Assembly (NCBI GenBank): GCA_019930625.1
Contig: CP082844.1
Coordinates: 5,022,001-5,086,000 of the forward strand
Length of the DNA: 64,000 nt
Reading direction: 5' to 3'
From: Nocardia asteroides
GTDB taxonomy: Bacteria > Actinomycetota > Actinomycetes > Mycobacteriales > Mycobacteriaceae
The position numbers and the translations under genes are program-made. Within the stretch, counting starts at the first letter, position 1, and every line of letters starts with the position of its first letter. The notes below the pieces were generated by a model. It did not search any database. It was not told where the DNA came from and was given only the letters and a program-made list of their open reading frames with translations. This document shows, piece after piece, positions 1 through 64,000 of this stretch.

Positions 1-404
1 TCGCCGACCTGATGGGCGTACCGGCGGCCGCGCTGGCCGACACCGTCCGTCGATACAACACCTTCGCCGCGGCCGGCGCGGATCCCGAATTCGGGAAAGC
101 GCCCCGGTGGGTGCGGCCTCTCACACCACCGCTTGCCGCGATCGACGTGCGGGCGGGGGTACGGCCACCGTCGGAGTCCGGTGATCGTCGCGGGACCGGC
201 GCGTCCGTGTTCACCCTCGGTGGTCTGCACACCTCGCTCGACGGCGCCGTGCTCGATCAAGACGGCACTCCGGTCCCCGGACTGTTCGCCGCGGGCCGTG
301 CCGCGAGCAACCTGCACGGCGAGGGCTACATCAGCGGCACGTCGCTCGGCGACGGCACCTTCTTCGGCCGTCGCGCCGGTGCGGCCGCAGCCCACACCAG
401 CTGA
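1..404 (+). CDS. FAD-dependent oxidoreductase, KstD/fumarate reductase superfamily (3' end only)
   Basis: The reading frame is open at the window edge, so only the C-terminal ~134 residues are present. The segment VPGLFAAGRAASNLHGEGY followed by SGTSLGDGTFFGRRAG is the C-terminal FAD-binding signature of the succinate dehydrogenase/fumarate reductase flavoprotein superfamily, which includes 3-ketosteroid delta-1- and delta-4-dehydrogenases. The next genes downstream are hsaA and hsaD, so a steroid ring dehydrogenase is the likely role. This is inference from context, because the substrate-binding domain lies outside the window. It is probably the upstream member of the same plus-strand operon; the gap to hsaA is 95 bp. 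Confidence 0.8.
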   Translation, partial: ADLMGVPAAALADTVRRYNTFAAAGADPEFGKAPRWVRPLTPPLAAIDVRAGVRPPSESGDRRGTGASVFTLGGLHTSLDGAVLDQDGTPVPGLFAAGRAASNLHGEGYISGTSLGDGTFFGRRAGAAAAHTS

Positions 405-499
405 CCCGGAGCTGGATTCCGGTGATCGGGATGGATCGGATCCGACGGCACCGCACCGGCCTAGCGTCGAGAGGCGCACTACGAGGAGGACTACCGGAT

Positions 500-1663
500 A
501 TGACCAACAAGGTGCTCGATCGGGTACGGGATCTGCTGCCCGCGATCCGAGAGCGAGCCGCCGAGACCGACCGGCAGCGCAGAGTGCCCGAGCAGAGCAT
601 TCGGCAGCTGACCGAGGCCGGGGTGTTCCGCATGCTGCAACCGTCCCGCTTCGGCGGCGACGAATCCTCACCCGTCGCGTTCTACGAAGTAGTCCGTGCC
701 ATCGCCACCGCATGCCCGTCCACCGCGTGGGTCTCGTCGGTGCTGGGCGCGCATCCGTGGCAACTGGCGCTGTTCCCCCTGCGGGCGCAGGAGGACGTGT
801 GGAGCGCCGATCCGGACACGCTTGTCTCGTCGTCGTACGCGCCGACCGGCAAGCTCACGCCCGTCGAGGGCGGATTCCGGATCAGCGGTCGCTGGAGCTT
901 CTCCTCCGGCTGCGATCACGCCCGCTGGGCATTCCTCGGCGCGGTCGTGCCGGACGGGGAAGGGGGAGCGGAGTACCTGACCGTTCTGGTGCCGCGCACC
1001 GACTACCGCATCGAGGACGTCTGGCACGTGTCGGGGTTGTCGGGCACCGGCAGCAACGACATCGTCATCGAGAGCGCGTTCGTCCCCGTCCACCGGACCT
1101 ACCGCGCCAGCGAGCAGGCGGCGCTGCGCGGACCCGGCCAGGAGGTCAATACCGCACCGCTGTACCGGATCTCGTTCGGCTCGGTGTTCTCCAACACCAT
1201 CACCGCACCCATCATCGGCGCCGCCCAGGGCGCTTACGAAGCGCACATCGAGCGTATGCGCGAGCGGGTGCGGATCTCCTACGGCGGGCAGAAAGCGGCC
1301 GAGGATCCGTTCGCCCACGTCCGGGTCGCTCGCGCCGCCTCCGAGATCGACGCGGCCGTCCTGCAGATGGAGCGCAATATCGGCGAACAGCTGCGCTATG
1401 CCGAGGCAGGTGAGGAGATTCCGTTCGAGTTGCGGGTACGCAGTCGCCGCGACCAGGTGCGCGGCACCGAACGTGCGCTCGAGGCGATCGACCTGCTGTT
1501 CGACAATTCCGGTGGTCACTCGATCCGCAAACCGAATCCGATGGAGCGGCACTGGCGCGACGCGCACGCCGGGAGCGTGCACGTCATCAACGACGTCGAG
1601 CGCGCGTTGGTGGTATACGGCCGCAACGCCTTCGGGCTGCCGGTGACGGACCGGATGATCTGA
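500..1663 (+). CDS. hsaA: HsaA-like flavin-dependent 3-HSA monooxygenase, oxygenase component
   Basis: 387 residues with an acyl-CoA-dehydrogenase-like fold. Characteristic segments include SSSYAPTGK, FSSGCDHARWAF, DVWHVSGLSGTGSN and, near the end, MERHWRDAHAGSVH, which match the oxygenase that hydroxylates 3-HSA at C4 in steroid degradation using reduced flavin. The ATG at 500 is chosen because GAGGAGGA lies about 9 bp upstream; an in-frame upstream ATG at 422 has no ribosome site. The flavin reductase partner is probably the hsaB-like gene at 7921. The stop codon overlaps the start of hsaD by one base, indicating translational coupling. Its exact steroid substrate could differ from that of the cholesterol enzyme. 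Confidence 0.9.
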   Translation: MTNKVLDRVRDLLPAIRERAAETDRQRRVPEQSIRQLTEAGVFRMLQPSRFGGDESSPVAFYEVVRAIATACPSTAWVSSVLGAHPWQLALFPLRAQEDVWSADPDTLVSSSYAPTGKLTPVEGGFRISGRWSFSSGCDHARWAFLGAVVPDGEGGAEYLTVLVPRTDYRIEDVWHVSGLSGTGSNDIVIESAFVPVHRTYRASEQAALRGPGQEVNTAPLYRISFGSVFSNTITAPIIGAAQGAYEAHIERMRERVRISYGGQKAAEDPFAHVRVARAASEIDAAVLQMERNIGEQLRYAEAGEEIPFELRVRSRRDQVRGTERALEAIDLLFDNSGGHSIRKPNPMERHWRDAHAGSVHVINDVERALVVYGRNAFGLPVTDRMI

Positions 1664-2517
1664 TGACGCTCACCGCCGAGAACACCACGCGCTGGAGCGT
1701 GACGGGTGGGCTGAGATCGCGCTACCACGAGGCGGGGTCGGGTGCGCCGCTTGTCCTGCTGCACGGCTCCGGGCCGGGGGTCTCGGGCTGGGCGAACTTC
1801 GGCGCGAATCTGCCGGTGCTGGCCGAGCGCTTCCGCTGCTTGATCGTGGATCAGCCGGGCTTCGGCGCCAGTGGTCGCCCGGAAGTGTACGAACGCAACT
1901 ATCTGCGCGTCTCCGCCGACGCGGTGCTCGGACTCCTCGACGACCTCCATTTGGAACGCGTACACCTGCTGGGCAATTCGATGGGCGGTGCGGTCGCCAC
2001 ATTGCTGGCGCTGGAACATCCCGACCGGGTCGAGCGGCTCGTGCTGATGGCGCCGGGAGGCGTCGGGGTGAATGTGCTCGGGCCGGAACCGTCCGACGGC
2101 ATCACGCGGTTGCTGGAGTTCATCGCCGACCCGACTCGGGAGCGCCTGCTGCCCTGGCTGCGCACGATGGTGTCGAACCCGGCGACCCTCACCCGGGAGC
2201 TGATCGACGCCCGGTCGGCCGCGGCCTCGGACCCGGCCGCCATCGCGGCGCTGCGTGATGCCTACGCGACCTTCGCCGATCCCGCTCTCGCCGAACCGGT
2301 CCCGCTGTGGGCGCGGCTGCGCGGCCTGCGCGCGGAAACCCAGATCCTGTGGGGTCGCGACGACCGGGTGACGCCGGTCGAGGCGTCGTTGCTGCCGTCA
2401 CGCCAGATCCCGAATGCCGACCTGCGCGTTTTCGCCAGCTGTGGGCACTGGGTGCAGATCGAGCGCAAATCGGCGTTCGAACATGCCGTCATCGATTTCC
2501 TCACCGCCGGTCTTTGA
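1663..2517 (+). CDS. hsaD: HsaD-like meta-cleavage product hydrolase
   Basis: 284-residue alpha/beta hydrolase of the C-C bond hydrolase family (BphD/HsaD), which splits the ring-cleaved steroid intermediate (4,9-DSHA) made by HsaC. The oxyanion segment LLHGSGPGVSGWANF, nucleophile elbow GNSMGGA (Ser106), acid in WGRDDRV (about Asp234) and GHWVQIE (His262) give a full catalytic triad. The length equals that of known HsaD enzymes. The start overlaps the hsaA stop. A homologue acting on a non-steroid aromatic is possible, but the surrounding kshA, kshB, hsaB and hsaC make a steroid role much more likely. Confidence 0.88.
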   Translation: MTLTAENTTRWSVTGGLRSRYHEAGSGAPLVLLHGSGPGVSGWANFGANLPVLAERFRCLIVDQPGFGASGRPEVYERNYLRVSADAVLGLLDDLHLERVHLLGNSMGGAVATLLALEHPDRVERLVLMAPGGVGVNVLGPEPSDGITRLLEFIADPTRERLLPWLRTMVSNPATLTRELIDARSAAASDPAAIAALRDAYATFADPALAEPVPLWARLRGLRAETQILWGRDDRVTPVEASLLPSRQIPNADLRVFASCGHWVQIERKSAFEHAVIDFLTAGL

Positions 2518-2540
2518 TCGCCGCCAACGGCCCGCGTCGA

Positions 2541-4823
2541 TCACACGCCGTGATCGCGAACCCACCCCGCGATCTGAGTGCGGGAGGTGAAGCCCAGCTT
2601 GGTGAGGATGTGCTCGACGTGGGTCTCGGCCGTGCGAACCGAAATCACCAGCTCGGCGGCGATGCGCTTGTTGCTGTGGCCGGCTGCCACCAGCCTGGCG
2701 ACGTCCTTCTCCCGGCGAGTGAGGACATCCGCCGCCTCGGACGCGGCCGAAGCGGGGCGCGGCGACGGCGCCGCGGCGGGCGCGCGGCCCAGCGCGTAGT
2801 CGATCGCCTCGCCCAGCGACAGCGCGGCGCCGCTGTCGAACACCTCCTGGAACACGCGCTCGCCCAGGGCTTCCCGGGTCCGGCCGCGCATCTTGTCGCC
2901 CAGTACGCCGGTGATGGCGTGTGCCAGCCGTACCGTGCTGCGCGCGAGGATCTCCGCGGCGCCCAGCAGGCGTGCGGCTCGTTCGAAATCGGCGCGCGCG
3001 ACGGCCGTCCAGGCCAGCCCCTCGAATGCGGAGGCCAGCCACACGCATCGGTCGAACTGGCTGAACATCTCGATGGACCGGGCGAGATGCCCGGTCGCGG
3101 CATCCTGATCGCCGCGCCGCCAGTGGTCCAAGCCCATCGACCACTGCGCCAGGCCGCCGAGCAGATGCGGTCCCCGTTCGGTGGCGACCTCGAGCAGCCG
3201 CTCGGCGAATACGGTGGAGCGCGCGTCGGCGAGCACCAGCGCGCACACGAAAGCGAAAGCGAGGCTGTCCATCTCGATCGCGTGATGGCCGCATTCCGCC
3301 GCGAGATGCGCTGCCGTCTCCGCCGATTCGAGGGCACGGGCGGTGTCGCCGTCGTTGAAGGTCAGCAGCGCCGAATCGAGCACGGCCTCGGCGAGGATGT
3401 CGGGGGCGTCGAGTTTCCGTGCCAGGGCGACGCATTCGTCCACCAACTGGTGAGCGGACCCGCGATCGGACAGCAGCGCCGCGAGCGAAGCCGCCGCGGA
3501 GAGCGCGCGTGCACGCGGCCGCGTCGGTTCGCCGGACTCGGCCAGCGCGTCGGTCAGCCAGCGATAGCCCTCGGTGAGGAAGCGGTTGTGTTCCCAGAAC
3601 GGCCGCAGCACCGCGGCCATCTCGAGCGCAGACTCCGGTGTGCCCGCGAGATCGAACTGCAGAGCCGCGCGTAGATTCGCGTGCTCGCGATTCAGTTCGC
3701 GGAACCAGGCCACATCGTCGGAACTCCAATACGCGGTCCGGCCGCGCAGCGCCAGCCGCCGGTAGTGGTCGCGGTGGCGTGACCGTACCGCGGGCTCCTC
3801 ACCCCGTTCGGCCAGCCGGTCGTGGGCGAACTGCCGGATCGGCTCCAGCATCGCGTATCGGCCGATGTCGCCGTCGTAGCGCAGGCTCAGCACCGATTTG
3901 TCGACCAAGCCCCGCAGCGCGTCGAAGAGCGTCCGCGGGCCGGGCTCCTCCACCACGCACACGGCTTCGGCGGCGTCGATGTCGAAGCCGCCGGAGAATA
4001 TCGACAGCTGTTCCCACAGTCGCTGCTCGGCCGGGGTGCACAGATCGTAGCTCCAGCGGATCGCGCCTTCGATGGTCTGCTGCCGTTCCGGCGCGAGACG
4101 CGGTCCCGCGCTGAGCAGGCCCATGGTGTCGTCGAGCCGGGCGAGAACTTGTTCGGGCGTGAACATGCGAAACCGCAACGCGGCCAATTCCAGCGCGAGC
4201 GGAACACCGTCGAGCCTGCGGCAGATCGCGGCCAGTGCGCCGCGGTTCGCGGGCGTGGCGGCGAAGCGCGGATCGGCGGCACCCGCTCGCTCGGCGAGCA
4301 GCCGCATCGCATCGCTGTCCGCGGTCTCGTCCTCCGGTAGCGGCAGGGGCGCGAGGGGCATGACCTGTTCCCCCTGCACGCCCAACACCTCCCGGCTGGT
4401 CGCCAGCACCCGCACGTCGGCGGTGGTGGCCACGAGCCTGCCTGCCAGTTCCGCGCAGGCCTCGATCAGGTGCTCGCAGTTGTCCAGGATCAACAGCAAT
4501 CGTTTGTCGGCGAGGAACCCGGTCAGCCGCGGCAGCGGCGCCGCCGTGTCGTCCCGCAGCGCCAGCGCCTCCGCGACCGTCACCGTCACCAGATCGGGGT
4601 CGTGCACGTCGGCCAGTTCGACCAGCCAGACCCCGTCGGGGAACGCGCGCGCGACCGCGGCGCCGACTTGGCGGGACAGCCGTGTCTTGCCGACGCCCCC
4701 CGGCCCGAGCAGCGTCAGCAGCCGTGTCGTGGGCAGCAGTCTCTTCGCGGCGGCGAGTTCTTCCCGGCGCCCGACGAAACTGGTGACCTCGGCAGGGAGA
4801 TTGCCGATCGGACGCCGCGCCAT
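2541..4823 (-). CDS. LuxR-family transcriptional regulator with AAA/NB-ARC-type ATPase domain
   Basis: About 760 residues. The N-terminus has the segment TSFVGRREEL, a Walker A loop GPGGVGKT (residues ~40-47) and a Walker B-like LLILDNCEHL. A long helical TPR-like middle follows, and the last ~60 residues form a LuxR-type helix-turn-helix (LTRREKDVARLVAAGHSNK). This is the actinobacterial ATPase-LuxR architecture, in which nucleotide binding gates DNA binding. The ATG at 4823 starts next to the conserved N-terminus; an in-frame ATG at 4880 adds 19 residues and also lacks a clear ribosome site. A TTGACA-containing GGGTTGACACCC lies directly before 4823. It is convergent with hsaD, with a 23 bp gap, so it may control the steroid genes; the target is unknown. 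Confidence 0.85.
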   Translation of the reverse strand: MARRPIGNLPAEVTSFVGRREELAAAKRLLPTTRLLTLLGPGGVGKTRLSRQVGAAVARAFPDGVWLVELADVHDPDLVTVTVAEALALRDDTAAPLPRLTGFLADKRLLLILDNCEHLIEACAELAGRLVATTADVRVLATSREVLGVQGEQVMPLAPLPLPEDETADSDAMRLLAERAGAADPRFAATPANRGALAAICRRLDGVPLALELAALRFRMFTPEQVLARLDDTMGLLSAGPRLAPERQQTIEGAIRWSYDLCTPAEQRLWEQLSIFSGGFDIDAAEAVCVVEEPGPRTLFDALRGLVDKSVLSLRYDGDIGRYAMLEPIRQFAHDRLAERGEEPAVRSRHRDHYRRLALRGRTAYWSSDDVAWFRELNREHANLRAALQFDLAGTPESALEMAAVLRPFWEHNRFLTEGYRWLTDALAESGEPTRPRARALSAAASLAALLSDRGSAHQLVDECVALARKLDAPDILAEAVLDSALLTFNDGDTARALESAETAAHLAAECGHHAIEMDSLAFAFVCALVLADARSTVFAERLLEVATERGPHLLGGLAQWSMGLDHWRRGDQDAATGHLARSIEMFSQFDRCVWLASAFEGLAWTAVARADFERAARLLGAAEILARSTVRLAHAITGVLGDKMRGRTREALGERVFQEVFDSGAALSLGEAIDYALGRAPAAAPSPRPASAASEAADVLTRREKDVARLVAAGHSNKRIAAELVISVRTAETHVEHILTKLGFTSRTQIAGWVRDHGV

Positions 4824-4962
4824 GGGTGTCAACCCTAGGTATCCCGTCTCGCGTGCACGAGCGTTCTGGGCAAATTCCACTGTGCCGGGCGTGCTCGGCG
4901 CTCGCGCCGATGTGCGGAGACGGGCAGAGCCGCCGGCGTGGGAGGGACCGGATCGCCGCCGT

Positions 4963-6192
4963 TCACCGGACGGCGACAGCGGCGTCGACCTCGGTCAACT
5001 GATGGCGCATACGGTCACGTTTGGCGCGAAGATAACGCACATTGTGCTCGGTCGCCCTGATCTGCAGTGGAATGCGCCGTTCGACGACGATGCCGTACGT
5101 GGTCAAGTCGGCCTGTTTGGCGGGATTGTTGCTGAGCAATCGGACCGACCGCACGCCCAGGTCGGCCAGCATCCGCGCCGCGGCGCCGTAGCGGCGGGCG
5201 TCGACGGGCAGCCCGAGCCGCAGGTTCGCCTCGACCGTGTCGGCGCCCTCGTCCTGCAGCTCGTAGGCGCGCAGCTTGTTCAGCAGTCCGACGCCGCGTC
5301 CCTCCTGTCCGCGCAGGTACACCACGACGCCGCGGCCCTCCTCGGCGACGGCTCGCAGCGCGTCGTCCAACTGCTCACCGCAGTCGCAGCGCAGCGATCC
5401 GAACGCGTCACCGGTGAGACATTCGGAGTGCACGCGCGTGAGCACGTCGTGTTCGCCGGGCTCGCCGAACACCAGCGCGAGATGTTCGGCGCCGTCGGCT
5501 GTGTCCCGGTAACCGATCACCCGGAACTCGCCGAAACGGGTGGGCAGCCGGGTTTCGACGACCCGGACAACGCCCGACTCGAGCCGGTGGCGGCAGGCGA
5601 TCAGGTCGGCGATCGAGATGATCGGGATTCCGTGCACCCGGGCCATGGTCGACAGTTCGGGAAGCCGCGCCATCGACCCGTCGTCGCCTACCACCTCCGC
5701 GATGACGGCGGCGGGGCGCAGACCCGCCATTCGTACCAGGTCGACGGCGGCCTCGGTATGCCCCTGTCGGCCCAGCACGCCGAGCGGGTGGGCCCGCAAC
5801 GGGAACACGTGCCCGGGGCGGGTGAGATCCCGGGGTGTGGTGGCGGGATCGGCGAGCAGGCGCATCGTGTGCGCGCGGTCGGCGGCCGAAACGCCGGTGC
5901 CGACACCCGCCGCGGCGTCCACCGAGACCGTGTACGCGGTGCCCTTCGGGTCCTGGTTGACCGCCGTCATCGGCGGCAGTTCGAGCCGGTCCAGGTCGTC
6001 TCCTGTCATGGGCACGCACAACACGCCGCTGGTGTGCCGTACCAGGAACCCGATGTTCGCCGCGGTCGCCTTCTCCGCGGCGAGCACCAAATCCCCTTCG
6101 TTCTCGCGGTCCTCGTCGTCCACGACGAGCGCCATGCCTCCGCTCGCGATCGCCGCTACCGCGGCAGGCACCGAGTCCAGTTCACCGGTCAT
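4963..6192 (-). CDS. ribBA: Bifunctional 3,4-dihydroxy-2-butanone-4-phosphate synthase / GTP cyclohydrolase II
   Basis: 409 residues. The N-terminal DHBP synthase half carries [11 protein letters not shown] (about residues 25-35) and RPGHVFPL. The C-terminal GTP cyclohydrolase II half carries [19 protein letters not shown] with the three zinc cysteines, and [11 protein letters not shown]. It makes both precursors of riboflavin, hence FMN and FAD. The ATG at 6192 has a strong GGAGGTGG seven bases upstream. It lies directly downstream of padR (61 bp gap), with a copy of the shared 18-bp site abutting its ribosome site. The usual housekeeping rib operon genes are not adjacent, so this is probably an extra copy devoted to flavin supply for HsaAB and related enzymes (inference). 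Confidence 0.95.
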
Positions 6193-6205
6193 CGTCCGCC
6201 ACCTC

Positions 6206-6226
6206 CATATGCCTGATCGAAATATG
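6206..6226. promoter_or_regulatory. Putative PadR-type operator, site 1 (before ribBA)
   Basis: Contains ATATGCCTGATCGAAATA (6207-6224), identical over 18 bp to the site before hsaB. ATAT half-sites flank a GATC centre, giving partial dyad symmetry. It touches the ribBA Shine-Dalgarno, so a bound protein would block initiation or early elongation. Confidence 0.65.
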
Positions 6227-6253
6227 CCGGGGCGACAACAACCAGTCGGCGTC

Positions 6254-6829
6254 TCACTCAGTGAGGCGATCGATGTCCGCGAGCAGCTCCTCGGCGAAAT
6301 CGCGCTCGGCCTCGTAGTGCCGCACGCACCAGCGCAGCACCAGTTGCGGGTAGACCCAGTCCGGGTTCGCCTCCGCGCCGTGGGCGTCGGCCTCGGCGCG
6401 CTGCCGCATCTTCTCGGCGTAGGCCGCATGCTCGGTCAGGATCTCGCGCATGCGGTGGGGCTCGGCGAGGTTGCCCAGCCACGCCCGCAGCATCACGCTG
6501 TGCTTGAGCACCGGCGCCTCGACGGGCGCGTGATTGACCCAGTTCGTCGCGGCCTTACGGCCTTCCGACGTGATGGAGTACATCCGCTTGCCGCGCACAC
6601 TGTCCTCCTGCACGACCGTGCGGGAGGTGGCGTAGCCGTGTTTCTCCAGGCGTTTGAGCTCGGCGTAGATCTGGCTGAACGACGGGCTCCAGTAGAAGAA
6701 CTGCAGGCTCCAGTCGGCCCACTTCTTCAGGTCGTAGCCGGAGAGTTCGTCGGCGTGCGAGAGCATTCCGAGCACGGCCCACGCGGTGGTCGGCAGGTCG
6801 GGCACCGCGGGTGTGACGCCATCGGTCAT
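6254..6829 (-). CDS. PadR-family transcriptional regulator
   Basis: 191 residues. The N-terminal winged helix ([20 protein letters not shown]) is typical of PadR, with the wing at [12 protein letters not shown] and [17 protein letters not shown]-terminal helical dimerisation domain (Vir_act_alpha_C type) follows. ATG 6829 is preferred; the upstream ATG at 6853 would lie inside the operator-like site at 6851-6870. PadR proteins usually repress phenolic-acid or stress genes and release DNA on ligand binding. Because similar sites lie before this gene, ribBA, hsaB and kshA, autoregulation plus control of the steroid genes is the simplest reading. It may be cotranscribed with iclR upstream and ribBA downstream. 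Confidence 0.9.
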
Positions 6830-6850
6830 CGTCGGAATGTACCGCCCAGG

Positions 6851-6870
6851 CATATCCGGATTCGAACTAT
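6851..6870. promoter_or_regulatory. Putative PadR-type operator, site 2 (before padR)
   Basis: CATATCCGGATTCGAACTAT matches site 1 at 14 of 20 positions, keeping the outer CATAT/TAT and the CGAA core. It lies 22 bp upstream of the padR start and overlaps the last codons of iclR. Confidence 0.5.
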
Positions 6871-7697
6871 CGCCAGCGCGCCCGGCGCGGGAACAGCGTC
6901 CGGCCGGCCTCGTGGGAGATTTCGAGCAGGACCCGCGCCAGTTTGTCGAAACTCATCGCCTCGGCCCGCCCGGACAGCGACAGCGCCGCGGGGGCGGTGC
7001 CTCGACCGCGCAACGGCGCTGCGACGCAGGCGATTCCGTCCATGGATTCCTCGCGGTCCAGCGCGATGCCTCGGCGCGACCGGATCTGGGCCAGGGTGCG
7101 ATGCAGGGTGTCCGGCTCGGTGATGGTCTTGGGCGTCAACCGCGGCAGCCGGGAGTGGAACGCGGCTTCGGCGATACTCGGCTCCAGGGCCGCCAGCATC
7201 GCCTTTCCGAGCGCGGTGCAGTGCGCGGGCATGCGGCCGCCGAGGCGGGTCGGCAGCATCGCGGCCAAGCGGCCACCGGCCTTGTCCAGGTACACGACCT
7301 CGCGTCCATCGAGTACCGCGAGATGTCCGACCATGCCGGTGCGCTGACACAACTCGTGCAGCAGTGGACTGACGGCGTCGCGGATCTCGTTGTGGTCGGC
7401 GGTGAGCCCGCCCAGTTCCAAGGTGCGCATGCCGAGCCGGTACCCGCCGGAGGTGTGGGCCAGCCAGCGCAGCCGGATCATCTGGTCGAGGATCCGATGC
7501 ACTGTCGAACGCGGCAGGCCGGTGCGTTCCACCAGGCCGAGCAGTGTCAGCGAAGGGGTGGCGGCGTCGAACGCGTCGAGGATCAGGGTCATCCGTTCGA
7601 TCATCGACACGGGCACCTCGGCGGAGCCTGCTTCGGTCGCCTTGGGGCGAGCGCGGTGGGCGCGCGGCTGCCCTTCGGGTAGCAGCGTGACGGTCAT
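6867..7697 (-). CDS. IclR-family transcriptional regulator
   Basis: 276 residues. The N-terminal winged HTH (ATPSLTLLGLVERTGLPRSTVHRILDQMIRL) is followed by the C-terminal IclR effector domain (LHELCQRTGMVGHLAVLDGREVVYL, PAHCTALGKAMLA, GIALDREESMDGIACVAAPL). The ATG at 7697 has GGAGG at good spacing. IclR regulators commonly control aromatic and steroid catabolic genes in response to a pathway intermediate. It is divergent from hsaB across a 223 bp intergenic region, the expected position for a direct regulator of the hsaB-kshA-kshB-hsaC run. Whether it activates or represses cannot be seen. Confidence 0.92.
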   Translation of the reverse strand: MTVTLLPEGQPRAHRARPKATEAGSAEVPVSMIERMTLILDAFDAATPSLTLLGLVERTGLPRSTVHRILDQMIRLRWLAHTSGGYRLGMRTLELGGLTADHNEIRDAVSPLLHELCQRTGMVGHLAVLDGREVVYLDKAGGRLAAMLPTRLGGRMPAHCTALGKAMLAALEPSIAEAAFHSRLPRLTPKTITEPDTLHRTLAQIRSRRGIALDREESMDGIACVAAPLRGRGTAPAALSLSGRAEAMSFDKLARVLLEISHEAGRTLFPRRARWR

Positions 7698-7892
7698 CGG
7701 AACCTCCGTCGGTCACATTCGTCTGCGTGGACCGAGCAACAGCTGCTCGATCGCTTGTGTCTCCCATCACACTGACGGGTGCGCGACCGGGCCGAATCGG
7801 GAGAACTACGTAGCTTCTACGGGTCTGGATCTCGGTGACCGGACTCCGATCTTGACGCTCCTCGGGCGGCGCCTGCTGTCATAGCTGTCAGG

Positions 7893-7912
7893 TATATGCC
7901 TGATCGAAATAG
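7893..7912. promoter_or_regulatory. Putative PadR-type operator, site 3 (before hsaB)
   Basis: Contains the same 18-mer ATATGCCTGATCGAAATA (7894-7911) as site 1 and runs directly into the AGGAGG of hsaB. TATATG at its left end could serve as a -10 element. Confidence 0.65.
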
Positions 7913-7920
7913 GAGGCCAG

Positions 7921-8427
7921 ATGGAACCGCTGCTGGAGACGGACGGATCCCCGCTGGACGTGCGCGACTTCAAAACCGTGCTGGGGCGTTTCTGCACAGG
8001 CGTCACCGTGATCACCGCGCGAGCGCAGGACGGGCCGGTCGGATTCACCTGCCAGTCGTTCTCGGCGCTCTCGCTGGAGCCGCCCGCCGTCTGCTTCTGC
8101 CCGGCGCGCACGTCCACGTCCTGGCCGCGCCTGCGCCAGGTGGGCCGGTTCTGCGTCAACATCCTCGCCCACGACCAGCAGGAGATCTGCGGGCAACTGG
8201 CGCGCAGCGGCACCGACAAGTTCGCGGGAGTCGACTGGGAGCACTCGCCGAACGGCTCGCCGCGGCTGGCCGGGACGATGGCGTGGGTCGATTGCGAACT
8301 CGAGCGGGAAGTCGACGGGGGGGACCACACCATCGTGATCGCGCGCGTCACCGCACTGTCGGAGCATCGCGAGGCCCCGCCGCTGCTGTTCTACCGCTCC
8401 GCGTTCGGTCGGCTCGATGTGGCCTGA
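7921..8427 (+). CDS. hsaB: HsaB-like flavin reductase
   Basis: 168-residue flavin reductase-like domain protein of the FMN-binding split-barrel fold. GRFCTGVTVITA, GFTCQSFSALSLEPPAVCFCPA and GRFCVNILAHDQQEICGQLA are typical of the small NADH:flavin oxidoreductase subunits of two-component monooxygenases such as HsaB. It would give reduced FMN or FAD to HsaA. The ATG at 7921 has AGGAGG five bases upstream. It starts the plus-strand run hsaB-kshA-orf74-kshB-hsaC, but is separated from hsaA by ~6.3 kb of opposite-strand genes, an unusual split of the two components. Confidence 0.88.
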   Translation: MEPLLETDGSPLDVRDFKTVLGRFCTGVTVITARAQDGPVGFTCQSFSALSLEPPAVCFCPARTSTSWPRLRQVGRFCVNILAHDQQEICGQLARSGTDKFAGVDWEHSPNGSPRLAGTMAWVDCELEREVDGGDHTIVIARVTALSEHREAPPLLFYRSAFGRLDVA

Positions 8428-8465
8428 ACGCCTCCCGGCCAGTGGGACTCCACATTTCCGCACTC

Positions 8466-8484
8466 GCATGCCGAACCGAAATAT
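8466..8484. promoter_or_regulatory. Putative PadR-type operator, site 4 (before kshA)
   Basis: GCATGCCGAACCGAAATAT matches site 1 at 14 of 19 positions, with the CGAAATAT half fully kept. It lies ~37 bp upstream of kshA. Confidence 0.5.
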
Positions 8485-8520
8485 CGAGGTGACAAACGTG
8501 CGCGAATTGTGGAGGAACCG

Positions 8521-9663
8521 ATGACTACCGACACCGAGGTGCGAGTGATCGACGCGGGCGCTCCGCCCGCCCGTTACGCGCGCGGCTGGCACTGCCTGGG
8601 GCTCGCGGCGGACTTCCGGGACGGGAAACCGCACACCGTCGAGATCTTCGGCACCGAACTGGTGGTATTCGCGGGTACGGGCGGAGAGCTCGTCATCCTG
8701 GACGCCTACTGCAGGCACATGGGCGGGAATCTGGGTGACGGCCGCATCGAGGGCGACTCGATCGCCTGCCCGTTCCACGACTGGCGATGGGGTGGCGACG
8801 GCCGCTGCACCGGCATCCCCTACGGCCGCCGGGTCCCGCCCCGGGCGCGGACTCGCGCGTGGCCGACGCTGGAGCAGAACAAGCAGCTGTTCGTGTGGAA
8901 CGACCCGGAGGGTAATCCGCCGCCGGAGCAGGTCACCATCCCGCGCATCGAAGGCGCGTTCAGCGACGAGTGGACCGACTGGACCTGGAACACCACGGCG
9001 ATCGACGGGGCCAACTGCCGCGAGGTCATCGACAACGTGGTGGACATGGCCCACTTCTTCTACGTGCACTTCGGATTCCCCACCTACTTCAAGAACGTTT
9101 TCGAAGGTCACATCGCCAGTCAATACATGACCTCGGTGTCGCGCGAGGACATGATGGGGGAGACCGCGAAGGCGTTGGGCGGCAAAAATGTCCTGTACTC
9201 GGACGCCTCATACCACGGCCCTTCCTACATGATCGACCACCTGCGCAGCGAGAGCGCGGGCCTGACGGTCGAGGGCATCCTCATCAACTGCCACTATCCG
9301 GTGTCACCCACGAGATTCGTGCTGCAGTACGGCGCGATCGTGAAGAAGCCCCACGGTGTGCCCGTGGAGCAGGCCGAGGAGATCGCGGCGAAGTTCGCCG
9401 GGGGTCTCGGCCGGGGCTTCGAACAGGATGCCGCGATCTGGAAGCGCAAGACCCGCATCGACAATCCGCTGCTGTGCGAGGAAGACGGGCCCGTCTACCA
9501 GCTGCGCCGCTGGTACGAGCAGTTCTACACCGACGTGGACGAGATCGACCCGAAGATGACCGACCGCTTCGAGTTCGAAGTCGACACCACCCGGGCGGTC
9601 ACGGCGTGGGAGGCGGAAGTCGCCGGGAACCTCGCCGCGCAGCGCGCCACCGCCGGAGCCTGA
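8521..9663 (+). CDS. kshA: 3-ketosteroid 9-alpha-hydroxylase oxygenase component
   Basis: 380-residue Rieske non-haem iron oxygenase. The Rieske cluster ligands are Cys64/His66 in AYCRHMGG and Cys83/His86 in ACPFHDWRWGGDGRC. The mononuclear iron site includes DNVVDMAHFFYVHFG (His178, His183), and PTYFKNVFEGHIASQY is diagnostic of KshA. It hydroxylates 3-ketosteroids at C9, which with delta-1 dehydrogenation opens ring B. The ATG at 8521 is used, with GGAGG five bases upstream; an in-frame GTG at 8509 would overlap that ribosome site. Its reductase is probably KshB at 9946. Actinobacteria often carry several KshA paralogues with different steroid preference; which one this is cannot be told. 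Confidence 0.95.
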   Translation: MTTDTEVRVIDAGAPPARYARGWHCLGLAADFRDGKPHTVEIFGTELVVFAGTGGELVILDAYCRHMGGNLGDGRIEGDSIACPFHDWRWGGDGRCTGIPYGRRVPPRARTRAWPTLEQNKQLFVWNDPEGNPPPEQVTIPRIEGAFSDEWTDWTWNTTAIDGANCREVIDNVVDMAHFFYVHFGFPTYFKNVFEGHIASQYMTSVSREDMMGETAKALGGKNVLYSDASYHGPSYMIDHLRSESAGLTVEGILINCHYPVSPTRFVLQYGAIVKKPHGVPVEQAEEIAAKFAGGLGRGFEQDAAIWKRKTRIDNPLLCEEDGPVYQLRRWYEQFYTDVDEIDPKMTDRFEFEVDTTRAVTAWEAEVAGNLAAQRATAGA

Positions 9664-9673
9664 GCGGACCGCT

Positions 9674-9898
9674 ATGGAAGAGATCACCTGCCGCAGCTGC
9701 GGGACGTGCGTGCGAGTCGAGAAGTTCAGCCCGCAGCACACCAGCGTGCAGTGGAGCGCGGTCGCGGTGGCGGAGTGCGCCGAGTTCGCCGCAACAAGCA
9801 CGCGGGTGCGGACCTGCGTCGCCCTGCGCGACAGCATTGATGCGGCCGTGACAGGCGGTCTCATCGACGTCACCACCCGTGACCGGGACGTGCCGTGA
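9674..9898 (+). CDS. Small cysteine-rich protein between kshA and kshB
   Basis: 74 residues with a CxxCxxC cluster (Cys6, Cys9, Cys12) at the N-terminus and two more cysteines at 35 and 48. It could bind a metal or an iron-sulfur cluster, but it does not match a ferredoxin pattern that I recognise. The ATG is 11 bp after kshA, and its stop overlaps the upstream candidate GTG of kshB (9895). Tight packing between the oxygenase and reductase genes suggests an accessory role in Ksh assembly or electron transfer; this is inference. The protein family is not recognised. Confidence 0.6.
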   Translation: MEEITCRSCGTCVRVEKFSPQHTSVQWSAVAVAECAEFAATSTRVRTCVALRDSIDAAVTGGLIDVTTRDRDVP

Positions 9899-9945
9899 GC
9901 GCGGAGCGCGCGGCAGCCGTGGACGATCGCAGAGGAGACACGACA

Positions 9946-11055
9946 GTGATTCGGGCCGACGCGGCCACGCGGCCGCCGACGCGAGCCGATATCCCCGACG
10001 ACGCCGAGAACCCCGGCGGAATCCTCACCCTGCGGGTGACGCGGGTGATCCAGGAAACCCACGATGCGGTATCGCTGGAGTTGAGTCCCGCCACAGCGCG
10101 GTCGAAGCCGATCGACTATCGCCCGGGCCAATTCCTGACCCTGCGGATACCCAGCGAGCTGACCGGCTCGGTGAGCCGGTGTTACTCGCTGTCGAGTGCG
10201 CCGCACGAGGACGGTCCGTTGAAGATCACGGTCAAACGGACGCCGGAAGGCTACGGGTCGAACTGGTTGTGCGACAACGCCATCGAGGGCATGGATGTCG
10301 ACGCGCTGCCGCCCGCGGGTGTCTTCACCCCCGCGTCGCTCGACGTTGACATGCTGTTGTTCGCGGCGGGCAGCGGAATCACCCCCGTGCTGTCGATCCT
10401 GAAATCGGCACTGGCGGTCGGGTCCGGTCACTGCACGCTGATCTATGCCAATCGTGACGAACACTCGGTGATCTTCGCCGCCGAGCTCGCCGACCTCGCC
10501 GCCCGGCATCCCGGCCGCCTGCTCGTGGTGCACTGGCTGGAGACGGTGCAAGGGCTGCCCACCGGCGCGCAACTCGCCGCGCTGGCGGGGCCGTGGTCGC
10601 ACCGCGAGGCATTCGTCTGCGGTCCCGGCCCCTTCATGGACGCCGTCTCCGCCGCGCTGATCGGGCTGGGCGCCGATCGCCGACGTGTGCACGTGGAGCG
10701 ATTCGCGTCGCTGAACGGCGATCCGTTCCGAGCCGATACCGCCGCCCCCGCCGCCCCCGCCGCCCCCGCCGACTCCGTCGACTGCGCCGTGGTCGAAGTC
10801 GAACTCGACGGCCGGACACGCCGGATGCCGTGGCCGCGCCACCAGGTCCTGCTCGACGTCCTGCTGGCGGGCGGCCTGGCGGCCCCCTACTCCTGCCGCG
10901 AGGGCGCATGCAGCGCCTGCACCTGCCGGCTCGTCGCGGGCCAGGTGCGTATGCGGCGCAACGAAGTTCTCGACGACGCCGATCTGGCCGAGGGTTACGT
11001 GCTGGCATGCCAGGCGGTCCCGGTCACCGACACGGTGCACGTCACCTATTCCTGA
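9946..11055 (+). CDS. kshB: 3-ketosteroid 9-alpha-hydroxylase reductase component
   Basis: 369 residues when started at GTG 9946, which has AGAGGAG eight bases upstream. The alternative GTG at 9895 overlaps the previous stop. Domains in order are an FAD-binding barrel with RCYSLSS (~78-84), an NAD-binding domain with AAGSGITPVLS (~140-150) and CGPGPFMDAV, and a C-terminal plant-type 2Fe-2S ferredoxin with Cys317, Cys322, Cys325 and Cys355. This is the KshB/ring-hydroxylase reductase order. An Ala-Pro linker (residues ~266-275), encoded by a repeated GCCGCCCCC unit at 10741-10769, joins the ferredoxin. It passes electrons from NADH to KshA. Confidence 0.92.
   Translation: MIRADAATRPPTRADIPDDAENPGGILTLRVTRVIQETHDAVSLELSPATARSKPIDYRPGQFLTLRIPSELTGSVSRCYSLSSAPHEDGPLKITVKRTPEGYGSNWLCDNAIEGMDVDALPPAGVFTPASLDVDMLLFAAGSGITPVLSILKSALAVGSGHCTLIYANRDEHSVIFAAELADLAARHPGRLLVVHWLETVQGLPTGAQLAALAGPWSHREAFVCGPGPFMDAVSAALIGLGADRRRVHVERFASLNGDPFRADTAAPAAPAAPADSVDCAVVEVELDGRTRRMPWPRHQVLLDVLLAGGLAAPYSCREGACSACTCRLVAGQVRMRRNEVLDDADLAEGYVLACQAVPVTDTVHVTYS
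10741..10769 (+). repeat. Short tandem repeat in the kshB linker
   Basis: Three copies of the 9-mer GCCGCCCCC, plus a partial copy, encode an Ala-Ala-Pro linker between the NAD and 2Fe-2S domains. Such repeats can change length by slippage without shifting the frame. Confidence 0.7.
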
Positions 11056-11070
11056 GGAGTACGACGAACA

Positions 11071-11958
11071 ATGGCTGACATCGCCTCGCTCGGCTACGTC
11101 CGAGTCGCCATTACCGATGTGGCGGCTTGGCGCGCCTTCGCCTTCGACGTGATGGGCTTCGCCGAGGCCACCGGACCGAATCCCGACAGCGTGTACTTGC
11201 GCATGGACGAGCACGCTTATCGCTTCGAACTCGTTCCGGCGGATCAGGACCGGGTGCTGGCTGTCGGCTGGGAGGTGCGCGACTATCGCGCGCTGGCCCG
11301 GGTGCGGGACACAGTGGAGCGAGCGGGCGTCACTGTCGCACCGCTCGACCGAGAGAAGATCGACGCACTGCGCGTGGAGGAAGCGTTCACTTTCACCGAT
11401 CCCGCGGGGTTCACCATCGAGGTCTTCCACGGCCCGGTGCTCGACCACAGCCCGGTCGTCACCGTGCACGGCAATCGCTTCGTCACCGAAGGGCTGGGAC
11501 TCGGTCACGTAGTGCTGCCGGTGCCCGATCTCGCGGAGGCGAACCGCTTCTACTGCGAGGTGCTCGGATTCCTGCCGCGTGGCTCGTTCCGAGTGCCGAC
11601 CCCACCCGGCGTAGGGCCGATTCGCGTTCGATTCCTGGGTGTGAATCGGCGTCACCACAGCCTCGCGCTGATCCCGGGCACTCGTCCCGACGGTCCGGGG
11701 CTGGTGCACATCATGGTCGAGGTCGACGAGCTCGACGCCGTCGGCCGGGCTCTCGACCGCGTCATGGGCGCGGGCTACCCGTTGTCGTCGACTCTCGGCA
11801 GGCACACCAACGACAAGATGATCTCCTTCTACGTCCGCACTCCCGGCGGCTGGGATCTCGAATACGGCACCGAGGGTGCCCTGGTCGACGAATCCGTCTA
11901 CAGCGCCGAGGAGATCACCGCCGACAGTTACTGGGGCCACGAATGGTCTCGTGGCTGA
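11071..11958 (+). CDS. hsaC: HsaC-like iron-dependent extradiol dioxygenase
   Basis: 295-residue type I extradiol dioxygenase with two vicinal-oxygen-chelate domains. The iron facial triad is visible as His146 (LGHVVLP), His213 (LVHIMVEVD) and Glu264 (GWDLEYG). NRRHHSLALIP and TLGRHTNDKMISFY are active-site segments shared with HsaC and BphC. It cleaves the catechol ring of 3,4-DHSA, the product of HsaAB, giving the HsaD substrate. It starts 15 bp after kshB with GAGGAG upstream, so it belongs to the same operon. Length and order fit HsaC better than biphenyl enzymes, given the KshA neighbour. Confidence 0.92.
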   Translation: MADIASLGYVRVAITDVAAWRAFAFDVMGFAEATGPNPDSVYLRMDEHAYRFELVPADQDRVLAVGWEVRDYRALARVRDTVERAGVTVAPLDREKIDALRVEEAFTFTDPAGFTIEVFHGPVLDHSPVVTVHGNRFVTEGLGLGHVVLPVPDLAEANRFYCEVLGFLPRGSFRVPTPPGVGPIRVRFLGVNRRHHSLALIPGTRPDGPGLVHIMVEVDELDAVGRALDRVMGAGYPLSSTLGRHTNDKMISFYVRTPGGWDLEYGTEGALVDESVYSAEEITADSYWGHEWSRG

Positions 11959-12018
11959 CCCGGCCGTCCGGATCGCCCCGATCGTCCTAGACTGTCGATT
12001 CGAGAAGGAAGGACGCTG

Positions 12019-12165
12019 ATGAAGCGAAATCTGAATTGCCCGTGCGGAGAATCGATCGTCGGAACCGACGAGGACGACCTCGTGGAGAAGACGCAAGCCC
12101 ATCTCGCCCAGAACCATCCCGGGCACGAGTATTCGCGCGACGAAATCCTGTTCATCGCGTACTGA
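12019..12165 (+). CDS. DUF1059 small metal-binding-like protein
   Basis: 48 residues, too short for a usual ORF cut-off. It starts at ATG 12019 after AAGGAAGGA. The pattern NCPCGESIVG near the N-terminus, followed by DDLVEKTQAHLAQNHPGHE, matches the DUF1059 family: an N-terminal CxC plus a later His pair, proposed to bind metal. Function is unknown. It lies 60 bp after hsaC on the same strand and may be cotranscribed, or may use its own promoter near 11985-11995 (TAGACT). Confidence 0.8.
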   Translation: MKRNLNCPCGESIVGTDEDDLVEKTQAHLAQNHPGHEYSRDEILFIAY

Positions 12166-12183
12166 TCGAGGATATTCGCGCCG

Positions 12184-12783
12184 TCACGGTCTGGGGCGCA
12201 GGCCTTCGATCATGTGCGTGGTGGTCTCGTCGAGCAGTTCGTCGGCGGTGTCCGCGGCGATCACGCCCGAGCCGACGAAGGTGGCCAGGCCCTGGAGCGC
12301 GGCGACCGCGGACAGTGCGATGCGCCGCGGGTCGCCGGCGATCACTTCACCCAGCTTCTGCGCTTCGGCGATGCGCGTGACCGGAATCGCGAACGCGGCG
12401 TCCACCGCCTGGGACATCGCATCGCCTGCCGCAGGGCTGTGCCTGCGCGCGAACATCAGAGCGATGAGCGCCGGGTTCTCGGTCGCGAAGTGGAAATAGG
12501 TCCGGGCCAGCGCGCGGATGTGCCCGTCGATCGAACTCGCGGCCGCGGTCTGCTCCAGGGCCGCGGCGAGTCGTTCGAAACCGGACACCGCGATGGCGTC
12601 CAGCAGTGCCTGTTTGTCCTTGAAATGCCGGGTCGGGGCGGCGTGACTGACACCGACGTCACGAGCCAGCCCGCGCAGCGACAGGCCGTCGACACCGGAC
12701 TCGCGCAGCGTCGCCTCGGCGCGCTGCAGGAGTTCGGCTCGTAGGTCGCCGTGGTGGTAGGACCGGCTTCGGGAGATCGCCAT
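12184..12783 (-). CDS. TetR-family transcriptional regulator
   Basis: 199 residues. The N-terminal HTH (SYHHGDLRAELLQRAEATL, GLSLRGLARDVGVSHAAPTRHFKDKQALLDAI) resembles the TetR_C_33 subfamily. ATG 12783 gives the usual N-terminus; an in-frame ATG at 12813 would lie within the operator-like repeats. It is divergent from the YhgE-like membrane protein gene at 12850, and two near-identical dyads fill the gap, so autoregulation and repression of the transporter-like gene are likely. Confidence 0.9.
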   Translation of the reverse strand: MAISRSRSYHHGDLRAELLQRAEATLRESGVDGLSLRGLARDVGVSHAAPTRHFKDKQALLDAIAVSGFERLAAALEQTAAASSIDGHIRALARTYFHFATENPALIALMFARRHSPAAGDAMSQAVDAAFAIPVTRIAEAQKLGEVIAGDPRRIALSAVAALQGLATFVGSGVIAADTADELLDETTTHMIEGLRPRP

Positions 12784-12805
12784 GGTGTCAGCAGGATAAC
12801 AAAAT

Positions 12806-12838
12806 GTAGGCATTGCCTACTTTGTAGGCGGTGACTAC
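12806..12838. promoter_or_regulatory. Tandem TetR operator dyads
   Basis: Dyad A GTAGGCATTGCCTAC (12806-12820) is a near-perfect palindrome. Dyad B GTAGGCGGTGACTAC (12824-12838) shares its arms. The repeats are 18 bp apart, on nearly the same DNA face (two turns would be 21 bp), between the divergent starts at 12783 and 12850. Confidence 0.75.
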
Positions 12839-12849
12839 ATTTGCTCTTC

Positions 12850-14148
12850 ATGACGGTTCGGACCTTCACCGCCCCGATCGCGGTGCTGATGGTCTTCGCG
12901 GCGCTGCTCGCCACCATGTACCTCGGCTACGCGGGCAATACCGAGAAGAACCTGCACGATTTCCCGGTAGCGCTGGTCAACCAGGACGTGGGCGACACGC
13001 TGGACGGCAAGCCCGCCGATATCGGGGCCCAGGTCACCGACGCGCTGGTCGCGGGCATCCCGGCGGAGAAGGTCGATCTGCGCGTCGTCGGCATCGCCGA
13101 GGCGCGCAAGCAGTTGCAGTACGGCGAGGTCTACGGCGCCATCGTCATCCCGTCCGACTTCACCAAGCGGCTGGCGATTCTCGGCGCGGCCGCCGTGGTC
13201 CCCGGTGAGATCGAGCGCCCGGTGATCACGATCCACACCAACCCCCGGGTCGGGCCCTACACAACCGGCATCATGCAACGCATCGCCGACCGTGCGCTGG
13301 CCCAGGTGGACGAGACCGTCGGCAAGAACTTGACCGACCAGGTGAATTCCGCCCTCGCCGAGGGGCCCGGTGCGCCGGTCGAGCTCAGTGGCGCCGCCCG
13401 CCTGATGCTCACCGATCCCGTGCAGATCGTCACCGCGCCGTATCGCCCGATGGACGATGCCGCCGGGCAGGGCCTGGTCGCGTTCTTCTATACGTTGATC
13501 GTGTTGCTGGCGGGCTTCACCGGCGCCATGATCATCCACACACTCGTCGATTCGGTCCTCGGTTTCACTCCGACCGAATACGGCCCGTGGTTCGTCCAAC
13601 CGCCGGCCACCGGGATCTCCCGCTTCCATACGCTGCTCGTGAAGTGGGCGGTTCTCGTGACCGCGGCGCCGATTCTGTCCGGGATATTCCTCGCCGTGGC
13701 CGCGGCGCTGGGTGTTCCGCTGGGCAGCGCGCTTCTGCTGTGGCTCTACGGAACACTGGCCATCGTCGCCGTCGGTGTGACCGCGCTGGCCGTCCTGGCC
13801 ACTTTCGGCACCGCCGGATTGCTGGTCAACTTGATCCTGTTCGTCGTCCTCGGCCTGCCGTCGTCGGCCGCCACGGTTCCGCTGGAAGCGACGCCCACCT
13901 ATATCGCGAACCTGGCCGCCTTCGAACCGATGCACCAGATCTATCTGGCCGTGCGCGCCATCTTGTTCTTCGACGCCCGCGCCGAAGCCGGTTTCGGCCT
14001 CGGATTGTGGATGACGTTGCTCGGCCTCGGAATCGGCTTGCTCCTCGGTGCCATCGCCACCTATGTCTACGACCACCGGGGACTGCACCGCGCGGCAGCG
14101 CCCGCCGACAGCGCACCGGTCGTGCGGGTGCCCGCCGCCGCCCGATGA
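12850..14148 (+). CDS. YhgE/Pip-like (ABC-2 type) membrane protein
   Basis: 432 residues. One N-terminal membrane segment (IAVLMVFAALLATMYLGY) is followed by an extracytoplasmic domain containing FPVALVNQDVG and a C-terminal block of about five helices. This is the topology of YhgE/Pip and DUF3533 proteins, which resemble ABC-2 permeases and include phage-infection and export proteins. No ATPase gene is adjacent. The ATG at 12850 has no ribosome site and lies 11 bp after an operator dyad, so the message may be leaderless. Regulation by the divergent TetR is likely. The cargo is unknown. Confidence 0.8.
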   Translation: MTVRTFTAPIAVLMVFAALLATMYLGYAGNTEKNLHDFPVALVNQDVGDTLDGKPADIGAQVTDALVAGIPAEKVDLRVVGIAEARKQLQYGEVYGAIVIPSDFTKRLAILGAAAVVPGEIERPVITIHTNPRVGPYTTGIMQRIADRALAQVDETVGKNLTDQVNSALAEGPGAPVELSGAARLMLTDPVQIVTAPYRPMDDAAGQGLVAFFYTLIVLLAGFTGAMIIHTLVDSVLGFTPTEYGPWFVQPPATGISRFHTLLVKWAVLVTAAPILSGIFLAVAAALGVPLGSALLLWLYGTLAIVAVGVTALAVLATFGTAGLLVNLILFVVLGLPSSAATVPLEATPTYIANLAAFEPMHQIYLAVRAILFFDARAEAGFGLGLWMTLLGLGIGLLLGAIATYVYDHRGLHRAAAPADSAPVVRVPAAAR

Positions 14149-14160
14149 AGGGTCCGGTGA

Positions 14161-16392
14161 TCAGTCGTCCACGGCGTCCAGGAGTGTGTCGAACTCTTCC
14201 GGGTCGACGCCGAAGCCGGTCAGGCGGTTCAGCGGGATGGAGGCGATCATGCGCATCATGTCCATGCCGAGCGCGGTCCCTTCACCCATACTCTCGGACA
14301 TACCGCCGAACACTTCGGCCAGCGCTGCCGCCGCCGTCGGATCGGCCAGCGCCTCTCCCAGGGTCGACTCCGCCGTGATGGGGATCCGCAGTTCGTCTCC
14401 GGTGAGGTCCACCCGCCCGGTGACGCGCAAGTCCCGGCTGGAAGCGCCTGCCCACACCTGGTAGGTACCGGTCTCCACGATCCAGCGGTCGACGCGAGTC
14501 TCCCAATAGGCGAGTTCGTCTCGCGGGAGCAGGATGGAAACCTCCTCGCCCGCCCCGGGTTCCAGGTCGGCGGTGACGGCGAACCCCTTCAACTCGCGGG
14601 CCGGACGCGTGACGGAGGATCCGGGCGCCGCCGTGTACACCTGCACCACGTCGCGGCCTGCGCGGGAACCGGTATTCGTGACCAGGACGCGCACCGTGAT
14701 TCCCGCTTCGTCCGCCGCGAGTGCCGGCTCGGAGTAATCGAAGGTGGTGTAGGACAGGCCGTGCCCGAACGGGAAGGACACCTCCATATCCCGGCTGTCG
14801 TACCAGCGGTAGCCCACATACAGTCCCTCGCCGTAGCGCACGTGCGAGTTCTCGCCCGGGAAGTTCAGGTAGGCCGGTGTGTCCTGCAACCGAACCGGCA
14901 CCGTTTCCGCGAGCCGCCCCGATGGATTCACCACACCGAACAGCACGTCGGCGAGTGCGCCGCCGCCGGCCTGGCCGAGTAACCCGCCGTCCAGGATCGC
15001 GGGCGCCAGTGCGGCCACCGGGGCCAGCCGCACCACTCCGCCGTGCGCGAGCACCACCACCGTGTCCGGTTGCGCTCGCACCACCGCCTCCAGCAGATCC
15101 AGCTGATCGGAGGGCAGCTCGAGGTGTTCACGGTCGAATCCCTCGGATTCCTGCGTGTCGGCCAAGCCGAGGAACAACACAGCCACGTCCGCGTTCGCGG
15201 CGGCGTCGACGGCTTCCGCCCGCAGCGCGACGTTGTCCGCGTCCGGGTCGGCCGTGGTGAAACCCCGGCTGTAGGAGACCTGTGCAGAGCCCGCGAGCGC
15301 GCGGATCTCCTCGAGCGGCACATCGAGCCGGGTCGGGTTTACATGCGAGCTGCCGCCACCCTGGTACCGGGGTTCCACCGCGAACTCGCCGATCACCGCG
15401 AGTGAGCGCCCTGGAGTGAGTGGCAGGAGGTCACGCTCGTTCCGCAACAGGACGACGCAGCGCGCGGCGACCTCGCGGGCCAGCCGATGGTGCTCGTCGG
15501 CGGTATCGGCGGCATCGGCGAGTTCGCGTCCGGCCACTACCCTCGCCGCCAGCGTCGCCACGTTCCGCGCAGCCCTGTCGACGGCCGCCGCGTCCAGCGT
15601 GCCCGCGGCCACCGCCGCCACCACCTGCTCGTCGGAGACGCCGCTGCCGCCGGGCATCTCCAGATCGAGCCCGGCCGCCACCGAGGCGGGCCGGTCGGCC
15701 ACCGCGCCCCAGTCGGAGACCACCGCACCGTCGAATCCCCACTCGTCACGCAGCACGTCGGTGAGCAGCCAGCGGTTCTGCGCCGCGTGCACGCCGTTGA
15801 CGCGGTTGTAGGAGCACATCACCGTCCACGGCCGAGCGGTGCGCACGATGTGGGCGAACGCGCGCAGGTAGATCTCGCGCAGCGGGCGCGGGTCGATGTC
15901 GGAACTCGCGCGCATCCGATCGTGCTCGGCGTTGTTGGCGGCGAAATGCTTGAGGGAAGCGCCCACCCCGGTGCTCTGCAGGCCCGTCACCCATGCCGCG
16001 CCGAGCAGGCCGGTGAGTAGCGGATCCTCGGAGTAGTACTCGAAATTGCGCCCGCCGCGCGGATCCCGCTTGATATTGACTCCCGGCCCGAGCAGCACGT
16101 CCACGCCCAATGCGCGGGCCTCCCGGCCGAGCGACGCGCCCACCCGCCGCGCCAGCTCGGTGTCCCAGCTCTGCGCGAGCCCGACCGCGGGCGGGAAGCA
16201 GGTGGCGGGCAGGCTCTCGGCCAGCCCGAGGTGGTCGGTCGCCCCCGGCTGTCTGCGCACACCGTGCGGGCCGTCGGTCAAGGTCACCGAGGCGACCGGA
16301 CCGACAGCCTTCGTGGTCCAGAAGTCCGCGCCGCTGCCGAGCGCGGCGCGGTCCTCCAGGGACAGATCGGTGAGGTCGGGCTTGCTCGGCAT
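14161..16392 (-). CDS. Glycoside hydrolase family 3 beta-glucosidase-like enzyme
   Basis: 743 residues with no signal peptide, so probably cytoplasmic. Family 3 signatures are GPGVNIKRDPRGGRNFEYYSED (cut here to key parts GPGVNI and RNFEYYSEDP), LKHFAANNAEHDR, and the nucleophile in VVSDWGAV (Asp227). A C-terminal GH3 domain and a fibronectin-III-like domain follow. It would remove terminal beta-linked glucose or related sugars. The ATG at 16392 has GAGGAG six bases upstream. It is divergent from the TetR gene at 16477, with a 27 bp inverted repeat between, and its 3' end is convergent with the YhgE-like gene. Confidence 0.92.
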   Translation of the reverse strand: MPSKPDLTDLSLEDRAALGSGADFWTTKAVGPVASVTLTDGPHGVRRQPGATDHLGLAESLPATCFPPAVGLAQSWDTELARRVGASLGREARALGVDVLLGPGVNIKRDPRGGRNFEYYSEDPLLTGLLGAAWVTGLQSTGVGASLKHFAANNAEHDRMRASSDIDPRPLREIYLRAFAHIVRTARPWTVMCSYNRVNGVHAAQNRWLLTDVLRDEWGFDGAVVSDWGAVADRPASVAAGLDLEMPGGSGVSDEQVVAAVAAGTLDAAAVDRAARNVATLAARVVAGRELADAADTADEHHRLAREVAARCVVLLRNERDLLPLTPGRSLAVIGEFAVEPRYQGGGSSHVNPTRLDVPLEEIRALAGSAQVSYSRGFTTADPDADNVALRAEAVDAAANADVAVLFLGLADTQESEGFDREHLELPSDQLDLLEAVVRAQPDTVVVLAHGGVVRLAPVAALAPAILDGGLLGQAGGGALADVLFGVVNPSGRLAETVPVRLQDTPAYLNFPGENSHVRYGEGLYVGYRWYDSRDMEVSFPFGHGLSYTTFDYSEPALAADEAGITVRVLVTNTGSRAGRDVVQVYTAAPGSSVTRPARELKGFAVTADLEPGAGEEVSILLPRDELAYWETRVDRWIVETGTYQVWAGASSRDLRVTGRVDLTGDELRIPITAESTLGEALADPTAAAALAEVFGGMSESMGEGTALGMDMMRMIASIPLNRLTGFGVDPEEFDTLLDAVDD

Positions 16393-16419
16393 CGAGGCTC
16401 CTCGGATCGAAACCGCTAT

Positions 16420-16446
16420 CGAAAACAGTATGCCATTCGGTTTTCG
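16420..16446. promoter_or_regulatory. Putative TetR operator
   Basis: CGAAAAC (16420-16426) and GTTTTCG (16440-16446) form a perfect 7-bp inverted repeat with a 13-bp spacer between the divergent GH3 and TetR genes. Confidence 0.5.
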
Positions 16447-16476
16447 TGACCGGGCTGTTCCGAGTACAGTCACGGC

Positions 16477-17073
16477 GTGGTTCGGCGCGGGGCGTATTCG
16501 AAAGGGATCGCCAAACGGGAGGAGATTCTCGAGGCGGCACTGGAGATCGTGGCGCGCGTCGGTTACAGCCGGACGACCGTGCGTGAACTGGCTGAGGCCG
16601 TCGGCCTCAGCCAGGCCGGTCTGCTGCACTACTTCGGCAGCAAAGAGCAGCTCTTCGCCGCGATTCTCGCGCGTCGCGACGACGTCGATCACGAAACCTT
16701 CACCACCCCCGCCGCGCCGCCGGAGCTTCCCGCCGCGCTGGTCCGCCTGATCCGGCACAACGCGGAAGTCCCCGGCTTGATCGAGCTCTACGCTCGCTTC
16801 TCCGCCGAGGCCATCCGTCCCGACCACCCCGCTCACGACTACTTCCGCGACCGCTACCGCACTGTCCGCGAGGCGCTCACCCGCACCGTCGCCGAACTCC
16901 GCGAATCGGGTCGCCTTCCCCGTGACATCGATCCGGACCGATTCGCCGTCATCACCTCGGCCCTGCTCGACGGCCTGCAGACGCAGTGGCTCTACGACCC
17001 GGGCGTGGACATGGCCGACCACGTGGCGTACTTGTGGGAGCTGATCGAACGCTCCGGGGACTCCGAGCGCTGA
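16477..17073 (+). CDS. TetR-family transcriptional regulator
   Basis: 198 residues starting at GTG 16477. HTH: KREEILEAALEIVARVGYSRTT followed by VRELAEAVGLSQAGLLHYFGSKEQLF, a classic TetR N-terminus. The C-terminal domain contains LYARFSAEAIRPDHPAHDYF, typical of AcrR-like regulators often seen beside glycosidase genes. It is transcribed away from the GH3 gene; the intervening dyad suggests control of both. Confidence 0.9.
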   Translation: MVRRGAYSKGIAKREEILEAALEIVARVGYSRTTVRELAEAVGLSQAGLLHYFGSKEQLFAAILARRDDVDHETFTTPAAPPELPAALVRLIRHNAEVPGLIELYARFSAEAIRPDHPAHDYFRDRYRTVREALTRTVAELRESGRLPRDIDPDRFAVITSALLDGLQTQWLYDPGVDMADHVAYLWELIERSGDSER

Positions 17074-17262
17074 CACCCGTGCGTAGCGGCAGGTAGGTGG
17101 GACTCCAGGGTCCGGAGATCACGTAGTCGGCCACCCGTGCCCACGCCGCCGGTGCACGCTGTTCGTTCGAGCACGACGCCTCGATCCACGCCGGTAGACT
17201 CGAACTCGGTGGTTCGCGTCGGCCATACCTCGTTCGGCCGGACGCAGCCACAGGAGTGGGAG

Positions 17263-20169
17263 ATGAGCGCACGCGACGGCCCCAGCCCGCGGCGGTTGCA
17301 TCGCAGCACTCGATTGCTGGTGATCGCCGCCACGGTGTTCGTTGTGTCGCTGTTGATCATTCCCCGCCTGATCAGAGGCTATGTCAGCTGGTTGTGGTTC
17401 GGTGAAGTCGGATTCCGAGGCGTCTGGCTCACCGCGCTGTTCACGCGCTTGTCGCTGTTCGTCGTGGTCGGCCTGATCATCGGTGGCGTCCTCTTCGCTT
17501 CGATGTGGCTCGCCTTCCGGTTCCGTCCGCTCTTCGTCCCCGATGCGGGGCAGGACGACAGCCTCCGGCCATATCGGGCGATGGTGCTGCGGCGGCCGTC
17601 GCGGTTCGGGCTCGGCATCGCCGCGACGCTCGGTCTGCTCTGCGGCCTCATAGCGCAATCGAGCTGGATGACAGTTCAACTGTTCCTCCACGGCGGCTCC
17701 TTCGGTGTGTCGGATCCCCAGTTCGGCCACGACGTCGGGTTCTTCGTGTTCGACCTGCCGTTCTACCGTCTCGTCGTCAACTGGCTGTTCGTCGCCGTCG
17801 TACTCGCCTTCTTCGCCGGACTCGCGACGCACTACCTGCTCGGAGGACTGCGGCTGTCCGGAAAATCCCGCGGCCTGACGCATGCGGCGCGCGTCCAGCT
17901 CGCGGTGCTCGCCGGTGCGTTCATCGTCTTGAAGGCCGCCGCCTACTGGCTCGACCGGTACTCGCTGCTCTCGAGCAGCAGCAAGGAGCCCACCTTCGCG
18001 GGGCCGGGCTACACGGATATCAATGCCGTGCTGCCCGCCCGCCTGATTCTCTTCGCGATCGCCGTCATCTGCGCCGTGGCGATCTTCGCCGCCGTCGTGG
18101 TGCGCGACCTGCGCATTCCGGCGATGGCCGCCGCGCTGCTGTTGTTGTCCTCGATTCTCGTCGGAGCGGTCTGGCCGCTGGCCGTCGAGCAGTTCTCCGT
18201 CCGCCCGAACGCCGCCGACATGGAGCGCGTCTATATCGAACGCAACATCGCGGCTACTCGGCAGGCGTACGGAATAGGCAGCGATCGGGTCGATTACCAG
18301 GCCTATTCCGGTGTCGGCAGCAAGCCGCCGTCCGAGGTGCCCGCGGACGTGACCACGATCGCCGATGTACGCCTGCTGGATCCGAACGTGCTGTCGCGAA
18401 CCTTCACCCAGCAACAGCAGCTGAAGAACTTCTACAGCTTCCCACCACATCTGGACCTTGATCGGTACCGCGTCGGTGGGGAACTACGCGACTACGTGGT
18501 TGCAGCGCGCGAGCTGACGCCGAGCGCGCTGAGCGGCAATCAGCGCCATTGGGTCAATCGGCACACCGTCTACACCCACGGGAACGGGTTCGTCGCCGCA
18601 CCTGCCAACCGGGTCAACGCGGCGGTCCGCGAGGCCGCGGGCGACGCTGCCAGCAGCAACAGCGGATACCCGATCTACGCGGTCGGCGATATCGCTTCCC
18701 AGGCATCCGGGCAGCAGGTGATCCGGGTGGATCAGCCCCGCGTGTACTACGGCGAAGTGATCGCCCATGCCAGCCCGGACTACGCCATCGTCGGCGGCGG
18801 CAGCGAGCCCCGCGAGTACGACACCGACACCACCAAGTACACCTACACCGGATCAGGCGGTGTCCCCATCGGGAACTGGCTCGATCGCCTCGCGTTCGCG
18901 GCCACCTACGCCGAACGCAACATCATTTTCTCCAAGGCCATCGGTCCTGAGTCGAAGATCATCTTCAATCGCGATCCTCGCCATCGCGTCGAGCTCGTCG
19001 CGCCGTGGTTGACCACCGACAACAATCCCTACCCGGCGGTCGTGGACGGCCGCATCGTCTGGATCGTCGACGCCTACACCGCGGTCGACGGTTACCCCTA
19101 CGCCAAGGGCAGCTCCCTGGAAGCTCTCGAGCCAGGCGAGGACGCCCGCCGAGGATCACCGCGACAGGTGTCCTACGTGCGCAACTCCATCAAGGCCACC
19201 GTCGACGCATACGACGGCACGGTCACTCTCTACCAGGTCGACCGGCAGGATCCGGTGCTCGCGGCGTGGATGAAGGTATTCCCCGGCACCGTCGAACCCG
19301 AGGAGTCGATCACGCCGGAACTGCGCGCGCACTTCCGGTACCCCGAGGACTTGTTCACGATCCAACGCGAGATGCTGGCCAAATACCACGTCGACGAACC
19401 GCGCGAATTCTTCACCACCAACGCGTTCTGGTCGGTGCCGAGCGATCCCACCGTGGAGACCAACCCGCACCAGGCTCCGTTCTATGTCCTGATCGGCGAC
19501 ACCGACACCGCCGAGCCGTCGTTCCGGCTGGCGAGCGCGATGGTGGGGTACAACAGGGAATTCCTCTCCGCCTACGTCTCCGCGCACTCCGATCCCGAGA
19601 GCTACGGCAAGATCAGCGTCTTGCAGCTGCCGACCGACACGCTCACCCAAGGGCCGCAACAGATCCAGAACTCGATGATCTCCGACACCAGAGTGGCATC
19701 CGAGCGAACGCTGCTCGAGCGCTCGAACCGGATCCAGTACGGCAACCTGCTCACCCTGCCGATCGCCGACGGCGGCGTGCTCTACGTCGAACCGTTGTTC
19801 ACCGAACGGATTTCGACGGCACCGAACGCGTCGACATTCCCGCAGCTGGCGCGGGTGCTCGTCAGCTACCGTGAACCGGGCACCGGCGGCGTGCTGGTGG
19901 GATACGCGCCGACCCTGGCCGAGGCGCTCGACCAAGTATTCGGTTCAGGGACCGGCCGGCTCGCCACCCCACCCGGTGGCGGTCCCGGGGCTCCGCTGCC
20001 ACCGGGCCAGCAACCGGCGCCGCAGCCGTCGCCACAACCGTCAGCGCAACCGCCGCCGCCTGCGGATCAAGCGAAGATCGCCGAACTCAACGCGCAGATC
20101 GACGAAATCCGCGCGGCGCTCGAACGTCTCCAGAAGCAGTTGAACGACCTCGATCGCAACGGTCGCTGA
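17263..20169 (+). CDS. UPF0182 family membrane protein
   Basis: 968 residues. The N-terminal ~330 residues contain about seven membrane helices (first LLVIAATVFVVSLLIIPRL), followed by a large extracytoplasmic domain (WFGEVGFRGVWLTALFTR near the start; DRVDYQAYSG, NVLSRTFTQQQQLKNFY later). The C-terminus is proline/glutamine-rich and ends in a predicted coiled coil (KIAELNAQIDEIRAALERL). Length and architecture match actinobacterial UPF0182, whose biochemical role is not established. ATG 17263 follows CAGGAG; the frame is open further upstream, but those starts lack the membrane-protein N-terminus. No operon partner. Confidence 0.93.
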   Translation: MSARDGPSPRRLHRSTRLLVIAATVFVVSLLIIPRLIRGYVSWLWFGEVGFRGVWLTALFTRLSLFVVVGLIIGGVLFASMWLAFRFRPLFVPDAGQDDSLRPYRAMVLRRPSRFGLGIAATLGLLCGLIAQSSWMTVQLFLHGGSFGVSDPQFGHDVGFFVFDLPFYRLVVNWLFVAVVLAFFAGLATHYLLGGLRLSGKSRGLTHAARVQLAVLAGAFIVLKAAAYWLDRYSLLSSSSKEPTFAGPGYTDINAVLPARLILFAIAVICAVAIFAAVVVRDLRIPAMAAALLLLSSILVGAVWPLAVEQFSVRPNAADMERVYIERNIAATRQAYGIGSDRVDYQAYSGVGSKPPSEVPADVTTIADVRLLDPNVLSRTFTQQQQLKNFYSFPPHLDLDRYRVGGELRDYVVAARELTPSALSGNQRHWVNRHTVYTHGNGFVAAPANRVNAAVREAAGDAASSNSGYPIYAVGDIASQASGQQVIRVDQPRVYYGEVIAHASPDYAIVGGGSEPREYDTDTTKYTYTGSGGVPIGNWLDRLAFAATYAERNIIFSKAIGPESKIIFNRDPRHRVELVAPWLTTDNNPYPAVVDGRIVWIVDAYTAVDGYPYAKGSSLEALEPGEDARRGSPRQVSYVRNSIKATVDAYDGTVTLYQVDRQDPVLAAWMKVFPGTVEPEESITPELRAHFRYPEDLFTIQREMLAKYHVDEPREFFTTNAFWSVPSDPTVETNPHQAPFYVLIGDTDTAEPSFRLASAMVGYNREFLSAYVSAHSDPESYGKISVLQLPTDTLTQGPQQIQNSMISDTRVASERTLLERSNRIQYGNLLTLPIADGGVLYVEPLFTERISTAPNASTFPQLARVLVSYREPGTGGVLVGYAPTLAEALDQVFGSGTGRLATPPGGGPGAPLPPGQQPAPQPSPQPSAQPPPPADQAKIAELNAQIDEIRAALERLQKQLNDLDRNGR

Positions 20170-20201
20170 CGTTCGCGTCGGCCATCCCGTCTCCGCTGGT
20201 C

Positions 20202-20825
20202 TCACTCCCGGGCGGATTCGGCTACTTCGACTGTTCCGCGTGAATCAGGCTGCGCCGAGCTCGTTCCAGGTACGGCGGAATACTGCGAGGCCGGAGACTC
20301 CGGCAAGTGAACGAGAATCAGGCCCACGGCGGCGATCAGGAAGTTCTGCAGCGCAGCCGAGGAGGCGTTGACGTCGTCGTTGGCCCACATACGGAACCAT
20401 TCGCCCGCGACGGTCAAGAAACCGCCTGCGAACAGCAGCATCGCCATGGTCCAACCCAGGCTCGACAGTTTCACCGCCACGTCGAGTCCGGCTCGGAGCC
20501 GGCGCGGCCGCCCGGTCAGCACCCGGACCCACACAGCCGCGCCGGAAAGCAGCACGAAGGCGATCAGGAATTCCCAGATCACGATCAGAATGTAGGCGAC
20601 GAGCGCGACATTGCTGTCGGTGATCGCCCGCCAATCCGTTCCCGGAGTGTGGATCGTCGACTTCATCGACAGTACAGCGGCCACACCGTTGCGGTTGGTG
20701 TCGGTGTCCACGCAATTGGTGAAGGCGACGAACAGATAGTAGAAGCCGGTGATGGTGGCCAGCGTCGCCACCGCCATCCGACGGCTACCGAGCACGTCGA
20801 GAACCTTTGCGCCACTGTGCTTCAT
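20202..20825 (-). CDS. Small integral membrane protein, DUF2165-like
   Basis: 207 residues with four predicted helices: ATLATITGFYYLFVAFTN, NVALVAYILIVIWEFLIAFVLL, SLGWTMAMLLFAGGFLTV and LQNFLIAAVGLILVHL. NCVDTDTN after helix 1 resembles the N(N)xxDYxxN signature of DUF2165. ATG 20825 has GAGGTGG about seven bases upstream; upstream in-frame ATGs at 20852 and 20966 look less likely. Function is unknown. It is convergent with the UPF0182 gene. Confidence 0.75.
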   Translation of the reverse strand: MKHSGAKVLDVLGSRRMAVATLATITGFYYLFVAFTNCVDTDTNRNGVAAVLSMKSTIHTPGTDWRAITDSNVALVAYILIVIWEFLIAFVLLSGAAVWVRVLTGRPRRLRAGLDVAVKLSSLGWTMAMLLFAGGFLTVAGEWFRMWANDDVNASSAALQNFLIAAVGLILVHLPESPASQYSAVPGTSSAQPDSRGTVEVAESARE

Positions 20826-21068
20826 ATACGTCCACCTCGGGTCGACTGGCATGAATGTCAGGCCATCCAGGCGTCGATGATCATATAAGCACCCCGATCG
20901 TGCTCCGTCCCCACGGCGGGGAGGCCCGGGAATCGAGAAGGCTTCCATCGCAAAGCCTTCCGTCACCCCGGCCGGTCACGACCTCTATCCGGCCCGTTCC
21001 AAAGGCCGTCGCAGTGATCGGTGTGCGGTAGGACCGGAGTCCATGAGGTCACAGCTTTCCGTCGAGCA

Positions 21069-21102
21069 CCTCGGCGGGAGCTCACGTGAGCTCCCGCCGA
21101 GG
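21069..21102 (-). terminator. 34-bp perfect palindrome, terminator of msrBA
   Basis: Arms CCTCGGCGGGAGCTCAC and its exact complement meet with no spacer. It begins 10 bp beyond the msrA stop. There is no T tract, as is usual for actinobacterial hairpins. Confidence 0.75.
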
Positions 21103-21111
21103 CGTCCTGTC

Positions 21112-21627
21112 CTACTGCGCGGTGGTCTGCCGTTTCGGCAGCTTCCACCCCGGCCGGGGGAAGTGGCAGGTGTAGCCGTCGGGGTAGCGCAGCAGGTAGT
21201 CCTGATGCTCGGGCTCGGCCTCCCAGAACGCGCTCGCCGGGGTCACCTCGGTGACCACCTTTCCGGGCCACAGCCCCGAGGCCTCCACATCGGCGATGGT
21301 GTCCAGGGCGGTGCGCTTCTGGTCGTCATCGAGATAGAAGATCGCCGATCGGTAGCTGCTGCCGATGTCGTTGCCCTGGCGGTCCTTGGTCGTCGGGTCG
21401 TGGATCTGGAAGAAGAATTCCAGCAAATTCCGGTAGTCCGTCCGGGCCGGGTCGTAGACGATCTCCACGGCCTCCGCATGGCCCGGGTGATTGCGATACG
21501 TGGGGTGCTCGTTGCGTCCACCGGTGTAGCCGACGCGCGTCGACACCACTCCCGGCTGCTTGCGGATCAAGTCCTGCATACCCCAGAAGCATCCACCGGC
21601 CAGAATCGCCTTGCGCGTGTCGGTCAC
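21112..21627 (-). CDS. msrA: Peptide methionine-(S)-sulfoxide reductase
   Basis: 171 residues. The active-site segment GGCFWGMQD (Cys13) and [24 protein letters not shown] are diagnostic of MsrA. It starts at GTG 21627, which overlaps the msrB stop by four bases (GTGA), so the two are translationally coupled. It repairs S-form methionine sulfoxide in proteins with thioredoxin as reductant. The end is followed by a strong palindromic terminator. Confidence 0.97.
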
Positions 21628-22079
21628 GCCTTCTCCTTCGCGAAGAGAGTCCTGTACTGTCCGTAGCCTTCCGCCTCGAGATCGTCGAGGTGGATGAAGC
21701 GCAGCGCTTTCGAATTGATGCAGTACCGCAAGCCGCCCGCCTCGCGGGGGCCGTCGGTGAACACATGCCCGAGATGGCTGTCGCCGTGCGTCGACCGCAC
21801 CTCCGTGCGGACCATCAGATGACTGAAGTCCCGCTTCTCGACCACGTTCCCGGCGTCGATCGGCTTGGTGAAACTCGGCCATCCCGATCCGCTGTCGAAC
21901 TTGTCGACCGAGGCGAACAACGGCTCACCGGACACCACATCCACATAGATACCCGGCTCGTGGTTGTCCCAGTACTCGCCCGTGAACGCCCGCTCGGTCC
22001 CGTTCTCCTGAGTGACGTGGTACTGCTCAGGGGACAGGGCGGCGATCGCCGCGGGATTCCGGTTGTACTCCCGTGTCAC
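21624..22079 (-). CDS. msrB: Peptide methionine-(R)-sulfoxide reductase
   Basis: 151 residues with [21 protein letters not shown] and the catalytic GLRYCINS (Cys120). The two CxxC zinc sites of many MsrB proteins are absent, placing it in the zinc-free class. It starts at GTG 22079 with GAGGAGG upstream. It is the first gene of the msrB-msrA operon, which together repairs both sulfoxide diastereomers. Confidence 0.96.
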
Positions 22080-22217
22080 ATGACCTCCTCATATCGGCCC
22101 CTGGTACAACCCGCGCGCAGGCTCGGAAAATCCCGGCGAGCCCGGCGTCACACCCCCGGCCGGGCGGGCGGCAGACGCCCTGCGACGCCCGCCGCCCGCA
22201 GCCTCGGCTGTCCGCCG

Positions 22218-23378
22218 CTATGCCGTGCGAGTAACGGCATCTTCGGCAACAGAGGGAGCGCTGATTTCCTGCGCTTTCCTGTGGGGCACGGTGAACACGG
22301 CGATCACGCAGAGAATGGCGACGACGAAGCACGCCAGGGTGTACCAGAGATTCCCGATGGGGTCGCCTTCACTCGTCACGCCGTCGACGGCGCCGAAGAA
22401 GTCGGGCAACGCGGTCACCCAGAGGAATGCCATGACGCCCAGGTACACCACGCTGTAGATCCGGACGAAGGCGTTGGTGTAGGGCGCGCTCTCCGCAGAG
22501 GCTCGCCGCAGCCGCAGCCACTGGCGGGTGAGGATCACGACGGCGACAATGGTGACGATCACCAGTTCGGTCGCGTAGAGGAATCCGCGCACCGTGGTAC
22601 TTCCCATCCCCAACACCGTCGCGGGGATCGGCAACACCGCCGTGCCCAACGAGGCGAGTATGCCGATGACGACCGTGCGCCAGACCAATTGCGGCCCGGA
22701 GAAGGATTGCCCTCGATCGACGTGGCGGCCGACGAACAACTGGACACAGAACGCCAGAGACATCGGCCATAAAGCCGCGAATACCACGACGCTCGGAAGT
22801 GGCACCGAATCGAACATCGGCTGATTGATCGGGTTGTCGATCGACCATTCCCACCACCGCAGCTGCGGTCCGAGATGGTCGAAGATCTCATAGAAGGCAT
22901 GGTGGACGAAGCCCACGCACACCGATCCCGCAAGTACCCCGTACCGCCGGAAGACTCCGAGCATCCTGACTATTTCGAAGGCCAGTGTGGCCATGAACGG
23001 ATAGATCGCGATGATGTAGAGCGGTAATCGGCCCCACAGAAATTCCACGGTGAACAAGTTGTGCGCGAACATCGTGTCGACATGCGCATCGATACCGAAG
23101 GCCGCCGGGAAGTACAAGGGTGGTTCGATGATGAACAGGTATGCGGTCGCGCCGAACCAGAGCACCAAGTTGGTGGGATCGCCGTGGCGGCGCAAACGCA
23201 CGATCGCGTAGATCAGCGCGAGTATCGCCCCCAGGACGATCGTGAACTCGAGTACGGGCAGCGTCCAGTTCTCCAGCGCGAAAGGATTTCGCACCTCGAC
23301 CAGTCCGCCTACCTCCGCGCAGGCGAAGCCGAGTTCCGTCGCGAGTTGGTCGAAGGTGGGCGCGCAAAGGTCAGCCAT
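22218..23378 (-). CDS. Polytopic membrane protein of unknown family
   Basis: 386 residues with about nine hydrophobic segments (e.g. LPVLEFTIVLGAILALIYAI, LVLWFGATAYLFIIEPPLYF, VIGILASLGTAVLPIPATVL). FVHHAFYEIFDHLGPQLRWW holds two adjacent histidines and acidic residues near the membrane. I do not recognise the family with certainty. The ATG at 23378 has AGGAG eight bases upstream. It lies 10 bp after the PF10118 di-iron-like gene and is surely cotranscribed with it, so it may be its membrane partner, for example as an electron donor or substrate channel (inference). Confidence 0.75.
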   Translation of the reverse strand: MADLCAPTFDQLATELGFACAEVGGLVEVRNPFALENWTLPVLEFTIVLGAILALIYAIVRLRRHGDPTNLVLWFGATAYLFIIEPPLYFPAAFGIDAHVDTMFAHNLFTVEFLWGRLPLYIIAIYPFMATLAFEIVRMLGVFRRYGVLAGSVCVGFVHHAFYEIFDHLGPQLRWWEWSIDNPINQPMFDSVPLPSVVVFAALWPMSLAFCVQLFVGRHVDRGQSFSGPQLVWRTVVIGILASLGTAVLPIPATVLGMGSTTVRGFLYATELVIVTIVAVVILTRQWLRLRRASAESAPYTNAFVRIYSVVYLGVMAFLWVTALPDFFGAVDGVTSEGDPIGNLWYTLACFVVAILCVIAVFTVPHRKAQEISAPSVAEDAVTRTA

Positions 23379-23388
23379 CGGTCCACTC

Positions 23389-24315
23389 CTATCCTGCGAC
23401 CGTGTCAGCGGTGTACCAGTGCGACACGTCGTAGCCGGCGTCGTAGCGCTCGAACCACACGCCGGCGAGTGCGGGCAGCTTCTCGTGGTCCGGGTTGTGC
23501 TTCGGCAGCTGACTGCGAATGACGCCCGCCAACGCGACGAGTTGCTCGCGGAGCGGAAGATGGTCGAACGCGCGGGGCATCGTTCCGTTGTCCTCGGCAT
23601 GAAGGAACGGCAACCACTTACGCAGCTTCTGCATACGCCGATAGGACGCGAACATCGACAATGCGTCGATCTTCCGATCCTCCAGCGGGACATGCTCATT
23701 GAAGCCGGCGCAGGCCAACCGGATCACCTTCATCACGTGACGGAAGATCGACGGAGCCATGCGCATCCGGTATACGTCGCTTCCGACGACCGAATCGAAG
23801 ATGATCAATGCGGAACTTCGATGCTCGACTTCTTCGACGAAGTGCCAGATGAAAAGGGAGGCTACCCGGTCGTCTCCCGGCCGGAACAGCGTGTCGTCGT
23901 TGTCGAGCATCAGTTTGAACACCGGGGTGAAGGTCGCCTCCAGGTCGGCGGTGTAGGCGAGCCGGTATTCGACCGAAGTGTTCACGGTGAGGCGATCGAA
24001 TTCCGCGATCACTTCGTTGAGTGTCTCCTGTAGCCCCGGGTAGCGCCTGATGAGGCCGTTGGCATGTTGGCGGTGGGCGGTGGAATGCTGTCCTTCCTGG
24101 CGTACGAACGCGTCGGCTTCCTCAGCGACCGCTGGATCGGTGATCAGCGGCATGGCCTCGCGAATCATGTTGACGATCATCTTCTCGAAGCCGATCGCCA
24201 GGAAAGACACCGCGTTGGCCATGGACGAGAAGGCCGGATTCTCCTCGTTCCACAAGAAGGGCACGTCGTAGTCGGCGAATGCGAAGCGCATCTTCCGGAC
24301 TTGAAGATCGGTCAC
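23389..24315 (-). CDS. PF10118-type predicted metal-dependent hydrolase (di-iron-like helical protein)
   Basis: 308 residues starting at GTG 24315 with GAGG ~9 bases upstream. All-helical sequence with paired acidic/His motifs: FVRQEGQHSTAHRQHA and LFIWHFVEEVEHRSSA, spaced like ligands of ferritin-like di-metal proteins. The family is annotated as metal-dependent hydrolase, but biochemical proof is thin; an oxidase or oxygenase is equally possible. It is the first gene of a two-gene operon with the downstream membrane protein, and is divergent from a TetR gene across a perfect 9-bp dyad. Confidence 0.8.
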   Translation of the reverse strand: MTDLQVRKMRFAFADYDVPFLWNEENPAFSSMANAVSFLAIGFEKMIVNMIREAMPLITDPAVAEEADAFVRQEGQHSTAHRQHANGLIRRYPGLQETLNEVIAEFDRLTVNTSVEYRLAYTADLEATFTPVFKLMLDNDDTLFRPGDDRVASLFIWHFVEEVEHRSSALIIFDSVVGSDVYRMRMAPSIFRHVMKVIRLACAGFNEHVPLEDRKIDALSMFASYRRMQKLRKWLPFLHAEDNGTMPRAFDHLPLREQLVALAGVIRSQLPKHNPDHEKLPALAGVWFERYDAGYDVSHWYTADTVAG

Positions 24316-24390
24316 TGGCTGTACCTCGTCTTTCGAAATGCACCGGCCCGGGGGCATCGCTCGGATGTCGCGAGCCATGTTGTTTCGGTG

Positions 24391-24420
24391 ATCATACACA
24401 AAATGGCTCTCGTGTATGAT
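24391..24420. promoter_or_regulatory. TetR operator with embedded divergent -10 elements
   Basis: ATCATACAC (24391-24399) and GTGTATGAT (24412-24420) form a perfect 9-bp inverted repeat with a 12-bp spacer. Each arm ends in TATGAT, read outward on opposite strands, a good match to the -10 consensus for each divergent gene. Confidence 0.7.
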
Positions 24421-24555
24421 GACAATCGGACGCTCGAACAACGGGCCGGGGGAGGGGGCCACCCTGTGATACGGTCGATCTCTGATCCGGATGGTCGGCA
24501 GGCTTTCCATTCAGGGGGTTCGCAAGCGACAGGCTTCGAGTCGAGGAAGCGGGCA

Positions 24556-25176
24556 GTGGCACGAAGGCGCGGGTGGGGCGGGAGTCCGCCGAAAGACGAC
24601 GAGGAAGCTTCTCGCCGAATCGTCGCCGCCGCAGTCGATCTGATCGGGCGCACGGGTGCGGAGATCAGCATCGCCGACGTCGCGGAGTCGCTCGGTGTCA
24701 TCCGTCAGACGGTCTACCGATACTTCCCGAGTGCGGACGCGCTGATGACGGCCGCGGCGATCGCGTCGGTCGACGGTTTCCTCGATCGGCTGACGCAGCA
24801 GGTCAGCGGTATCGAAGACGCCGTGGAAGCGATGACCGAGGCAGTCGTCTACACGCTGGCCGAGGTACGGCGAACGCCCCACCTCGGCATCTTGCTGTCG
24901 AGCACGTACTCGAACGTTCACCCCGAAAGCCTCACCTCCGAAGAAGCGCGAGCGTTCGGGATGACGATGATCAAGCGCTTCGACGTCGATTGGGAGCGTT
25001 ACGGATACGACGACGAGTCGCTGCACGAACTCGTCGAATACGTGCTCCGGACGATGCAGTCCTTCTTCATCTCTCCGGGCAACCCGCCACGCGGCGAGGA
25101 CGACCTGCGACGATACCTACGCCGGTGGATGGGAGCCGCGATCGTCGCCCAGATGAAGCCGTCGGCGAGCGTCTAG
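24556..25176 (+). CDS. TetR-family transcriptional regulator
   Basis: 206 residues from GTG 24556 with AGGAAG upstream. HTH: EEASRRIVAAAVDLIGRTGAE then ISIADVAESLGVIRQTVYRYF. It is divergent from the PF10118/membrane-protein operon and shares its operator region. The frame is open upstream to 24064, but that part overlaps the divergent gene and is not coding. The leader from the predicted -10 (24415-24420) to the GTG is ~130 bp. Confidence 0.88.
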   Translation: MARRRGWGGSPPKDDEEASRRIVAAAVDLIGRTGAEISIADVAESLGVIRQTVYRYFPSADALMTAAAIASVDGFLDRLTQQVSGIEDAVEAMTEAVVYTLAEVRRTPHLGILLSSTYSNVHPESLTSEEARAFGMTMIKRFDVDWERYGYDDESLHELVEYVLRTMQSFFISPGNPPRGEDDLRRYLRRWMGAAIVAQMKPSASV

Positions 25177-25255
25177 CGCCTCGTTCGGGCAGTTCGTCGC
25201 GGTACCGATACGGCAGCTCTGTCTCCGGCTGCTACTCGTGGGAGCGTCAGCGCCG

Positions 25256-25648
25256 TCAGGGCGCGTCCAGCACGCTCGCCGGAACCCCATAGGGCAGGAA
25301 CCGCACCCGACGGCGCGCATCGGTGTTGTCGCGATGCGCGCGCAAGGCTTCGAGTTCGCTGGGGAAGACCTGGTCGACCCGGGCCTCGCCGAGGTCATCG
25401 ATGCTGTAGATCGCCCACACCCCGCTGCCGGTCTCCCCGGTGGTCTCGCCCTCGGCTTCCGGTGGACGTGGCCGTTCCGGTTGAACGAACTGACCGAACA
25501 GCGACGCCAGTGAACCGAGGCTCGCTTGATCTACGCGATCCAGATATACGCCGGCTTTTCCGAGCAGGTCGCGGAGCTCGGTGCCCGCCCCACGCAGGGC
25601 GCGTTCGAAATCTTCCGGATCGATGCCGAAAGGCCCGTTGGTTGCCAT
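25256..25648 (-). CDS. Hypothetical protein, 130 residues
   Basis: Starts at ATG 25648 with AGGAG ~9 bases upstream. The N-terminal half is helical and acidic (FGIDPEDFERALRGAGTELRDLLGKAG), followed by a Pro/Glu linker. The C-terminal half, VWAIYSIDDLGEARVDQVFPSELEALRA to the end, resembles short actinobacterial orphan proteins. No membrane segment or signal peptide. Family not recognised. Convergent with the TetR gene at 25176. An in-frame ATG at 25792 would add 48 residues, but no ribosome site supports it. Confidence 0.65.
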   Translation of the reverse strand: MATNGPFGIDPEDFERALRGAGTELRDLLGKAGVYLDRVDQASLGSLASLFGQFVQPERPRPPEAEGETTGETGSGVWAIYSIDDLGEARVDQVFPSELEALRAHRDNTDARRRVRFLPYGVPASVLDAP

Positions 25649-26032
25649 CGCATGTGCTCCTGGGGACGAGGTGGGCGTTACGTCCTCAGTGTCCTCGCGA
25701 AACGCCGACTTCGCCACGCCGACCTCGCCCGCCCCCCGACGCCCCACCTTCGACCCGGCCCCGGCAAGTGCCTTCCCGGCGACTCGGATCACGAACTCGC
25801 CTTCGCCAACAGTCGACCGGCGTGCTGATTGTCCGCCCGGACCGCCGGAACGCCGCCACCCGACCGCTGCCGCGGGCGGTCCGGCAGTGCCCGAAATTTC
25901 GTTTTGCGACGTTCGGCTTCCGGTTGGAGGCAGGATCCGTCCGTTGACCGGTTCGTCGGGCGGACTCGCCGTGATACTCGTGCACGACCGTCGCTACGAC
26001 GGCTGAAGGGCTCACGCGCAGAAGGGAAACCG
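25649..26032. other. Intergenic region upstream of P450
   Basis: About 380 bp between divergent starts. I see no convincing gene, repeat or hairpin. The only clear element is the P450 ribosome site GAAGGGA at 26021-26027. Confidence 0.5.
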
Positions 26033-27256
26033 ATGACAACCAGCCTGCCCGCATTCCCCGCGGCGAACGAGGATCTGCTGGACACCTGTATCCGGCTCCG
26101 GGAGATCGCGCCGGTGGTCGAGGTGGAGTTCCCCGGTGGCGTGCCCGCCTACCTGGCGCTCACCCACGACGCGGTGCGCGAGATCCTCGCCGGGGACAAC
26201 AAGACCTTCGCCCGCGATCCGAAGCACTGGCCCGCCCTGTACGACGGTTCGATTCCCGAGGACTGGCCCTTGCGTGCCATCGTGCAGGGCGATCACCTGT
26301 CCACCAAGGACGGCGACGACCATCGTCGGCTTCGCGGCCTGATCAGCAAGGCGTTCACCCCGGGCCGGGTGCAGGCTCTGGAGCCGCGCGTCCAACAGAT
26401 CATCGACCGATTGCTGGACGAGGTGGTGGCGGCAGGCGACGGTGTCGACCTGGTGCCCACCTTCACCGAAGCCCTGCCGATGGCGGTGATCTGTGAACTG
26501 TTCGGAGTGCCGGAACCGGAGCGGGATCGGCTGCGGCGCTGGACCGCGACCCTTCTGGCGCACACCACTCCGCCCGAGGAGGCGTTCGCGACGCAGAACG
26601 CCCTCATGCTGTACCTGTACGAACTGGCGGACCGCAAGCAGCGGGAGCCCGGGGACGACCTGACCACGGGCCTGGTGCAAGCCCGCGACGAGGGGGACAA
26701 GCTCACGGCCGAAGAGCTGGTCGCCGTCCTGTGGATCATGTTGGTGGCCGGCCACGAGACCACGGTGCACATGCTCGGATACGCCATTCTGGCGCTGTCG
26801 CGGCATCCCGATCAGCTCGCGCTGGCGAAGGCCGAGGACCGCTGGGCCGATGTGGTGGAAGAGACTGTGCGCTACCGCCATTCGGTGATGATGACGAGTT
26901 GGCGGTTCACGCTGACGGAAGTCACCGTGGCGGGCGTGACCATTCCCAAGGGTAAGGCGGTCGGCGTGGCCTACCAGGCATGCGGGATCGACCCGGCCCA
27001 GTACGGCGAGACGGCGAACGAGTTCGACATCACCCGCAAGCAGCACGGCGGACATCTCGGGTTCGGCCATGGACCGCGGTACTGCATCGGCGCGGGGCTG
27101 GCCCGCTTGGAGGGACGGCTCGCGCTCGCCTCGCTCTATCGACGGCTGCCGAACCTCGAACTCGCCATCGATCCGGAGAACATCCCGTATTCGCCGTCCT
27201 TCTTCACCATCGGCCCGCTGTCCCTGCCGGTCAAGCTCGGTGACGAACGGGGGTGA
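26033..27256 (+). CDS. Cytochrome P450
   Basis: 407-residue soluble bacterial P450. I-helix oxygen-binding motif AGHETT (239-244), K-helix ExxR as EETVR (Glu277-Arg280), and heme loop FGHGPRYCIG with Cys351 as axial ligand. The usual His/Arg two before Cys is Arg here, in a Pro-Arg-Tyr-Cys context. It starts at ATG 26033 after GAAGGGA. No ferredoxin or reductase gene is adjacent, so it must borrow electrons. The substrate is unknown; the S15-type hydrolase downstream is on the same strand but separated by a hairpin terminator. Confidence 0.95.
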   Translation: MTTSLPAFPAANEDLLDTCIRLREIAPVVEVEFPGGVPAYLALTHDAVREILAGDNKTFARDPKHWPALYDGSIPEDWPLRAIVQGDHLSTKDGDDHRRLRGLISKAFTPGRVQALEPRVQQIIDRLLDEVVAAGDGVDLVPTFTEALPMAVICELFGVPEPERDRLRRWTATLLAHTTPPEEAFATQNALMLYLYELADRKQREPGDDLTTGLVQARDEGDKLTAEELVAVLWIMLVAGHETTVHMLGYAILALSRHPDQLALAKAEDRWADVVEETVRYRHSVMMTSWRFTLTEVTVAGVTIPKGKAVGVAYQACGIDPAQYGETANEFDITRKQHGGHLGFGHGPRYCIGAGLARLEGRLALASLYRRLPNLELAIDPENIPYSPSFFTIGPLSLPVKLGDERG

Positions 27257-27262
27257 GTGCGG

Positions 27263-27365
27263 CCCGACGCGGCAACCCGTGCCGGGGGCCGAGGTCTTCT
27301 TCCGGACCGCGATCGGAGGCCGGATCGACGCCGAGTCTCCGTAGGGTGCCGGTTGCCGCGTCGGG
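27263..27365 (+). repeat. 15-bp perfect inverted repeat enclosing 73 nt
   Basis: CCCGACGCGGCAACC (27263-27277) is the exact complement of GGTTGCCGCGTCGGG (27351-27365). It begins 7 bp after the P450 stop. The enclosed sequence is not coding as far as I can see. It could form a long stem with an inner structured loop. Confidence 0.6.
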
Positions 27366-27380
27366 AGACCGGCACGAGTC

Positions 27381-27404
27381 GGCGTTCGAGCTTCCTCGAA
27401 CGCC
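27381..27404 (+). terminator. Hairpin downstream of P450
   Basis: GGCGTTCGAG and CTCGAACGCC form a perfect 10-bp stem closed by CTTC. No T tract. It likely ends P450 transcription. Confidence 0.7.
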
Positions 27405-27580
27405 GCTCGCGATGACGTTACGGCCGCGAACGCCGTCAATGTGGGCCTCCGCCCCCGCGTTTCCGCTGGTCAGGGCCTGTTGCGAACGGAGAACACATCA
27501 TCGAAATCTAGGACAGCCTATCGCCTGTCATGTCAAGCTGCTGCGGTCCGCAGTTCCGCAGAAACTGGCAGGAAGGATCG

Positions 27581-29389
27581 ATGACGCCGATGTCACAGGG
27601 AGATCCGATCGTCGGGACCACGTCCGAACAGCTCGCTCGAATCGCGGTCGAGGGGGCTTGGGACGCGCGGGGGCAGGTCCGCCCGGAAGCAGTGCAGTTC
27701 GCGTCGAACCTGGTGGCTGCGCTGCGCAAGCGTAGCGGCGACGGGCTCGTGCCCGATGATGTGGCCGACTTGGTGAGCCGGGCGCTGAACGTCGCCGTCC
27801 CGACGTTCCCGCGCATCGAGGCGCCGGGCGGGATCGGGCTGTCGGCGCACATGCTGCGGCAGACCAGCACCCGATCTTGCCCGCTGGTGGTCTTTCCCGC
27901 CGGATGGACACCCGTGGGTTGGCCGTTGTTCGAATACGCTTACCTCACGCTCGCGGTGAAGGGCTACCACGTGCTGGCCTACACGCCACGCGGCATCGGC
28001 TGGACCGCGCTGCCGGGTACCAACCTGCCGTGGTTCGGCACATCGGAAGGGACCGTCGACGTGGCTGGTCCCAAGGATCGGGAGGACGGCTCCGCGGTGC
28101 TCGAATACGCGATAGACGAGCTCTCGCCCAGCGGCGTCGCGTTCATGGGCGAGTCCTACGGCTCGGGCATCAGTCAGCTCGTGGCCGCGCACGACGACCG
28201 GGTGGATGTCGTCGTGGCACTCAGCACATGGGGAAACCTCGCTACCAGCCTGTATGACAACCACACTCGCCACCTGCGGGCGGTGGACGCGCTGATCGCC
28301 CTGACCGGCGGCGACCCCGCGGACAAGTTCGACGAGGAAACGCTCGAGATCCTCGCGAAGTTCGCGGAGGGCACGGATATGGATCCGGTCGTCGACTGGG
28401 GCACCGACCGCGCGCCGGAAAGCTATGTCGGCTCCCGCGAGATCCCGACCTTCTTCTCCAATACCTGGCACGAAGGGCTCTTCCCCGTCAACCAGGTGCT
28501 GGAAACCTTCGAGAAGCTGCCGCGGCCCAAGCGACTGAACATGTGGATCGGCGATCACGCGGCGCCGGAAGGCCCCGGGCTGATCGCTCCACCCATGCCG
28601 GGAGCGGGACCGAACGAGCCGCTGCGCGAGGCGTATGCCTGGCTCGATCACTACTTGAAACGCGAGGACAACGGCGTCGACACGTGGCCGGAGATCAGCA
28701 ACCAGGTCATGTTCACCTACGTGACCACCCCATCCGGGAACGGCCAGAACGTGATCATCGAACCGGCGCGGCGGGAGGAGAAGGCTTCGTGGGCAGACGT
28801 CACCACCGACACCGAAACGCTGATCCTGACCGATGAGCGTGAAGGCGGCGACGGCGCACTGACGCCCGAGGGAACGGCCGGTTGGCAGCGCAGCTTCACC
28901 GTGGGCAAGGAGCCACAGGTCCTCGCGATGGACAAGCTCATGGCCACCGGCCAGGAAGAGTGGGCGGGCAATCCCAAGATCTACCGGACCAACGAGATCG
29001 ATCGCAGCCATGCCCTGGTGTGGTCGACGGGGCCGCTGCTGGCGGCGCGCGGCGGGATAGCCCGGGAGATTCGCGGGATCCCGCGGTTGCAGGTGACCAT
29101 CGACAGTACCGACGAGGCCGCGACGGTGGTGGCCTACCTGCTCGATGTCGACGAGGACGATTCGGCGAGAATCATCACCCACGAGCCGAAAACAGTCGAG
29201 TCGGGCATGCCCGCCACCGTCGCTTGGGACTTGCAGGCAGCCGCCTACGACGTGCCGGACGGCCACCGATTGATGCTGGTCATCGACGGCATGGACTTCC
29301 TCTATTCCCATGCCAATTCGATCGACTCCCGGATCACCATCAGTTCACCGGCCGGCGCGGCCTCCTGCCTGGAGTTGCCGCTCGGCTGA
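27581..29389 (+). CDS. CocE/NonD-type X-Pro dipeptidyl-peptidase family hydrolase
   Basis: 602 residues from ATG 27581 with AGGAAGG upstream. The nucleophile elbow is GESYGSG (Ser192), within the alpha/beta hydrolase of peptidase family S15. The C-terminal ~200 residues form the beta-sandwich XPD domain (IPRLQVTIDSTDEAATVVAYLLD). No signal peptide, so cytoplasmic. Family members hydrolyse acyl esters, beta-lactams or X-Pro peptides; the substrate here is unknown. A hairpin follows the stop. Confidence 0.85.
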   Translation: MTPMSQGDPIVGTTSEQLARIAVEGAWDARGQVRPEAVQFASNLVAALRKRSGDGLVPDDVADLVSRALNVAVPTFPRIEAPGGIGLSAHMLRQTSTRSCPLVVFPAGWTPVGWPLFEYAYLTLAVKGYHVLAYTPRGIGWTALPGTNLPWFGTSEGTVDVAGPKDREDGSAVLEYAIDELSPSGVAFMGESYGSGISQLVAAHDDRVDVVVALSTWGNLATSLYDNHTRHLRAVDALIALTGGDPADKFDEETLEILAKFAEGTDMDPVVDWGTDRAPESYVGSREIPTFFSNTWHEGLFPVNQVLETFEKLPRPKRLNMWIGDHAAPEGPGLIAPPMPGAGPNEPLREAYAWLDHYLKREDNGVDTWPEISNQVMFTYVTTPSGNGQNVIIEPARREEKASWADVTTDTETLILTDEREGGDGALTPEGTAGWQRSFTVGKEPQVLAMDKLMATGQEEWAGNPKIYRTNEIDRSHALVWSTGPLLAARGGIAREIRGIPRLQVTIDSTDEAATVVAYLLDVDEDDSARIITHEPKTVESGMPATVAWDLQAAAYDVPDGHRLMLVIDGMDFLYSHANSIDSRITISSPAGAASCLELPLG

Positions 29390-29397
29390 CCGTTGTG

Positions 29398-29425
29398 CGT
29401 GGCCCGGTTCCAGCACCGGGCCACG
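29398..29425 (+). terminator. Hairpin downstream of S15 hydrolase
   Basis: CGTGGCCCGG and CCGGGCCACG make a perfect 10-bp stem with an 8-nt loop, 9 bp after the stop codon. No T tract. Confidence 0.75.
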
Positions 29426-29505
29426 CCACGGTCGACGGCTCGCGTCCGAAGCGCCCTGCGCACCAACTGTTTCCGTCCCTGACGCTCCGGATCGAGCCGG
29501 ACGCT

Positions 29506-30282
29506 TCAGCCCGGAGCGAACGTCACCACCAGAACATCGCGATAGGCGGGGCGGTTTCGGTCGACCGGACGTACCGGCGAGACACTGTGCAGGGTGCGGC
29601 GGTCGTCGCCGAGCAGCAGCGCTCCCGGCCTGCCGAGTGTGCTTCGCAGCAGCCGTCTTCCGTTCGAATCGAATACCGAACTCGCGCCACCGGCAGCGTT
29701 CTGCCTGCCGACCAGAAGCGAAGAGACGAGTGTGACGCCGTCGCGGTGGCGGCCTTCCGGTGTGGGCAGACCGTTCGCGTCCGCCGATGCGATCACACGG
29801 AAGGGATGTACCTTCGCGCTCCATCGCGCCGGGGCGTCCAATGCCGTCGCCATCCGCGCGAGCAGTCGCAGCACCGCCAGGAACACGGGGTCGGCCACGA
29901 AGGATTCGGTCAGGGGCTCGAAAGTGCGATCCACGCCGATGTAGAGCGGATTGCTGTTCTCCGGCTGCACGAACGAATCCTGCGGCAACCGCCCGATCCG
30001 CTCGCTCGAGCCGGTGAGCGAGAACTGCCCGTAACGGCGCAGCCTGCATGTTCCGTGGGCGCCGGCGTAGACGTCTGTGCTCAGATCTTCCCAATGTCGA
30101 CGGAAGCGATCCCAGTCCGCTGTCTCCAGACCGAGAGCTGATGTCGTGAGTGCGGCGGGCATCAGGTGAACGCCATCGGTGACCAGGGCGTGCCGAGCGG
30201 CTTCCACCGCCGGTCGGTACCGCCCCAGTGCCTGCGGTGATTGCTGCGCCTCCGTCCCCGCCGCGGTAGGGATTCGCTTCAC
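29506..30282 (-). CDS. 2-oxoglutarate/Fe(II)-dependent dioxygenase family protein (PF10014-like)
   Basis: 258 residues from GTG 30282. The iron ligands appear as HxD in GRHRDGVTLVSSLL and the distal His in TLHSVSPV; an Arg near PAYRDVLVVTF would bind 2-oxoglutarate. RRYGQFSLTG and QPENSNPLYIGVDRTFEPL fit the 2OG-Fe dioxygenase family related to free amino-acid hydroxylases. Substrate unknown; free amino acids are known for relatives. It lies 58 bp downstream of the SDR gene on the same strand and may share its transcript. Confidence 0.8.
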   Translation of the reverse strand: MKRIPTAAGTEAQQSPQALGRYRPAVEAARHALVTDGVHLMPAALTTSALGLETADWDRFRRHWEDLSTDVYAGAHGTCRLRRYGQFSLTGSSERIGRLPQDSFVQPENSNPLYIGVDRTFEPLTESFVADPVFLAVLRLLARMATALDAPARWSAKVHPFRVIASADANGLPTPEGRHRDGVTLVSSLLVGRQNAAGGASSVFDSNGRRLLRSTLGRPGALLLGDDRRTLHSVSPVRPVDRNRPAYRDVLVVTFAPG

Positions 30283-30340
30283 GGGATGATCTGCCTTTCT
30301 CTGACCTCTGCGCGACGTCGTCGACGCTCGCGACCAGGGG

Positions 30341-31135
30341 CTAATGAGAGCCGGTTCGGGCAGGTGTCGAGAGGATCCGGTGGGCTCTGGCCTTGACGGC
30401 GTCGGGCAGGACGTGATTGGCCAGGCCGAAAGCCTTGGACAGCAGCGAGGCGGCGAAGACTTGTTGCCGGCCGCTCAGCAGGGACTCGACGCCCTGGCGG
30501 GCCACCTCGGCGGGATCGTCCTTCGTCATGCGGCCGACGCGGGTGCCCAGCATCCCGGCGCGGCGGAAGAAGTCGGTGTCGGTGGGGCCGGGCAGCAGGG
30601 CGGTCACGGTGACATCGGTGTCCCGCAGTTCTTCGCGCAGGGCTTCGGCGAACGACTGGATGAAGGATTTCGACGCGTTGTACACCGCTTGGCCGGCGCC
30701 GGGCATCGTGGCGGCGATGGAGGAGGTGAAGAGCAGTTTGCCGTCGTTGCGCTCGACCATGCCGGGCAGGACGAGTTTGGCCAGGTGCACGGTCGAGCGG
30801 ATGTTGAGATCGATGATGGACAGTTCGTCGTCGAAATCGGTCTCCAGGAACGTGCCGCCGCGGCCGACGCCCGCGTTCAAGGCGACAGCGCTGGGGTGCC
30901 GCCCGTATTCGGTGGCGGCCCGGTAGAGCTGTTCGACGCCGCCCGCCGTCCGCAGGTCGACCTGCACCGGGCGCACCTCGAAGCTCGGGTCGAGCAATGA
31001 CGCGGCGGCGGTCTTGATGGTGTCGTCTTCGGCGGCGATCACGACGTCGTAGCCGTGCTCGACGAATTGCCGAGCCAGCTCGAAGCCGATACCGCTGGAA
31101 GCTCCGGTGACGAGTGCGAGGGGTCTGTCTGTCAT
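30341..31135 (-). CDS. Short-chain dehydrogenase/reductase
   Basis: 264 residues. Cofactor motif TGASSGIG, NAG replaced by ALNAGVG, catalytic Ser in FTSSIAATMPG and YNASK (Tyr/Lys). The C-terminal PGPTDTDFFRRAGM is typical of classical SDRs of the DltE-like group. It is divergent from a TetR gene at 31293 (157 bp gap), and upstream of the 2OG dioxygenase. Substrate unknown. Confidence 0.9.
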   Translation of the reverse strand: MTDRPLALVTGASSGIGFELARQFVEHGYDVVIAAEDDTIKTAAASLLDPSFEVRPVQVDLRTAGGVEQLYRAATEYGRHPSAVALNAGVGRGGTFLETDFDDELSIIDLNIRSTVHLAKLVLPGMVERNDGKLLFTSSIAATMPGAGQAVYNASKSFIQSFAEALREELRDTDVTVTALLPGPTDTDFFRRAGMLGTRVGRMTKDDPAEVARQGVESLLSGRQQVFAASLLSKAFGLANHVLPDAVKARAHRILSTPARTGSH

Positions 31136-31292
31136 GTGATGCGGCTACCCACTGACGCCGCACCCATACCCGAACTCGGATTACCGCCGACCGCGACCGC
31201 ACGCACGAGGCCGTGCGCGCGCTTGTGCGATGGCCGAGCCGGTCGTCCGGGCGGCTCGTGGTGGTGACTCGCCCGCTCGGTAGTCTGCAAGG

Positions 31293-31970
31293 GTGTCCGC
31301 CGCTCCCGCCGACGCACCGATCACGCCGGTGCGAAACGGAGTGTTCTTCACACTTCCGGAGGCGTTGCCGCGTGGTCGGCACAAGCTGGCGCGGGAGCAG
31401 GTGCTGGCCGCGCAGCGAGAACGGCTGCTGGCCGCGGCGACCGAACTGCTGGCCGCCCGCGGTTACTCCGGATTCGGCCCCACCGACATCGCGAAGCGGG
31501 CCGGAGTCTCGTTGGCGGCTTTCTACGACGCCTTCGCCAACAAGGACGAATGCGTCTTCGCAGGCTACGACCGCTTCATCCAAGTGCTGCTGACCCAGCT
31601 CATCACGGCGGAGATCAAAGGCAGAGACCGCAGGTCCGTCGTCGGTGCGGCCCTCAGCCGGTACCTGGGCACCTTGCAGGACGACGTGGTCGTCGCTCGC
31701 GCTTACCAGGTCGAGATCGATGCGCTCGGGCCCGCCGTCCGCCGCCGGAGAAGGCAGTCGCTACGCCGGTTCGCCGAACATATCCGGGGTTTGGTGCAAG
31801 GCGCGAGCAGCGATCGGCAACCACCCCTGTCCGTCACGGCTTACATGGGCGTCGTCTACGCCGTACGTCAACTCACCGCCGACGCGCTCGACGAATCGGA
31901 AGAGCCGGACCTGACCGCGCTCAGCGCCGACTTGGAACCCTGGCTCATCGATCTGTTCCGCGAACGCTGA
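31293..31970 (+). CDS. TetR-family transcriptional regulator
   Basis: 225 residues from GTG 31293. A ~40-residue N-terminal extension precedes the HTH (LAAATELLAARGYSGFGPTDIA then KRAGVSLAAFYDAFANKDE). A TAGTCT hexamer at 31281-31286 lies only six bases before the GTG, so the mRNA may be leaderless. It is divergent from the SDR/dioxygenase pair, its likely target. Confidence 0.88.
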   Translation: MSAAPADAPITPVRNGVFFTLPEALPRGRHKLAREQVLAAQRERLLAAATELLAARGYSGFGPTDIAKRAGVSLAAFYDAFANKDECVFAGYDRFIQVLLTQLITAEIKGRDRRSVVGAALSRYLGTLQDDVVVARAYQVEIDALGPAVRRRRRQSLRRFAEHIRGLVQGASSDRQPPLSVTAYMGVVYAVRQLTADALDESEEPDLTALSADLEPWLIDLFRER

Positions 31971-32144
31971 CCGAGGGCGCTGCGCGTGTTTCCGACTTGA
32001 CATGGCAGCCGCGGTCCCGCAGCATTGGCGTAAACATCATTACTCCGATATCGCCCGCCTCGGCGCGGCCACCGCAAACCGAATGCCCGATTCCGCCGTC
32101 GTCGATCCGCTCGACGGGTGCCTGTCGTCGAAAATGACCACCGG

Positions 32145-33473
32145 ATGGCCATAACAATCGCACTTTTCACCCGTGACCTGCGTGTCCACGACAATCCCGT
32201 CCTGTTGGCCGCCGTGCGCGAGGGGGCGGCGGTGGTTCCTCTCTTCGTCGTCGACGACCGTATCGTCGGCAGCGCCCGCCCCGCCGGCAATCAGCTTCGG
32301 TTCCTCTCCGCCGCGCTGGCCGAGCTCGATGCCGAACTGCGCTGCGCCGGTGGACAGTTGGTGATCCGACACGGCGATTACGTGGATGCCGTGGATCAGG
32401 TGGCGGCGCAGGTACACGCCGACAGCGTCCACGTCGCCGAGGACGCCACCTGGTACAGCCGCTGCCGGACACGGGCGCTGCGGGAACGGCTGGCGCGTCG
32501 CAGTTGCCTGCTGCATACCCATCCCGCCACCATCACCGCCGTCGATCCGTCCGACTGCGCCCCGCACGGAGCGAGCGACCAGGTTCCCGACTTCCCGGCT
32601 TACTTCCGCCGATGGCTGGAAGCTCCCAAGCGGCGTCCCCTGGTCAAGCCGTCGGAGTTGATCGTCCCTCGCCTCGACAGTGATCCCGTTCCCAGATTCG
32701 ACGAACTCGGCGATGCCGCTGTTTCACCGGAGCTGTCCGTCGGCGGGGAGATCACAGGGCGTGCGCTGTGGCGGGGCTGCACCGACGACCGGAACCCGTC
32801 ACGCGGCAGGCCAAGAGGCGATCTCACCAGGGAGGGGTATTCCCGGCTGTCGCCGTACCTGCATTTCGGCTGTCTTTCCGCGGCCGAGATGGCGCATCGC
32901 ACCGACATGGCGACGACGGACGGACGCGCCTTCCTCCGCCTTCTCGCTCGGCGCGACTTCCATCTCCAGTTCCTCGCCGCCCGCGCCGACATCGCCCGGT
33001 ACGGTGATCGCCTCCGCCAGCGGCACCCCCATGATCCGGTCGTGGTCCGTGCCTGGCGTGACGGCCGTACCGGATACCCGATCGTCGACGCCGGGATGCG
33101 GCAACTGGCCGCGCAGGGATGGATGCCGGAACGAGCGCGGGTGATCGCCGCCGATTTCCTCACTACGACGTTGCGGGTGGACTGGCGGGTCGGCGCCGAA
33201 CACTTCCGGCGGTGGCTGCTCGACGCCGACGCCGCGAGCGGCCGCTTCACCTGGCAGCAGGTGGCGGGAAGCCTGCGCATTCCGTTCTCCGTCGGACGTC
33301 TCGACCCGGGCGCCGCCGGCGCTGCGGAACGCTACGACCCCGAGGGGAACTACGTGCGGCGCTGGATACCGGAATTGGCTTCCCTGCCGGGTTCGGAGAT
33401 CCACCGCCCGTGGCGGCATCGCGTGCCGACTTCGGTATATCCAGCCCCTATCGCCGGTAGCGGCCGCAACTAG
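32145..33473 (+). CDS. phr: Deoxyribodipyrimidine photolyase
   Basis: 442 residues from ATG 32145. The N-terminal alpha/beta domain opens with FTRDLRVHDNPVLLAA, and the FAD-binding domain contains GRTGYPIVDAGMRQL and RMR-like RARVIAADFLTTTLRVDW, as in class I CPD photolyases. It repairs UV pyrimidine dimers using light and FADH-. A 5' region of ~170 bp holds TTGACA at 31997-32002 and the octamer CATCATTA at 32035-32042, also found (inverted) near the CarH/LitR-like gene. Light control, as in related actinobacteria with photolyase next to crt genes, is therefore plausible. Confidence 0.93.
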   Translation: MAITIALFTRDLRVHDNPVLLAAVREGAAVVPLFVVDDRIVGSARPAGNQLRFLSAALAELDAELRCAGGQLVIRHGDYVDAVDQVAAQVHADSVHVAEDATWYSRCRTRALRERLARRSCLLHTHPATITAVDPSDCAPHGASDQVPDFPAYFRRWLEAPKRRPLVKPSELIVPRLDSDPVPRFDELGDAAVSPELSVGGEITGRALWRGCTDDRNPSRGRPRGDLTREGYSRLSPYLHFGCLSAAEMAHRTDMATTDGRAFLRLLARRDFHLQFLAARADIARYGDRLRQRHPHDPVVVRAWRDGRTGYPIVDAGMRQLAAQGWMPERARVIAADFLTTTLRVDWRVGAEHFRRWLLDADAASGRFTWQQVAGSLRIPFSVGRLDPGAAGAAERYDPEGNYVRRWIPELASLPGSEIHRPWRHRVPTSVYPAPIAGSGRN

Positions 33474-33568
33474 CGGGTCATCCGCGCGGTTTCGCGTGAC
33501 CGCTGCCGGGTACCGCCGCGACGGACGTAGTTTGTCAGCCCGTCCCGACAGCCCGAGGGAGATCAACT

Positions 33569-34132
33569 ATGGCAACCACGATCGATTCGACCACCGACGC
33601 GATCGATTTCCTCGTCCACCAGCACGGCCGGATCCGGCAACTGTTCGTCGAGACCGCCGACACCACCGATCCGGTGGAGCGCGAGAGCAAGTTCTTCGAA
33701 CTGCGGCGTCTGCTCGCCGTGCACGAAACAGCCGAAGAGGAGATCATCCACCCGCGTGCCCGTCGTGAAATCGGTGACGGAGCTTCCGTCGTCGATGCGC
33801 GGCTGGAGGAAGAGAACAAGGCCAAAAAGCAGCTCGCGGCGATGGAGGAACTCGACATCAGCTCGATGGAATTCCAGGTGAAACTGGCCGCGTTGCGCGA
33901 AGCCGTGCTGGCGCATGCCGACCACGAAGAACGAGAGGAATTCACGCAGCTGCGCGAGGAACTCGACGCCGATACCTTGCAACGGATGCGCAGGACGGTG
34001 GAACTCGCCGAGACGATGGCCCCGACCCGGCCGCATCCGGGAGTGGAGTCCGCGACCGCGAACGTTTTGGTGGGACCGTTCGCCGCGATGATGGATCGCG
34101 CCAAAGACGCGATCAGCAAGCCGCGGCACTGA
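33569..34132 (+). CDS. Hemerythrin-like (HHE domain) protein
   Basis: 187 residues. HHE-type ligands appear at FLVHQHGRIRQLF, VHETAEEEIIHPRARRE and AHADHEEREEF, matching a four-helix di-iron bundle. Good ribosome site GAGGGAGA before ATG 33569. Such proteins are linked to oxygen, NO or peroxide handling in actinobacteria. It is convergent with the Mn catalase, with a hairpin between the two genes. Confidence 0.92.
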   Translation: MATTIDSTTDAIDFLVHQHGRIRQLFVETADTTDPVERESKFFELRRLLAVHETAEEEIIHPRARREIGDGASVVDARLEEENKAKKQLAAMEELDISSMEFQVKLAALREAVLAHADHEEREEFTQLREELDADTLQRMRRTVELAETMAPTRPHPGVESATANVLVGPFAAMMDRAKDAISKPRH

Positions 34133-34146
34133 TTCCGGATCATGCG

Positions 34147-34180
34147 CGCGGCGCGCGGCTTCGATGCGCCGCGCGCCGCG
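34147..34180. terminator. Bidirectional hairpin between hemerythrin and Mn catalase genes
   Basis: CGCGGCGCGCGGC (34147-34159) pairs perfectly with 34168-34180 over 13 bp, with an 8-nt loop, between two convergent stops. Confidence 0.75.
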
Positions 34181-34225
34181 AGAGCGCCTGAGCCGCCACA
34201 TCCGAACTGCGGCGAAGGCGCAAGG

Positions 34226-35116
34226 TCAGTCCGGCATATGCAGTTCGTGAGTGAACGGTTTGGTGCCGTGGACCGCGGGCTCGCCGTCGGGGTTGGTCTC
34301 GGCGCCGTGATTCACCCGGTCGTCGGTGTCGAGCCATTCGGTGACCGGATTGTCGATATAGCGCCATTCCGTGCCCGCAGGCCACGGTCCCTGCCCTTCG
34401 TTCCAGGGACCACGGGCGCTCGCCGCGCCGTTGGACATGTTGAACGCGACGTTCTGGAACCGGTCGTCGCCGGGCAGCGCTCCGGGTGGGAAATTGATCG
34501 GCAATTCGTTCAGCGCCGCGGTGAACTGCTGGAAGTGCGCGATTTCGCGGGTCATCAAGAACGAAAGCGTGTCCTGCACGCCGGGATCGTCGGTGAACTG
34601 CTTGAGGTACTCGTAGACGATCTTGGCGCGGGACTCTGCGGCGAGATTGCTGCGCAGGTCGACCGACGGCTCACCGTTGGAGTCGACGAACGAGCCCGAC
34701 CACGGCACGCCCGCCGCGTCTTTCACCGCGGGTCCGCCGCCGCTCAACACGAAGTACAGCGGATTCACCGCGACCTGGTGGATGACCTGGTCCCGTCCGC
34801 CGGACGTCGACACGACCGGCATCCAGTCGCACCGCTCGTTGGCTTGTTTCAGATCGTCGTTGAGCCCGTCGAGCAACATCGTGATCATGGCGCCGACGAT
34901 CTCGAGGTGACTGAATTCCTCGGTGGCGATGTCCATGAACAGGTCGTAGGTTTTCGGATGCTTCTTACGCAACAGAAACGCCTGGCTGAAATATTGCATG
35001 GCGGCTTTCAATTCACCGTTGGCGCCACCGAACTGTTCTTGCAACAGGGTCGCGAAGCGGGGGTCGGGACGGTCCACGCGAACCTCGAACTGGAGATCCT
35101 TGTTGTGGGTGAACAT
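34226..35116 (-). CDS. Manganese-containing catalase
   Basis: 296 residues. The ferritin-like core has the di-manganese ligand segments GELKAAMQYFSQAFLLR, IATEEFSHLEIVGAMITML and FLMTREIAHFQQFTAALN. The C-terminal tail is acidic and glycine-rich, as in the family. It dismutates H2O2 without haem. Good ribosome site GGAGAG before ATG 35116. Its neighbours, hemerythrin-like protein and photolyase, fit an oxidative and light stress locus. Confidence 0.95.
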   Translation of the reverse strand: MFTHNKDLQFEVRVDRPDPRFATLLQEQFGGANGELKAAMQYFSQAFLLRKKHPKTYDLFMDIATEEFSHLEIVGAMITMLLDGLNDDLKQANERCDWMPVVSTSGGRDQVIHQVAVNPLYFVLSGGGPAVKDAAGVPWSGSFVDSNGEPSVDLRSNLAAESRAKIVYEYLKQFTDDPGVQDTLSFLMTREIAHFQQFTAALNELPINFPPGALPGDDRFQNVAFNMSNGAASARGPWNEGQGPWPAGTEWRYIDNPVTEWLDTDDRVNHGAETNPDGEPAVHGTKPFTHELHMPD

Positions 35117-35290
35117 CGCTCTCCTTACCAGTATGGTCGGCTGTTCTAGCCTCCAGCGCGGCTTCAGTGCTCACGCAGCGCAGGACGAGCAGAGATGCGT
35201 TACTTGTTCGATGGCGACGATACGGGTTTCACCAACCCCTCTTTCGCAACGACACGAAGTGCGGCGACGGGTACAACTCCGGCCTTTCGA

Positions 35291-36370
35291 TCACCAGCGG
35301 TCACGCTCGTGCTCGCCGCGTGGACGCTGACTCTGATGAGACGGACGTCCGACCCTGATCTGCCGGGCAGGCGCCAGCGGCGAGCTGTGACCGATCCGCC
35401 CGGCACGCATGGCCGATACCAGTTCCGCGCAGACCTCATGCGCGCCGAAGCGGGGAGACCACCCGAGTTCACCTCGCGCCTTGGAGGAGTCGAGCAGGCA
35501 CGCGCGGTCGGCGAGGGCGAGCCATCCCGGGTGCAACGGCTGGAGTCCGGTCCACCATCCCGGCCAGGCGGCGGCATGGAGCGCTGCCCGTGGCGTCGGC
35601 AGGCGGAAACCTCCGAACGTGGTCGCGAGCGCGTCGGCGTGCAGAGTCGGTTCGGCGGCGAGGTTGAACGCTCCCGCCGCACGATGGCGCACAATGCGCC
35701 CGATCGCCGCGGCCACGTCCGAGCTGTGCACGAGCTGTAGCCGGAAGTCACGCCACAGTGGAACGGGCAACAGGCGCCTGCCGAGCAGCCACCTCGGCAG
35801 CCACGGCGGCAGGATCCAATCCGCCAGTTCGGCGGCGGACTCGGCCTGCGCGATTCCACACGGACGAATACGCGCTGTCCGGATCTCCGGGTTGCTCGCC
35901 TCGAAGCGGTCCAGACGCCTCTCCAACCGCGCCTTGGACGCGCTATAGGCACTACCGGGCACCCCGGACCGTTGCCATTCTTCGGAAACGCGGCGCCATC
36001 GGTCGGCCGGGGTGTAGGCGGCGCACGAGGAAGCGGCGACGAAGTGGGGCACCGCGGTCTCGGCTGCTGCTCGCAGTACGTTCTCCGTGCCGGTCTCGTT
36101 GGTTCTGCGCATCGGAGGGTCGCCGCGACGCGGATGAATCGCCCATGCCAGGTGGACCAGTGCGTCGGCGCCCGCACAGGCCGCGCGCAAGGTCTCGACG
36201 GAGCCGGCGGCCCCGATATCGCAGGACACCCACCGGGCCGCCGAATAGGGTTCGCACGCCGGATCCGGTGCGCGGCGAGCGATCCCCACGATCTCGCAGC
36301 CGTCCGCACGCAACACCCGCAACAACGCCGTGCCCACGTTGCCGCTCGCGCCGGTGACGACCACCCTCAT
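35291..36370 (-). CDS. NAD-dependent epimerase/dehydratase family protein
   Basis: 359 residues from ATG 36370. Extended SDR: N-terminal VVVTGASGNVGTALLRVL with the GxxGxxG nucleotide loop, LVHLAWAI, the Tyr-Lys pair in YSASKARLE, and RPCGIAQAES. The start overlaps the stop of a 53-residue upstream ORF by four bases (ATGA), implying translational coupling rather than its own ribosome site. The frame is open further upstream to 36547, but the overlap arrangement favours 36370. Substrate unknown. Confidence 0.88.
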   Translation of the reverse strand: MRVVVTGASGNVGTALLRVLRADGCEIVGIARRAPDPACEPYSAARWVSCDIGAAGSVETLRAACAGADALVHLAWAIHPRRGDPPMRRTNETGTENVLRAAAETAVPHFVAASSCAAYTPADRWRRVSEEWQRSGVPGSAYSASKARLERRLDRFEASNPEIRTARIRPCGIAQAESAAELADWILPPWLPRWLLGRRLLPVPLWRDFRLQLVHSSDVAAAIGRIVRHRAAGAFNLAAEPTLHADALATTFGGFRLPTPRAALHAAAWPGWWTGLQPLHPGWLALADRACLLDSSKARGELGWSPRFGAHEVCAELVSAMRAGRIGHSSPLAPARQIRVGRPSHQSQRPRGEHERDRW

Positions 36371-36528
36371 GCGCCGCGCCGCACGGGGGTGGGGCGGGCG
36401 ATCCGCGCAAGCGGGGGAGGCGCGGAGTTCCGAGCTCGATCGAGCAAGTCGGCCACCTCGATTCGCCGCGGGTCGAACACGTCGCGGCCCGTGAGCGGCC
36501 CACGCAGGCAGGCCAGGATATCCGGCAT
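36367..36528 (-). CDS. Small 53-residue protein coupled to the epimerase
   Basis: ATG 36528 has GGAGG six bases upstream, the best ribosome site in this interval, and the stop overlaps the epimerase ATG as ATGA. The protein begins MPDILACLRGPLTGRDVF and contains a short amphipathic helix, then a Pro/Arg-rich tail. No family recognised. Its main role may be to deliver ribosomes to the epimerase gene, or it may be a short partner peptide. Confidence 0.5.
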   Translation of the reverse strand: MPDILACLRGPLTGRDVFDPRRIEVADLLDRARNSAPPPLARIARPTPVRRGA

Positions 36529-36672
36529 GCGCCACCTCCATTCCCACCGCGCGATTACCCCATCGGTGGGAAACAATGACAACCGGTTCGGGAATGCGCT
36601 GAAGCGAAACCGCACGGAATGGTGGCCGGGAGCGGAGAGTGTTGTCCGCGCCCGGCCGGGTAGTCGCGGAAC

Positions 36673-37500
36673 ATGGCTACTACAGCTCCACTACCAGAAG
36701 AACGGGAAGGCGCTCCGCGGCGAGCCGTGGTGACCGGGGGAGACTCCGGGATCGGTGCGGCGATCGCGGTCGCACTCGCGGCGGGCGGGATCGATGTCGG
36801 GCTGACGTTCCGCCGCGACCGGCCGGGTGCGGAGGACACCGCCGCGCAAGTGCGCGAACAGGGGCGGACCGCTGCCGTGCGCCATCTCGACTTGACGGAT
36901 CCACCGGCCGCCGCGTCGGTGATCGACGACCTCGCCGGTGAACTCGGTGGCCTGGATGTGCTGGTGAACTGCGCCGGTACCGGGTCGGCGCAGAAGGTCA
37001 TGGAAATGGACTTCGACACCTGGCGGCAGGTGCTGTCGGTCGACCTCGACGGCGCGTTCGTCTGCGCGCGGCGCGCCGCCGAGCACATGATCGCCGCGGG
37101 CGACGGCGGCCGGATCATCAACATCACCAGCGTGCACGAACACGCGCCCCGCGTCGGCGCCGCACCGTACTGTGCGGCCAAAGCGGGCCTGGGAGCACTG
37201 ACGAAGGTGCTGGCACTGGAACTCGCCGAACACGACATCACCGTCAACTCGGTGGCGCCCGGCGAGATTTCGACACCGATGACGGGCCAGGAGGACGTCG
37301 ATCCACGTGAGCAACACCGACCGGGCGTACCGCTGGGCCGAACCGGCCATGCCAAGGAGGTCGCCGCCGTAGTGGCGTTCCTCGCCGCACCGGAGGCGAG
37401 CTATGTCACCGGCGCGTCGTACGTCGTGGACGGTGGCATGCTCTTGATGGGTCCGCAGGCCAGCACCCTGCTCACCGACGAGAAATGGCGCACGCCTTAG
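36673..37500 (+). CDS. Short-chain dehydrogenase/reductase, glucose-dehydrogenase-like
   Basis: 275 residues. GGDSGIG cofactor loop, NCAG, Ser in INITSVHEHAP, YCAAK catalytic pair, and PGEISTPMTG. The C-terminal ASYVVDGGMLLM is typical of classical SDRs. VHEH after the catalytic Ser resembles glucose 1-dehydrogenase-type enzymes. Divergent from the 53-residue gene and epimerase. Converges with the GH1 gene with a 15 bp gap. Confidence 0.9.
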   Translation: MATTAPLPEEREGAPRRAVVTGGDSGIGAAIAVALAAGGIDVGLTFRRDRPGAEDTAAQVREQGRTAAVRHLDLTDPPAAASVIDDLAGELGGLDVLVNCAGTGSAQKVMEMDFDTWRQVLSVDLDGAFVCARRAAEHMIAAGDGGRIINITSVHEHAPRVGAAPYCAAKAGLGALTKVLALELAEHDITVNSVAPGEISTPMTGQEDVDPREQHRPGVPLGRTGHAKEVAAVVAFLAAPEASYVTGASYVVDGGMLLMGPQASTLLTDEKWRTP

Positions 37501-37515
37501 CCACGTCCGGCCGGT

Positions 37516-38865
37516 CTACCGCTCCGCTACCGGGGTAAGGCAGCTGTCCGGTGGATCGACGAAGAAGCAGAGGGCCGGACCCCGGGTGGGCCGGTAATGA
37601 TCGGGAACTCCGCCCGCGGCGACGAGCTGCGTGTAGGTGCCGACGGCATCGGTGGGGCGGCGGGTGAGGGTGGGGTCGGTGCGCACGTCCACGGTGTAGA
37701 GGCCGAATCGTGGGGTGTAGCTGCCCCATTCGTAGTTGTCGGTCAGGCTCCAATAGTTGTAGCCCATGACGTTCATGCCGTCGGCCTTGGCGCGCTGAAT
37801 CCAGTAGACGGTGTCGCGCAGGTGATCACTGCGGGTGTAACCGTCGGCGCGAGGACGACCGTTCTCGGTGGGCATGCCGTTCTCGACGACGTAGAGCGGC
37901 TTGCCTGGGAACCGGCGCGAATAGAATTGCAGCGCATAGTAGATGCCCTCGGTGCGCAACGGCAGCTCCCAGATCTGCGGTCCCGGCAGGTTCGGCATCG
38001 CCGAGCCGCTGGCCCTCGCGATGGACTCGATCAGCGACTGCGCCGGATCGTAGGCGAAGTAGTAATCGACGCCGACGTAGTCGAGCCGGTCGGCGATGCG
38101 GTCCACCAAACCACCGTTGACCTGCGCCTCCGAGCCGGCGACATAACCGACATTGCTGGTCACCTGCGCACCCGGCTGCTGCTGGTGGATGTAGTCGTAG
38201 ATGGCGTTGTGCGCCTGCGCGACCCGGTCCAGCATCTCTCCTGCGTCCGCGGCGCCCCTGCGGACCTCGTGCATGATGTAGGCGACGGGCTCGTTCACGG
38301 TGACCCACAACGGGTTACGAGACGAGTAGCGGTCGACGACGGTGCGCATGTTGGTCAGCCAGTCCGCGACCATCCGCGGACTGCGCCAGCCCCCGCGGTC
38401 GACGGCCCAGCCGGGGTACACCCAGTGATCCAGGGTGATCATCGGACGCATCCCGGCCCGCTCGACGGCGGCGATGACCGCGTCGTAGAAACGAAACGCG
38501 GACTCGTCCCACACGCCCGGCGCGGGTTGCACTCGCGCCCATTCGATTCCGATCCGGAACACCCGCACGCCGAGGTCGGCCGCGAGCTGGATGTCCGAGG
38601 CATACCGGTCGTAGAAGTCGACCGAATCGCGAAGTTCGTCGTAACCGGGATTCGCGGCGATGTACCGCGTCCAATTGCTGTCGGGCGCATGGCCTTCGGA
38701 CTGGAATCCGGAAGTGGAGACGCCCCAGAGGAATTCGCCGCCCAGCGACGGTAGGCCGGCGACCGGCCGTACCGGCGGGGTGGCGGGAGAGTGCGTGGAA
38801 AGCAACAGCGTGGATGCCGCGGCGGCGAGCGCGGCGAGGACGTACCTACGGAACCGGGATCGCAT
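37516..38865 (-). CDS. Secreted glycoside hydrolase family 1-like protein
   Basis: 449 residues. The N-terminus RSRFRRYVLAALAAAASTLLLS is a signal peptide, so it is exported. FLWGVSTSGFQSEG, the acid/base in WVTVNEPVAY, and the nucleophile in LYVVENGMP match family 1 beta-glycosidases; YNYWSLTDNYEWGSYTPRFGLY is the C-terminal GH1 signature. The barrel is shorter than plant and classical bacterial GH1. Probably acts on beta-glycosides outside the membrane. It lies downstream of terD on the same strand. Confidence 0.93.
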   Translation of the reverse strand: MRSRFRRYVLAALAAAASTLLLSTHSPATPPVRPVAGLPSLGGEFLWGVSTSGFQSEGHAPDSNWTRYIAANPGYDELRDSVDFYDRYASDIQLAADLGVRVFRIGIEWARVQPAPGVWDESAFRFYDAVIAAVERAGMRPMITLDHWVYPGWAVDRGGWRSPRMVADWLTNMRTVVDRYSSRNPLWVTVNEPVAYIMHEVRRGAADAGEMLDRVAQAHNAIYDYIHQQQPGAQVTSNVGYVAGSEAQVNGGLVDRIADRLDYVGVDYYFAYDPAQSLIESIARASGSAMPNLPGPQIWELPLRTEGIYYALQFYSRRFPGKPLYVVENGMPTENGRPRADGYTRSDHLRDTVYWIQRAKADGMNVMGYNYWSLTDNYEWGSYTPRFGLYTVDVRTDPTLTRRPTDAVGTYTQLVAAGGVPDHYRPTRGPALCFFVDPPDSCLTPVAER

Positions 38866-38961
38866 CCGCCCAGGGTAACCGCGTCCTGTCCCGCGGTGTT
38901 GAAATCCGCGTTTCAGGGCGATTCGAGGACGTCGATGGTTCCCCTCGCTACTGCCGACTGC

Positions 38962-39543
38962 CTACTGCATGGCGAAGCGCAACAGCGCCTGCATGTCGCC
39001 TTGCTTGACCTTGCCTTGGCGGTTGAGGACCTCGAGCTGCCACTGATCGCCGTTACGGAAGGCGCGGGCTACCGCATTGGCGTTGTCGGTGCCGAGCAGG
39101 GAGGGCCAGATGTCGGCGACCTGCTGGCTGTTTCCGCCGGTGGCATCGTAGATCTTGAAGGAGATGTTGTTCGCCTTCTCGAACGAGCTGCCCTTCTTGA
39201 ACGCGGCGGCCACGAAGACGATGGCGTCGATCGCGGAGGGGACGTCGGCGAAGGTGACGTGGATGGTCTCGTCGTCCCCGGAGGCGGCGCCGGTCTGCTC
39301 GTCACCGGTGTGCGCGACCGATCCGTTGCCGAACGGGTCCAGGGAATCGAGTCCCGCGAAGCGCACCGGCTCGCTGCCCTGCATGAGCACGGCGACCAGA
39401 TCGAGATCCACACCGCGTTTGCGGCGCGCCCAGCCGAGTGCGCCACCGCTCGTGCCGGAGGACGGATCCCAGCTCACGCCCACACTCAACTTCATGATCC
39501 CCGCCAGGTCCGCGGCACCGTCTTCTTTTCTAAGCGTTATCAC
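38962..39543 (-). CDS. TerD-family stress protein
   Basis: 193 residues from GTG 39543, giving the family-typical N-terminus ITLRKEDGAADL. LSVGVSWDPSSG, VDLDLVAVLMQG, GDDETIHVTF and AIVFVAAAFKKG are characteristic of the TerD/CABP1 calcium-binding fold. An in-frame ATG at 39582 is possible but has no ribosome site. Such proteins accompany tellurite and general stress resistance; no other ter gene is nearby, so it is an orphan copy. Confidence 0.9.
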   Translation of the reverse strand: MITLRKEDGAADLAGIMKLSVGVSWDPSSGTSGGALGWARRKRGVDLDLVAVLMQGSEPVRFAGLDSLDPFGNGSVAHTGDEQTGAASGDDETIHVTFADVPSAIDAIVFVAAAFKKGSSFEKANNISFKIYDATGGNSQQVADIWPSLLGTDNANAVARAFRNGDQWQLEVLNRQGKVKQGDMQALLRFAMQ

Positions 39544-39632
39544 GCCATCAGGATACTGATGACGACCTGTCGCGCCCGCCATAACCGATTCGCCCGTCAG
39601 GGGAAGCCGGATGACGTCGGCGGCCCCTGGAA

Positions 39633-40565
39633 TCACTGGCCTGTAATGGAACCTCGGCGTGCCCACCATGCCTTGACGACTCCGGCCGCACCCACCTGGA
39701 CTCGACGCCGGTTCGGCACGGTGGCGCGATAGTCGAACACGGCGAAATCGCTGTCCTCGATGCGGTCGAGGATTTCCGCGTACAGTGTCGCCGCCGTCGC
39801 GACGCAGGGTCGCGATCGGCGGTGCAGCAGGGCGATTCCGTCGTGGGCGAAGCGGTAGACGTCGCGGGTGAGCGCGTGCTGGGCCGCGAGGGCCTTGCGG
39901 ACCCGGGGCTCGGTCCGCCGACGCGCCAGGCACCAGCGCAGCAGATCCCGGTCGACTCCGAACGCGGCCAGTTCGTCGGCGGGTAGGTATACCCGATCGC
40001 GCAGCAGGTCTTCGCCGACGTCGCGCAGGAAGTTGGTCAGCTGGAACGCCCTACCGAGTGCGGCGGCGTAAGGTGCGGCATCGGCGGCGCAGACGGTCCC
40101 CAGTACCGGGAGCAACTGCAATCCGATCACTTCGGCCGAACCGTAGACGTAGGTGTCGAGCGCGGCGCGGTCCGGGTAGTCGGTCACGGTCAGGTCCATC
40201 CGCATCGATGCGAGGAAAGCATCGAACAGGGCTGCCGGTATGCCATAGCGGTCGGCGGTGTCGAGAATCGCGGGTAGAACGACGTCGGTGGTGGCGTCGC
40301 GATCACGGAAACGCGTGGCGAGAGCATCCAGTTGCCGGGCTCTTTCCGCGGGTTCGCGGTGCGGGTCGAACTCGTCGAGGATGTCGTCGGCTCGGCGCGC
40401 GAATCCGTACAAGGCGTGTACCGCTGGACGCTGATCAGGTGCGAGCAGCCGGGTCGCCAAGAAGAACGTTTTCCCGTGGCGTGCGTTGAGCTGTCGGCAA
40501 CAGCGGTAGGACCGCTGGAGCGGCGAATCGCCGATCCGGGTGCTTTCGAGTCTTGTGCGGGTCAT
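39633..40565 (-). CDS. crtB: Phytoene synthase
   Basis: 310 residues from ATG 40565. Squalene/phytoene synthase domain with the two Asp-rich motifs: YGFARRADDILDE and NFLRDVGEDLLRDRVYLP. It joins two GGPP molecules to phytoene. It lies 16 bp downstream of crtI, third in crtE-crtI-crtB. The frame is open upstream into crtI; a GTG at 40580 is an alternative start. Confidence 0.95.
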   Translation of the reverse strand: MTRTRLESTRIGDSPLQRSYRCCRQLNARHGKTFFLATRLLAPDQRPAVHALYGFARRADDILDEFDPHREPAERARQLDALATRFRDRDATTDVVLPAILDTADRYGIPAALFDAFLASMRMDLTVTDYPDRAALDTYVYGSAEVIGLQLLPVLGTVCAADAAPYAAALGRAFQLTNFLRDVGEDLLRDRVYLPADELAAFGVDRDLLRWCLARRRTEPRVRKALAAQHALTRDVYRFAHDGIALLHRRSRPCVATAATLYAEILDRIEDSDFAVFDYRATVPNRRRVQVGAAGVVKAWWARRGSITGQ

Positions 40566-40581
40566 CTCGGTTCCGATCACG

Positions 40582-42117
40582 TCAACGATCAGTTCGGCTG
40601 TTGGTGAGCCCTGTTCCCACCGGTTCGACGCGGAGAGGCCGGGCGGGCGGTAGGCCGGTGATGCGATCCGCGGCAAGCCGACCGGAGATGAGCACCGGGG
40701 GTATTCCCACCCCTGGCACTGTCGAGCCACCGGCCAGCACGACGTTGTCGACGCCGCGGATCATGTTGGCGGGCCGGAACGGACCGGTTTGAGTGAATGT
40801 GTGGGCAAGTGCGAAAGGGCTTCCGGCGCGCATGCCGCGGCGCGACCAGTCGGCCGGCGTGTCCACGCGCAGGATCTCGACATCGCCGAGTCGCGTACCG
40901 AGGCGTTCCTGCGCGATCTGCACGATCCGCTCGATGTAATCCGGCCCGTCCTGCTCCCAATCGATGTGGCCCCGTTCGAGATTCGGCACCGGCGCGAGGA
41001 CATAGAGCAGATCCCGCTCCGGTGGCGCCAGCGAGGGATCGGTAGCGGTGGGACGTGTGACCAACAGCGAGGGATCGCGCATCACCTGCCCGCGGACGGT
41101 GATTTCGTGGAATGACTCCTCCCAGGCGGTCCCGAACAACAGGCTGTGGTGCGCGATCCCGGCCGCGGGCGCACACGCGAGATGGGCGATCACCGCCGAC
41201 GGGGCGGAACTCAGCGGAACCGGACGTCGCGGTGTGCGCGCGATCAGCTGGTACGCCTCGTGCAGTTCCGTCGTCAGCACGACAGCGTCGCAGGCGATTC
41301 GGTCACCGTCGCCGGTGAACACGCCGGTGATCCGCGAGCCGGTGCTCTCCAGCGCGGTCACGGCGGTGTCGTAGCGGAATCGGACACCGGCAGCGGTCGC
41401 CGCGTCGGCGAGCGCGATCGCAACGGAGCGCATGCCGCCGCGCGGAAAGAACACACCGCCGATGGTGTCCATGTAGGCGATCACCGCGTAGGCGGCCAGC
41501 GCCCGGCTGGGCGCGACGCCCGCGTAGAGCGATTGGAACGTGAAGATACGCCGCAGGTCCGGGTCGCGGATGTGTCGTGCTACGGCGCGATCCCATCGCC
41601 TGAAACCGCCCAACGCGACCAACCGAGCCAGGGCGGGGGAGACCATCGACAGCGGTGAGTCGAAATTGGAAGCGATGAAGGGGTCCATCTCCGCTCGATA
41701 CAGGCGCGTCAGCCACCGCCGCAGACGGCGATAGCCGTCCGCTTCGCCGGCTCCGGCGAACCGGCGGATTTCCTCGTACATCCGTTCGGCGTCGGTGTGC
41801 ACCTCCAACGTCCGGCCATCGGCGAAATGCGACCGGTACGCCGGCTCGACGGGCGCCAGCGTCAAGTGATCCGCGGCGCGAGCTCCGGCGGCGGCGAAGA
41901 CGCTGTCGACGAGCTCCGGCATGGTCAGGACCGTGGGGCCGATGTCGAGCCGATACCCTCCGAGGTCCGCGTATCCGGCTCGCCCGCCAGGCACCGATTC
42001 GCGTTCCAGAACGATGACTTCTCGGGATCGGCCCGCCAGGTGCAGGGCCGCCGACAACCCCGCAAGGCCTGCTCCCACGATCACGATCCGGTCGGTAGCG
42101 CCGTTGACGGTGCGCAT
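40582..42117 (-). CDS. crtI: Phytoene desaturase
   Basis: 511 residues. N-terminal FAD loop IVIVGAGLAGLSAALHLAG, then LERESVPGGRAG; the C-terminal SGRLAADRITGL and NMIRGVDNVVLAGGSTVPGVGIP are signatures of CrtI desaturases. It dehydrogenates phytoene toward lycopene. AGGAGG eight bases before the ATG. 14 bp from crtE. The number of desaturation steps cannot be read from sequence. Confidence 0.95.
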   Translation of the reverse strand: MRTVNGATDRIVIVGAGLAGLSAALHLAGRSREVIVLERESVPGGRAGYADLGGYRLDIGPTVLTMPELVDSVFAAAGARAADHLTLAPVEPAYRSHFADGRTLEVHTDAERMYEEIRRFAGAGEADGYRRLRRWLTRLYRAEMDPFIASNFDSPLSMVSPALARLVALGGFRRWDRAVARHIRDPDLRRIFTFQSLYAGVAPSRALAAYAVIAYMDTIGGVFFPRGGMRSVAIALADAATAAGVRFRYDTAVTALESTGSRITGVFTGDGDRIACDAVVLTTELHEAYQLIARTPRRPVPLSSAPSAVIAHLACAPAAGIAHHSLLFGTAWEESFHEITVRGQVMRDPSLLVTRPTATDPSLAPPERDLLYVLAPVPNLERGHIDWEQDGPDYIERIVQIAQERLGTRLGDVEILRVDTPADWSRRGMRAGSPFALAHTFTQTGPFRPANMIRGVDNVVLAGGSTVPGVGIPPVLISGRLAADRITGLPPARPLRVEPVGTGLTNSRTDR

Positions 42118-42131
42118 CGGTGGGCCTCCTG

Positions 42132-43253
42132 TCAGGCGACGCGTTCGGTGCAGGCGGTGGCCATCTGGCCGAGGGCGGCGCGCATCGGCGCGGTGAACGT
42201 GGCGGTATCCAGTGCGCTCAGCGCTCCAGCCACCAGTTCGGCGATCATCGTCTCGGCACGTGCGGGCGCGCCGGATTCGGCGATCAGCTCTCGGGCGCGG
42301 TCGATGTCCGCCGCGTCGAGCCGAGGACGATTCAGCAGTTCCGCCAGTTCGGTCCGGGCCGACGAGGTCGCCATCTCCCGGGCGAGGACCACGACGGTGG
42401 TCGCGGTGCGCTCCCCGAGGTCGCTGTCGGCGGGCTTGCCGGTCACGGCCTGCGCTCCGAAGATGCCGAGAAGGTCGTCACGCAACTGGAATGCCTCACC
42501 GAGCGCGGTGCCGTACCGGCCCAGCGCGTTGAGCACGGACGCATCACAGCCTGCCATCGCGGCCCCCATCTCCAAGGGCCGTCGCACCGTGTAATTGCCG
42601 GACTTGGTTCGGGCGATCGCCAGTACCGAGGTCAGTTGTGGTTCGGCGCGGGCGTCATTGAGCAGATCCTCGAACTGCCCTGTCGCCAGTTCCAGCCGCA
42701 TGGTGTCGTAGTACGGCCACACCGGTCCGAGCGCGGCCGCGGGGAGCCCACTTTCCCGGAGCATCTGCTCGGCCCACACCAGGCACATGTCCCCGAGCAG
42801 TGTCGCGGCCGACTCGCCGTACCTGGTGGCGGAACCGGGCGCACCGGCGCCGCGGTGCAGTGCGGCGAACCGGACATGCGCGGACGGAGCGCCTCGGCGC
42901 GTCTCGGACTGGTCCATGACATCGTCCTGGAGAAGGGCGAACGCGTGAAGCAGCTCCAGACCGGCCGCTGCCCGCAAGGCCGCCCGGTCATCCGCTGCGC
43001 CGCACAGCCAGCCCAGATACATGAAGGTCGACCGCAGGCACTTCCCGCCCATCGCGTACTGGACCAGGATGTCTTGCGCACCGAGGCGACGCAGCGCGGC
43101 CGGGCATGCCCGCAGGAGGAAATCACCGATCTCGTCGAGCACCGCCCGCCGCACCGCCTCCCGCCATACCGGAAACGAGTCCGCGCCATCGAGCGCCGGA
43201 ATCTCACCGACCGAGTCGGCCAGTGGTGATTCGGACGACGCGATGCTCATCAT
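42132..43253 (-). CDS. crtE: Geranylgeranyl diphosphate synthase (polyprenyl synthetase)
   Basis: 373 residues from ATG 43253 with GGAAAGGGA upstream; an in-frame ATG at 43307 lacks a ribosome site. First Asp-rich motif LLQDDVMDQSETRRG, second QLRDDLLGIFG. The allylic chain-length region FALLQDD fits a C20 product, used by CrtB. First enzyme gene of the crt operon. Confidence 0.92.
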   Translation of the reverse strand: MMSIASSESPLADSVGEIPALDGADSFPVWREAVRRAVLDEIGDFLLRACPAALRRLGAQDILVQYAMGGKCLRSTFMYLGWLCGAADDRAALRAAAGLELLHAFALLQDDVMDQSETRRGAPSAHVRFAALHRGAGAPGSATRYGESAATLLGDMCLVWAEQMLRESGLPAAALGPVWPYYDTMRLELATGQFEDLLNDARAEPQLTSVLAIARTKSGNYTVRRPLEMGAAMAGCDASVLNALGRYGTALGEAFQLRDDLLGIFGAQAVTGKPADSDLGERTATTVVVLAREMATSSARTELAELLNRPRLDAADIDRARELIAESGAPARAETMIAELVAGALSALDTATFTAPMRAALGQMATACTERVA

Positions 43254-43307
43254 CGATCCCTTTCCTGCGCCTGCGGCGCGCAGCTCACTACCAGAGATGG
43301 TGTCCAT

Positions 43308-43324
43308 AACGATGCATTAACGAT
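43308..43324. promoter_or_regulatory. 11-bp-spaced direct repeat upstream of crtE
   Basis: AACGAT occurs at 43308-43313 and again at 43319-43324, exactly 11 bp apart, ~55-70 bp before the crtE start and overlapping the end of the secreted-protein gene. The 11-bp step is that reported for CarH operators. Confidence 0.35.
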
Positions 43325-43814
43325 TCGAAACACAGCCCTGCAACGTTTGGAAGTCGCCCGCGAAGGCCCACCCGCCGCTACACGTGGGCGTCGAGACGCC
43401 GGTGACCGCGACCGTGGCTCCCGGGCCTGCGATGCCGATCGACAACCCGGGTCGCACGCCGGATGAGGTGACGCTCGCGCCGGGGCCGAGGGCGACCGCG
43501 GCCGGGCCGGACAAATAGGTCGAGTTCGAGGTCGCGGTGCCACCGTTCTGCGCGATCGCGAGGGACAAACTGGCCGGTGCGGCGTCGGCGGCAGCGGTTC
43601 CGTCGATGCCGTAAGCGGCGGCGGCGCCACCGGCGTCACTGGTTGCCGAGCATGAGGCGCCGCCGCCGGAAGACCGCGCCGTCGCCGGGCCCGGCGCCGG
43701 GCATTCCGCAGGCGGAGCGGAAGTCGCGGTGGGCGCGGCGAGCAGTATGCCCAGCGACGCCGCCCCGACGCCGGCCACCAGCCCGAGTGGTCGCGTGCGA
43801 GTGAGTCGATCCAT
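43317..43814 (-). CDS. Small secreted protein, alanine/glycine-rich
   Basis: 165 residues. N-terminal signal peptide LGLVAGVGAASLGILLAAPTATSA, then a mature part rich in Ala, Gly, Ser with four cysteines (CPAPG, SCSA, PTCSGG, QGCVSNR), likely two disulfides. Strong GGGAGGA before ATG 43814. It resembles short exported Nocardia proteins of unknown role. It lies just upstream of crtE (63 bp) and divergent from the CarH/LitR-like regulator, so it may be the first gene of the crt transcript. Confidence 0.8.
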   Translation of the reverse strand: MDRLTRTRPLGLVAGVGAASLGILLAAPTATSAPPAECPAPGPATARSSGGGASCSATSDAGGAAAAYGIDGTAAADAAPASLSLAIAQNGGTATSNSTYLSGPAAVALGPGASVTSSGVRPGLSIGIAGPGATVAVTGVSTPTCSGGWAFAGDFQTLQGCVSNR

Positions 43815-43868
43815 GACGTCCTCCCATTGGGGTCTTTGGGCTTCTAGCGCTTCACACTACTCCTCTAA

Positions 43869-43889
43869 TGATGCAAAATCGACGCATCA
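43869..43889. promoter_or_regulatory. Dyad between secreted-protein gene and CarH/LitR-like gene
   Basis: TGATGC (43869-43874) and GCATCA (43884-43889) form a perfect 6-bp inverted repeat with a 9-bp spacer, typical of a MerR-family operator. The AT-rich TAATGATG at its left recurs inverted before the photolyase gene. Confidence 0.45.
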
Positions 43890-44127
43890 CTTGGGTAGCA
43901 TTCGACGCTCCGCACGACACCGCATCCACTCGCCGAGGCGGTTCGCCGACTTCGCCCGCTGACGACGGTCGGTGAAGAAACACCCGGCTCGCGACGAGGA
44001 GCAGACGACATGCCGATACCGAACCCGCGCAGGATGCTCCGCTGTGGACGTCCCCTTCCTCGGCCACCATCGGTCGCGCAGTCCCGCGGCCGCGATCGCG
44101 ACCATCTCGAGCAGATGCGGTCCCGCG

Positions 44128-44991
44128 ATGGTTGAGCGCCGATCCGCGGAATTCACGGTGGGCGCCGTGGCGGCCAGGCTCGGGGTTCCGGTCGCGACGC
44201 TGCGCAGTTGGAACCGGCGTTACGGGATCGGCCCGCCGACATGGCAGCCCGGCGTCCATCGCCGCTACTCGGAATCCGAGATCGCGACGGTGCGGCGCAT
44301 GATCGAACTCGTTCGAACGGGCGTCACCCCCGCCTCGGCCGCACGACGAGCACTGGCCGAAGCCGATCCGGCAACGGAGGATCGCAGCGCCCTACTCGCG
44401 GCCGCCGAAGAGTTCGAACCCGATGTCGCCCTCAGCGTGCTCATCACCTGTCTCGCGCGTGACGGCGTCGTCGCGACGTGGAACCGGCTGTGCCGTCCGG
44501 CGTTCGAGGCGATCGTCACCGGGCAAAGCGCCGGGCGGGGCCTGATCGAAGTGGAACATCTGCTGTCGTGGGCGACGATCGCGGGACTGCACCGCATGTT
44601 CCCGCCGGTCCGGCGCCCACGCTCCCAACCACCGATCGTCCTGGCGTGCCCCGCGGGGGAGGACCACGTGCTGCCGCTCGAAGTGCTGCGAGCCGCGCTG
44701 GCGGAGCGGGGCATCGTCGCGTTGCTGCTGGGCGCGGCGGTGCCCGATCCCGCTCTGCGGGCCGCCTTGTCGCACCACGACCGGTCGTGCGTGCTCGTGC
44801 TGTGGTCCCAGATGCCTGCGACCGCCACGCCGGAAACGATCCGTGCCGGGCAGCGGGCCAGCGCGCGGGTACTGGTTGCCGGACCCGGCTGGTCCGCGAT
44901 CGCGTTGCCACCCGAGGTGGCGCACGTCAGCTCGCTCGAGGAGGCCATCGAAGCGGTGCGGGATCTCGGCGAGCGACATGACCTCACGTGA
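44128..44991 (+). CDS. MerR-family regulator with B12-binding-like domain (CarH/LitR-like)
   Basis: 287 residues from ATG 44128 (a longer in-frame GTG at 43972 has no family support). N-terminal MerR winged helix (FTVGAVAARLGVPVATLRSW, RRYSESEIATVRRM), a helical cap domain with EVEHLLSW (Glu143-His144), then a Rossmann-like cobalamin-binding part with GEDHVLPLE (His180 as possible Co ligand) and IVALLLGAAVPD. This is the CarH/LitR layout, light-sensing regulators of carotenoid genes. The Trp expected ten residues before Glu143 is Gln133, so light or B12 response is uncertain. Next to the crt operon, its likely target. Confidence 0.85.
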   Translation: MVERRSAEFTVGAVAARLGVPVATLRSWNRRYGIGPPTWQPGVHRRYSESEIATVRRMIELVRTGVTPASAARRALAEADPATEDRSALLAAAEEFEPDVALSVLITCLARDGVVATWNRLCRPAFEAIVTGQSAGRGLIEVEHLLSWATIAGLHRMFPPVRRPRSQPPIVLACPAGEDHVLPLEVLRAALAERGIVALLLGAAVPDPALRAALSHHDRSCVLVLWSQMPATATPETIRAGQRASARVLVAGPGWSAIALPPEVAHVSSLEEAIEAVRDLGERHDLT

Positions 44992-45134
44992 CCACGGTTT
45001 CGCGACTCGCTCCGCGTCGAGGCGATGCCCGCCGGCAAGTCCCGGCCGAATCGCTCCGTGGCCGCCGGTTCGGCCGGAACACCGGAGCGACACGGGACCT
45101 CGAGCGTGCGCAGACGCCGTCGTCGTCGACAGTG

Positions 45135-45330
45135 CATTCGGCCAGACCGAGTTTTCGCAGGTGGTAATTCGGTCGGCAGCACGCCGCGGTACCGCCACAG
45201 CGGCACCGCCTCATCGACGAATTCGTCCAGTCACAGGGCACCGAGTGCGCCCCGAGAATGAAGCCGGTCGGAGCCGTTGTCCTGGACGAACGCGTCGATC
45301 TGCGCTCGAGTCAGGAGAAATACCCGCCCG
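45135..45330 (-). pseudogene. Decayed C-terminal fragment of an NtaA/SnaA/DszA-type FMN-dependent monooxygenase
   Basis: Reading the minus strand across frames gives RAQIDAFVQDNGSD, GFILGAHSVP, then LDEFVDEAVPLWRYRGVLP and YHLRKLGLAE. These line up with the conserved C-terminus of bacterial luciferase-like FMN monooxygenases (FVDxVVPxLQxRG-xxRTEY-LRxxLGL). At least three frame changes and an in-frame stop interrupt it, and the N-terminal part is missing. It is a remnant, not a gene. The whole 44992-45361 interval holds nothing else I can support. Confidence 0.6.
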
Positions 45331-45361
45331 GGAGGTCCTGCCTGGGCTTGCGGCCATGGCT

Positions 45362-45985
45362 CTAAGTTCGCCAGACCGCGGCGAACTCATACCAAGGCCC
45401 GCCTAGGGGCTTCGCCGAGAAGTCGTCGAACCCGGCAGGTTCGCCGTTCGGCGAATAGACCCAGCCGGAGCTGGTGGTGAGACCGAACCCGGTGGCCTCG
45501 ATGAAGTAGACAGCACCGTTGGCGTCCGCCATGGCGTAGGAGATATCGAATCGACCGATCTCCAGCTCGCGGCGGTGCCTTTCGGGGCCGGCCAGCAGCT
45601 CTTGCGCCAGTGCTTCGAACGCCGGTCGCGCCTCGTCGAACGAGGTCGGTGGCACGAGCAGCCCGATCGCCGACGCGACCAGCACGGCAGCCGGAGCCGG
45701 AAGAATCCACCACGAGCGACGACGGTCTCGTGCCACGAGGTAGAGCGTGCGGATCGCCCAAGCTGTGCCCGCCACCGCGAGTCCCACGAGCGCTGCCGCG
45801 CCGAACAGGAGCGGGTCGGCCCACCGCATACTCCCGAATCGAGAAGGCCACCAGCCGTGCTGGAGGCAGATCAGTACGACCAGCGCGACAACGACAACGG
45901 TCGCGATGATCGGACCGGGAGGTTTGCTCGCCTTGCCCGCACCACTCGCCTTCGCGGTAGTTCCCTTTTGCTCACGCATCAGCAT
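45362..45985 (-). CDS. Hypothetical membrane protein
   Basis: 207 residues from ATG 45985. Two or three membrane helices: GPIIATVVVVALVVLICL, LLFGAAALVGLAVAGTAWAI and WILPAPAAVLVASAIGLLV. A soluble C-terminal domain follows: FDISYAMADANGAVYFIEATGFGL and STSGWVYSPNGEP-like strands. Family not recognised. The soluble domain probably faces outside. It shares no operon with the TetR gene upstream (39 bp gap, same strand), although cotranscription is possible. Confidence 0.75.
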   Translation of the reverse strand: MLMREQKGTTAKASGAGKASKPPGPIIATVVVVALVVLICLQHGWWPSRFGSMRWADPLLFGAAALVGLAVAGTAWAIRTLYLVARDRRRSWWILPAPAAVLVASAIGLLVPPTSFDEARPAFEALAQELLAGPERHRRELEIGRFDISYAMADANGAVYFIEATGFGLTTSSGWVYSPNGEPAGFDDFSAKPLGGPWYEFAAVWRT

Positions 45986-46023
45986 CCGATCTCTACGTCG
46001 GGTCGACCAGCGTGCTGTGGCGT

Positions 46024-46572
46024 TCACCGCGGCGGCCGCAAAAGGTGTTCACCGGCAAGCTGAATGGCTTCGCGTTTGGTGTACCCAGGGTGGTCGGCGA
46101 CGATGAAATGGCGGCCGATCGCAAGGGCGAATGTCAGCGTACTGCGTGCCTCGATCTCGTCCGGGTCGGTGATGAAGGTCTGGAACATCTTGCGGAGGAA
46201 CTCCATCCGCTCGTTGTCGATCCGGCGCAGCCGCGTCGCGACGGACTCGTCGTGGCGGGCCCAGGCTCGCACCGCGAGATCGATCCGGTGCAGGTCCTCT
46301 GCGAAGGTCAGCTGTCCTGCCCGGCGGATCCGGTCGGCGGGATCACTGCCTTCGGCGTCGGCTCGCGCGATGACCTCTGTCGTGCAGCGGCGTTCCCACT
46401 CGTCGAGCATTTCCGAGAGCAACGCGGGACGGCCATCGAAGTGCCCGTAGAACCCGCCCTTCGTCACGCCGATTTCGGCGGCGAGCGTCTCGACGCGGAC
46501 GGCGTCGGGCCCTCCTCGGGCAAGCGCTTCGAGGCCCGCCTCGATCCAGCGGGCGCGTGTGGTGCGGGGCAC
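46024..46572 (-). CDS. TetR-family transcriptional regulator
   Basis: 182 residues from GTG 46572. HTH: RTTRARWIEAGLEALARGG then VETLAAEIGVTKGGFYGHF. A GGAGG at 46588-46592 is 16 bases from this GTG but seven bases from an in-frame ATT at 46581, which would add three residues; an ATT start would be rare. Two 16-bp dyads (46611-46649) lie just upstream, between this gene and the divergent frameshifted membrane gene. TATAAA within the operator reads as a -10 for this gene. Confidence 0.87.
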   Translation of the reverse strand: MPRTTRARWIEAGLEALARGGPDAVRVETLAAEIGVTKGGFYGHFDGRPALLSEMLDEWERRCTTEVIARADAEGSDPADRIRRAGQLTFAEDLHRIDLAVRAWARHDESVATRLRRIDNERMEFLRKMFQTFITDPDEIEARSTLTFALAIGRHFIVADHPGYTKREAIQLAGEHLLRPPR

Positions 46573-46610
46573 GGCGGGAATGTCGGGACCTCCATTGATC
46601 GCGCTGCTTT

Positions 46611-46649
46611 TATACGTTACCGTACAGATCAAATGTACGGCACCGTATA
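46611..46649. promoter_or_regulatory. Paired 16-bp TetR operator dyads
   Basis: TATACGTTACCGTACA (46611-46626) and TGTACGGCACCGTATA (46634-46649). The second is the inverted copy of the first at 14 of 16 positions, and each is itself a partial palindrome. Centre spacing 23 bp. Confidence 0.75.
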
Positions 46650-46727
46650 AATCAGTTCTCCGGCAATGGGAACCAGCCTGGCGGGTTCGCGAGGATTCCG
46701 GGTGAAGGACGAACATGGAAGGTCACG

Positions 46728-47190
46728 ATGAACTTCGGAAAGCGATCACTTCGCTGGGCGAGCGGGATCATGCTGACGCTGGGGACGGGGCACCTGATCC
46801 TGGCGGCGCTCGCCTCCTGGCAGGAAATCACCGGCTGGGTCGATCGAGGCATATGGGCAGCCGTCCCGCTCACGCTCGCCGACGAAGACGCCGGGCAGCC
46901 GGCGGATTCCCTGCCGGACAAGGGTCACCTTCTGGGCCGGTCCGGGCAGCTTCGCCGTGCCGTTGATTCTCTTGGGACTGCTGACCTGGCACCTCGCCGG
47001 GCGCGGGGTCACGGTGCCCGCCGGGATCGGCTGGGGTCTCGCGGCATGGTGTTCGCTGTGTGGCGTCCTTCTCGTGCCCTCCCCGTTCTTCGTCGGAATC
47101 ATCCCGGGGGTGCTCATCGTGCTGGCGGCGCGCAAGGGTGATCGGTCGCCGGGCGCGGGTGTCTCGCGCGCCGAGCTTTCGGGCAGGTGA
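46728..47190 (+). pseudogene. Frameshifted small membrane protein (DUF6463-like)
   Basis: ATG 46728 has GGAAGG upstream and opens with RWASGIMLTLGTGHLILAAL, a membrane helix. The frame breaks at the GGG of 46922-46924: before it reads SLPDK, and after removal of one G it reads VTFWAGPGSFAVPLILLGLL and continues through two more helices (WGLAAWCSLCGVLLV, GIIPGVLIVLAA) to the stop at 47190. The joined product is ~153 residues with four helices, resembling DUF6463 proteins. Either a real pseudogene or a sequencing error. Controlled by the divergent TetR operators. Confidence 0.7.
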
Positions 47191-47307
47191 ACCGCCCTCG
47201 TTTCCGAGGCTCACTCGAATGCTCGCCGCGCTACCGCGTAGGAATTCCGTGACCACGTCGCCCGGCGACGCCGTTCGACACCCTTTCGATCCAGCTCGAC
47301 TCGACGG

Positions 47308-47655
47308 CTAGCGGGCGGGCACGATCGGTCGGCCGCTGCCGGGCCCCGGGGCCGGCGGTACCAGTGCACCGGCGGGCGGGTTGCTACTCGGCGCCGAGCG
47401 TGCGGGCGGGGGCGCCAGCATCTGCAATGGCAGCGTTGCCGGCGGTGCGGGAGGACCGCCTCGCGTGCCTGGTGCGGGCTTGTCGGGACCGCATCCTGGA
47501 GCGGTCGCTGTGCTGGGTGTTTCACCGCAGGTCTGCGCCGGACCGGTCGGAACGATTGGTTCGGCGGAGGCGGTCGCGGCGGCGATCATGAGCCACACCG
47601 ATACGCCGGTCGGTGCGATCCAACGGCGCCGACCTCGCGTCTGGATCACAGCCAT
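47308..47655 (-). CDS. Small secreted proline-rich protein
   Basis: 115 residues. Signal peptide WIAPTGVSVWLMIAAATASA, then a mature part of ~80 residues dominated by Pro, Ala and Gly, with two cysteines (QTCGET, PGCGPD). The ATG at 47655 lies inside the end of the MspA porin gene (10 bp overlap), so translation is probably coupled. It could be a periplasmic or cell-wall partner of the porin. No family recognised. Confidence 0.7.
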   Translation of the reverse strand: MAVIQTRGRRRWIAPTGVSVWLMIAAATASAEPIVPTGPAQTCGETPSTATAPGCGPDKPAPGTRGGPPAPPATLPLQMLAPPPARSAPSSNPPAGALVPPAPGPGSGRPIVPAR

Positions 47656-48281
47656 ATCGGATCACCGTAGACAGCGACCGAATTGTCGGCTGTAGCCGTC
47701 GAAATCGACACGATCGCGAACGAGCGAAGACTGACCGCGCCCGCACACGCATCGATCTTGATCTGTATCTGATCGACGGAGATCGAACCGTGCGCTCCGG
47801 CGAGCGCTTTCGTGCCCAGCGTGATGCTGTTGATGGTGCCGGGCTTGATGGTCGTCGACATGTTCGGCAGTGCCAGCGCGCTGCCGCCGACCGAGAGGCC
47901 GGGCGTCGGGGCGACGGTCACCATGGCGTTCGGGCCGATCGCCGCGGAAATTCCCACCGTCAAGCCGTTGGACACGTCGACCTGGCAGCCGATCTGGTAT
48001 CCCAGCTGCAGTGTCCCGGAGTTCACCGGCTCCCGGCCCTCGCCGCTGATGTCCGCCGCCGCCGAGAGCGTGACGAATCCTTCCCGGGTGAACGGTGTCG
48101 CGGCCAGATTGGGTACGCGTTGCACGTCTTCCGCGGTTTTACTGACGCGTAACTCCCAGCCGTCCTCCGTGCCGACAACGCGAGATTTGTCCGCCATTTG
48201 GTCAGCGGTCGCGGGGGCCGGGGTCATGCCGAATGTAGCGGTCGCAGCGATGCCGAGCATCGCTATCGTCGAGCCCTTCAA
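47646..48281 (-). CDS. MspA-family outer-membrane porin
   Basis: 211 residues from TTG 48281 with TAAGGA five bases upstream. Signal peptide KGSTIAMLGIAATATFGM ending PAPATA. Mature-domain segments DGWELRVSKTAEDVQRVPNL, FVTLSAAADISG, GYQIGCQVDVSNG and the C-terminal VSTATADNSVAVYGDPIWL-type end (SISTATADNSVAVYGDPIWL) are typical of MspA. It would form a pore in the mycolate outer membrane. Upstream in-frame ATG at 48359 gives a poor signal peptide. Overlaps the next gene. Confidence 0.92.
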   Translation of the reverse strand: MKGSTIAMLGIAATATFGMTPAPATADQMADKSRVVGTEDGWELRVSKTAEDVQRVPNLAATPFTREGFVTLSAAADISGEGREPVNSGTLQLGYQIGCQVDVSNGLTVGISAAIGPNAMVTVAPTPGLSVGGSALALPNMSTTIKPGTINSITLGTKALAGAHGSISVDQIQIKIDACAGAVSLRSFAIVSISTATADNSVAVYGDPIWL

Positions 48282-48437
48282 TGGAATCCTTAGTACAGGT
48301 AACAGTCGGTCGTTATAGTACTGACCGGCTCCCTGTTGCGGCACCCGAAGCGCGTCCAATTCCAGACCGCATCGGCCGTCGACCGCTCCAGCCCGCTGCG
48401 GGAACGTGCGCCGCGGCCGGGTGTCGGAGAAGTCGGG

Positions 48438-50399
48438 TCAGCGGTGGATATATCCCCGGGTGAGTGGTGCGTCGTCCAGGCGGGGGGCGATCGATTCACC
48501 GCCGAGTGCCTGACGCAGTATCGCCTGCTCGTCCTGGATGACGTGCATGACGGCGTTGATCAGGGCGAGGTGGGTGAACGCCTGCGGATAGTTGCCCCAG
48601 TGGCGGCCGGTTCGTGGGTCTATCTCCTCGGCGTAGAGGCCCAGAGGGCTGGCGTAGCCGAGCAGTTTCTCGCACAACTGTTTGGCTCGCGTCTTCTCGC
48701 CGATCTCCGACAGCGCCGAGACCAACCAGAACGAGCAGATCGTGAAAGCGCCTTCCTCTCCGGCGCACCCGTCATCGGTCTCACCGACGCGGTAACGCAA
48801 GACGAGGCCGTCTTCGGTCAGCTCGTCGGCGATCGCCAGCACGGTGTTGCGTACCCGGTCGTCGTCGGGCGGCAGGAAACGAACCAGCGGGATGAGCAGG
48901 GTCGAAGCGTCCAAGGCAGTGCTGCCGTAGTACTGGGTGAACACCCGCCGAGAGTCGAGCGCGTGCGCGCAGATGTCGGCGTGGATCTCGTCGGCGGCTT
49001 GTTGCCAACGATGCGCGCGTTCGAAGTCTTGGTGGATGCGGGCCAGCCGGGCGCCGCGATCGGCGGCGACCCAGCACATGACTTTGCTGGAGGTGAAGTG
49101 CTGGGGCTGCCCGCGAACCTCCCAGATGCCATGGTCGGGCTCGCGCCAGTAGGTGAGGGCGCTTTTGACCGCCCGGCCCAGCAGCGGCCAGGCCCGCGCA
49201 TCGATCTGATCTTGGTGGCGGGCATAGAGGTAGACCGCGTCCAGTGCGGCGCCCCACACATCGTGCTGCCGTTGCCGGTAGGCGTCGTTGCCGATGCGTA
49301 CCGGTCCCGCGTTGTCGTAGCCGCGTAGGTGGGTGAGGGTCTGTTCGGTGAGATCGGTTTCCCCGCCGATGCCGTAGACGATCTGCATGTCGCTGGCTTC
49401 TTCGGTCAAGTCGAGGATGTAGGAGAAGAAGTCGTTCGCCTCCCAGCTGAAGCCGAGTGTGTACAGGCCCCACAACGCGAAGGCGGAATCGCGGATCCAC
49501 GAGTAGCGATAGTCCCAATTGCGTTTTCCGCCGGGGGTTTCCGGCAGCGACGTGGTGGCGGCGGCAGCGACGGCCCCGGTGGGGGCGAAGGTCAATGCCT
49601 TGAGTGTCAGTGCGCTGCGGGTGAGTTCCGCGGTCCACGGATGGTCCGGGAATCGGCCGCCGGCCAGCCAATGCCGCCAGTGATGGACCGTCCGCAGCAG
49701 CCGTTCATCAGCCTCCTCGACGTCGCGGGGGGCGTCGCGACTGCCCCAGGAGAGCGCACAGAAGCGGGTGTCGCCAGTCTTCAGAAGGGTGCGGGCTACC
49801 GCGTGCGTTCCTTCCAGTCCCAAGCGCATGTCGGTGCTCAACGTCAGTTGCAGATCGGTTCCGTCGGCACTGGCTTGGGCGAGGTGGTAACTGCCCAGAT
49901 AATCCCACCGAGCGCGATACCGGCCGTAGTCGAAGGCCGGTTGGCAATCGAGCCCGAACTGGATCTGCCCCGTCTCGCAGTGCACCGTCCGCAGCAGGAT
50001 GTGCTCGGCGTCGTAGTCCGTGGGGGTTCGCCGGTGGGCGCTGCGGCCGGGGGTCTGGTGCCGCCAAGGGCCCACCAGCAGCACGTCACGCACCGTCGCC
50101 CACCCGTCACCGCTGCGCCAACTCGTCTCCATGACCATCGTGCCGGGGATGTAGCGACGATCGGTGGGCACCATGAAATCGGCGGGGCCGAACCGGAACG
50201 AGCCGGCGGAACGATCGAGGATGGCCGCGAAGACACTGGGGGAGTCCATGCGGGGCAGGCACATCCACTCGATGGCACCGCTGGGGGCGATGAGGGCGGT
50301 GACCTCACAGTCGGAGATGAACCCGTAGTCATCGATGCGCGGAAACGCAGTGAGCCGCGGCGTGCGTTCGATTTCGACCATGCGCTGCTCCATCGTCAT
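48438..50399 (-). CDS. Glycoside hydrolase family 15 protein (glucoamylase/trehalase-like)
   Basis: 653 residues from ATG 50399. The N-terminal beta-sandwich starts [19 protein letters not shown] and [18 protein letters not shown]. The (alpha/alpha)6 barrel has [20 protein letters not shown], and the general acid/base region [16 protein letters not shown] with Glu. Actinobacterial relatives include trehalases and glucoamylases; which one is not decided. An in-frame GTG at 50543, seven bases after the tetR stop, would add 48 residues. No signal peptide, so cytoplasmic. It follows the TetR gene on the same strand. Confidence 0.9.
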
Positions 50400-50549
50400 C
50401 TCGGCGGCTACCGGCCGGCCGGCCATCCATGCGATTACGCGCTGGACCGCCTTCCTTCTCGACCACACTGCGAGCATTGCCGGGGCGTGCGTGATGTGAC
50501 GCTTCCACCAGCCCACCATCTGGTGGGCCGGATCGGCAAGCACTGCGGA

Positions 50550-51131
50550 CTAACGATCGTCTTCGGCCCGGGGAAAGTCTGGGCTGACCAGCCGCCGAGC
50601 GGCGAGCACGATGGCGGCGCGGCGTTCGGCGATGCGGTGGGGGTCGGCGCGGATGGCGTGCATGGCCGCGGTGCGGGCGAGGTCGGTCAGCATGACGATC
50701 AGTGTGATCGGCGCGAACGCCTCGGTGATCAAGCCCTGGTCTTGTCCGCGGTGGATCTCGGCGAGCTTTCCGGCGATGATGCGGCGGATGGCGTCTTCGG
50801 CGGCGGGGATGTGGGTCTGTTCGATCTCGGCCCAGGCTTGCAGGCGGGCGTTGTCGGGGTGCGCGACGTAATGGTCGAAGAGCCTGCCCACATAACCGGG
50901 GAGGTCCGCGGCGTCGAGGGCGGTCTCGTCGGTGGTCTGGGTGACCCACGCCTCGGTCACGGCGGCGTAGAGCTCCTCCTTGCCGGCGAAATACGCGTAG
51001 AGCCGGTCTTTGCTCGCTTTGGCCGCGTCGGCGATCCGATTGATGCGCGCGCCCGCGATGCCGTACCGGGCGAACTCCGCTTTTGCCGCGACGAGTATTC
51101 GTTCGCGGGTGGCCTGACCTGCTGCGCGCAT
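50550..51131 (-). CDS. TetR-family transcriptional regulator
   Basis: 193 residues. HTH: ATRERILVAAKAEFARYGIA then INRIADAAKASKDRLYAYFAGKEEL. The C-terminal part TEAFAPITLIVMLTDLARTAA matches the TetR_C_33-like group. Divergent from DUF4334-adh across two conspicuous palindromes, so it probably represses itself, the GH15 gene behind it, and the opposite pair. Confidence 0.92.
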   Translation of the reverse strand: MRAAGQATRERILVAAKAEFARYGIAGARINRIADAAKASKDRLYAYFAGKEELYAAVTEAWVTQTTDETALDAADLPGYVGRLFDHYVAHPDNARLQAWAEIEQTHIPAAEDAIRRIIAGKLAEIHRGQDQGLITEAFAPITLIVMLTDLARTAAMHAIRADPHRIAERRAAIVLAARRLVSPDFPRAEDDR

Positions 51132-51148
51132 GGCGGCATCCTATCTTG

Positions 51149-51195
51149 CCGAACCTTTTGGTTCGGATATACAGTTTCCGAACCAAAAGGTTCTG
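51149..51195. promoter_or_regulatory. Two 18-bp TetR palindromes
   Basis: CCGAACCTTTTGGTTCGG (51149-51166) and CCGAACCAAAAGGTTCTG (51178-51195). Arms CCGAACC/GGTTCGG are the same; the central four bases swap from T4 to A4. Centre spacing 29 bp. Confidence 0.8.
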
Positions 51196-51222
51196 GAAAC
51201 CGCACCGGGAACGAGGATGGAC

Positions 51223-51690
51223 ATGAGTTCTATGGGGACTGGTTGGCGAGATCTCGCCACCCGAGAGGCCGGGGTATCGGCCGCGGAGCTCGATGCGCTG
51301 TGGGCCGATCTACCGGTGGCGCGCGCCGAAGACATACTCGGGGAGTGGAAGGGCGCGGCGTTCCCCACGGCGCACCCGCTGCGTAAAGCGCTGTCGGCGA
51401 GTCGCTGGTACGGCAAGACGTTTCACAGCCTGCTCGATGCCAAGCCGTTGATCTGCCGCGCCGAGGACGGATCGCTGTTCTCCGATGTCGACCTCGGCGG
51501 CGGGGAGGCGACGTTGTGGAACATCGAATTCCGCGGCGAGGTGACCGCCACCATGGTCTACGACGGCCGCCCGGTCTTCGATCATTTCAAATGGCTCGAG
51601 GAGAACACCTTGATGGGCATCATGAACGGCAGGCCCGAACTGGTGCTTGCCGGCGGCGAGTACTTCTACTTCCTGCTCGAGCGGGTCTGA
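51223..51690 (+). CDS. GXWXG/DUF4334 domain protein
   Basis: 155 residues from ATG 51223 with GAGG upstream (ATG 51217 also possible). The GXWXG motif is visible in LGEWKGAAFPTAHPL, followed by the DUF4334 part with YDGRPVFDHFKWLEENTLMG. Function is unknown. It is 3 bp upstream of a zinc alcohol dehydrogenase gene and must be cotranscribed with it. Confidence 0.9.
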   Translation: MSSMGTGWRDLATREAGVSAAELDALWADLPVARAEDILGEWKGAAFPTAHPLRKALSASRWYGKTFHSLLDAKPLICRAEDGSLFSDVDLGGGEATLWNIEFRGEVTATMVYDGRPVFDHFKWLEENTLMGIMNGRPELVLAGGEYFYFLLERV

Positions 51691-51693
51691 GCG

Positions 51694-52791
51694 ATGGTGA
51701 CCTGCACCGCGGTGCTCTCCCGCGATCCCGCCGCGCCGTTCACCGTGGAAGCCGTCGAGATCGACGACCCCCGCGACGACGAGATCCTGGTGCGGGTCCA
51801 GGCCACCGGCATCTGCCACACCGACCTCGTCACCCGCGCGGCGGGCCGCGCCGACCGTCCCGTCCTGCTCGGGCACGAGGGCGCCGGAGTGGTGGAGACG
51901 GTCGGCGCGGCAGTGACCGGTGTGCGCCCCGGAGACCGTGTCGTGTTGACCTTCCGGCACTGCCGGACGTGCCGGAACTGCCGGGCGGGGCGCCCGGCAT
52001 ACTGCGTGCGAGCGGCGGAACTCAACCAGTTCGGCGGCCGGGCCGACCGCTCCCGCCGGATCACCGTGGCGGGAACGCCGGTGCGGGACGGCTTCTTCGG
52101 CCAGTCCAGCTTCGCCGCTTACGCGTTGACCAGCGCAGACAACACGGTGGTCATCGATGCCGCGGTCGAACCGGCGGTGGCGGCTCCGCTGGGCTGCGGG
52201 TTCCTCACCGGCGCTGGCGCGGTGCTCAACGTGCTGCGCCCGGACCGGGATTCCCGCATAGCGGTCTACGGCGCCGGGGCGGTCGGAATGGCCGGCGTGC
52301 TGGCGGCACTGGCGTGCGAAGTCGCCGAGCTGGTCGTAGTCGAGCCCGCACCGACGCGGCGAGCGCTGGCGCGGGAACTCGGCGCCACCGCGGCCCTGGA
52401 TCCGGCGGCCGACGACATCGTGCCCACGATCCGGAAGCTGACCGACGGCGGGTCGACCCACGCGCTGGACACCACGGGCTCGTCGAGTGTTCTTGCCACT
52501 GCGGCCGCCGCAACGGCCATCGGCGGCACCGTGGTCGCGGTCGGCCTGGGCACCGGGGTGCCCGAGATCGACCTGCGCGATATCGTTCTGGGCGGCAAGG
52601 TGATACGAGGTTGTCTAGAAGGCGACGCGGTGCCCGCCACCTTCATCCCGCACCTGCTGGACCTGTATGCCTCCGGCCGGTTTCCCATCGATCGGCTCGT
52701 CACCCCGTATCCGCACACCGACATCAATCTCGCGCTCGCTCAACAGCGCGAGGGAAAGGTCATCAAACCCGTCCTGACCTGGGGAGCGTGA
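51694..52791 (+). CDS. Zinc-dependent alcohol dehydrogenase (aryl/alkyl-alcohol type)
   Basis: 365 residues. Catalytic zinc: Cys in ATGICHTDL and GHEGAGVVE (His). Structural zinc from four cysteines in HCRTCRNCRAGRPAYC. Rossmann loop VYGAGAVGMAGVLAAL. The group includes benzyl-alcohol and NAD-mycothiol-related dehydrogenases. Acts in the cytoplasm on an alcohol/aldehyde pair; with DUF4334 it forms a two-gene unit under the divergent TetR. Confidence 0.93.
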   Translation: MVTCTAVLSRDPAAPFTVEAVEIDDPRDDEILVRVQATGICHTDLVTRAAGRADRPVLLGHEGAGVVETVGAAVTGVRPGDRVVLTFRHCRTCRNCRAGRPAYCVRAAELNQFGGRADRSRRITVAGTPVRDGFFGQSSFAAYALTSADNTVVIDAAVEPAVAAPLGCGFLTGAGAVLNVLRPDRDSRIAVYGAGAVGMAGVLAALACEVAELVVVEPAPTRRALARELGATAALDPAADDIVPTIRKLTDGGSTHALDTTGSSSVLATAAAATAIGGTVVAVGLGTGVPEIDLRDIVLGGKVIRGCLEGDAVPATFIPHLLDLYASGRFPIDRLVTPYPHTDINLALAQQREGKVIKPVLTWGA

Positions 52792-52901
52792 CGGCCGGCC
52801 CCGTAGGCCGCCGGCGACGGCGCGACCGGGGTGGGTGCGCTGTTTCGCGCGGCGCCGAAAACCTATTGAACGCCGCGTGCTTCGGTTCCTACGCTCAGCG
52901 A

Positions 52902-53474
52902 GTGAACGGCTTCTCCGGACTGCTGAATGTGGTCGATGTCGAGGCGACGTGCTGGGAGGGTGGGATCCCCGCGGGCGCGGTCAGCGAGATCATCGAGATC
53001 GGGTTGACCGTTGTCGACCTGGACGCGCGAGACCGGATCGCCAAGCACCGGATCTTGGTCCGGCCCGCGCGGTCCACGGTCGGCGCGTTCTGCACCGAAC
53101 TCACCGGCCTCACGCAGGCCGAAGTCGACACCGGCATGGCATTCGCGGACGCGTGCCGCCTGCTGGCGACCGAGCATCGAGCCGGAATCCGGCCGTGGGC
53201 CAGCTGGGGTGACTACGATCGCAAACAATTCGTAAGGCAGTGCGCGGCCACCGGTGTCGCATACCCCTTCGGGCGGCGGCATACGAACGCCAAGCAGGTC
53301 TTTTCCGAGGCATACGGCCTGAAGCGCCGTCAGGGGATGGCGGGCGCGCTACACATCGCCGGGATGCCGCTTGAGGGCCGTCACCATTGCGGCGCGGACG
53401 ACGCCTGGAACATCGCCGCTCTCGTCCTGGACATCGTCGGACGCCACGCCTGGCGCACTACTACGGAATCCTGA
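52902..53474 (+). CDS. DEDDh-type 3'-5' exonuclease
   Basis: 190 residues from GTG 52902. The exonuclease residues appear as Asp/Glu in NVVDVEATCWE, Asp in WGDYDRKQF, and His/Asp in HHCGADDAWNIAALV. The CWE after the DxE motif resembles the KapD/ERI-1-like RNase T family. It probably trims RNA or DNA 3' ends. The frame upstream of 52902 is open but belongs to the shadow of the adh gene. A hairpin follows. Confidence 0.85.
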   Translation: MNGFSGLLNVVDVEATCWEGGIPAGAVSEIIEIGLTVVDLDARDRIAKHRILVRPARSTVGAFCTELTGLTQAEVDTGMAFADACRLLATEHRAGIRPWASWGDYDRKQFVRQCAATGVAYPFGRRHTNAKQVFSEAYGLKRRQGMAGALHIAGMPLEGRHHCGADDAWNIAALVLDIVGRHAWRTTTES

Positions 53475-53505
53475 CGGGCCAAGAGCCGGATCAGCGTCTC
53501 GCGAC

Positions 53506-53530
53506 GTCGGCCCCCGCGCCGGGGGACGAC
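53506..53530 (+). terminator. Hairpin downstream of the exonuclease gene
   Basis: GTCGGCCCCCG pairs with CGGGGGACGAC (11 bp, one mismatch) around a 3-nt loop, 32 bp after the stop. Confidence 0.65.
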
Positions 53531-53744
53531 TAGTTGCCGCGTCCCGCGCGTTGCTGGCACACGTGCCGCTGGCACAGCCACACCCGGGCTTCGATCTACC
53601 CCGCGCCGGTTCGTCCATGGCAGCGACTCTTGTGTCCGATTCTTGGTGATCGCCTGGTTGGTGCCGTGCAAAAGGGGGATACCCGCGGAAGGGCCGGGTG
53701 CATGCACAGGCATGCGGCTCTCGGGACCGTGGGAAGGGGCTGGC

Positions 53745-55166
53745 ATGGTGTCGAGCACGCTCGCCGCGCTCTACCAAGCGTCGGCGCAAGGACCGCCCGG
53801 TCTGCTGCCCGCACGCCAGCAGATGGCGTTCTCGCTGGGCTGGCACATCGTGCTGGCCTGCTTCGGGGTGGCGTTTCCCGCGATGATCTACGTCGTACAC
53901 CGCCGCGGCATCGTCCACGACGACCCCGTGGCACTGGGCTTGGCCAAACGGTGGGCCACGGTGTCGGCGATCCTGTTCGCCATAGGGGCGGTCTCCGGAA
54001 CGGTCCTCAGTTTCGAAATGGGGCTGCTGTGGCCAGGGCTGATGGGCCGCTACGGCGACGTGCTCGGCTTGCCGTTCGCCTTCGAAGGACTTTCGTTCTT
54101 CATCGAGGCGATCTTCCTGGGCATCTACCTCTACGGGTGGGGCCGCATGCCGCCACGGAGGCACCTCGCCATGCTCGTCCCGATGGGTGTCGCGGGGGTG
54201 GTCGGCACGTTCTGTGTGGTCAGCGTCAACGCGTGGATGAACAACCCGACCGGCTTCCGGCTCGTCGACGGCTCGGTGACCGACGTCGATCCGTGGCGAG
54301 CGATGTTCAACGACGGCGTCTACCTCCAATTCGCGCACATGTGGGTCGGGGCGTTCATGGTCGTCGGATTCCTCGTGGCAGGCGTCTACGCGGCCGGGCT
54401 GCTGCGGGGACGCCGCGACACCCACCACCGGCTGGGGTTCACCGTCCCCTTCGTCTTCGCTACCGTCGCCGCACTCGCACAACCGCTCATCGGGCACGTT
54501 CTCGGGATGCGGGTGCACGACACGCAACCGGCGAAGCTGGCCGCGTTCGAACTGGCCCCCACCACCGAAGGTCCGGCTCCGCTGCGACTGGGCGGTGTGC
54601 TCGTCGACGGCGAGGTACGCGGGGCGCTCGAGATCCCACGCCTGGGTTCGATCATCGCCCGCAACTCGCTGACGGCCCCGGTCCCGGGGCTGGACACGGT
54701 CCCCGTCGACGACCGGCCGCCGGTCAACATCACTCATCTCGCTTTCCAGACCATGGTCGGCATCGGCACCCTGCTCGCGCTGCTGGTGTTCGTCTTCTGG
54801 CTGCTGCGCTGGCGGCGCCGCGACCTGCTGGACGATCGCTGGTTCCTGCGGGCGGCGACAGCCACCGGACCCCTGGCCGTTCTCGCTCTGGAATGCGGCT
54901 GGATCGCCACCGAAGTGGGCCGTCAGCCGTGGACGGTGTGGCGGGTACTGCGCACGGCCGACGCCGCGAGCGCGAGTACCGGTCTGTGGTGGAGCTACAT
55001 CAGCGTGGTGCTGGTCTATCTCGGGATGACGGTGGGTGCGATCGTCGTCTTGCGTTCCATGGCGCGTCGCTGGCGCAGCGGCACCACGACCATCACCGCT
55101 CCCTACGGACCCGGAGCGTCCCCGGTCGACCAGGCGCAGCGTGCCCGCAGCGTCGGAAAGCCGTGA
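53745..55166 (+). CDS. cydA: Cytochrome bd ubiquinol oxidase subunit I
   Basis: 473 residues from ATG 53745 with GGGAAGGGG upstream. About nine membrane helices. The first has the haem ligand His in GWHIVLACFGVAFP; GRQPWTVW is the conserved GRQPW motif; the Q loop is short, as in the actinobacterial/CIO-like class. It oxidises menaquinol and reduces oxygen at high affinity. 3 bp upstream of cydB. Confidence 0.95.
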   Translation: MVSSTLAALYQASAQGPPGLLPARQQMAFSLGWHIVLACFGVAFPAMIYVVHRRGIVHDDPVALGLAKRWATVSAILFAIGAVSGTVLSFEMGLLWPGLMGRYGDVLGLPFAFEGLSFFIEAIFLGIYLYGWGRMPPRRHLAMLVPMGVAGVVGTFCVVSVNAWMNNPTGFRLVDGSVTDVDPWRAMFNDGVYLQFAHMWVGAFMVVGFLVAGVYAAGLLRGRRDTHHRLGFTVPFVFATVAALAQPLIGHVLGMRVHDTQPAKLAAFELAPTTEGPAPLRLGGVLVDGEVRGALEIPRLGSIIARNSLTAPVPGLDTVPVDDRPPVNITHLAFQTMVGIGTLLALLVFVFWLLRWRRRDLLDDRWFLRAATATGPLAVLALECGWIATEVGRQPWTVWRVLRTADAASASTGLWWSYISVVLVYLGMTVGAIVVLRSMARRWRSGTTTITAPYGPGASPVDQAQRARSVGKP

Positions 55167-55169
55167 CCG

Positions 55170-56222
55170 ATGGATCTCTCCGACGTGGTCGCGACGGCGA
55201 TGTTCACCGGCGTGGTGCTGTACGCGTTGTTCGGTGGAGCGGACTTCGGCTCGGGATTCTGGGACCTGACCGCGGGCGGACCGCGCCGCGGCAGCCGCAT
55301 GCGGGTGCTCATCGACCACAGCATCGGTCCGGTATGGGAAGCCAATCACGTCTGGTTGATCTACATCCTGGTGTTTCTCTGGACCGCCTACCCCACGGTC
55401 TTCGCCGCCGTCATGACCACCCTGTTCATCCCGATGAGCCTGGCACTGCTCGGGATCGTGCTGCGCGGAGCCAACTTCGCGTTCCGCAAGTACTCCGCGA
55501 CGCTGAGTCAAGCGCGCCTGTTCGGCGCCTTGTTCGCCGGCGCGTCGCTCATCACGCCGTTCTTCTTCGGCACCGCCGTCGGTGCGATCGCCTCCGGCCG
55601 GGTGCCCGCCGAGGGGTACGGCGACGTGGTGGGCTCGTGGCTGAACCCGACCTCGATCCTTGGTGGCACTCTGGCCGTCGGGACGTCCGCCTTCTTGGCC
55701 GGTGTCTTCCTCACCGCCGATGCCGCTCGCTCCGGCGACCACGCACTCGCCGAGTACCTGCGTTCCCGCACGTTGCTGGTCGGCGTCGTGACCGGCGCGA
55801 TCGCGATCGCGGCGATCGCGCCGATCCGTCGTGACGCGCCGACCCTCGGCGCCGAACTGCTCGGCCGCGCCCTGCCGCTGATCGTGCTCTCCGCCGCCGC
55901 CGGGGTACTCACCCTGGCCTTGATCCACCGTCGCCGATTCGGCTGGGCGCGGGTGCCCGCGGCGGTCGCGGTCGCGGCGATCGTCATCGGGTGGGCGGTC
56001 GCGCAGACGCCGTGGATCCTGGTCGATCAGATGCTCATCGCCGACGCCGCGGGAGCACGAGCGACGCTCCTCGGACTGCTCGCCGTCGTCGCCCTCGCCG
56101 CTGTGACGGTTCTTCCCGCCTTGACCTACCTGTTCTGGCTCACCCAGACCGATGCCTGGGTCCGCGACGAGCCCGTCGCTGTCGGGTCCGCCGAACATGC
56201 GGAGGACACCGACGTGGCCTGA
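55170..56222 (+). CDS. cydB: Cytochrome bd ubiquinol oxidase subunit II
   Basis: 350 residues with about eight helices. LYALFGGADFGSGFWDL and IGPVWEANHVWLIYILVFLW are signatures of CydB. It partners CydA as the second integral subunit. The ABC genes cydDC that usually follow in actinobacteria are not here, so assembly would need them elsewhere. Confidence 0.95.
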   Translation: MDLSDVVATAMFTGVVLYALFGGADFGSGFWDLTAGGPRRGSRMRVLIDHSIGPVWEANHVWLIYILVFLWTAYPTVFAAVMTTLFIPMSLALLGIVLRGANFAFRKYSATLSQARLFGALFAGASLITPFFFGTAVGAIASGRVPAEGYGDVVGSWLNPTSILGGTLAVGTSAFLAGVFLTADAARSGDHALAEYLRSRTLLVGVVTGAIAIAAIAPIRRDAPTLGAELLGRALPLIVLSAAAGVLTLALIHRRRFGWARVPAAVAVAAIVIGWAVAQTPWILVDQMLIADAAGARATLLGLLAVVALAAVTVLPALTYLFWLTQTDAWVRDEPVAVGSAEHAEDTDVA

Positions 56223-56258
56223 CGGCCGGTCGCCGCCTCTGTCAACAAAAAGATCGGT

Positions 56259-56585
56259 TTGTTTGCGAGCGCCGGTGGTATCCGCTGCACGTATCGGTTC
56301 GACAGCGCGGTCGTGCCGGTACGCCTCGGGGCACCCTCACTGCTCGACGACCAGCAGCTTCGAAGTTATCGCGAATCGCTTGCGCCGCACGAACACGAGG
56401 TGCCTCTTCCAAAAGGATGGACGGCGCAAAGGATTTGCATCGTGATCGACGACGTGAACGTGCCCATCACCGATGACGAAGACCGAGACCGGATCGTCTG
56501 GCCCGAGTCCAGCTCCCTGAACGCATGGTGGGCGGATGTCATGAGCCACCGGTTCCCCCGAACGCAGACCACGTCATCGAGTTGA
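56259..56585 (+). CDS. Hypothetical protein, low confidence
   Basis: Up to 108 residues from TTG 56259, 37 bp after cydB. The central part LPKGWTAQRICIVIDDVNVP and WPESSSLNAWWADVMSHRF is acidic and codon positions look protein-like, but no ribosome site is clear and the start is unsure (GTG further in is possible). No family recognised. May be a cydB-linked gene or chance. Confidence 0.35.
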   Translation: MFASAGGIRCTYRFDSAVVPVRLGAPSLLDDQQLRSYRESLAPHEHEVPLPKGWTAQRICIVIDDVNVPITDDEDRDRIVWPESSSLNAWWADVMSHRFPRTQTTSSS

Positions 56586-56692
56586 CCAGGATCGGCGTGG
56601 AGGCCGTTGTCGAAAGGGCGGCCAGCGACGAGAGCCGAGTTCGGTGGTGGACTGGGTAAGCCGTTGTCACCCGCGCGTGGCGTCGAGGACGG

Positions 56693-57439
56693 TCACATGA
56701 ACCGCCCGCCGGTCACCTCGAGCACCGTCCCGGTCATGTACGACGACAGATCCGAGGCCAGAAACAGTGCGACGGTGGCGATCTCGCTCACCTCACCCGC
56801 GCGCCCGAGCGGGATTTCGGCCAGCTTCCGATCCCACACCTGCTGTGGCAGTGCCTCGGTCATCGCGGTGCGGATCAGGCCGGGCTGGATCGCGTTGACC
56901 CGCACGCCCACATGCGCGAGTTCCTTGGCCGCGGCCTTGGACAGGCCGACGATGCCCGCCTTGGCGGCGGAGTAGTTGGTCTGTCCGGCCAAGCCGATCT
57001 TGCCCGAGAGCGACGACATGTTGACGATCGCGCCGCCGCCACGCTCCCGCATGATCGCACCGGCCAGCCGGGTGCCGTTCCAGGTGCCTTTGAGGTGTAC
57101 CGAGATCACTTGATCGAACTGGTCCTCGGTCATCTTGCGCATGGTGGCGTCGCGGGTGATTCCGGCGTTGTTGACCATCACGTCGACGGGGGAGAAGGAC
57201 TCGGCAGCGGCGTCGAGCAGCGCCCGCACCTCGTCGGCGACGGTGACATCGCAGCGCACGCCGCGCGCGACGGCCGCGCCGCCGAGTCGCTGCGCCGCGT
57301 CCGCCGCCGCGGCACCGTCGATGTCACCGACGACGACGCGGGCGCCCTCGGCGACGAATCGCTCGGCGATCGCATACCCGATCCCCTGAGCGGCCCCGGT
57401 GATCACAGCGGTCTTGGCTTGGAGTAGTGGGCCGGTCAT
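56693..57439 (-). CDS. 3-oxoacyl-[ACP] reductase-like SDR (FabG family)
   Basis: 248 residues. TGAAQGIG cofactor loop, [14 protein letters not shown], Ser in [13 protein letters not shown] catalytic pair, and the C-terminal [13 protein letters not shown]. Strong GAGGAAAA before the ATG. It lies 46 bp downstream of the acyl-CoA dehydrogenase on the same strand, so the two probably act on acyl-CoA or related chains as a small beta-oxidation-like unit. Confidence 0.92.
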
Positions 57440-57485
57440 GCGTTTTCCTCACGGTTGTCGGTGTTCGGGGTAGCGCACGGCCGCA

Positions 57486-58649
57486 TCACGAGCGCTTCTT
57501 CGCTGCGCGGACCAGGCCGCCGCCGATGATGAGCCGCTGGATCTCGCTGGTGCCTTCGTACAGGCGCAGGAGGCGAACGTCGCGGTAGATGTGCTCGACG
57601 GGCACCTCGCGCATGTAGCCGGTGCCGCCGTGGATCTGGACCGCGTTGTCGGCGACCCGGCCGACCATCTCGGTGCAGAACAGCTTCGCCACCGACGGCG
57701 CGATTCGGCGGTCCTCGCCGGAGACGTACTTGGCCGCCGCGTCGCGGACCAGGGCCCGGCCGGCCATCACACCGGTCTGCTGGTCGGCGATCATGGCCTG
57801 TACCAGTTGGAAGTCGCCGATGGCCGTCCCACCCTGGGTGGCGGTGGCGGCGTAGGCGACGGATTCGTCGAGCGCTCGCTGCGCGGTGCCGACCGACAGG
57901 GCGGCGATGTGCACGCGCCCGCGGGACAGTGAGCTCATCGCGGCACGGTAACCGACATCCTCGGAGCCACCGACGAGCGAATCCGCGGGGACGCGGACTT
58001 CGGAGAAGGTGACATCGGCGGTCCAGGAGCCCTCGTGGCCCATCTTCGCGTCCTTGGGGCCGACCGTGACGCCCGCGGTGCCGGCGGGCACCAGGAACAC
58101 CGCGATGCCGGGCCCGTCCGGCCCCGGCTCGCGGGTACGGGCGAAGGTCACGAACAGGTCGGCCAGCGGGGCGTTGGTGATGAACCGCTTCTGGCCCTCG
58201 ATCACCCAGTCGTCACCGTCACGGGTCGCCTTGGTGCGCAGACCCGCCGGATCGGAGCCCGCGCCGGGTTCGGTGAGGGCGAAGGAGGCGACCACTTCCC
58301 CCGAAGCGATGCGTTCCAGCCACTGCTCCTTCTGTTCCTCGGTGCCATAGTTCACCAGCACCTGACCCGCGATGCCGTTGTTGGTGCCGAACATCGAACG
58401 CAGCGCCAGGCTGGTGTAGCCGAGTTCCATGGCCAACTCGACGTCTTGGGTGAGGTCGAGGCCGAGACCGCCCCACTGTTGCGGGATCGCGTAGCCGAAC
58501 AGGCCCATGTCGGTGGCCTGGCGCCGGAGGTCGTCAGGGATCGCATCGGTCGCCAGGATCTCCGACTCGCGGGGCACCACCTTCGTCCGGACGAACTGAC
58601 GAACCTGCGCCAGGATCGGCGCGAAGTCCTCGGCACTGACTTCGGACAC
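57486..58649 (-). CDS. Acyl-CoA dehydrogenase
   Basis: 387 residues from GTG 58649 with AAGGAG seven bases upstream. Signatures: ASFALTEPGAGSDPAG, RFITNAPLADLFV, and the C-terminal RDVRLLRLYEGTSEIQRLI. It introduces the alpha,beta double bond into an acyl-CoA with FAD. First gene of a pair with the FabG-type SDR; a dyad at 58705-58721 lies 56 bp upstream. Confidence 0.95.
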   Translation of the reverse strand: MSEVSAEDFAPILAQVRQFVRTKVVPRESEILATDAIPDDLRRQATDMGLFGYAIPQQWGGLGLDLTQDVELAMELGYTSLALRSMFGTNNGIAGQVLVNYGTEEQKEQWLERIASGEVVASFALTEPGAGSDPAGLRTKATRDGDDWVIEGQKRFITNAPLADLFVTFARTREPGPDGPGIAVFLVPAGTAGVTVGPKDAKMGHEGSWTADVTFSEVRVPADSLVGGSEDVGYRAAMSSLSRGRVHIAALSVGTAQRALDESVAYAATATQGGTAIGDFQLVQAMIADQQTGVMAGRALVRDAAAKYVSGEDRRIAPSVAKLFCTEMVGRVADNAVQIHGGTGYMREVPVEHIYRDVRLLRLYEGTSEIQRLIIGGGLVRAAKKRS

Positions 58650-58704
58650 TGTCGGCTCCTTCGGTCGGCCTTCACGAGCAGCTCGGCCGGTGCGCTCAAT
58701 ATAT

Positions 58705-58721
58705 CGTTAGATAGCGTAACG
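58705..58721. promoter_or_regulatory. Putative TetR operator before the acyl-CoA dehydrogenase
   Basis: CGTTAGATAGCGTAACG carries 5-bp perfect arms CGTTA/TAACG around GATAGCG. The regulator is not adjacent. Confidence 0.5.
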
Positions 58722-59031
58722 ACCACATCGACGGCATCGCCGCCGAAGGAGATGGCATGCCGGGGATGTCGAGATCTATCCGGGGGATCGGCCGATCCGC
58801 TGTGGGCGAATTCGAAGCAGGTGGTGTCTCGATACCTGGGCGTGAATCATCGACCACGATGAAGTCCGGGCCTGAGTTACGCTGCGGCTAACGCATACGC
58901 ATGGTGCCCACCGAGGACCTGTCCGAACTCAGTGCTGAGCCTTCGGCACGGACAGCCGGTCACAGACGCAGGAGGGTAGCGAAAGTCTCGGGATAGATAG
59001 AGCGGTTCACGCACGCTCCCTCGCCGTAACC

Positions 59032-59283
59032 TCAGCTCTCGGACGGCCGGGGCAGCGCGAGAAGTTCGTCGATGATCTCGATCGGCGTCAGCGAGAACGG
59101 TGCGGCATCCAACGAGGTCGCGTTGCGGATCTGAGCGGCGAGACCCGCGGGGCAGTCTGCACCCGGGCGGGCAGTGGTGGCGCACGCCGTGCAGCCCTCG
59201 ACAGCGTCGGTGAGATGGGCTTCGACATTGCGCATGTCGAGCGCGGCGATCAGGTCGAACACGCTGAAGCGGTCGATCGGCAT
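59032..59283 (-). CDS. Small cysteine-containing protein, 83 residues
   Basis: Starts at ATG 59283 with AGAGGAAAA about nine bases upstream. The N-terminus FSVFDLIAALDMRNVEAHL is helical, then GCTACATTARPGADCPAG holds three cysteines (C31, C34, C44). No signal peptide. Family not recognised. The long open frame upstream of 59283 is not coding. Its neighbours give no clear role. Confidence 0.5.
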   Translation of the reverse strand: MPIDRFSVFDLIAALDMRNVEAHLTDAVEGCTACATTARPGADCPAGLAAQIRNATSLDAAPFSLTPIEIIDELLALPRPSES

Positions 59284-59839
59284 GTCGGTATTTTCCTCTG
59301 GCTCGATGTCCAACCGGGTCAGCGGCCCGCCCACCATGGTCGCGCGACGTGAGCGGTCGCCGGCGGCTGATCCGTTCCGCGGCCGACGGCGCTGTCGACC
59401 TGCCGACATCATTGTCGGGACGGATGTCCGGGGCGACGACGTTGTCGTTCGGACGAGGAGCACGCACGTGCTTTTGTATAGGCTCCGCATCGGTAATGTA
59501 ACAGATGGATATAGGCTCGGGGAACCCGTCAGCAAACTCCACATCTACTTGAATTCATGTGATACGGGCCACTGTTACCGTGCCGGGGTGCGGCACGAGC
59601 CGGGCCTCTACTCTCTGGGTCGGCGACGGCGACGAAGGGCTCGATCGGCGCAAGAGAACCTCCTCTTCGACTTGCTTGCCTACTACGACAGCGCAACTGC
59701 CTGGCACAGGACTGGGGCCTCGGCCCTCGTCTTCGCCGACCCACGGAGCGCAGCCCAGTCGAACCGGCGCGTAGCGCGGTAGCGAAGGCCTACGCTGTCC
59801 TGGCCGAGGATCAGTCGTGTTTGTCAGTTGGGGGAACCG
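59284..59839. other. Non-coding stretch between 83-residue gene and isochorismatase
   Basis: About 555 bp. Several open frames cross it on both strands, but none has protein-like composition or a ribosome site. A low-GC patch near 59545-59580 (TTGAATTC, then GATACG) may hold a promoter. Nothing firmer. Confidence 0.45.
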
Positions 59840-60526
59840 ATGTCCGACACCGCGCTCTTGCTGATCGACCTGCAGAACAGCTACCTCGTTCAAGACGTTC
59901 GCGACGCGCTGGGCTGGCCGCCGATCTGGCGGCTCGACCAGGTGGTGGGCGAGTGCCGTGACCTCGCTGAATCCGCCCGCGAGTCGCGCATCCCGGTCAT
60001 CTACTCACGTCAGATCCCCAGTCCCGCAGGCCCGTTGGCACTCAATCCGCGCTCCGCTCGGCATCGCCGCTCCCGCGCCCAACTGTTACCGAAGCTGTCC
60101 GCCGAAGACCGGCATCGGCGATCGCAGATCATCGACGCCGTGGCACCGCAGCCGAGTGATCTGGTGCTCGACAAGACCCGGCACAGTTTCTTCGCCTACA
60201 CCGAACTCGACCCGATCCTGCGCAGCATGAACATCCGTCGGCTCGTCGTCGCGGGCCTGCAGACGAACGTGTGCGTCGAGGCCACCGTTCGTGCCGGGTT
60301 GGAACGGAACTTCGAAATGGCCGTCGCTGAGGACGCGGTCAGTACCGACGGCCCCGCCCTCCACTTCGCGGCGCTGAACGCCATGCGGGTGCTCTACGTC
60401 GAAGTCGCCCCCTGGCGCGAACTCATCGCTCCCGGTGCTCCGTGGGATCTGGCCTACCGGACACCCAACTACGGCCGCGACCCCGCGTACTGGTCGGACC
60501 CGCACATGCCCGTGCCGAACCACTAG
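59840..60526 (+). CDS. Isochorismatase-fold cysteine hydrolase
   Basis: 228 residues from ATG 59840 with GGGGG upstream. Triad: Asp in LLLIDLQNSYL, Lys in LDKTRHSFF, Cys in GLQTNVCVEATVRAG. The family includes isochorismatases, N-carbamoylsarcosine amidases and nicotinamidases; the substrate here is open. Convergent with the NRPS, 74 bp apart, so a siderophore role (2,3-DHB) is possible but unproven; no other dhb gene is present. Confidence 0.85.
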   Translation: MSDTALLLIDLQNSYLVQDVRDALGWPPIWRLDQVVGECRDLAESARESRIPVIYSRQIPSPAGPLALNPRSARHRRSRAQLLPKLSAEDRHRRSQIIDAVAPQPSDLVLDKTRHSFFAYTELDPILRSMNIRRLVVAGLQTNVCVEATVRAGLERNFEMAVAEDAVSTDGPALHFAALNAMRVLYVEVAPWRELIAPGAPWDLAYRTPNYGRDPAYWSDPHMPVPNH

Positions 60527-60600
60527 CGCCGCTGCACAGCCAGCTCGTCAGCTCCTCCCCACGACCATCATGCGAACCCTTCCGCTTTCTCGGTCGAGTG

Positions 60601-63600
60601 TCACCACTCACCGGCCGGCACTTCACCGTCGGAGCCCAGGACGACCGACGCGCCGACGGTTCCACCGGCGACCAGTTCGATCAGGGTGTCGGAGGATCCG
60701 GGGTCGCGGTACAGGACTTCGGATTCGTAGGTGAGTTCGTCTCGCGTGCGCAGTTGCGCGGCGGCAGTGGCGAGGTCGTCGTAGCTGAGCACCCGTTCTC
60801 CGATGAACGCCGGGTCGTTGCCGCGCAATGCGCGCGTGCGGTGCGCGTAGGTGACCGGTCGCGGTGATTCGGCCGCGATCTCGGCGACGACGGCGGGATC
60901 GTCGAGGGAGAGCCAGTCGACCCCGGCGCCGGATCGGGTGCCGCTGAGCGTCAAGCCGATCTTTATTTCGAGGTGGTCCGGCAGTGGCGTGTCGAGTGCG
61001 TCGACCGGGACCAGGGCTGCGCCGGTTTTGAGTACGGCCCAGGTGGCGATGACGGCTTCGAGGCCGCGGTCCAGCCGGACCGCGACGCCCGCGCCGGGTC
61101 CGCAACCCCGCGCGATGAGCACCCGCGCCAACCGCGACGAGCGAGTCTCGAGGTCGTGGTAGGACAGCTCTTCGTCGCCGGAGACGAGGGCGGGGGCATC
61201 GGGGTCGTCCTCGACCGCGGCCACCAGCGCCTGGGTCAGCGCGGTACCCGCGGTCGGCGTCGACGGAGGTAGCGAGGAGGGTGTGCCGACAGCCGTGATT
61301 CGTTCTCGTTCGGTGTGGTCGAGGATGTCGATGTCGCCGATGGGGGTGTGGGGGTTGGTGGCGATGGTGGTGAGGATGCGGTGGAGTCGGTGGCCGAGGG
61401 TGTGGATGGTGGGTTGGTCGAATAGGTCGGTGGCGTAGGTGAGGATGGTGTCGAGGTGGGCGGGGGTGCCGTCGGGGTGGTGGTGGGGGGTGACGTTGAC
61501 TTGGAGGTCGAATTTGGCGGCGACGGTGCCGGGGTCGAGGGCGGTGACGGTGAGGCCGGGGAGTTGGAGGGTGGGTTGTTCGTTGTTCTGGAATGACAGC
61601 ACGACGCCGAAGAGGGGGTTGTGGGTGGTGGCGCGGGCGGGGGCGACGGTTTCGGCGACGCGTTCGAAGGGGATGTCGGCGTTGGCGAAGGCGGCGAGGT
61701 CGGTGTCGCGGGTGTGGTGGATGAGTTGGGTGAAGCTCATGGCGGGTTCGATGTGGGTGCGCAGGGTGAGGGTGTTGACGAACATGCCGACGAGGTCGTC
61801 GAGGGCGCGTTGGCCGCGTCCGGCGATGGGGGTGCCGATGGCGATGTCGTGGTGGCCGGACAGGCGGGCCAGCAGGACGGCCAGGGCGGCGTGTACGACC
61901 ATGAACAGGGTGCTGTGGTGTTCGCGGGCCAGGGCGGTGAGCGCGGTGTGGGTTTGCGGTGCCAGGGTGAGGGTGGTGTTGGCGCCTTGCATGCTGGGCA
62001 CGGTGGGGCGGGGGCGGTCGAGGGGGAGGTCGGGTTGGGTGGTGAGGCCGTCGAGGTGGGTGCGCCAGTAGGACAGTTGGCGGGCGGCGATGGAGTCGGG
62101 GTCGGTGTCGGTGCCGATGACGGTGCGTTGCCAGATGGCGTAGTCGGCGTATTGCACTTCCAGGGGCGCCCAGCGGGGGGAGTTGCCGCCGATGCGGGCG
62201 AGGTAGGCGGTCATCAGGTCGCGGGCCAGGGGGGCCATGGAGGCGCCGTCGGCGGCGATGTGGTGGGCGACGAACGCCAGGAGGTGTTCCTCGGGCCCGG
62301 TTTCGGCCAGCAGGGCGCGGACGGGGACTTCTTCGGTGACGTCGAAGCCGGTGTGCATCAACTCGGTGATCGCTGTGAGGGGGTCGTCGGTGACGGTGAG
62401 TTCCAGCCCGCCGGGTAGTGCTTGGTCCACGGTGAGGATTTGCTGGTAGGGGGTGGCGCCGGGTTCGTCGGCGGGGTAGCGGGTGCGCAGGGATTCGTGG
62501 CGTTCGAGGACGTCGGCCAGGGCGTGCCGTAACGCGGAGACATCCAGCGCGCCGCGTAGCTGGATGGCCAGGGGGATGTTGTAGGCGGGGGAGGTGGGGT
62601 CGAACTGGTTGAGTACCCACATCCGTTGCTGGGCCAGTGACAGCGGGATCGGTTCGGTGCGCGGACGGCGTTCGAGTACCGGGCGCGCGCCGCCGCCGGC
62701 GCCGGGGATCACCCGTGCGGCCAGGCCGGCGACGGTGGGTGCTTCGAACAACTCCCGTACTGCCACATCCGCGTCCAGGGCCTCGTTGATCCGGGCGATC
62801 ACCCGGGTGGCCAGCAGCGAGTTGCCGCCCAACGCGAAGAAGTCGTCATCCAAACCGACCCGCTCGGCGCCGAGCAGCCCGGCGAACACCTCGGCGACGG
62901 CCTGCTGGACCGGGGAACTCGGCGCCCGGAACACCGCACCGGAGCTGAACTGCGGGGCAGGCAGCGCTTTACGGTCCAGTTTCCCGTTGGGGGTCAGCGG
63001 CAGCGCGTCCAGCACCACCACAGCATCCGGCACCATGTAGCCGGTCAAGAACTCCGAGACCTGCGCCCGCAACACCGACGCGTCCACACTCACCCCGGTA
63101 TCGGCCACCACATACCCGATCAAACGGTCCCCGGCGTGCTCCTCGGAGCGAACCAGCACCACCGCCTGACCGACCCCCGGACACCGCAGCAGCGCCGCCT
63201 CGATCTCCCCCAACTCGATGCGGAACCCCCGCAACTGCACCTGCTGATCACCACGCCCGGCGTACTCCAGGGTGGCCTGACCACCGAAACCGACCCACCG
63301 GCCGATATCGCCGCTGCGATACATCCGCGAACCCGGCGCACCGAACGGATCGGCCACGAACCGTGTCGCGGTCAACCCCGGCCTGCCCAGATAGCCACGC
63401 GAGAGCTGCCCACCCGCGACGTGAATCTCACCGGCCACACCGACCGGTGCCGGATGGAGCCGGTCATCGATCACGTAGGCGTCCAAACCGGGCAGCGCGC
63501 GCCCGATCACACTGGCCTGGTTGTCGACCATCTGCTCATCCAGCGACAGGAACGACACATGCACCGTGGTCTCGGTGATGCCGTACATGTTCACCAGCCA

Positions 63601-64000
63601 TGGCGCATCGACCGGATGACGGTCGTACCAGCGCTGCAACTGACGCAGATCCAATGCCTCGCCGCCGAAGACGACATAGCGAAGCGCGAACTTGCCCTGG
63701 TCGCTCGGGTGCGCGGCCCGGTCGGCCTCGGCGAGCTGGTAGAACGCCGAGGGGGTCTGGTTGAGCACGGTGACCTGTTCCCGGATCAGCAGCTCACGGA
63801 ACTGCTCGGGCGACCGCGAGGTCAGGTAGTCGACCACTACGACGGTGCCGCCGTTGGCCAGCGCGCACCACAGCTCCCACACCGAGAAGTCGAACGCGTA
63901 GGAGTGGAACAACGTCCACACGTCGGTCTCGTCGAACTCGAACAGCGACTGGGTGTTGGCGAACAACTCCACCACATTGCGATGCGCCACCCCGACACCC
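60601..64000 (-). CDS. Non-ribosomal peptide synthetase, 3' end (A-PCP-C-A truncated)
   Basis: The frame runs off the window; 1129+ residues are seen. Domains: an A domain from core A4 (HSYAFDFSVWELW) to A10 (PLTPNGKLDRKAL), code residues D-F-W-N-V-G-M-V-H, which is the known pattern for threonine; a carrier domain with FFALGGNSLLATR; a condensation domain (~450-890) with LSLAQQRMW and HHIAADG; and ~220 residues of a second A domain with A1/A2-like ALVSGDEELSYHDLETRSSR but no A3 (SGSTGxPKG) or later motifs, then a stop. No thioesterase. The C domain has sharply different codon use from the A domain before it. Confidence 0.93.
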   Translation of the reverse strand, partial: GVGVAHRNVVELFANTQSLFEFDETDVWTLFHSYAFDFSVWELWCALANGGTVVVVDYLTSRSPEQFRELLIREQVTVLNQTPSAFYQLAEADRAAHPSDQGKFALRYVVFGGEALDLRQLQRWYDRHPVDAPWLVNMYGITETTVHVSFLSLDEQMVDNQASVIGRALPGLDAYVIDDRLHPAPVGVAGEIHVAGGQLSRGYLGRPGLTATRFVADPFGAPGSRMYRSGDIGRWVGFGGQATLEYAGRGDQQVQLRGFRIELGEIEAALLRCPGVGQAVVLVRSEEHAGDRLIGYVVADTGVSVDASVLRAQVSEFLTGYMVPDAVVVLDALPLTPNGKLDRKALPAPQFSSGAVFRAPSSPVQQAVAEVFAGLLGAERVGLDDDFFALGGNSLLATRVIARINEALDADVAVRELFEAPTVAGLAARVIPGAGGGARPVLERRPRTEPIPLSLAQQRMWVLNQFDPTSPAYNIPLAIQLRGALDVSALRHALADVLERHESLRTRYPADEPGATPYQQILTVDQALPGGLELTVTDDPLTAITELMHTGFDVTEEVPVRALLAETGPEEHLLAFVAHHIAADGASMAPLARDLMTAYLARIGGNSPRWAPLEVQYADYAIWQRTVIGTDTDPDSIAARQLSYWRTHLDGLTTQPDLPLDRPRPTVPSMQGANTTLTLAPQTHTALTALAREHHSTLFMVVHAALAVLLARLSGHHDIAIGTPIAGRGQRALDDLVGMFVNTLTLRTHIEPAMSFTQLIHHTRDTDLAAFANADIPFERVAETVAPARATTHNPLFGVVLSFQNNEQPTLQLPGLTVTALDPGTVAAKFDLQVNVTPHHHPDGTPAHLDTILTYATDLFDQPTIHTLGHRLHRILTTIATNPHTPIGDIDILDHTERERITAVGTPSSLPPSTPTAGTALTQALVAAVEDDPDAPALVSGDEELSYHDLETRSSRLARVLIARGCGPGAGVAVRLDRGLEAVIATWAVLKTGAALVPVDALDTPLPDHLEIKIGLTLSGTRSGAGVDWLSLDDPAVVAEIAAESPRPVTYAHRTRALRGNDPAFIGERVLSYDDLATAAAQLRTRDELTYESEVLYRDPGSSDTLIELVAGGTVGASVVLGSDGEVPAGEW

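Follow-up and report, generated by a model that had tools for sequence, protein, structure and literature searches.

Steroid-degradation genes are regulated by KstR and KstR2, both of the TetR family, and by TesR, and the steroid regulators known to us are of the TetR or LuxR types. Joint control of riboflavin genes and a flavin-using monooxygenase occurs in the lux-rib operons of luminous bacteria. Among PadR-family regulators, AphA binds ATGCAA-N4-TTGCAT, also as adjacent pairs, and represses some promoters (PMC6855506). A study on Bacillus PadR reports that Y20 and Y42 contact DNA and cites a structure of LmrR with riboflavin, 4ZZD (PMC6457526). A pathway-map legend for Rhodococcus ruber Chol-4 names kstD, kshA, hsaC, iclR, padR, hsaA, hsaD and hsaB (PMC6498646), and a steroid-induced PadR gene of Nocardioides belongs to an operon for which a different motif was predicted (PMC7807495). 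In the open-licence PMC literature we recognised no regulon of the kind proposed below.

The window analysed here is a stretch of 64,000 nucleotides (5,022,001-5,086,000 of a 7.36-Mb contig) from Nocardia asteroides, and its closest named relatives are Nocardia. We propose, with a probability of roughly three in four, that a PadR repressor regulon in this region brings a spare ribBA under shared control with flavin-dependent steroid catabolism.

A predicted steroid locus with repeated operator-like sites

Family models recover a steroid ring-degradation (KstD-KSH-Hsa) set consisting of kstD, kshA/B, hsaA-D and fadD3 (Table 1), with KstD and FadD3 recognised above their cut-offs in the region left of the window (L004). 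From these families the set is predicted to act on steroids. kshA is single-copy in the genome at 1e-30. We regard the ribBA of this locus as a spare copy because the genome holds two other full-length copies, 63% and 57% alike to it. The iclR gene sits between padR and hsaB and is divergent from hsaB.

Table 1. Coordinates of genes and sites in the window.
Feature	Position	Strand	Basis and remarks
hsaA	422-1663	+	HsaA above its NCBIfam cut-off
hsaD	1663-2517	+	strong NCBIfam HsaD match, below cut-off
LuxR-type ATPase regulator	2541-4880	-	
ribBA, spare copy	4963-6192	-	NF006803, 626.9 bits (cut-off 569)
operator before ribBA	6207-6224; 15-bp dyad 6209-6223		exact 18-mer; touches ribBA ribosome site
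padR, PadR-family regulator, proposed repressor	6254-6853	-	PF03551 and PF10400; PDB matches 5x11, 1yg2
claimed padR site, not supported	6851-6870		10.2 bits; straddles padR ATG and the 13 bp that separate iclR from padR
iclR, IclR-family regulator, rival binder	6867-7697	-	PF01614 and PF09339
TGTG-N8-CACA dyad, candidate IclR operator	7756-7771		position read from sequence
second dyad at hsaB, ATAGCTGTCAGGTAT	7881-7895		adjoins the 7896-7910 dyad; weak matrix score, 13.1
operator before hsaB	7894-7911; 15-bp dyad 7896-7910		exact 18-mer; touches hsaB ribosome site
hsaB-type flavin reductase	7921-8427	+	NF045630, 220.6 bits (cut-off 230); PF01613
weaker operator-like site before kshA	8466-8483		19.5 bits (first matrix), 15.5 bits (ribBA-only matrix)
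kshA, Rieske oxygenase	8521-9663	+	PF19298 KshA_C
kshB-like ferredoxin reductase	9895-11055	+	
hsaC-like extradiol dioxygenase	11071-11958	+	NF045631, 343 bits (cut-off 450)

The initial annotation of this DNA had pointed to an identical 18-mer before ribBA and hsaB, and the two copies are indeed identical in every letter, 1.7 kb apart. They are the only places in the window at three or fewer mismatches (0 matches in 100 shuffles), and the genome-wide scan that the annotation had proposed finds the motif rare, with three places in 7.4 Mb at the same tolerance and none for a reversed-pattern control. The third place, at 5,008,055 and thus 14 kb beyond the left end of the window, separates a luciferase-like monooxygenase gene (L004:4844-5971, minus strand) from a divergent SDR-kstD-SDR-SDR row. 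The pattern ATGCCNNANCGAAATA has four exact matches in the genome, all inside 22.5 kb (ribBA, hsaB, kshA and the place left of the window), and two more places elsewhere at one mismatch (control 0). At two mismatches the genome yields 31 places versus 10 for the control, the majority at no known target.

In relatives the consensus is a 15-bp dyad, roughly ATNNCTR-N-YNGNNAT, sometimes present as adjacent pairs; the dyad of the window reads ATGCCTG-A-TCGAAAT, and some relatives carry perfect or near-perfect dyads. Over 322 flanked matrix matches, the dyad match is 4.65/7 at the centre versus at most 2.95 at other offsets, and side peaks of dyad symmetry at +-15 bp point to adjacent dyads. With respect to the gene, the site points one way at ribBA and the other way at hsaB, as a DNA dyad permits. 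The same features bear on an alternative in which the repeats are retained for the sake of translation, either as part of a leader or ribosome site or as an RNA element, for example an FMN riboswitch. At ribBA and hsaB the operator touches the ribosome site, in agreement with such a role, but the opposite orientations and the dyad symmetry argue against it, as does the distance of the site from the monooxygenase gene, whose start lies 32-173 bases from the far edge of the site. Rfam gave no family at E<=1 in 4000-12000, including any FMN riboswitch upstream of ribBA, and that control was rejected. We consider a role in translation very improbable.

A sigma-70 scan for a consensus promoter gave no match, and a terminator scan returned one terminator-like site, near the shuffled mean. 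Three places in the genome at one mismatch, at 557603, 2701421 and 6903843, are candidates for more members of the regulon.

The site recurs before the same genes in relatives

We scored the loci of the window and its relatives with a matrix built from 19 unique ribBA sites only, at a threshold of at least 15 bits within 250 bp upstream; the counts of loci include several loci from one genome. The site precedes ribBA in 47 of 48 loci, which form the training set, and it is kept where ribBA lies farther from padR (L037, L039, L041, L047). Before hsaB it is found in 49/56 PadR-bearing loci and 0/4 loci without PadR; these genes were held out as gene sets only, because the 18-mer had guided the choice of the matrix seed. 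Of the four PadR-less hsaB loci, three belong to Streptomyces and have an hsaB that is only 44-49% alike. For the 80 named loci and the window alone, the counts are 45/46 for hsaB and 42/43 for ribBA. The seven hsaB misses consist of L069 and L139, from one genome in which another scan finds the site, and five distant clusters (L134-L137, L140) that have no site in the padR-hsaB gap and a strong one at iclR.

The monooxygenase gene is preceded by the site in all 39 loci scored, corresponding to 32 genomes (31 of the 57 below, and G014); for the 57 genomes, 30 loci were obtained. These loci lie apart from padR and are therefore scored under PadR-less. A 40th, weak match (at least 40% identity) falls in a PadR locus and gives no score. 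At 1e-150 the monooxygenase is found in 57 of 148 Nocardia genomes, and all 57 have PadR at 1e-40. Upstream of iclR, the site occurs within 250 bp in 57/63 PadR loci and 2/33 loci without PadR, counts in which the 250-bp stretch of divergent pairs includes the hsaB site. The six iclR misses are distant loci where other scans find a site nearby, and they are probably due to an extrapolated start.

Control genes in PadR loci never reach the threshold (0/136: hsaC 0/54, kshB 0/30, hsaA 0/28, hsaD 0/24), and hsaA in PadR-less loci does so once in eight, at the L097 place discussed below. For SDR2, the upstream region contains a site in 19 of 41 loci, in our reading since the SDR2 query also matches the operator-adjacent SDR. 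Among 2025 random windows of 250 bp, 2.7% score at or above the threshold, true sites included. Across 201 genomes of the family, one pattern matches exactly at 16 places in 12 genomes (reversed control 2). Twelve of these places lie outside this genome, five of them at regulon homologues and seven with no convincing regulon homologue in the roughly 2-3 kb fetched.

Two further sites proposed in the initial annotation fare less well. The kshA site matches at 14/19 letters (8466-8484, counted by eye) in non-coding DNA, but it is weaker than was claimed, scoring at least 15 bits in only 11/55 PadR loci (the window, eight near relatives and L183/L185). The letters of the padR site are present as well, 14/20 by eye against the ribBA site with its flanks, but they do not stand as a site: the score of 10.2 bits is exceeded by an unrelated place in the window (34976, 12.8 bits), and only 3 of 64 padR upstream regions reach the threshold. 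The reading that relatives conserve there (ATGCCT...) varies at codon third positions, encoding MP[E/K/G]RY as judged by eye, and its conservation is therefore likely coding.

The two letter-identical copies 1.7 kb apart could also be functionless matches left by a recent local duplication. We find this barely credible: the flanks differ between genes (the core matches by choice of site), and the site recurs at the same genes across Nocardia under a matrix that was not trained on those sites. Across the 80 named IclR loci and the fetched regions, in which sites were chosen by their core, the core stands between varied flanks.

The site follows PadR rather than the adjacent IclR

The initial annotation took PadR as the binder; iclR (6867-7697) and the operator outside the window do not appear in it. 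The PadR protein (194-199 aa) matches the winged-helix domain PF03551 at 39.5 bits versus a cut-off of 27 and Vir_act_alpha_C, PF10400, by a narrow margin (23.4 versus 22.4 bits). Both signature tyrosines of Bacillus PadR (Y20 and Y42) are aligned with 5x11 by phmmer, assuming a 6-residue numbering offset that we infer. A PadR dimer is predicted to bind an inverted-repeat operator, and such a dyad is seen in the DNA.

We weighed the alternative that the adjacent IclR binds the 18-mer and PadR is a bystander. The iclR gene is next door and divergent from hsaB, 57 of 63 PadR loci have a site within 250 bp of it (the stretch may include the hsaB site), and in four other genomes (L012, L013, L017, L019) an exact site lies just 5' of an IclR that is 44-49% identical in a local match. 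The early reading of IclR as binder came from these four genomes, each of which, however, encodes a PadR as well (55-64% identical). The natural losses of each regulator argue further for PadR. Seven genomes have an IclR that is 71-86% identical, no site at threshold and no PadR (0/7 at E<=1e-15), and in L066 hsaB and iclR are present while PadR and the site are absent. Conversely, L067 and L068 have PadR and the site and lack HsaB, and G250 retains only residues ~201-270 of iclR along with PadR, yet keeps two sites, one before ribBA and one in what is left of the iclR promoter. We dropped IclR as binder since PadR-less IclR loci are mostly without the site and G250 keeps its sites, and we now hold that role for IclR to be improbable.

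Among the 80 named IclR loci, the site lies within 320 bp of iclR in 47/47 loci with PadR and 2/33 without, a difference whose Fisher value ignores the relatedness of the loci; the site is thus not found wherever a close IclR orthologue occurs. On the IclR tree, the presence of the site matches that of PadR in 79 of 81 rows, and the choice of PadR in the initial annotation is borne out. PadR requires at least six changes on this tree, four of them forced by well-supported branches, and in four independent pairs differing in PadR the site changes the same way in 3.9 on average. With only 4-6 independent PadR changes, the sign test gives p 0.125, and p 0.05 is out of reach for four pairs. PadR and its targets are for the most part retained or lost as a set, so that the association partly reflects shared gene content.

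Two Streptomyces loci that have no PadR in the locus exceed the threshold, L097 (23.0) and L100 (15.7). L103, from a genome with a 48% PadR, scores 27.7 by the first matrix and <15 by the ribBA matrix, and PadR-less L075 keeps, where the iclR site would be, a degenerate place of 13.6 bits. The L097 place counts twice against the PadR reading, in the iclR and the hsaA tallies. Thirty-five of 148 genomes are without PadR at 1e-40 (15 of them by elimination), and a hand count among the matches listed gives 21 pattern versus 14 control matches in these 35.

IclR probably has an operator of its own. A TGTG-N8-CACA dyad occurs in 44/47 IclR loci with PadR and 14/33 without (background 0.8% per 200 bp), making it the candidate IclR operator and a better one than the 18-mer. 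A two-input switch, in which PadR and IclR both act at these promoters and either share adjoining dyads or compete for them, overlaps with the PadR reading. The adjacent dyads at hsaB (7881-7895 and 7896-7910) would fit it, as would PadR-less L066, which keeps the first kind of hsaB dyad (ATGACTGTCAGCTAT) without the second. Side-by-side dyads also lie at ribBA and at iclR in other loci (L074, L183), however, and AphA alone binds adjacent pairs (PMC6855506). We regard this switch as possible but on balance unlikely. The comparative evidence supports PadR as the best candidate binder of the 15-bp dyad.

A proposed PadR regulon for cofactor supply and steroid catabolism

In the regulon that we propose, a dimer of the PadR protein would bind the 15-bp dyad, at times two dyads side by side, at operators placed between the promoter and the start codon of target genes. 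The position of the sites fits a repressor: they lie at the ribosome site in ribBA and hsaB, and with their far edge 32-173 bases ahead of the monooxygenase. The targets would be ribBA, hsaB with the kshA, kshB-like and hsaC genes behind it, and the divergent pair of monooxygenase and SDR-kstD-SDR-SDR row. PadR may leave the operator on binding a ligand derived from a steroid or, with lower probability, a flavin, and the resulting derepression would yield steroid ring-degrading enzymes together with flavin for them via the spare ribBA. A steroid intermediate is our first guess for the ligand and flavin our second. Just as LmrR can bind riboflavin, PadR might instead sense flavin itself in a supply-and-demand circuit that meters flavin against catabolic demand, an idea that we rate as doubtful.

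As the initial annotation had suggested, riboflavin synthesis and flavin-dependent steroid enzymes come together in the set, which includes flavin synthesis, a flavin reductase and, from outside the window, kstD and the monooxygenase, with kshA in a minority of loci. Overall, its observation is confirmed in part and its interpretation is supported in part. If correct, the PadR regulon would show how bacteria adjust the supply of a cofactor to a pathway with a high demand for flavin. The operator is defined, a candidate repressor is at hand and each regulator has been lost naturally in some genomes, which makes the system directly testable.

Comparison with known systems

KstR/KstR2 and TesR differ from the PadR set in protein family and in operator. 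The KstR operator pattern, TNNAACNNGTTNNA, has a single match in the window, at 44303, and is absent from L004; it does not stand before these steroid genes, and control by KstR was rejected. The lux-rib genes form one operon, whereas here separate promoters share one operator and serve a steroid pathway. As in the Rhodococcus ruber Chol-4 legend, iclR and padR occur among steroid genes, but operator, regulon and ribBA are absent from the part of that text at hand (PMC6498646). The protein resembles Bacillus PadR, LmrR and LftR in a winged helix aligned over both signature tyrosines; those regulators are described as serving detoxification and efflux genes (PMC6457526), unlike the cofactor synthesis and steroid catabolism of this locus.

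AphA of Vibrio, also of the PadR family, shares sequence kinship with the protein (1yg2, E 1e-10), and both systems have an ATGC-type inverted-repeat operator with adjacent sites, which AphA binds. The AphA consensus (ATGCAA-N4-TTGCAT) spans 16 bp (PMC6855506), whereas the dyad here spans 15 bp with other inner bases, so that only the ATGC-type ends are shared. AphA acts in a quorum-sensing network; the operator described here appears to work like that of AphA, as an analogue rather than a member of its type, in the service of a local catabolic set.

Conserved elements between iclR and hsaB

Two further elements lie in the gap between iclR and hsaB. The TGTG-N8-CACA dyad is present in 44 of the 47 IclR loci that carry PadR, as compared with 14 of the 33 that do not, and is likely the operator of IclR itself. 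ACGTAGTTC-N4-GATTC occurs in 41/47 PadR loci versus 6/33 other IclR loci, and its binder is perhaps the LuxR-type ATPase regulator encoded at 2541-4880.

Features located in the window and in related loci
Feature	Position	Strand	Context
FAD_binding_2 gene, 3' part	window 3-404		window edge, upstream of hsaA
TGTG-N8-CACA dyad	window 7756-7771		upstream of iclR
ACGTAGTTC-N4-GATTC, conserved element	window 7794-7811	-	between iclR and hsaB
Third operator, same genome	L004:6055-6072		14 kb left of window
Natural loss of most of iclR	L182:9421-10301		genome G250

Operators beyond the window

The third operator is flanked by a luciferase-like monooxygenase on one side and an SDR-kstD-SDR-SDR row on the other. 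A FadD3-type ligase is also found near this site.

Among other genomes, G264 has an exact operator match (L189:8029) directly upstream of a gene with a weak flavin-monooxygenase match (29%), on a separate contig from padR. Operator-like sites also occur at iclR in two Streptomyces loci that have no PadR within the locus, L097:9790 (23.0 bits) and L100:9873 (15.7 bits). Genome G250 has naturally lost most of iclR, of which residues ~201-270 are all that is left, and despite this loss retains padR, ribBA and the operators.
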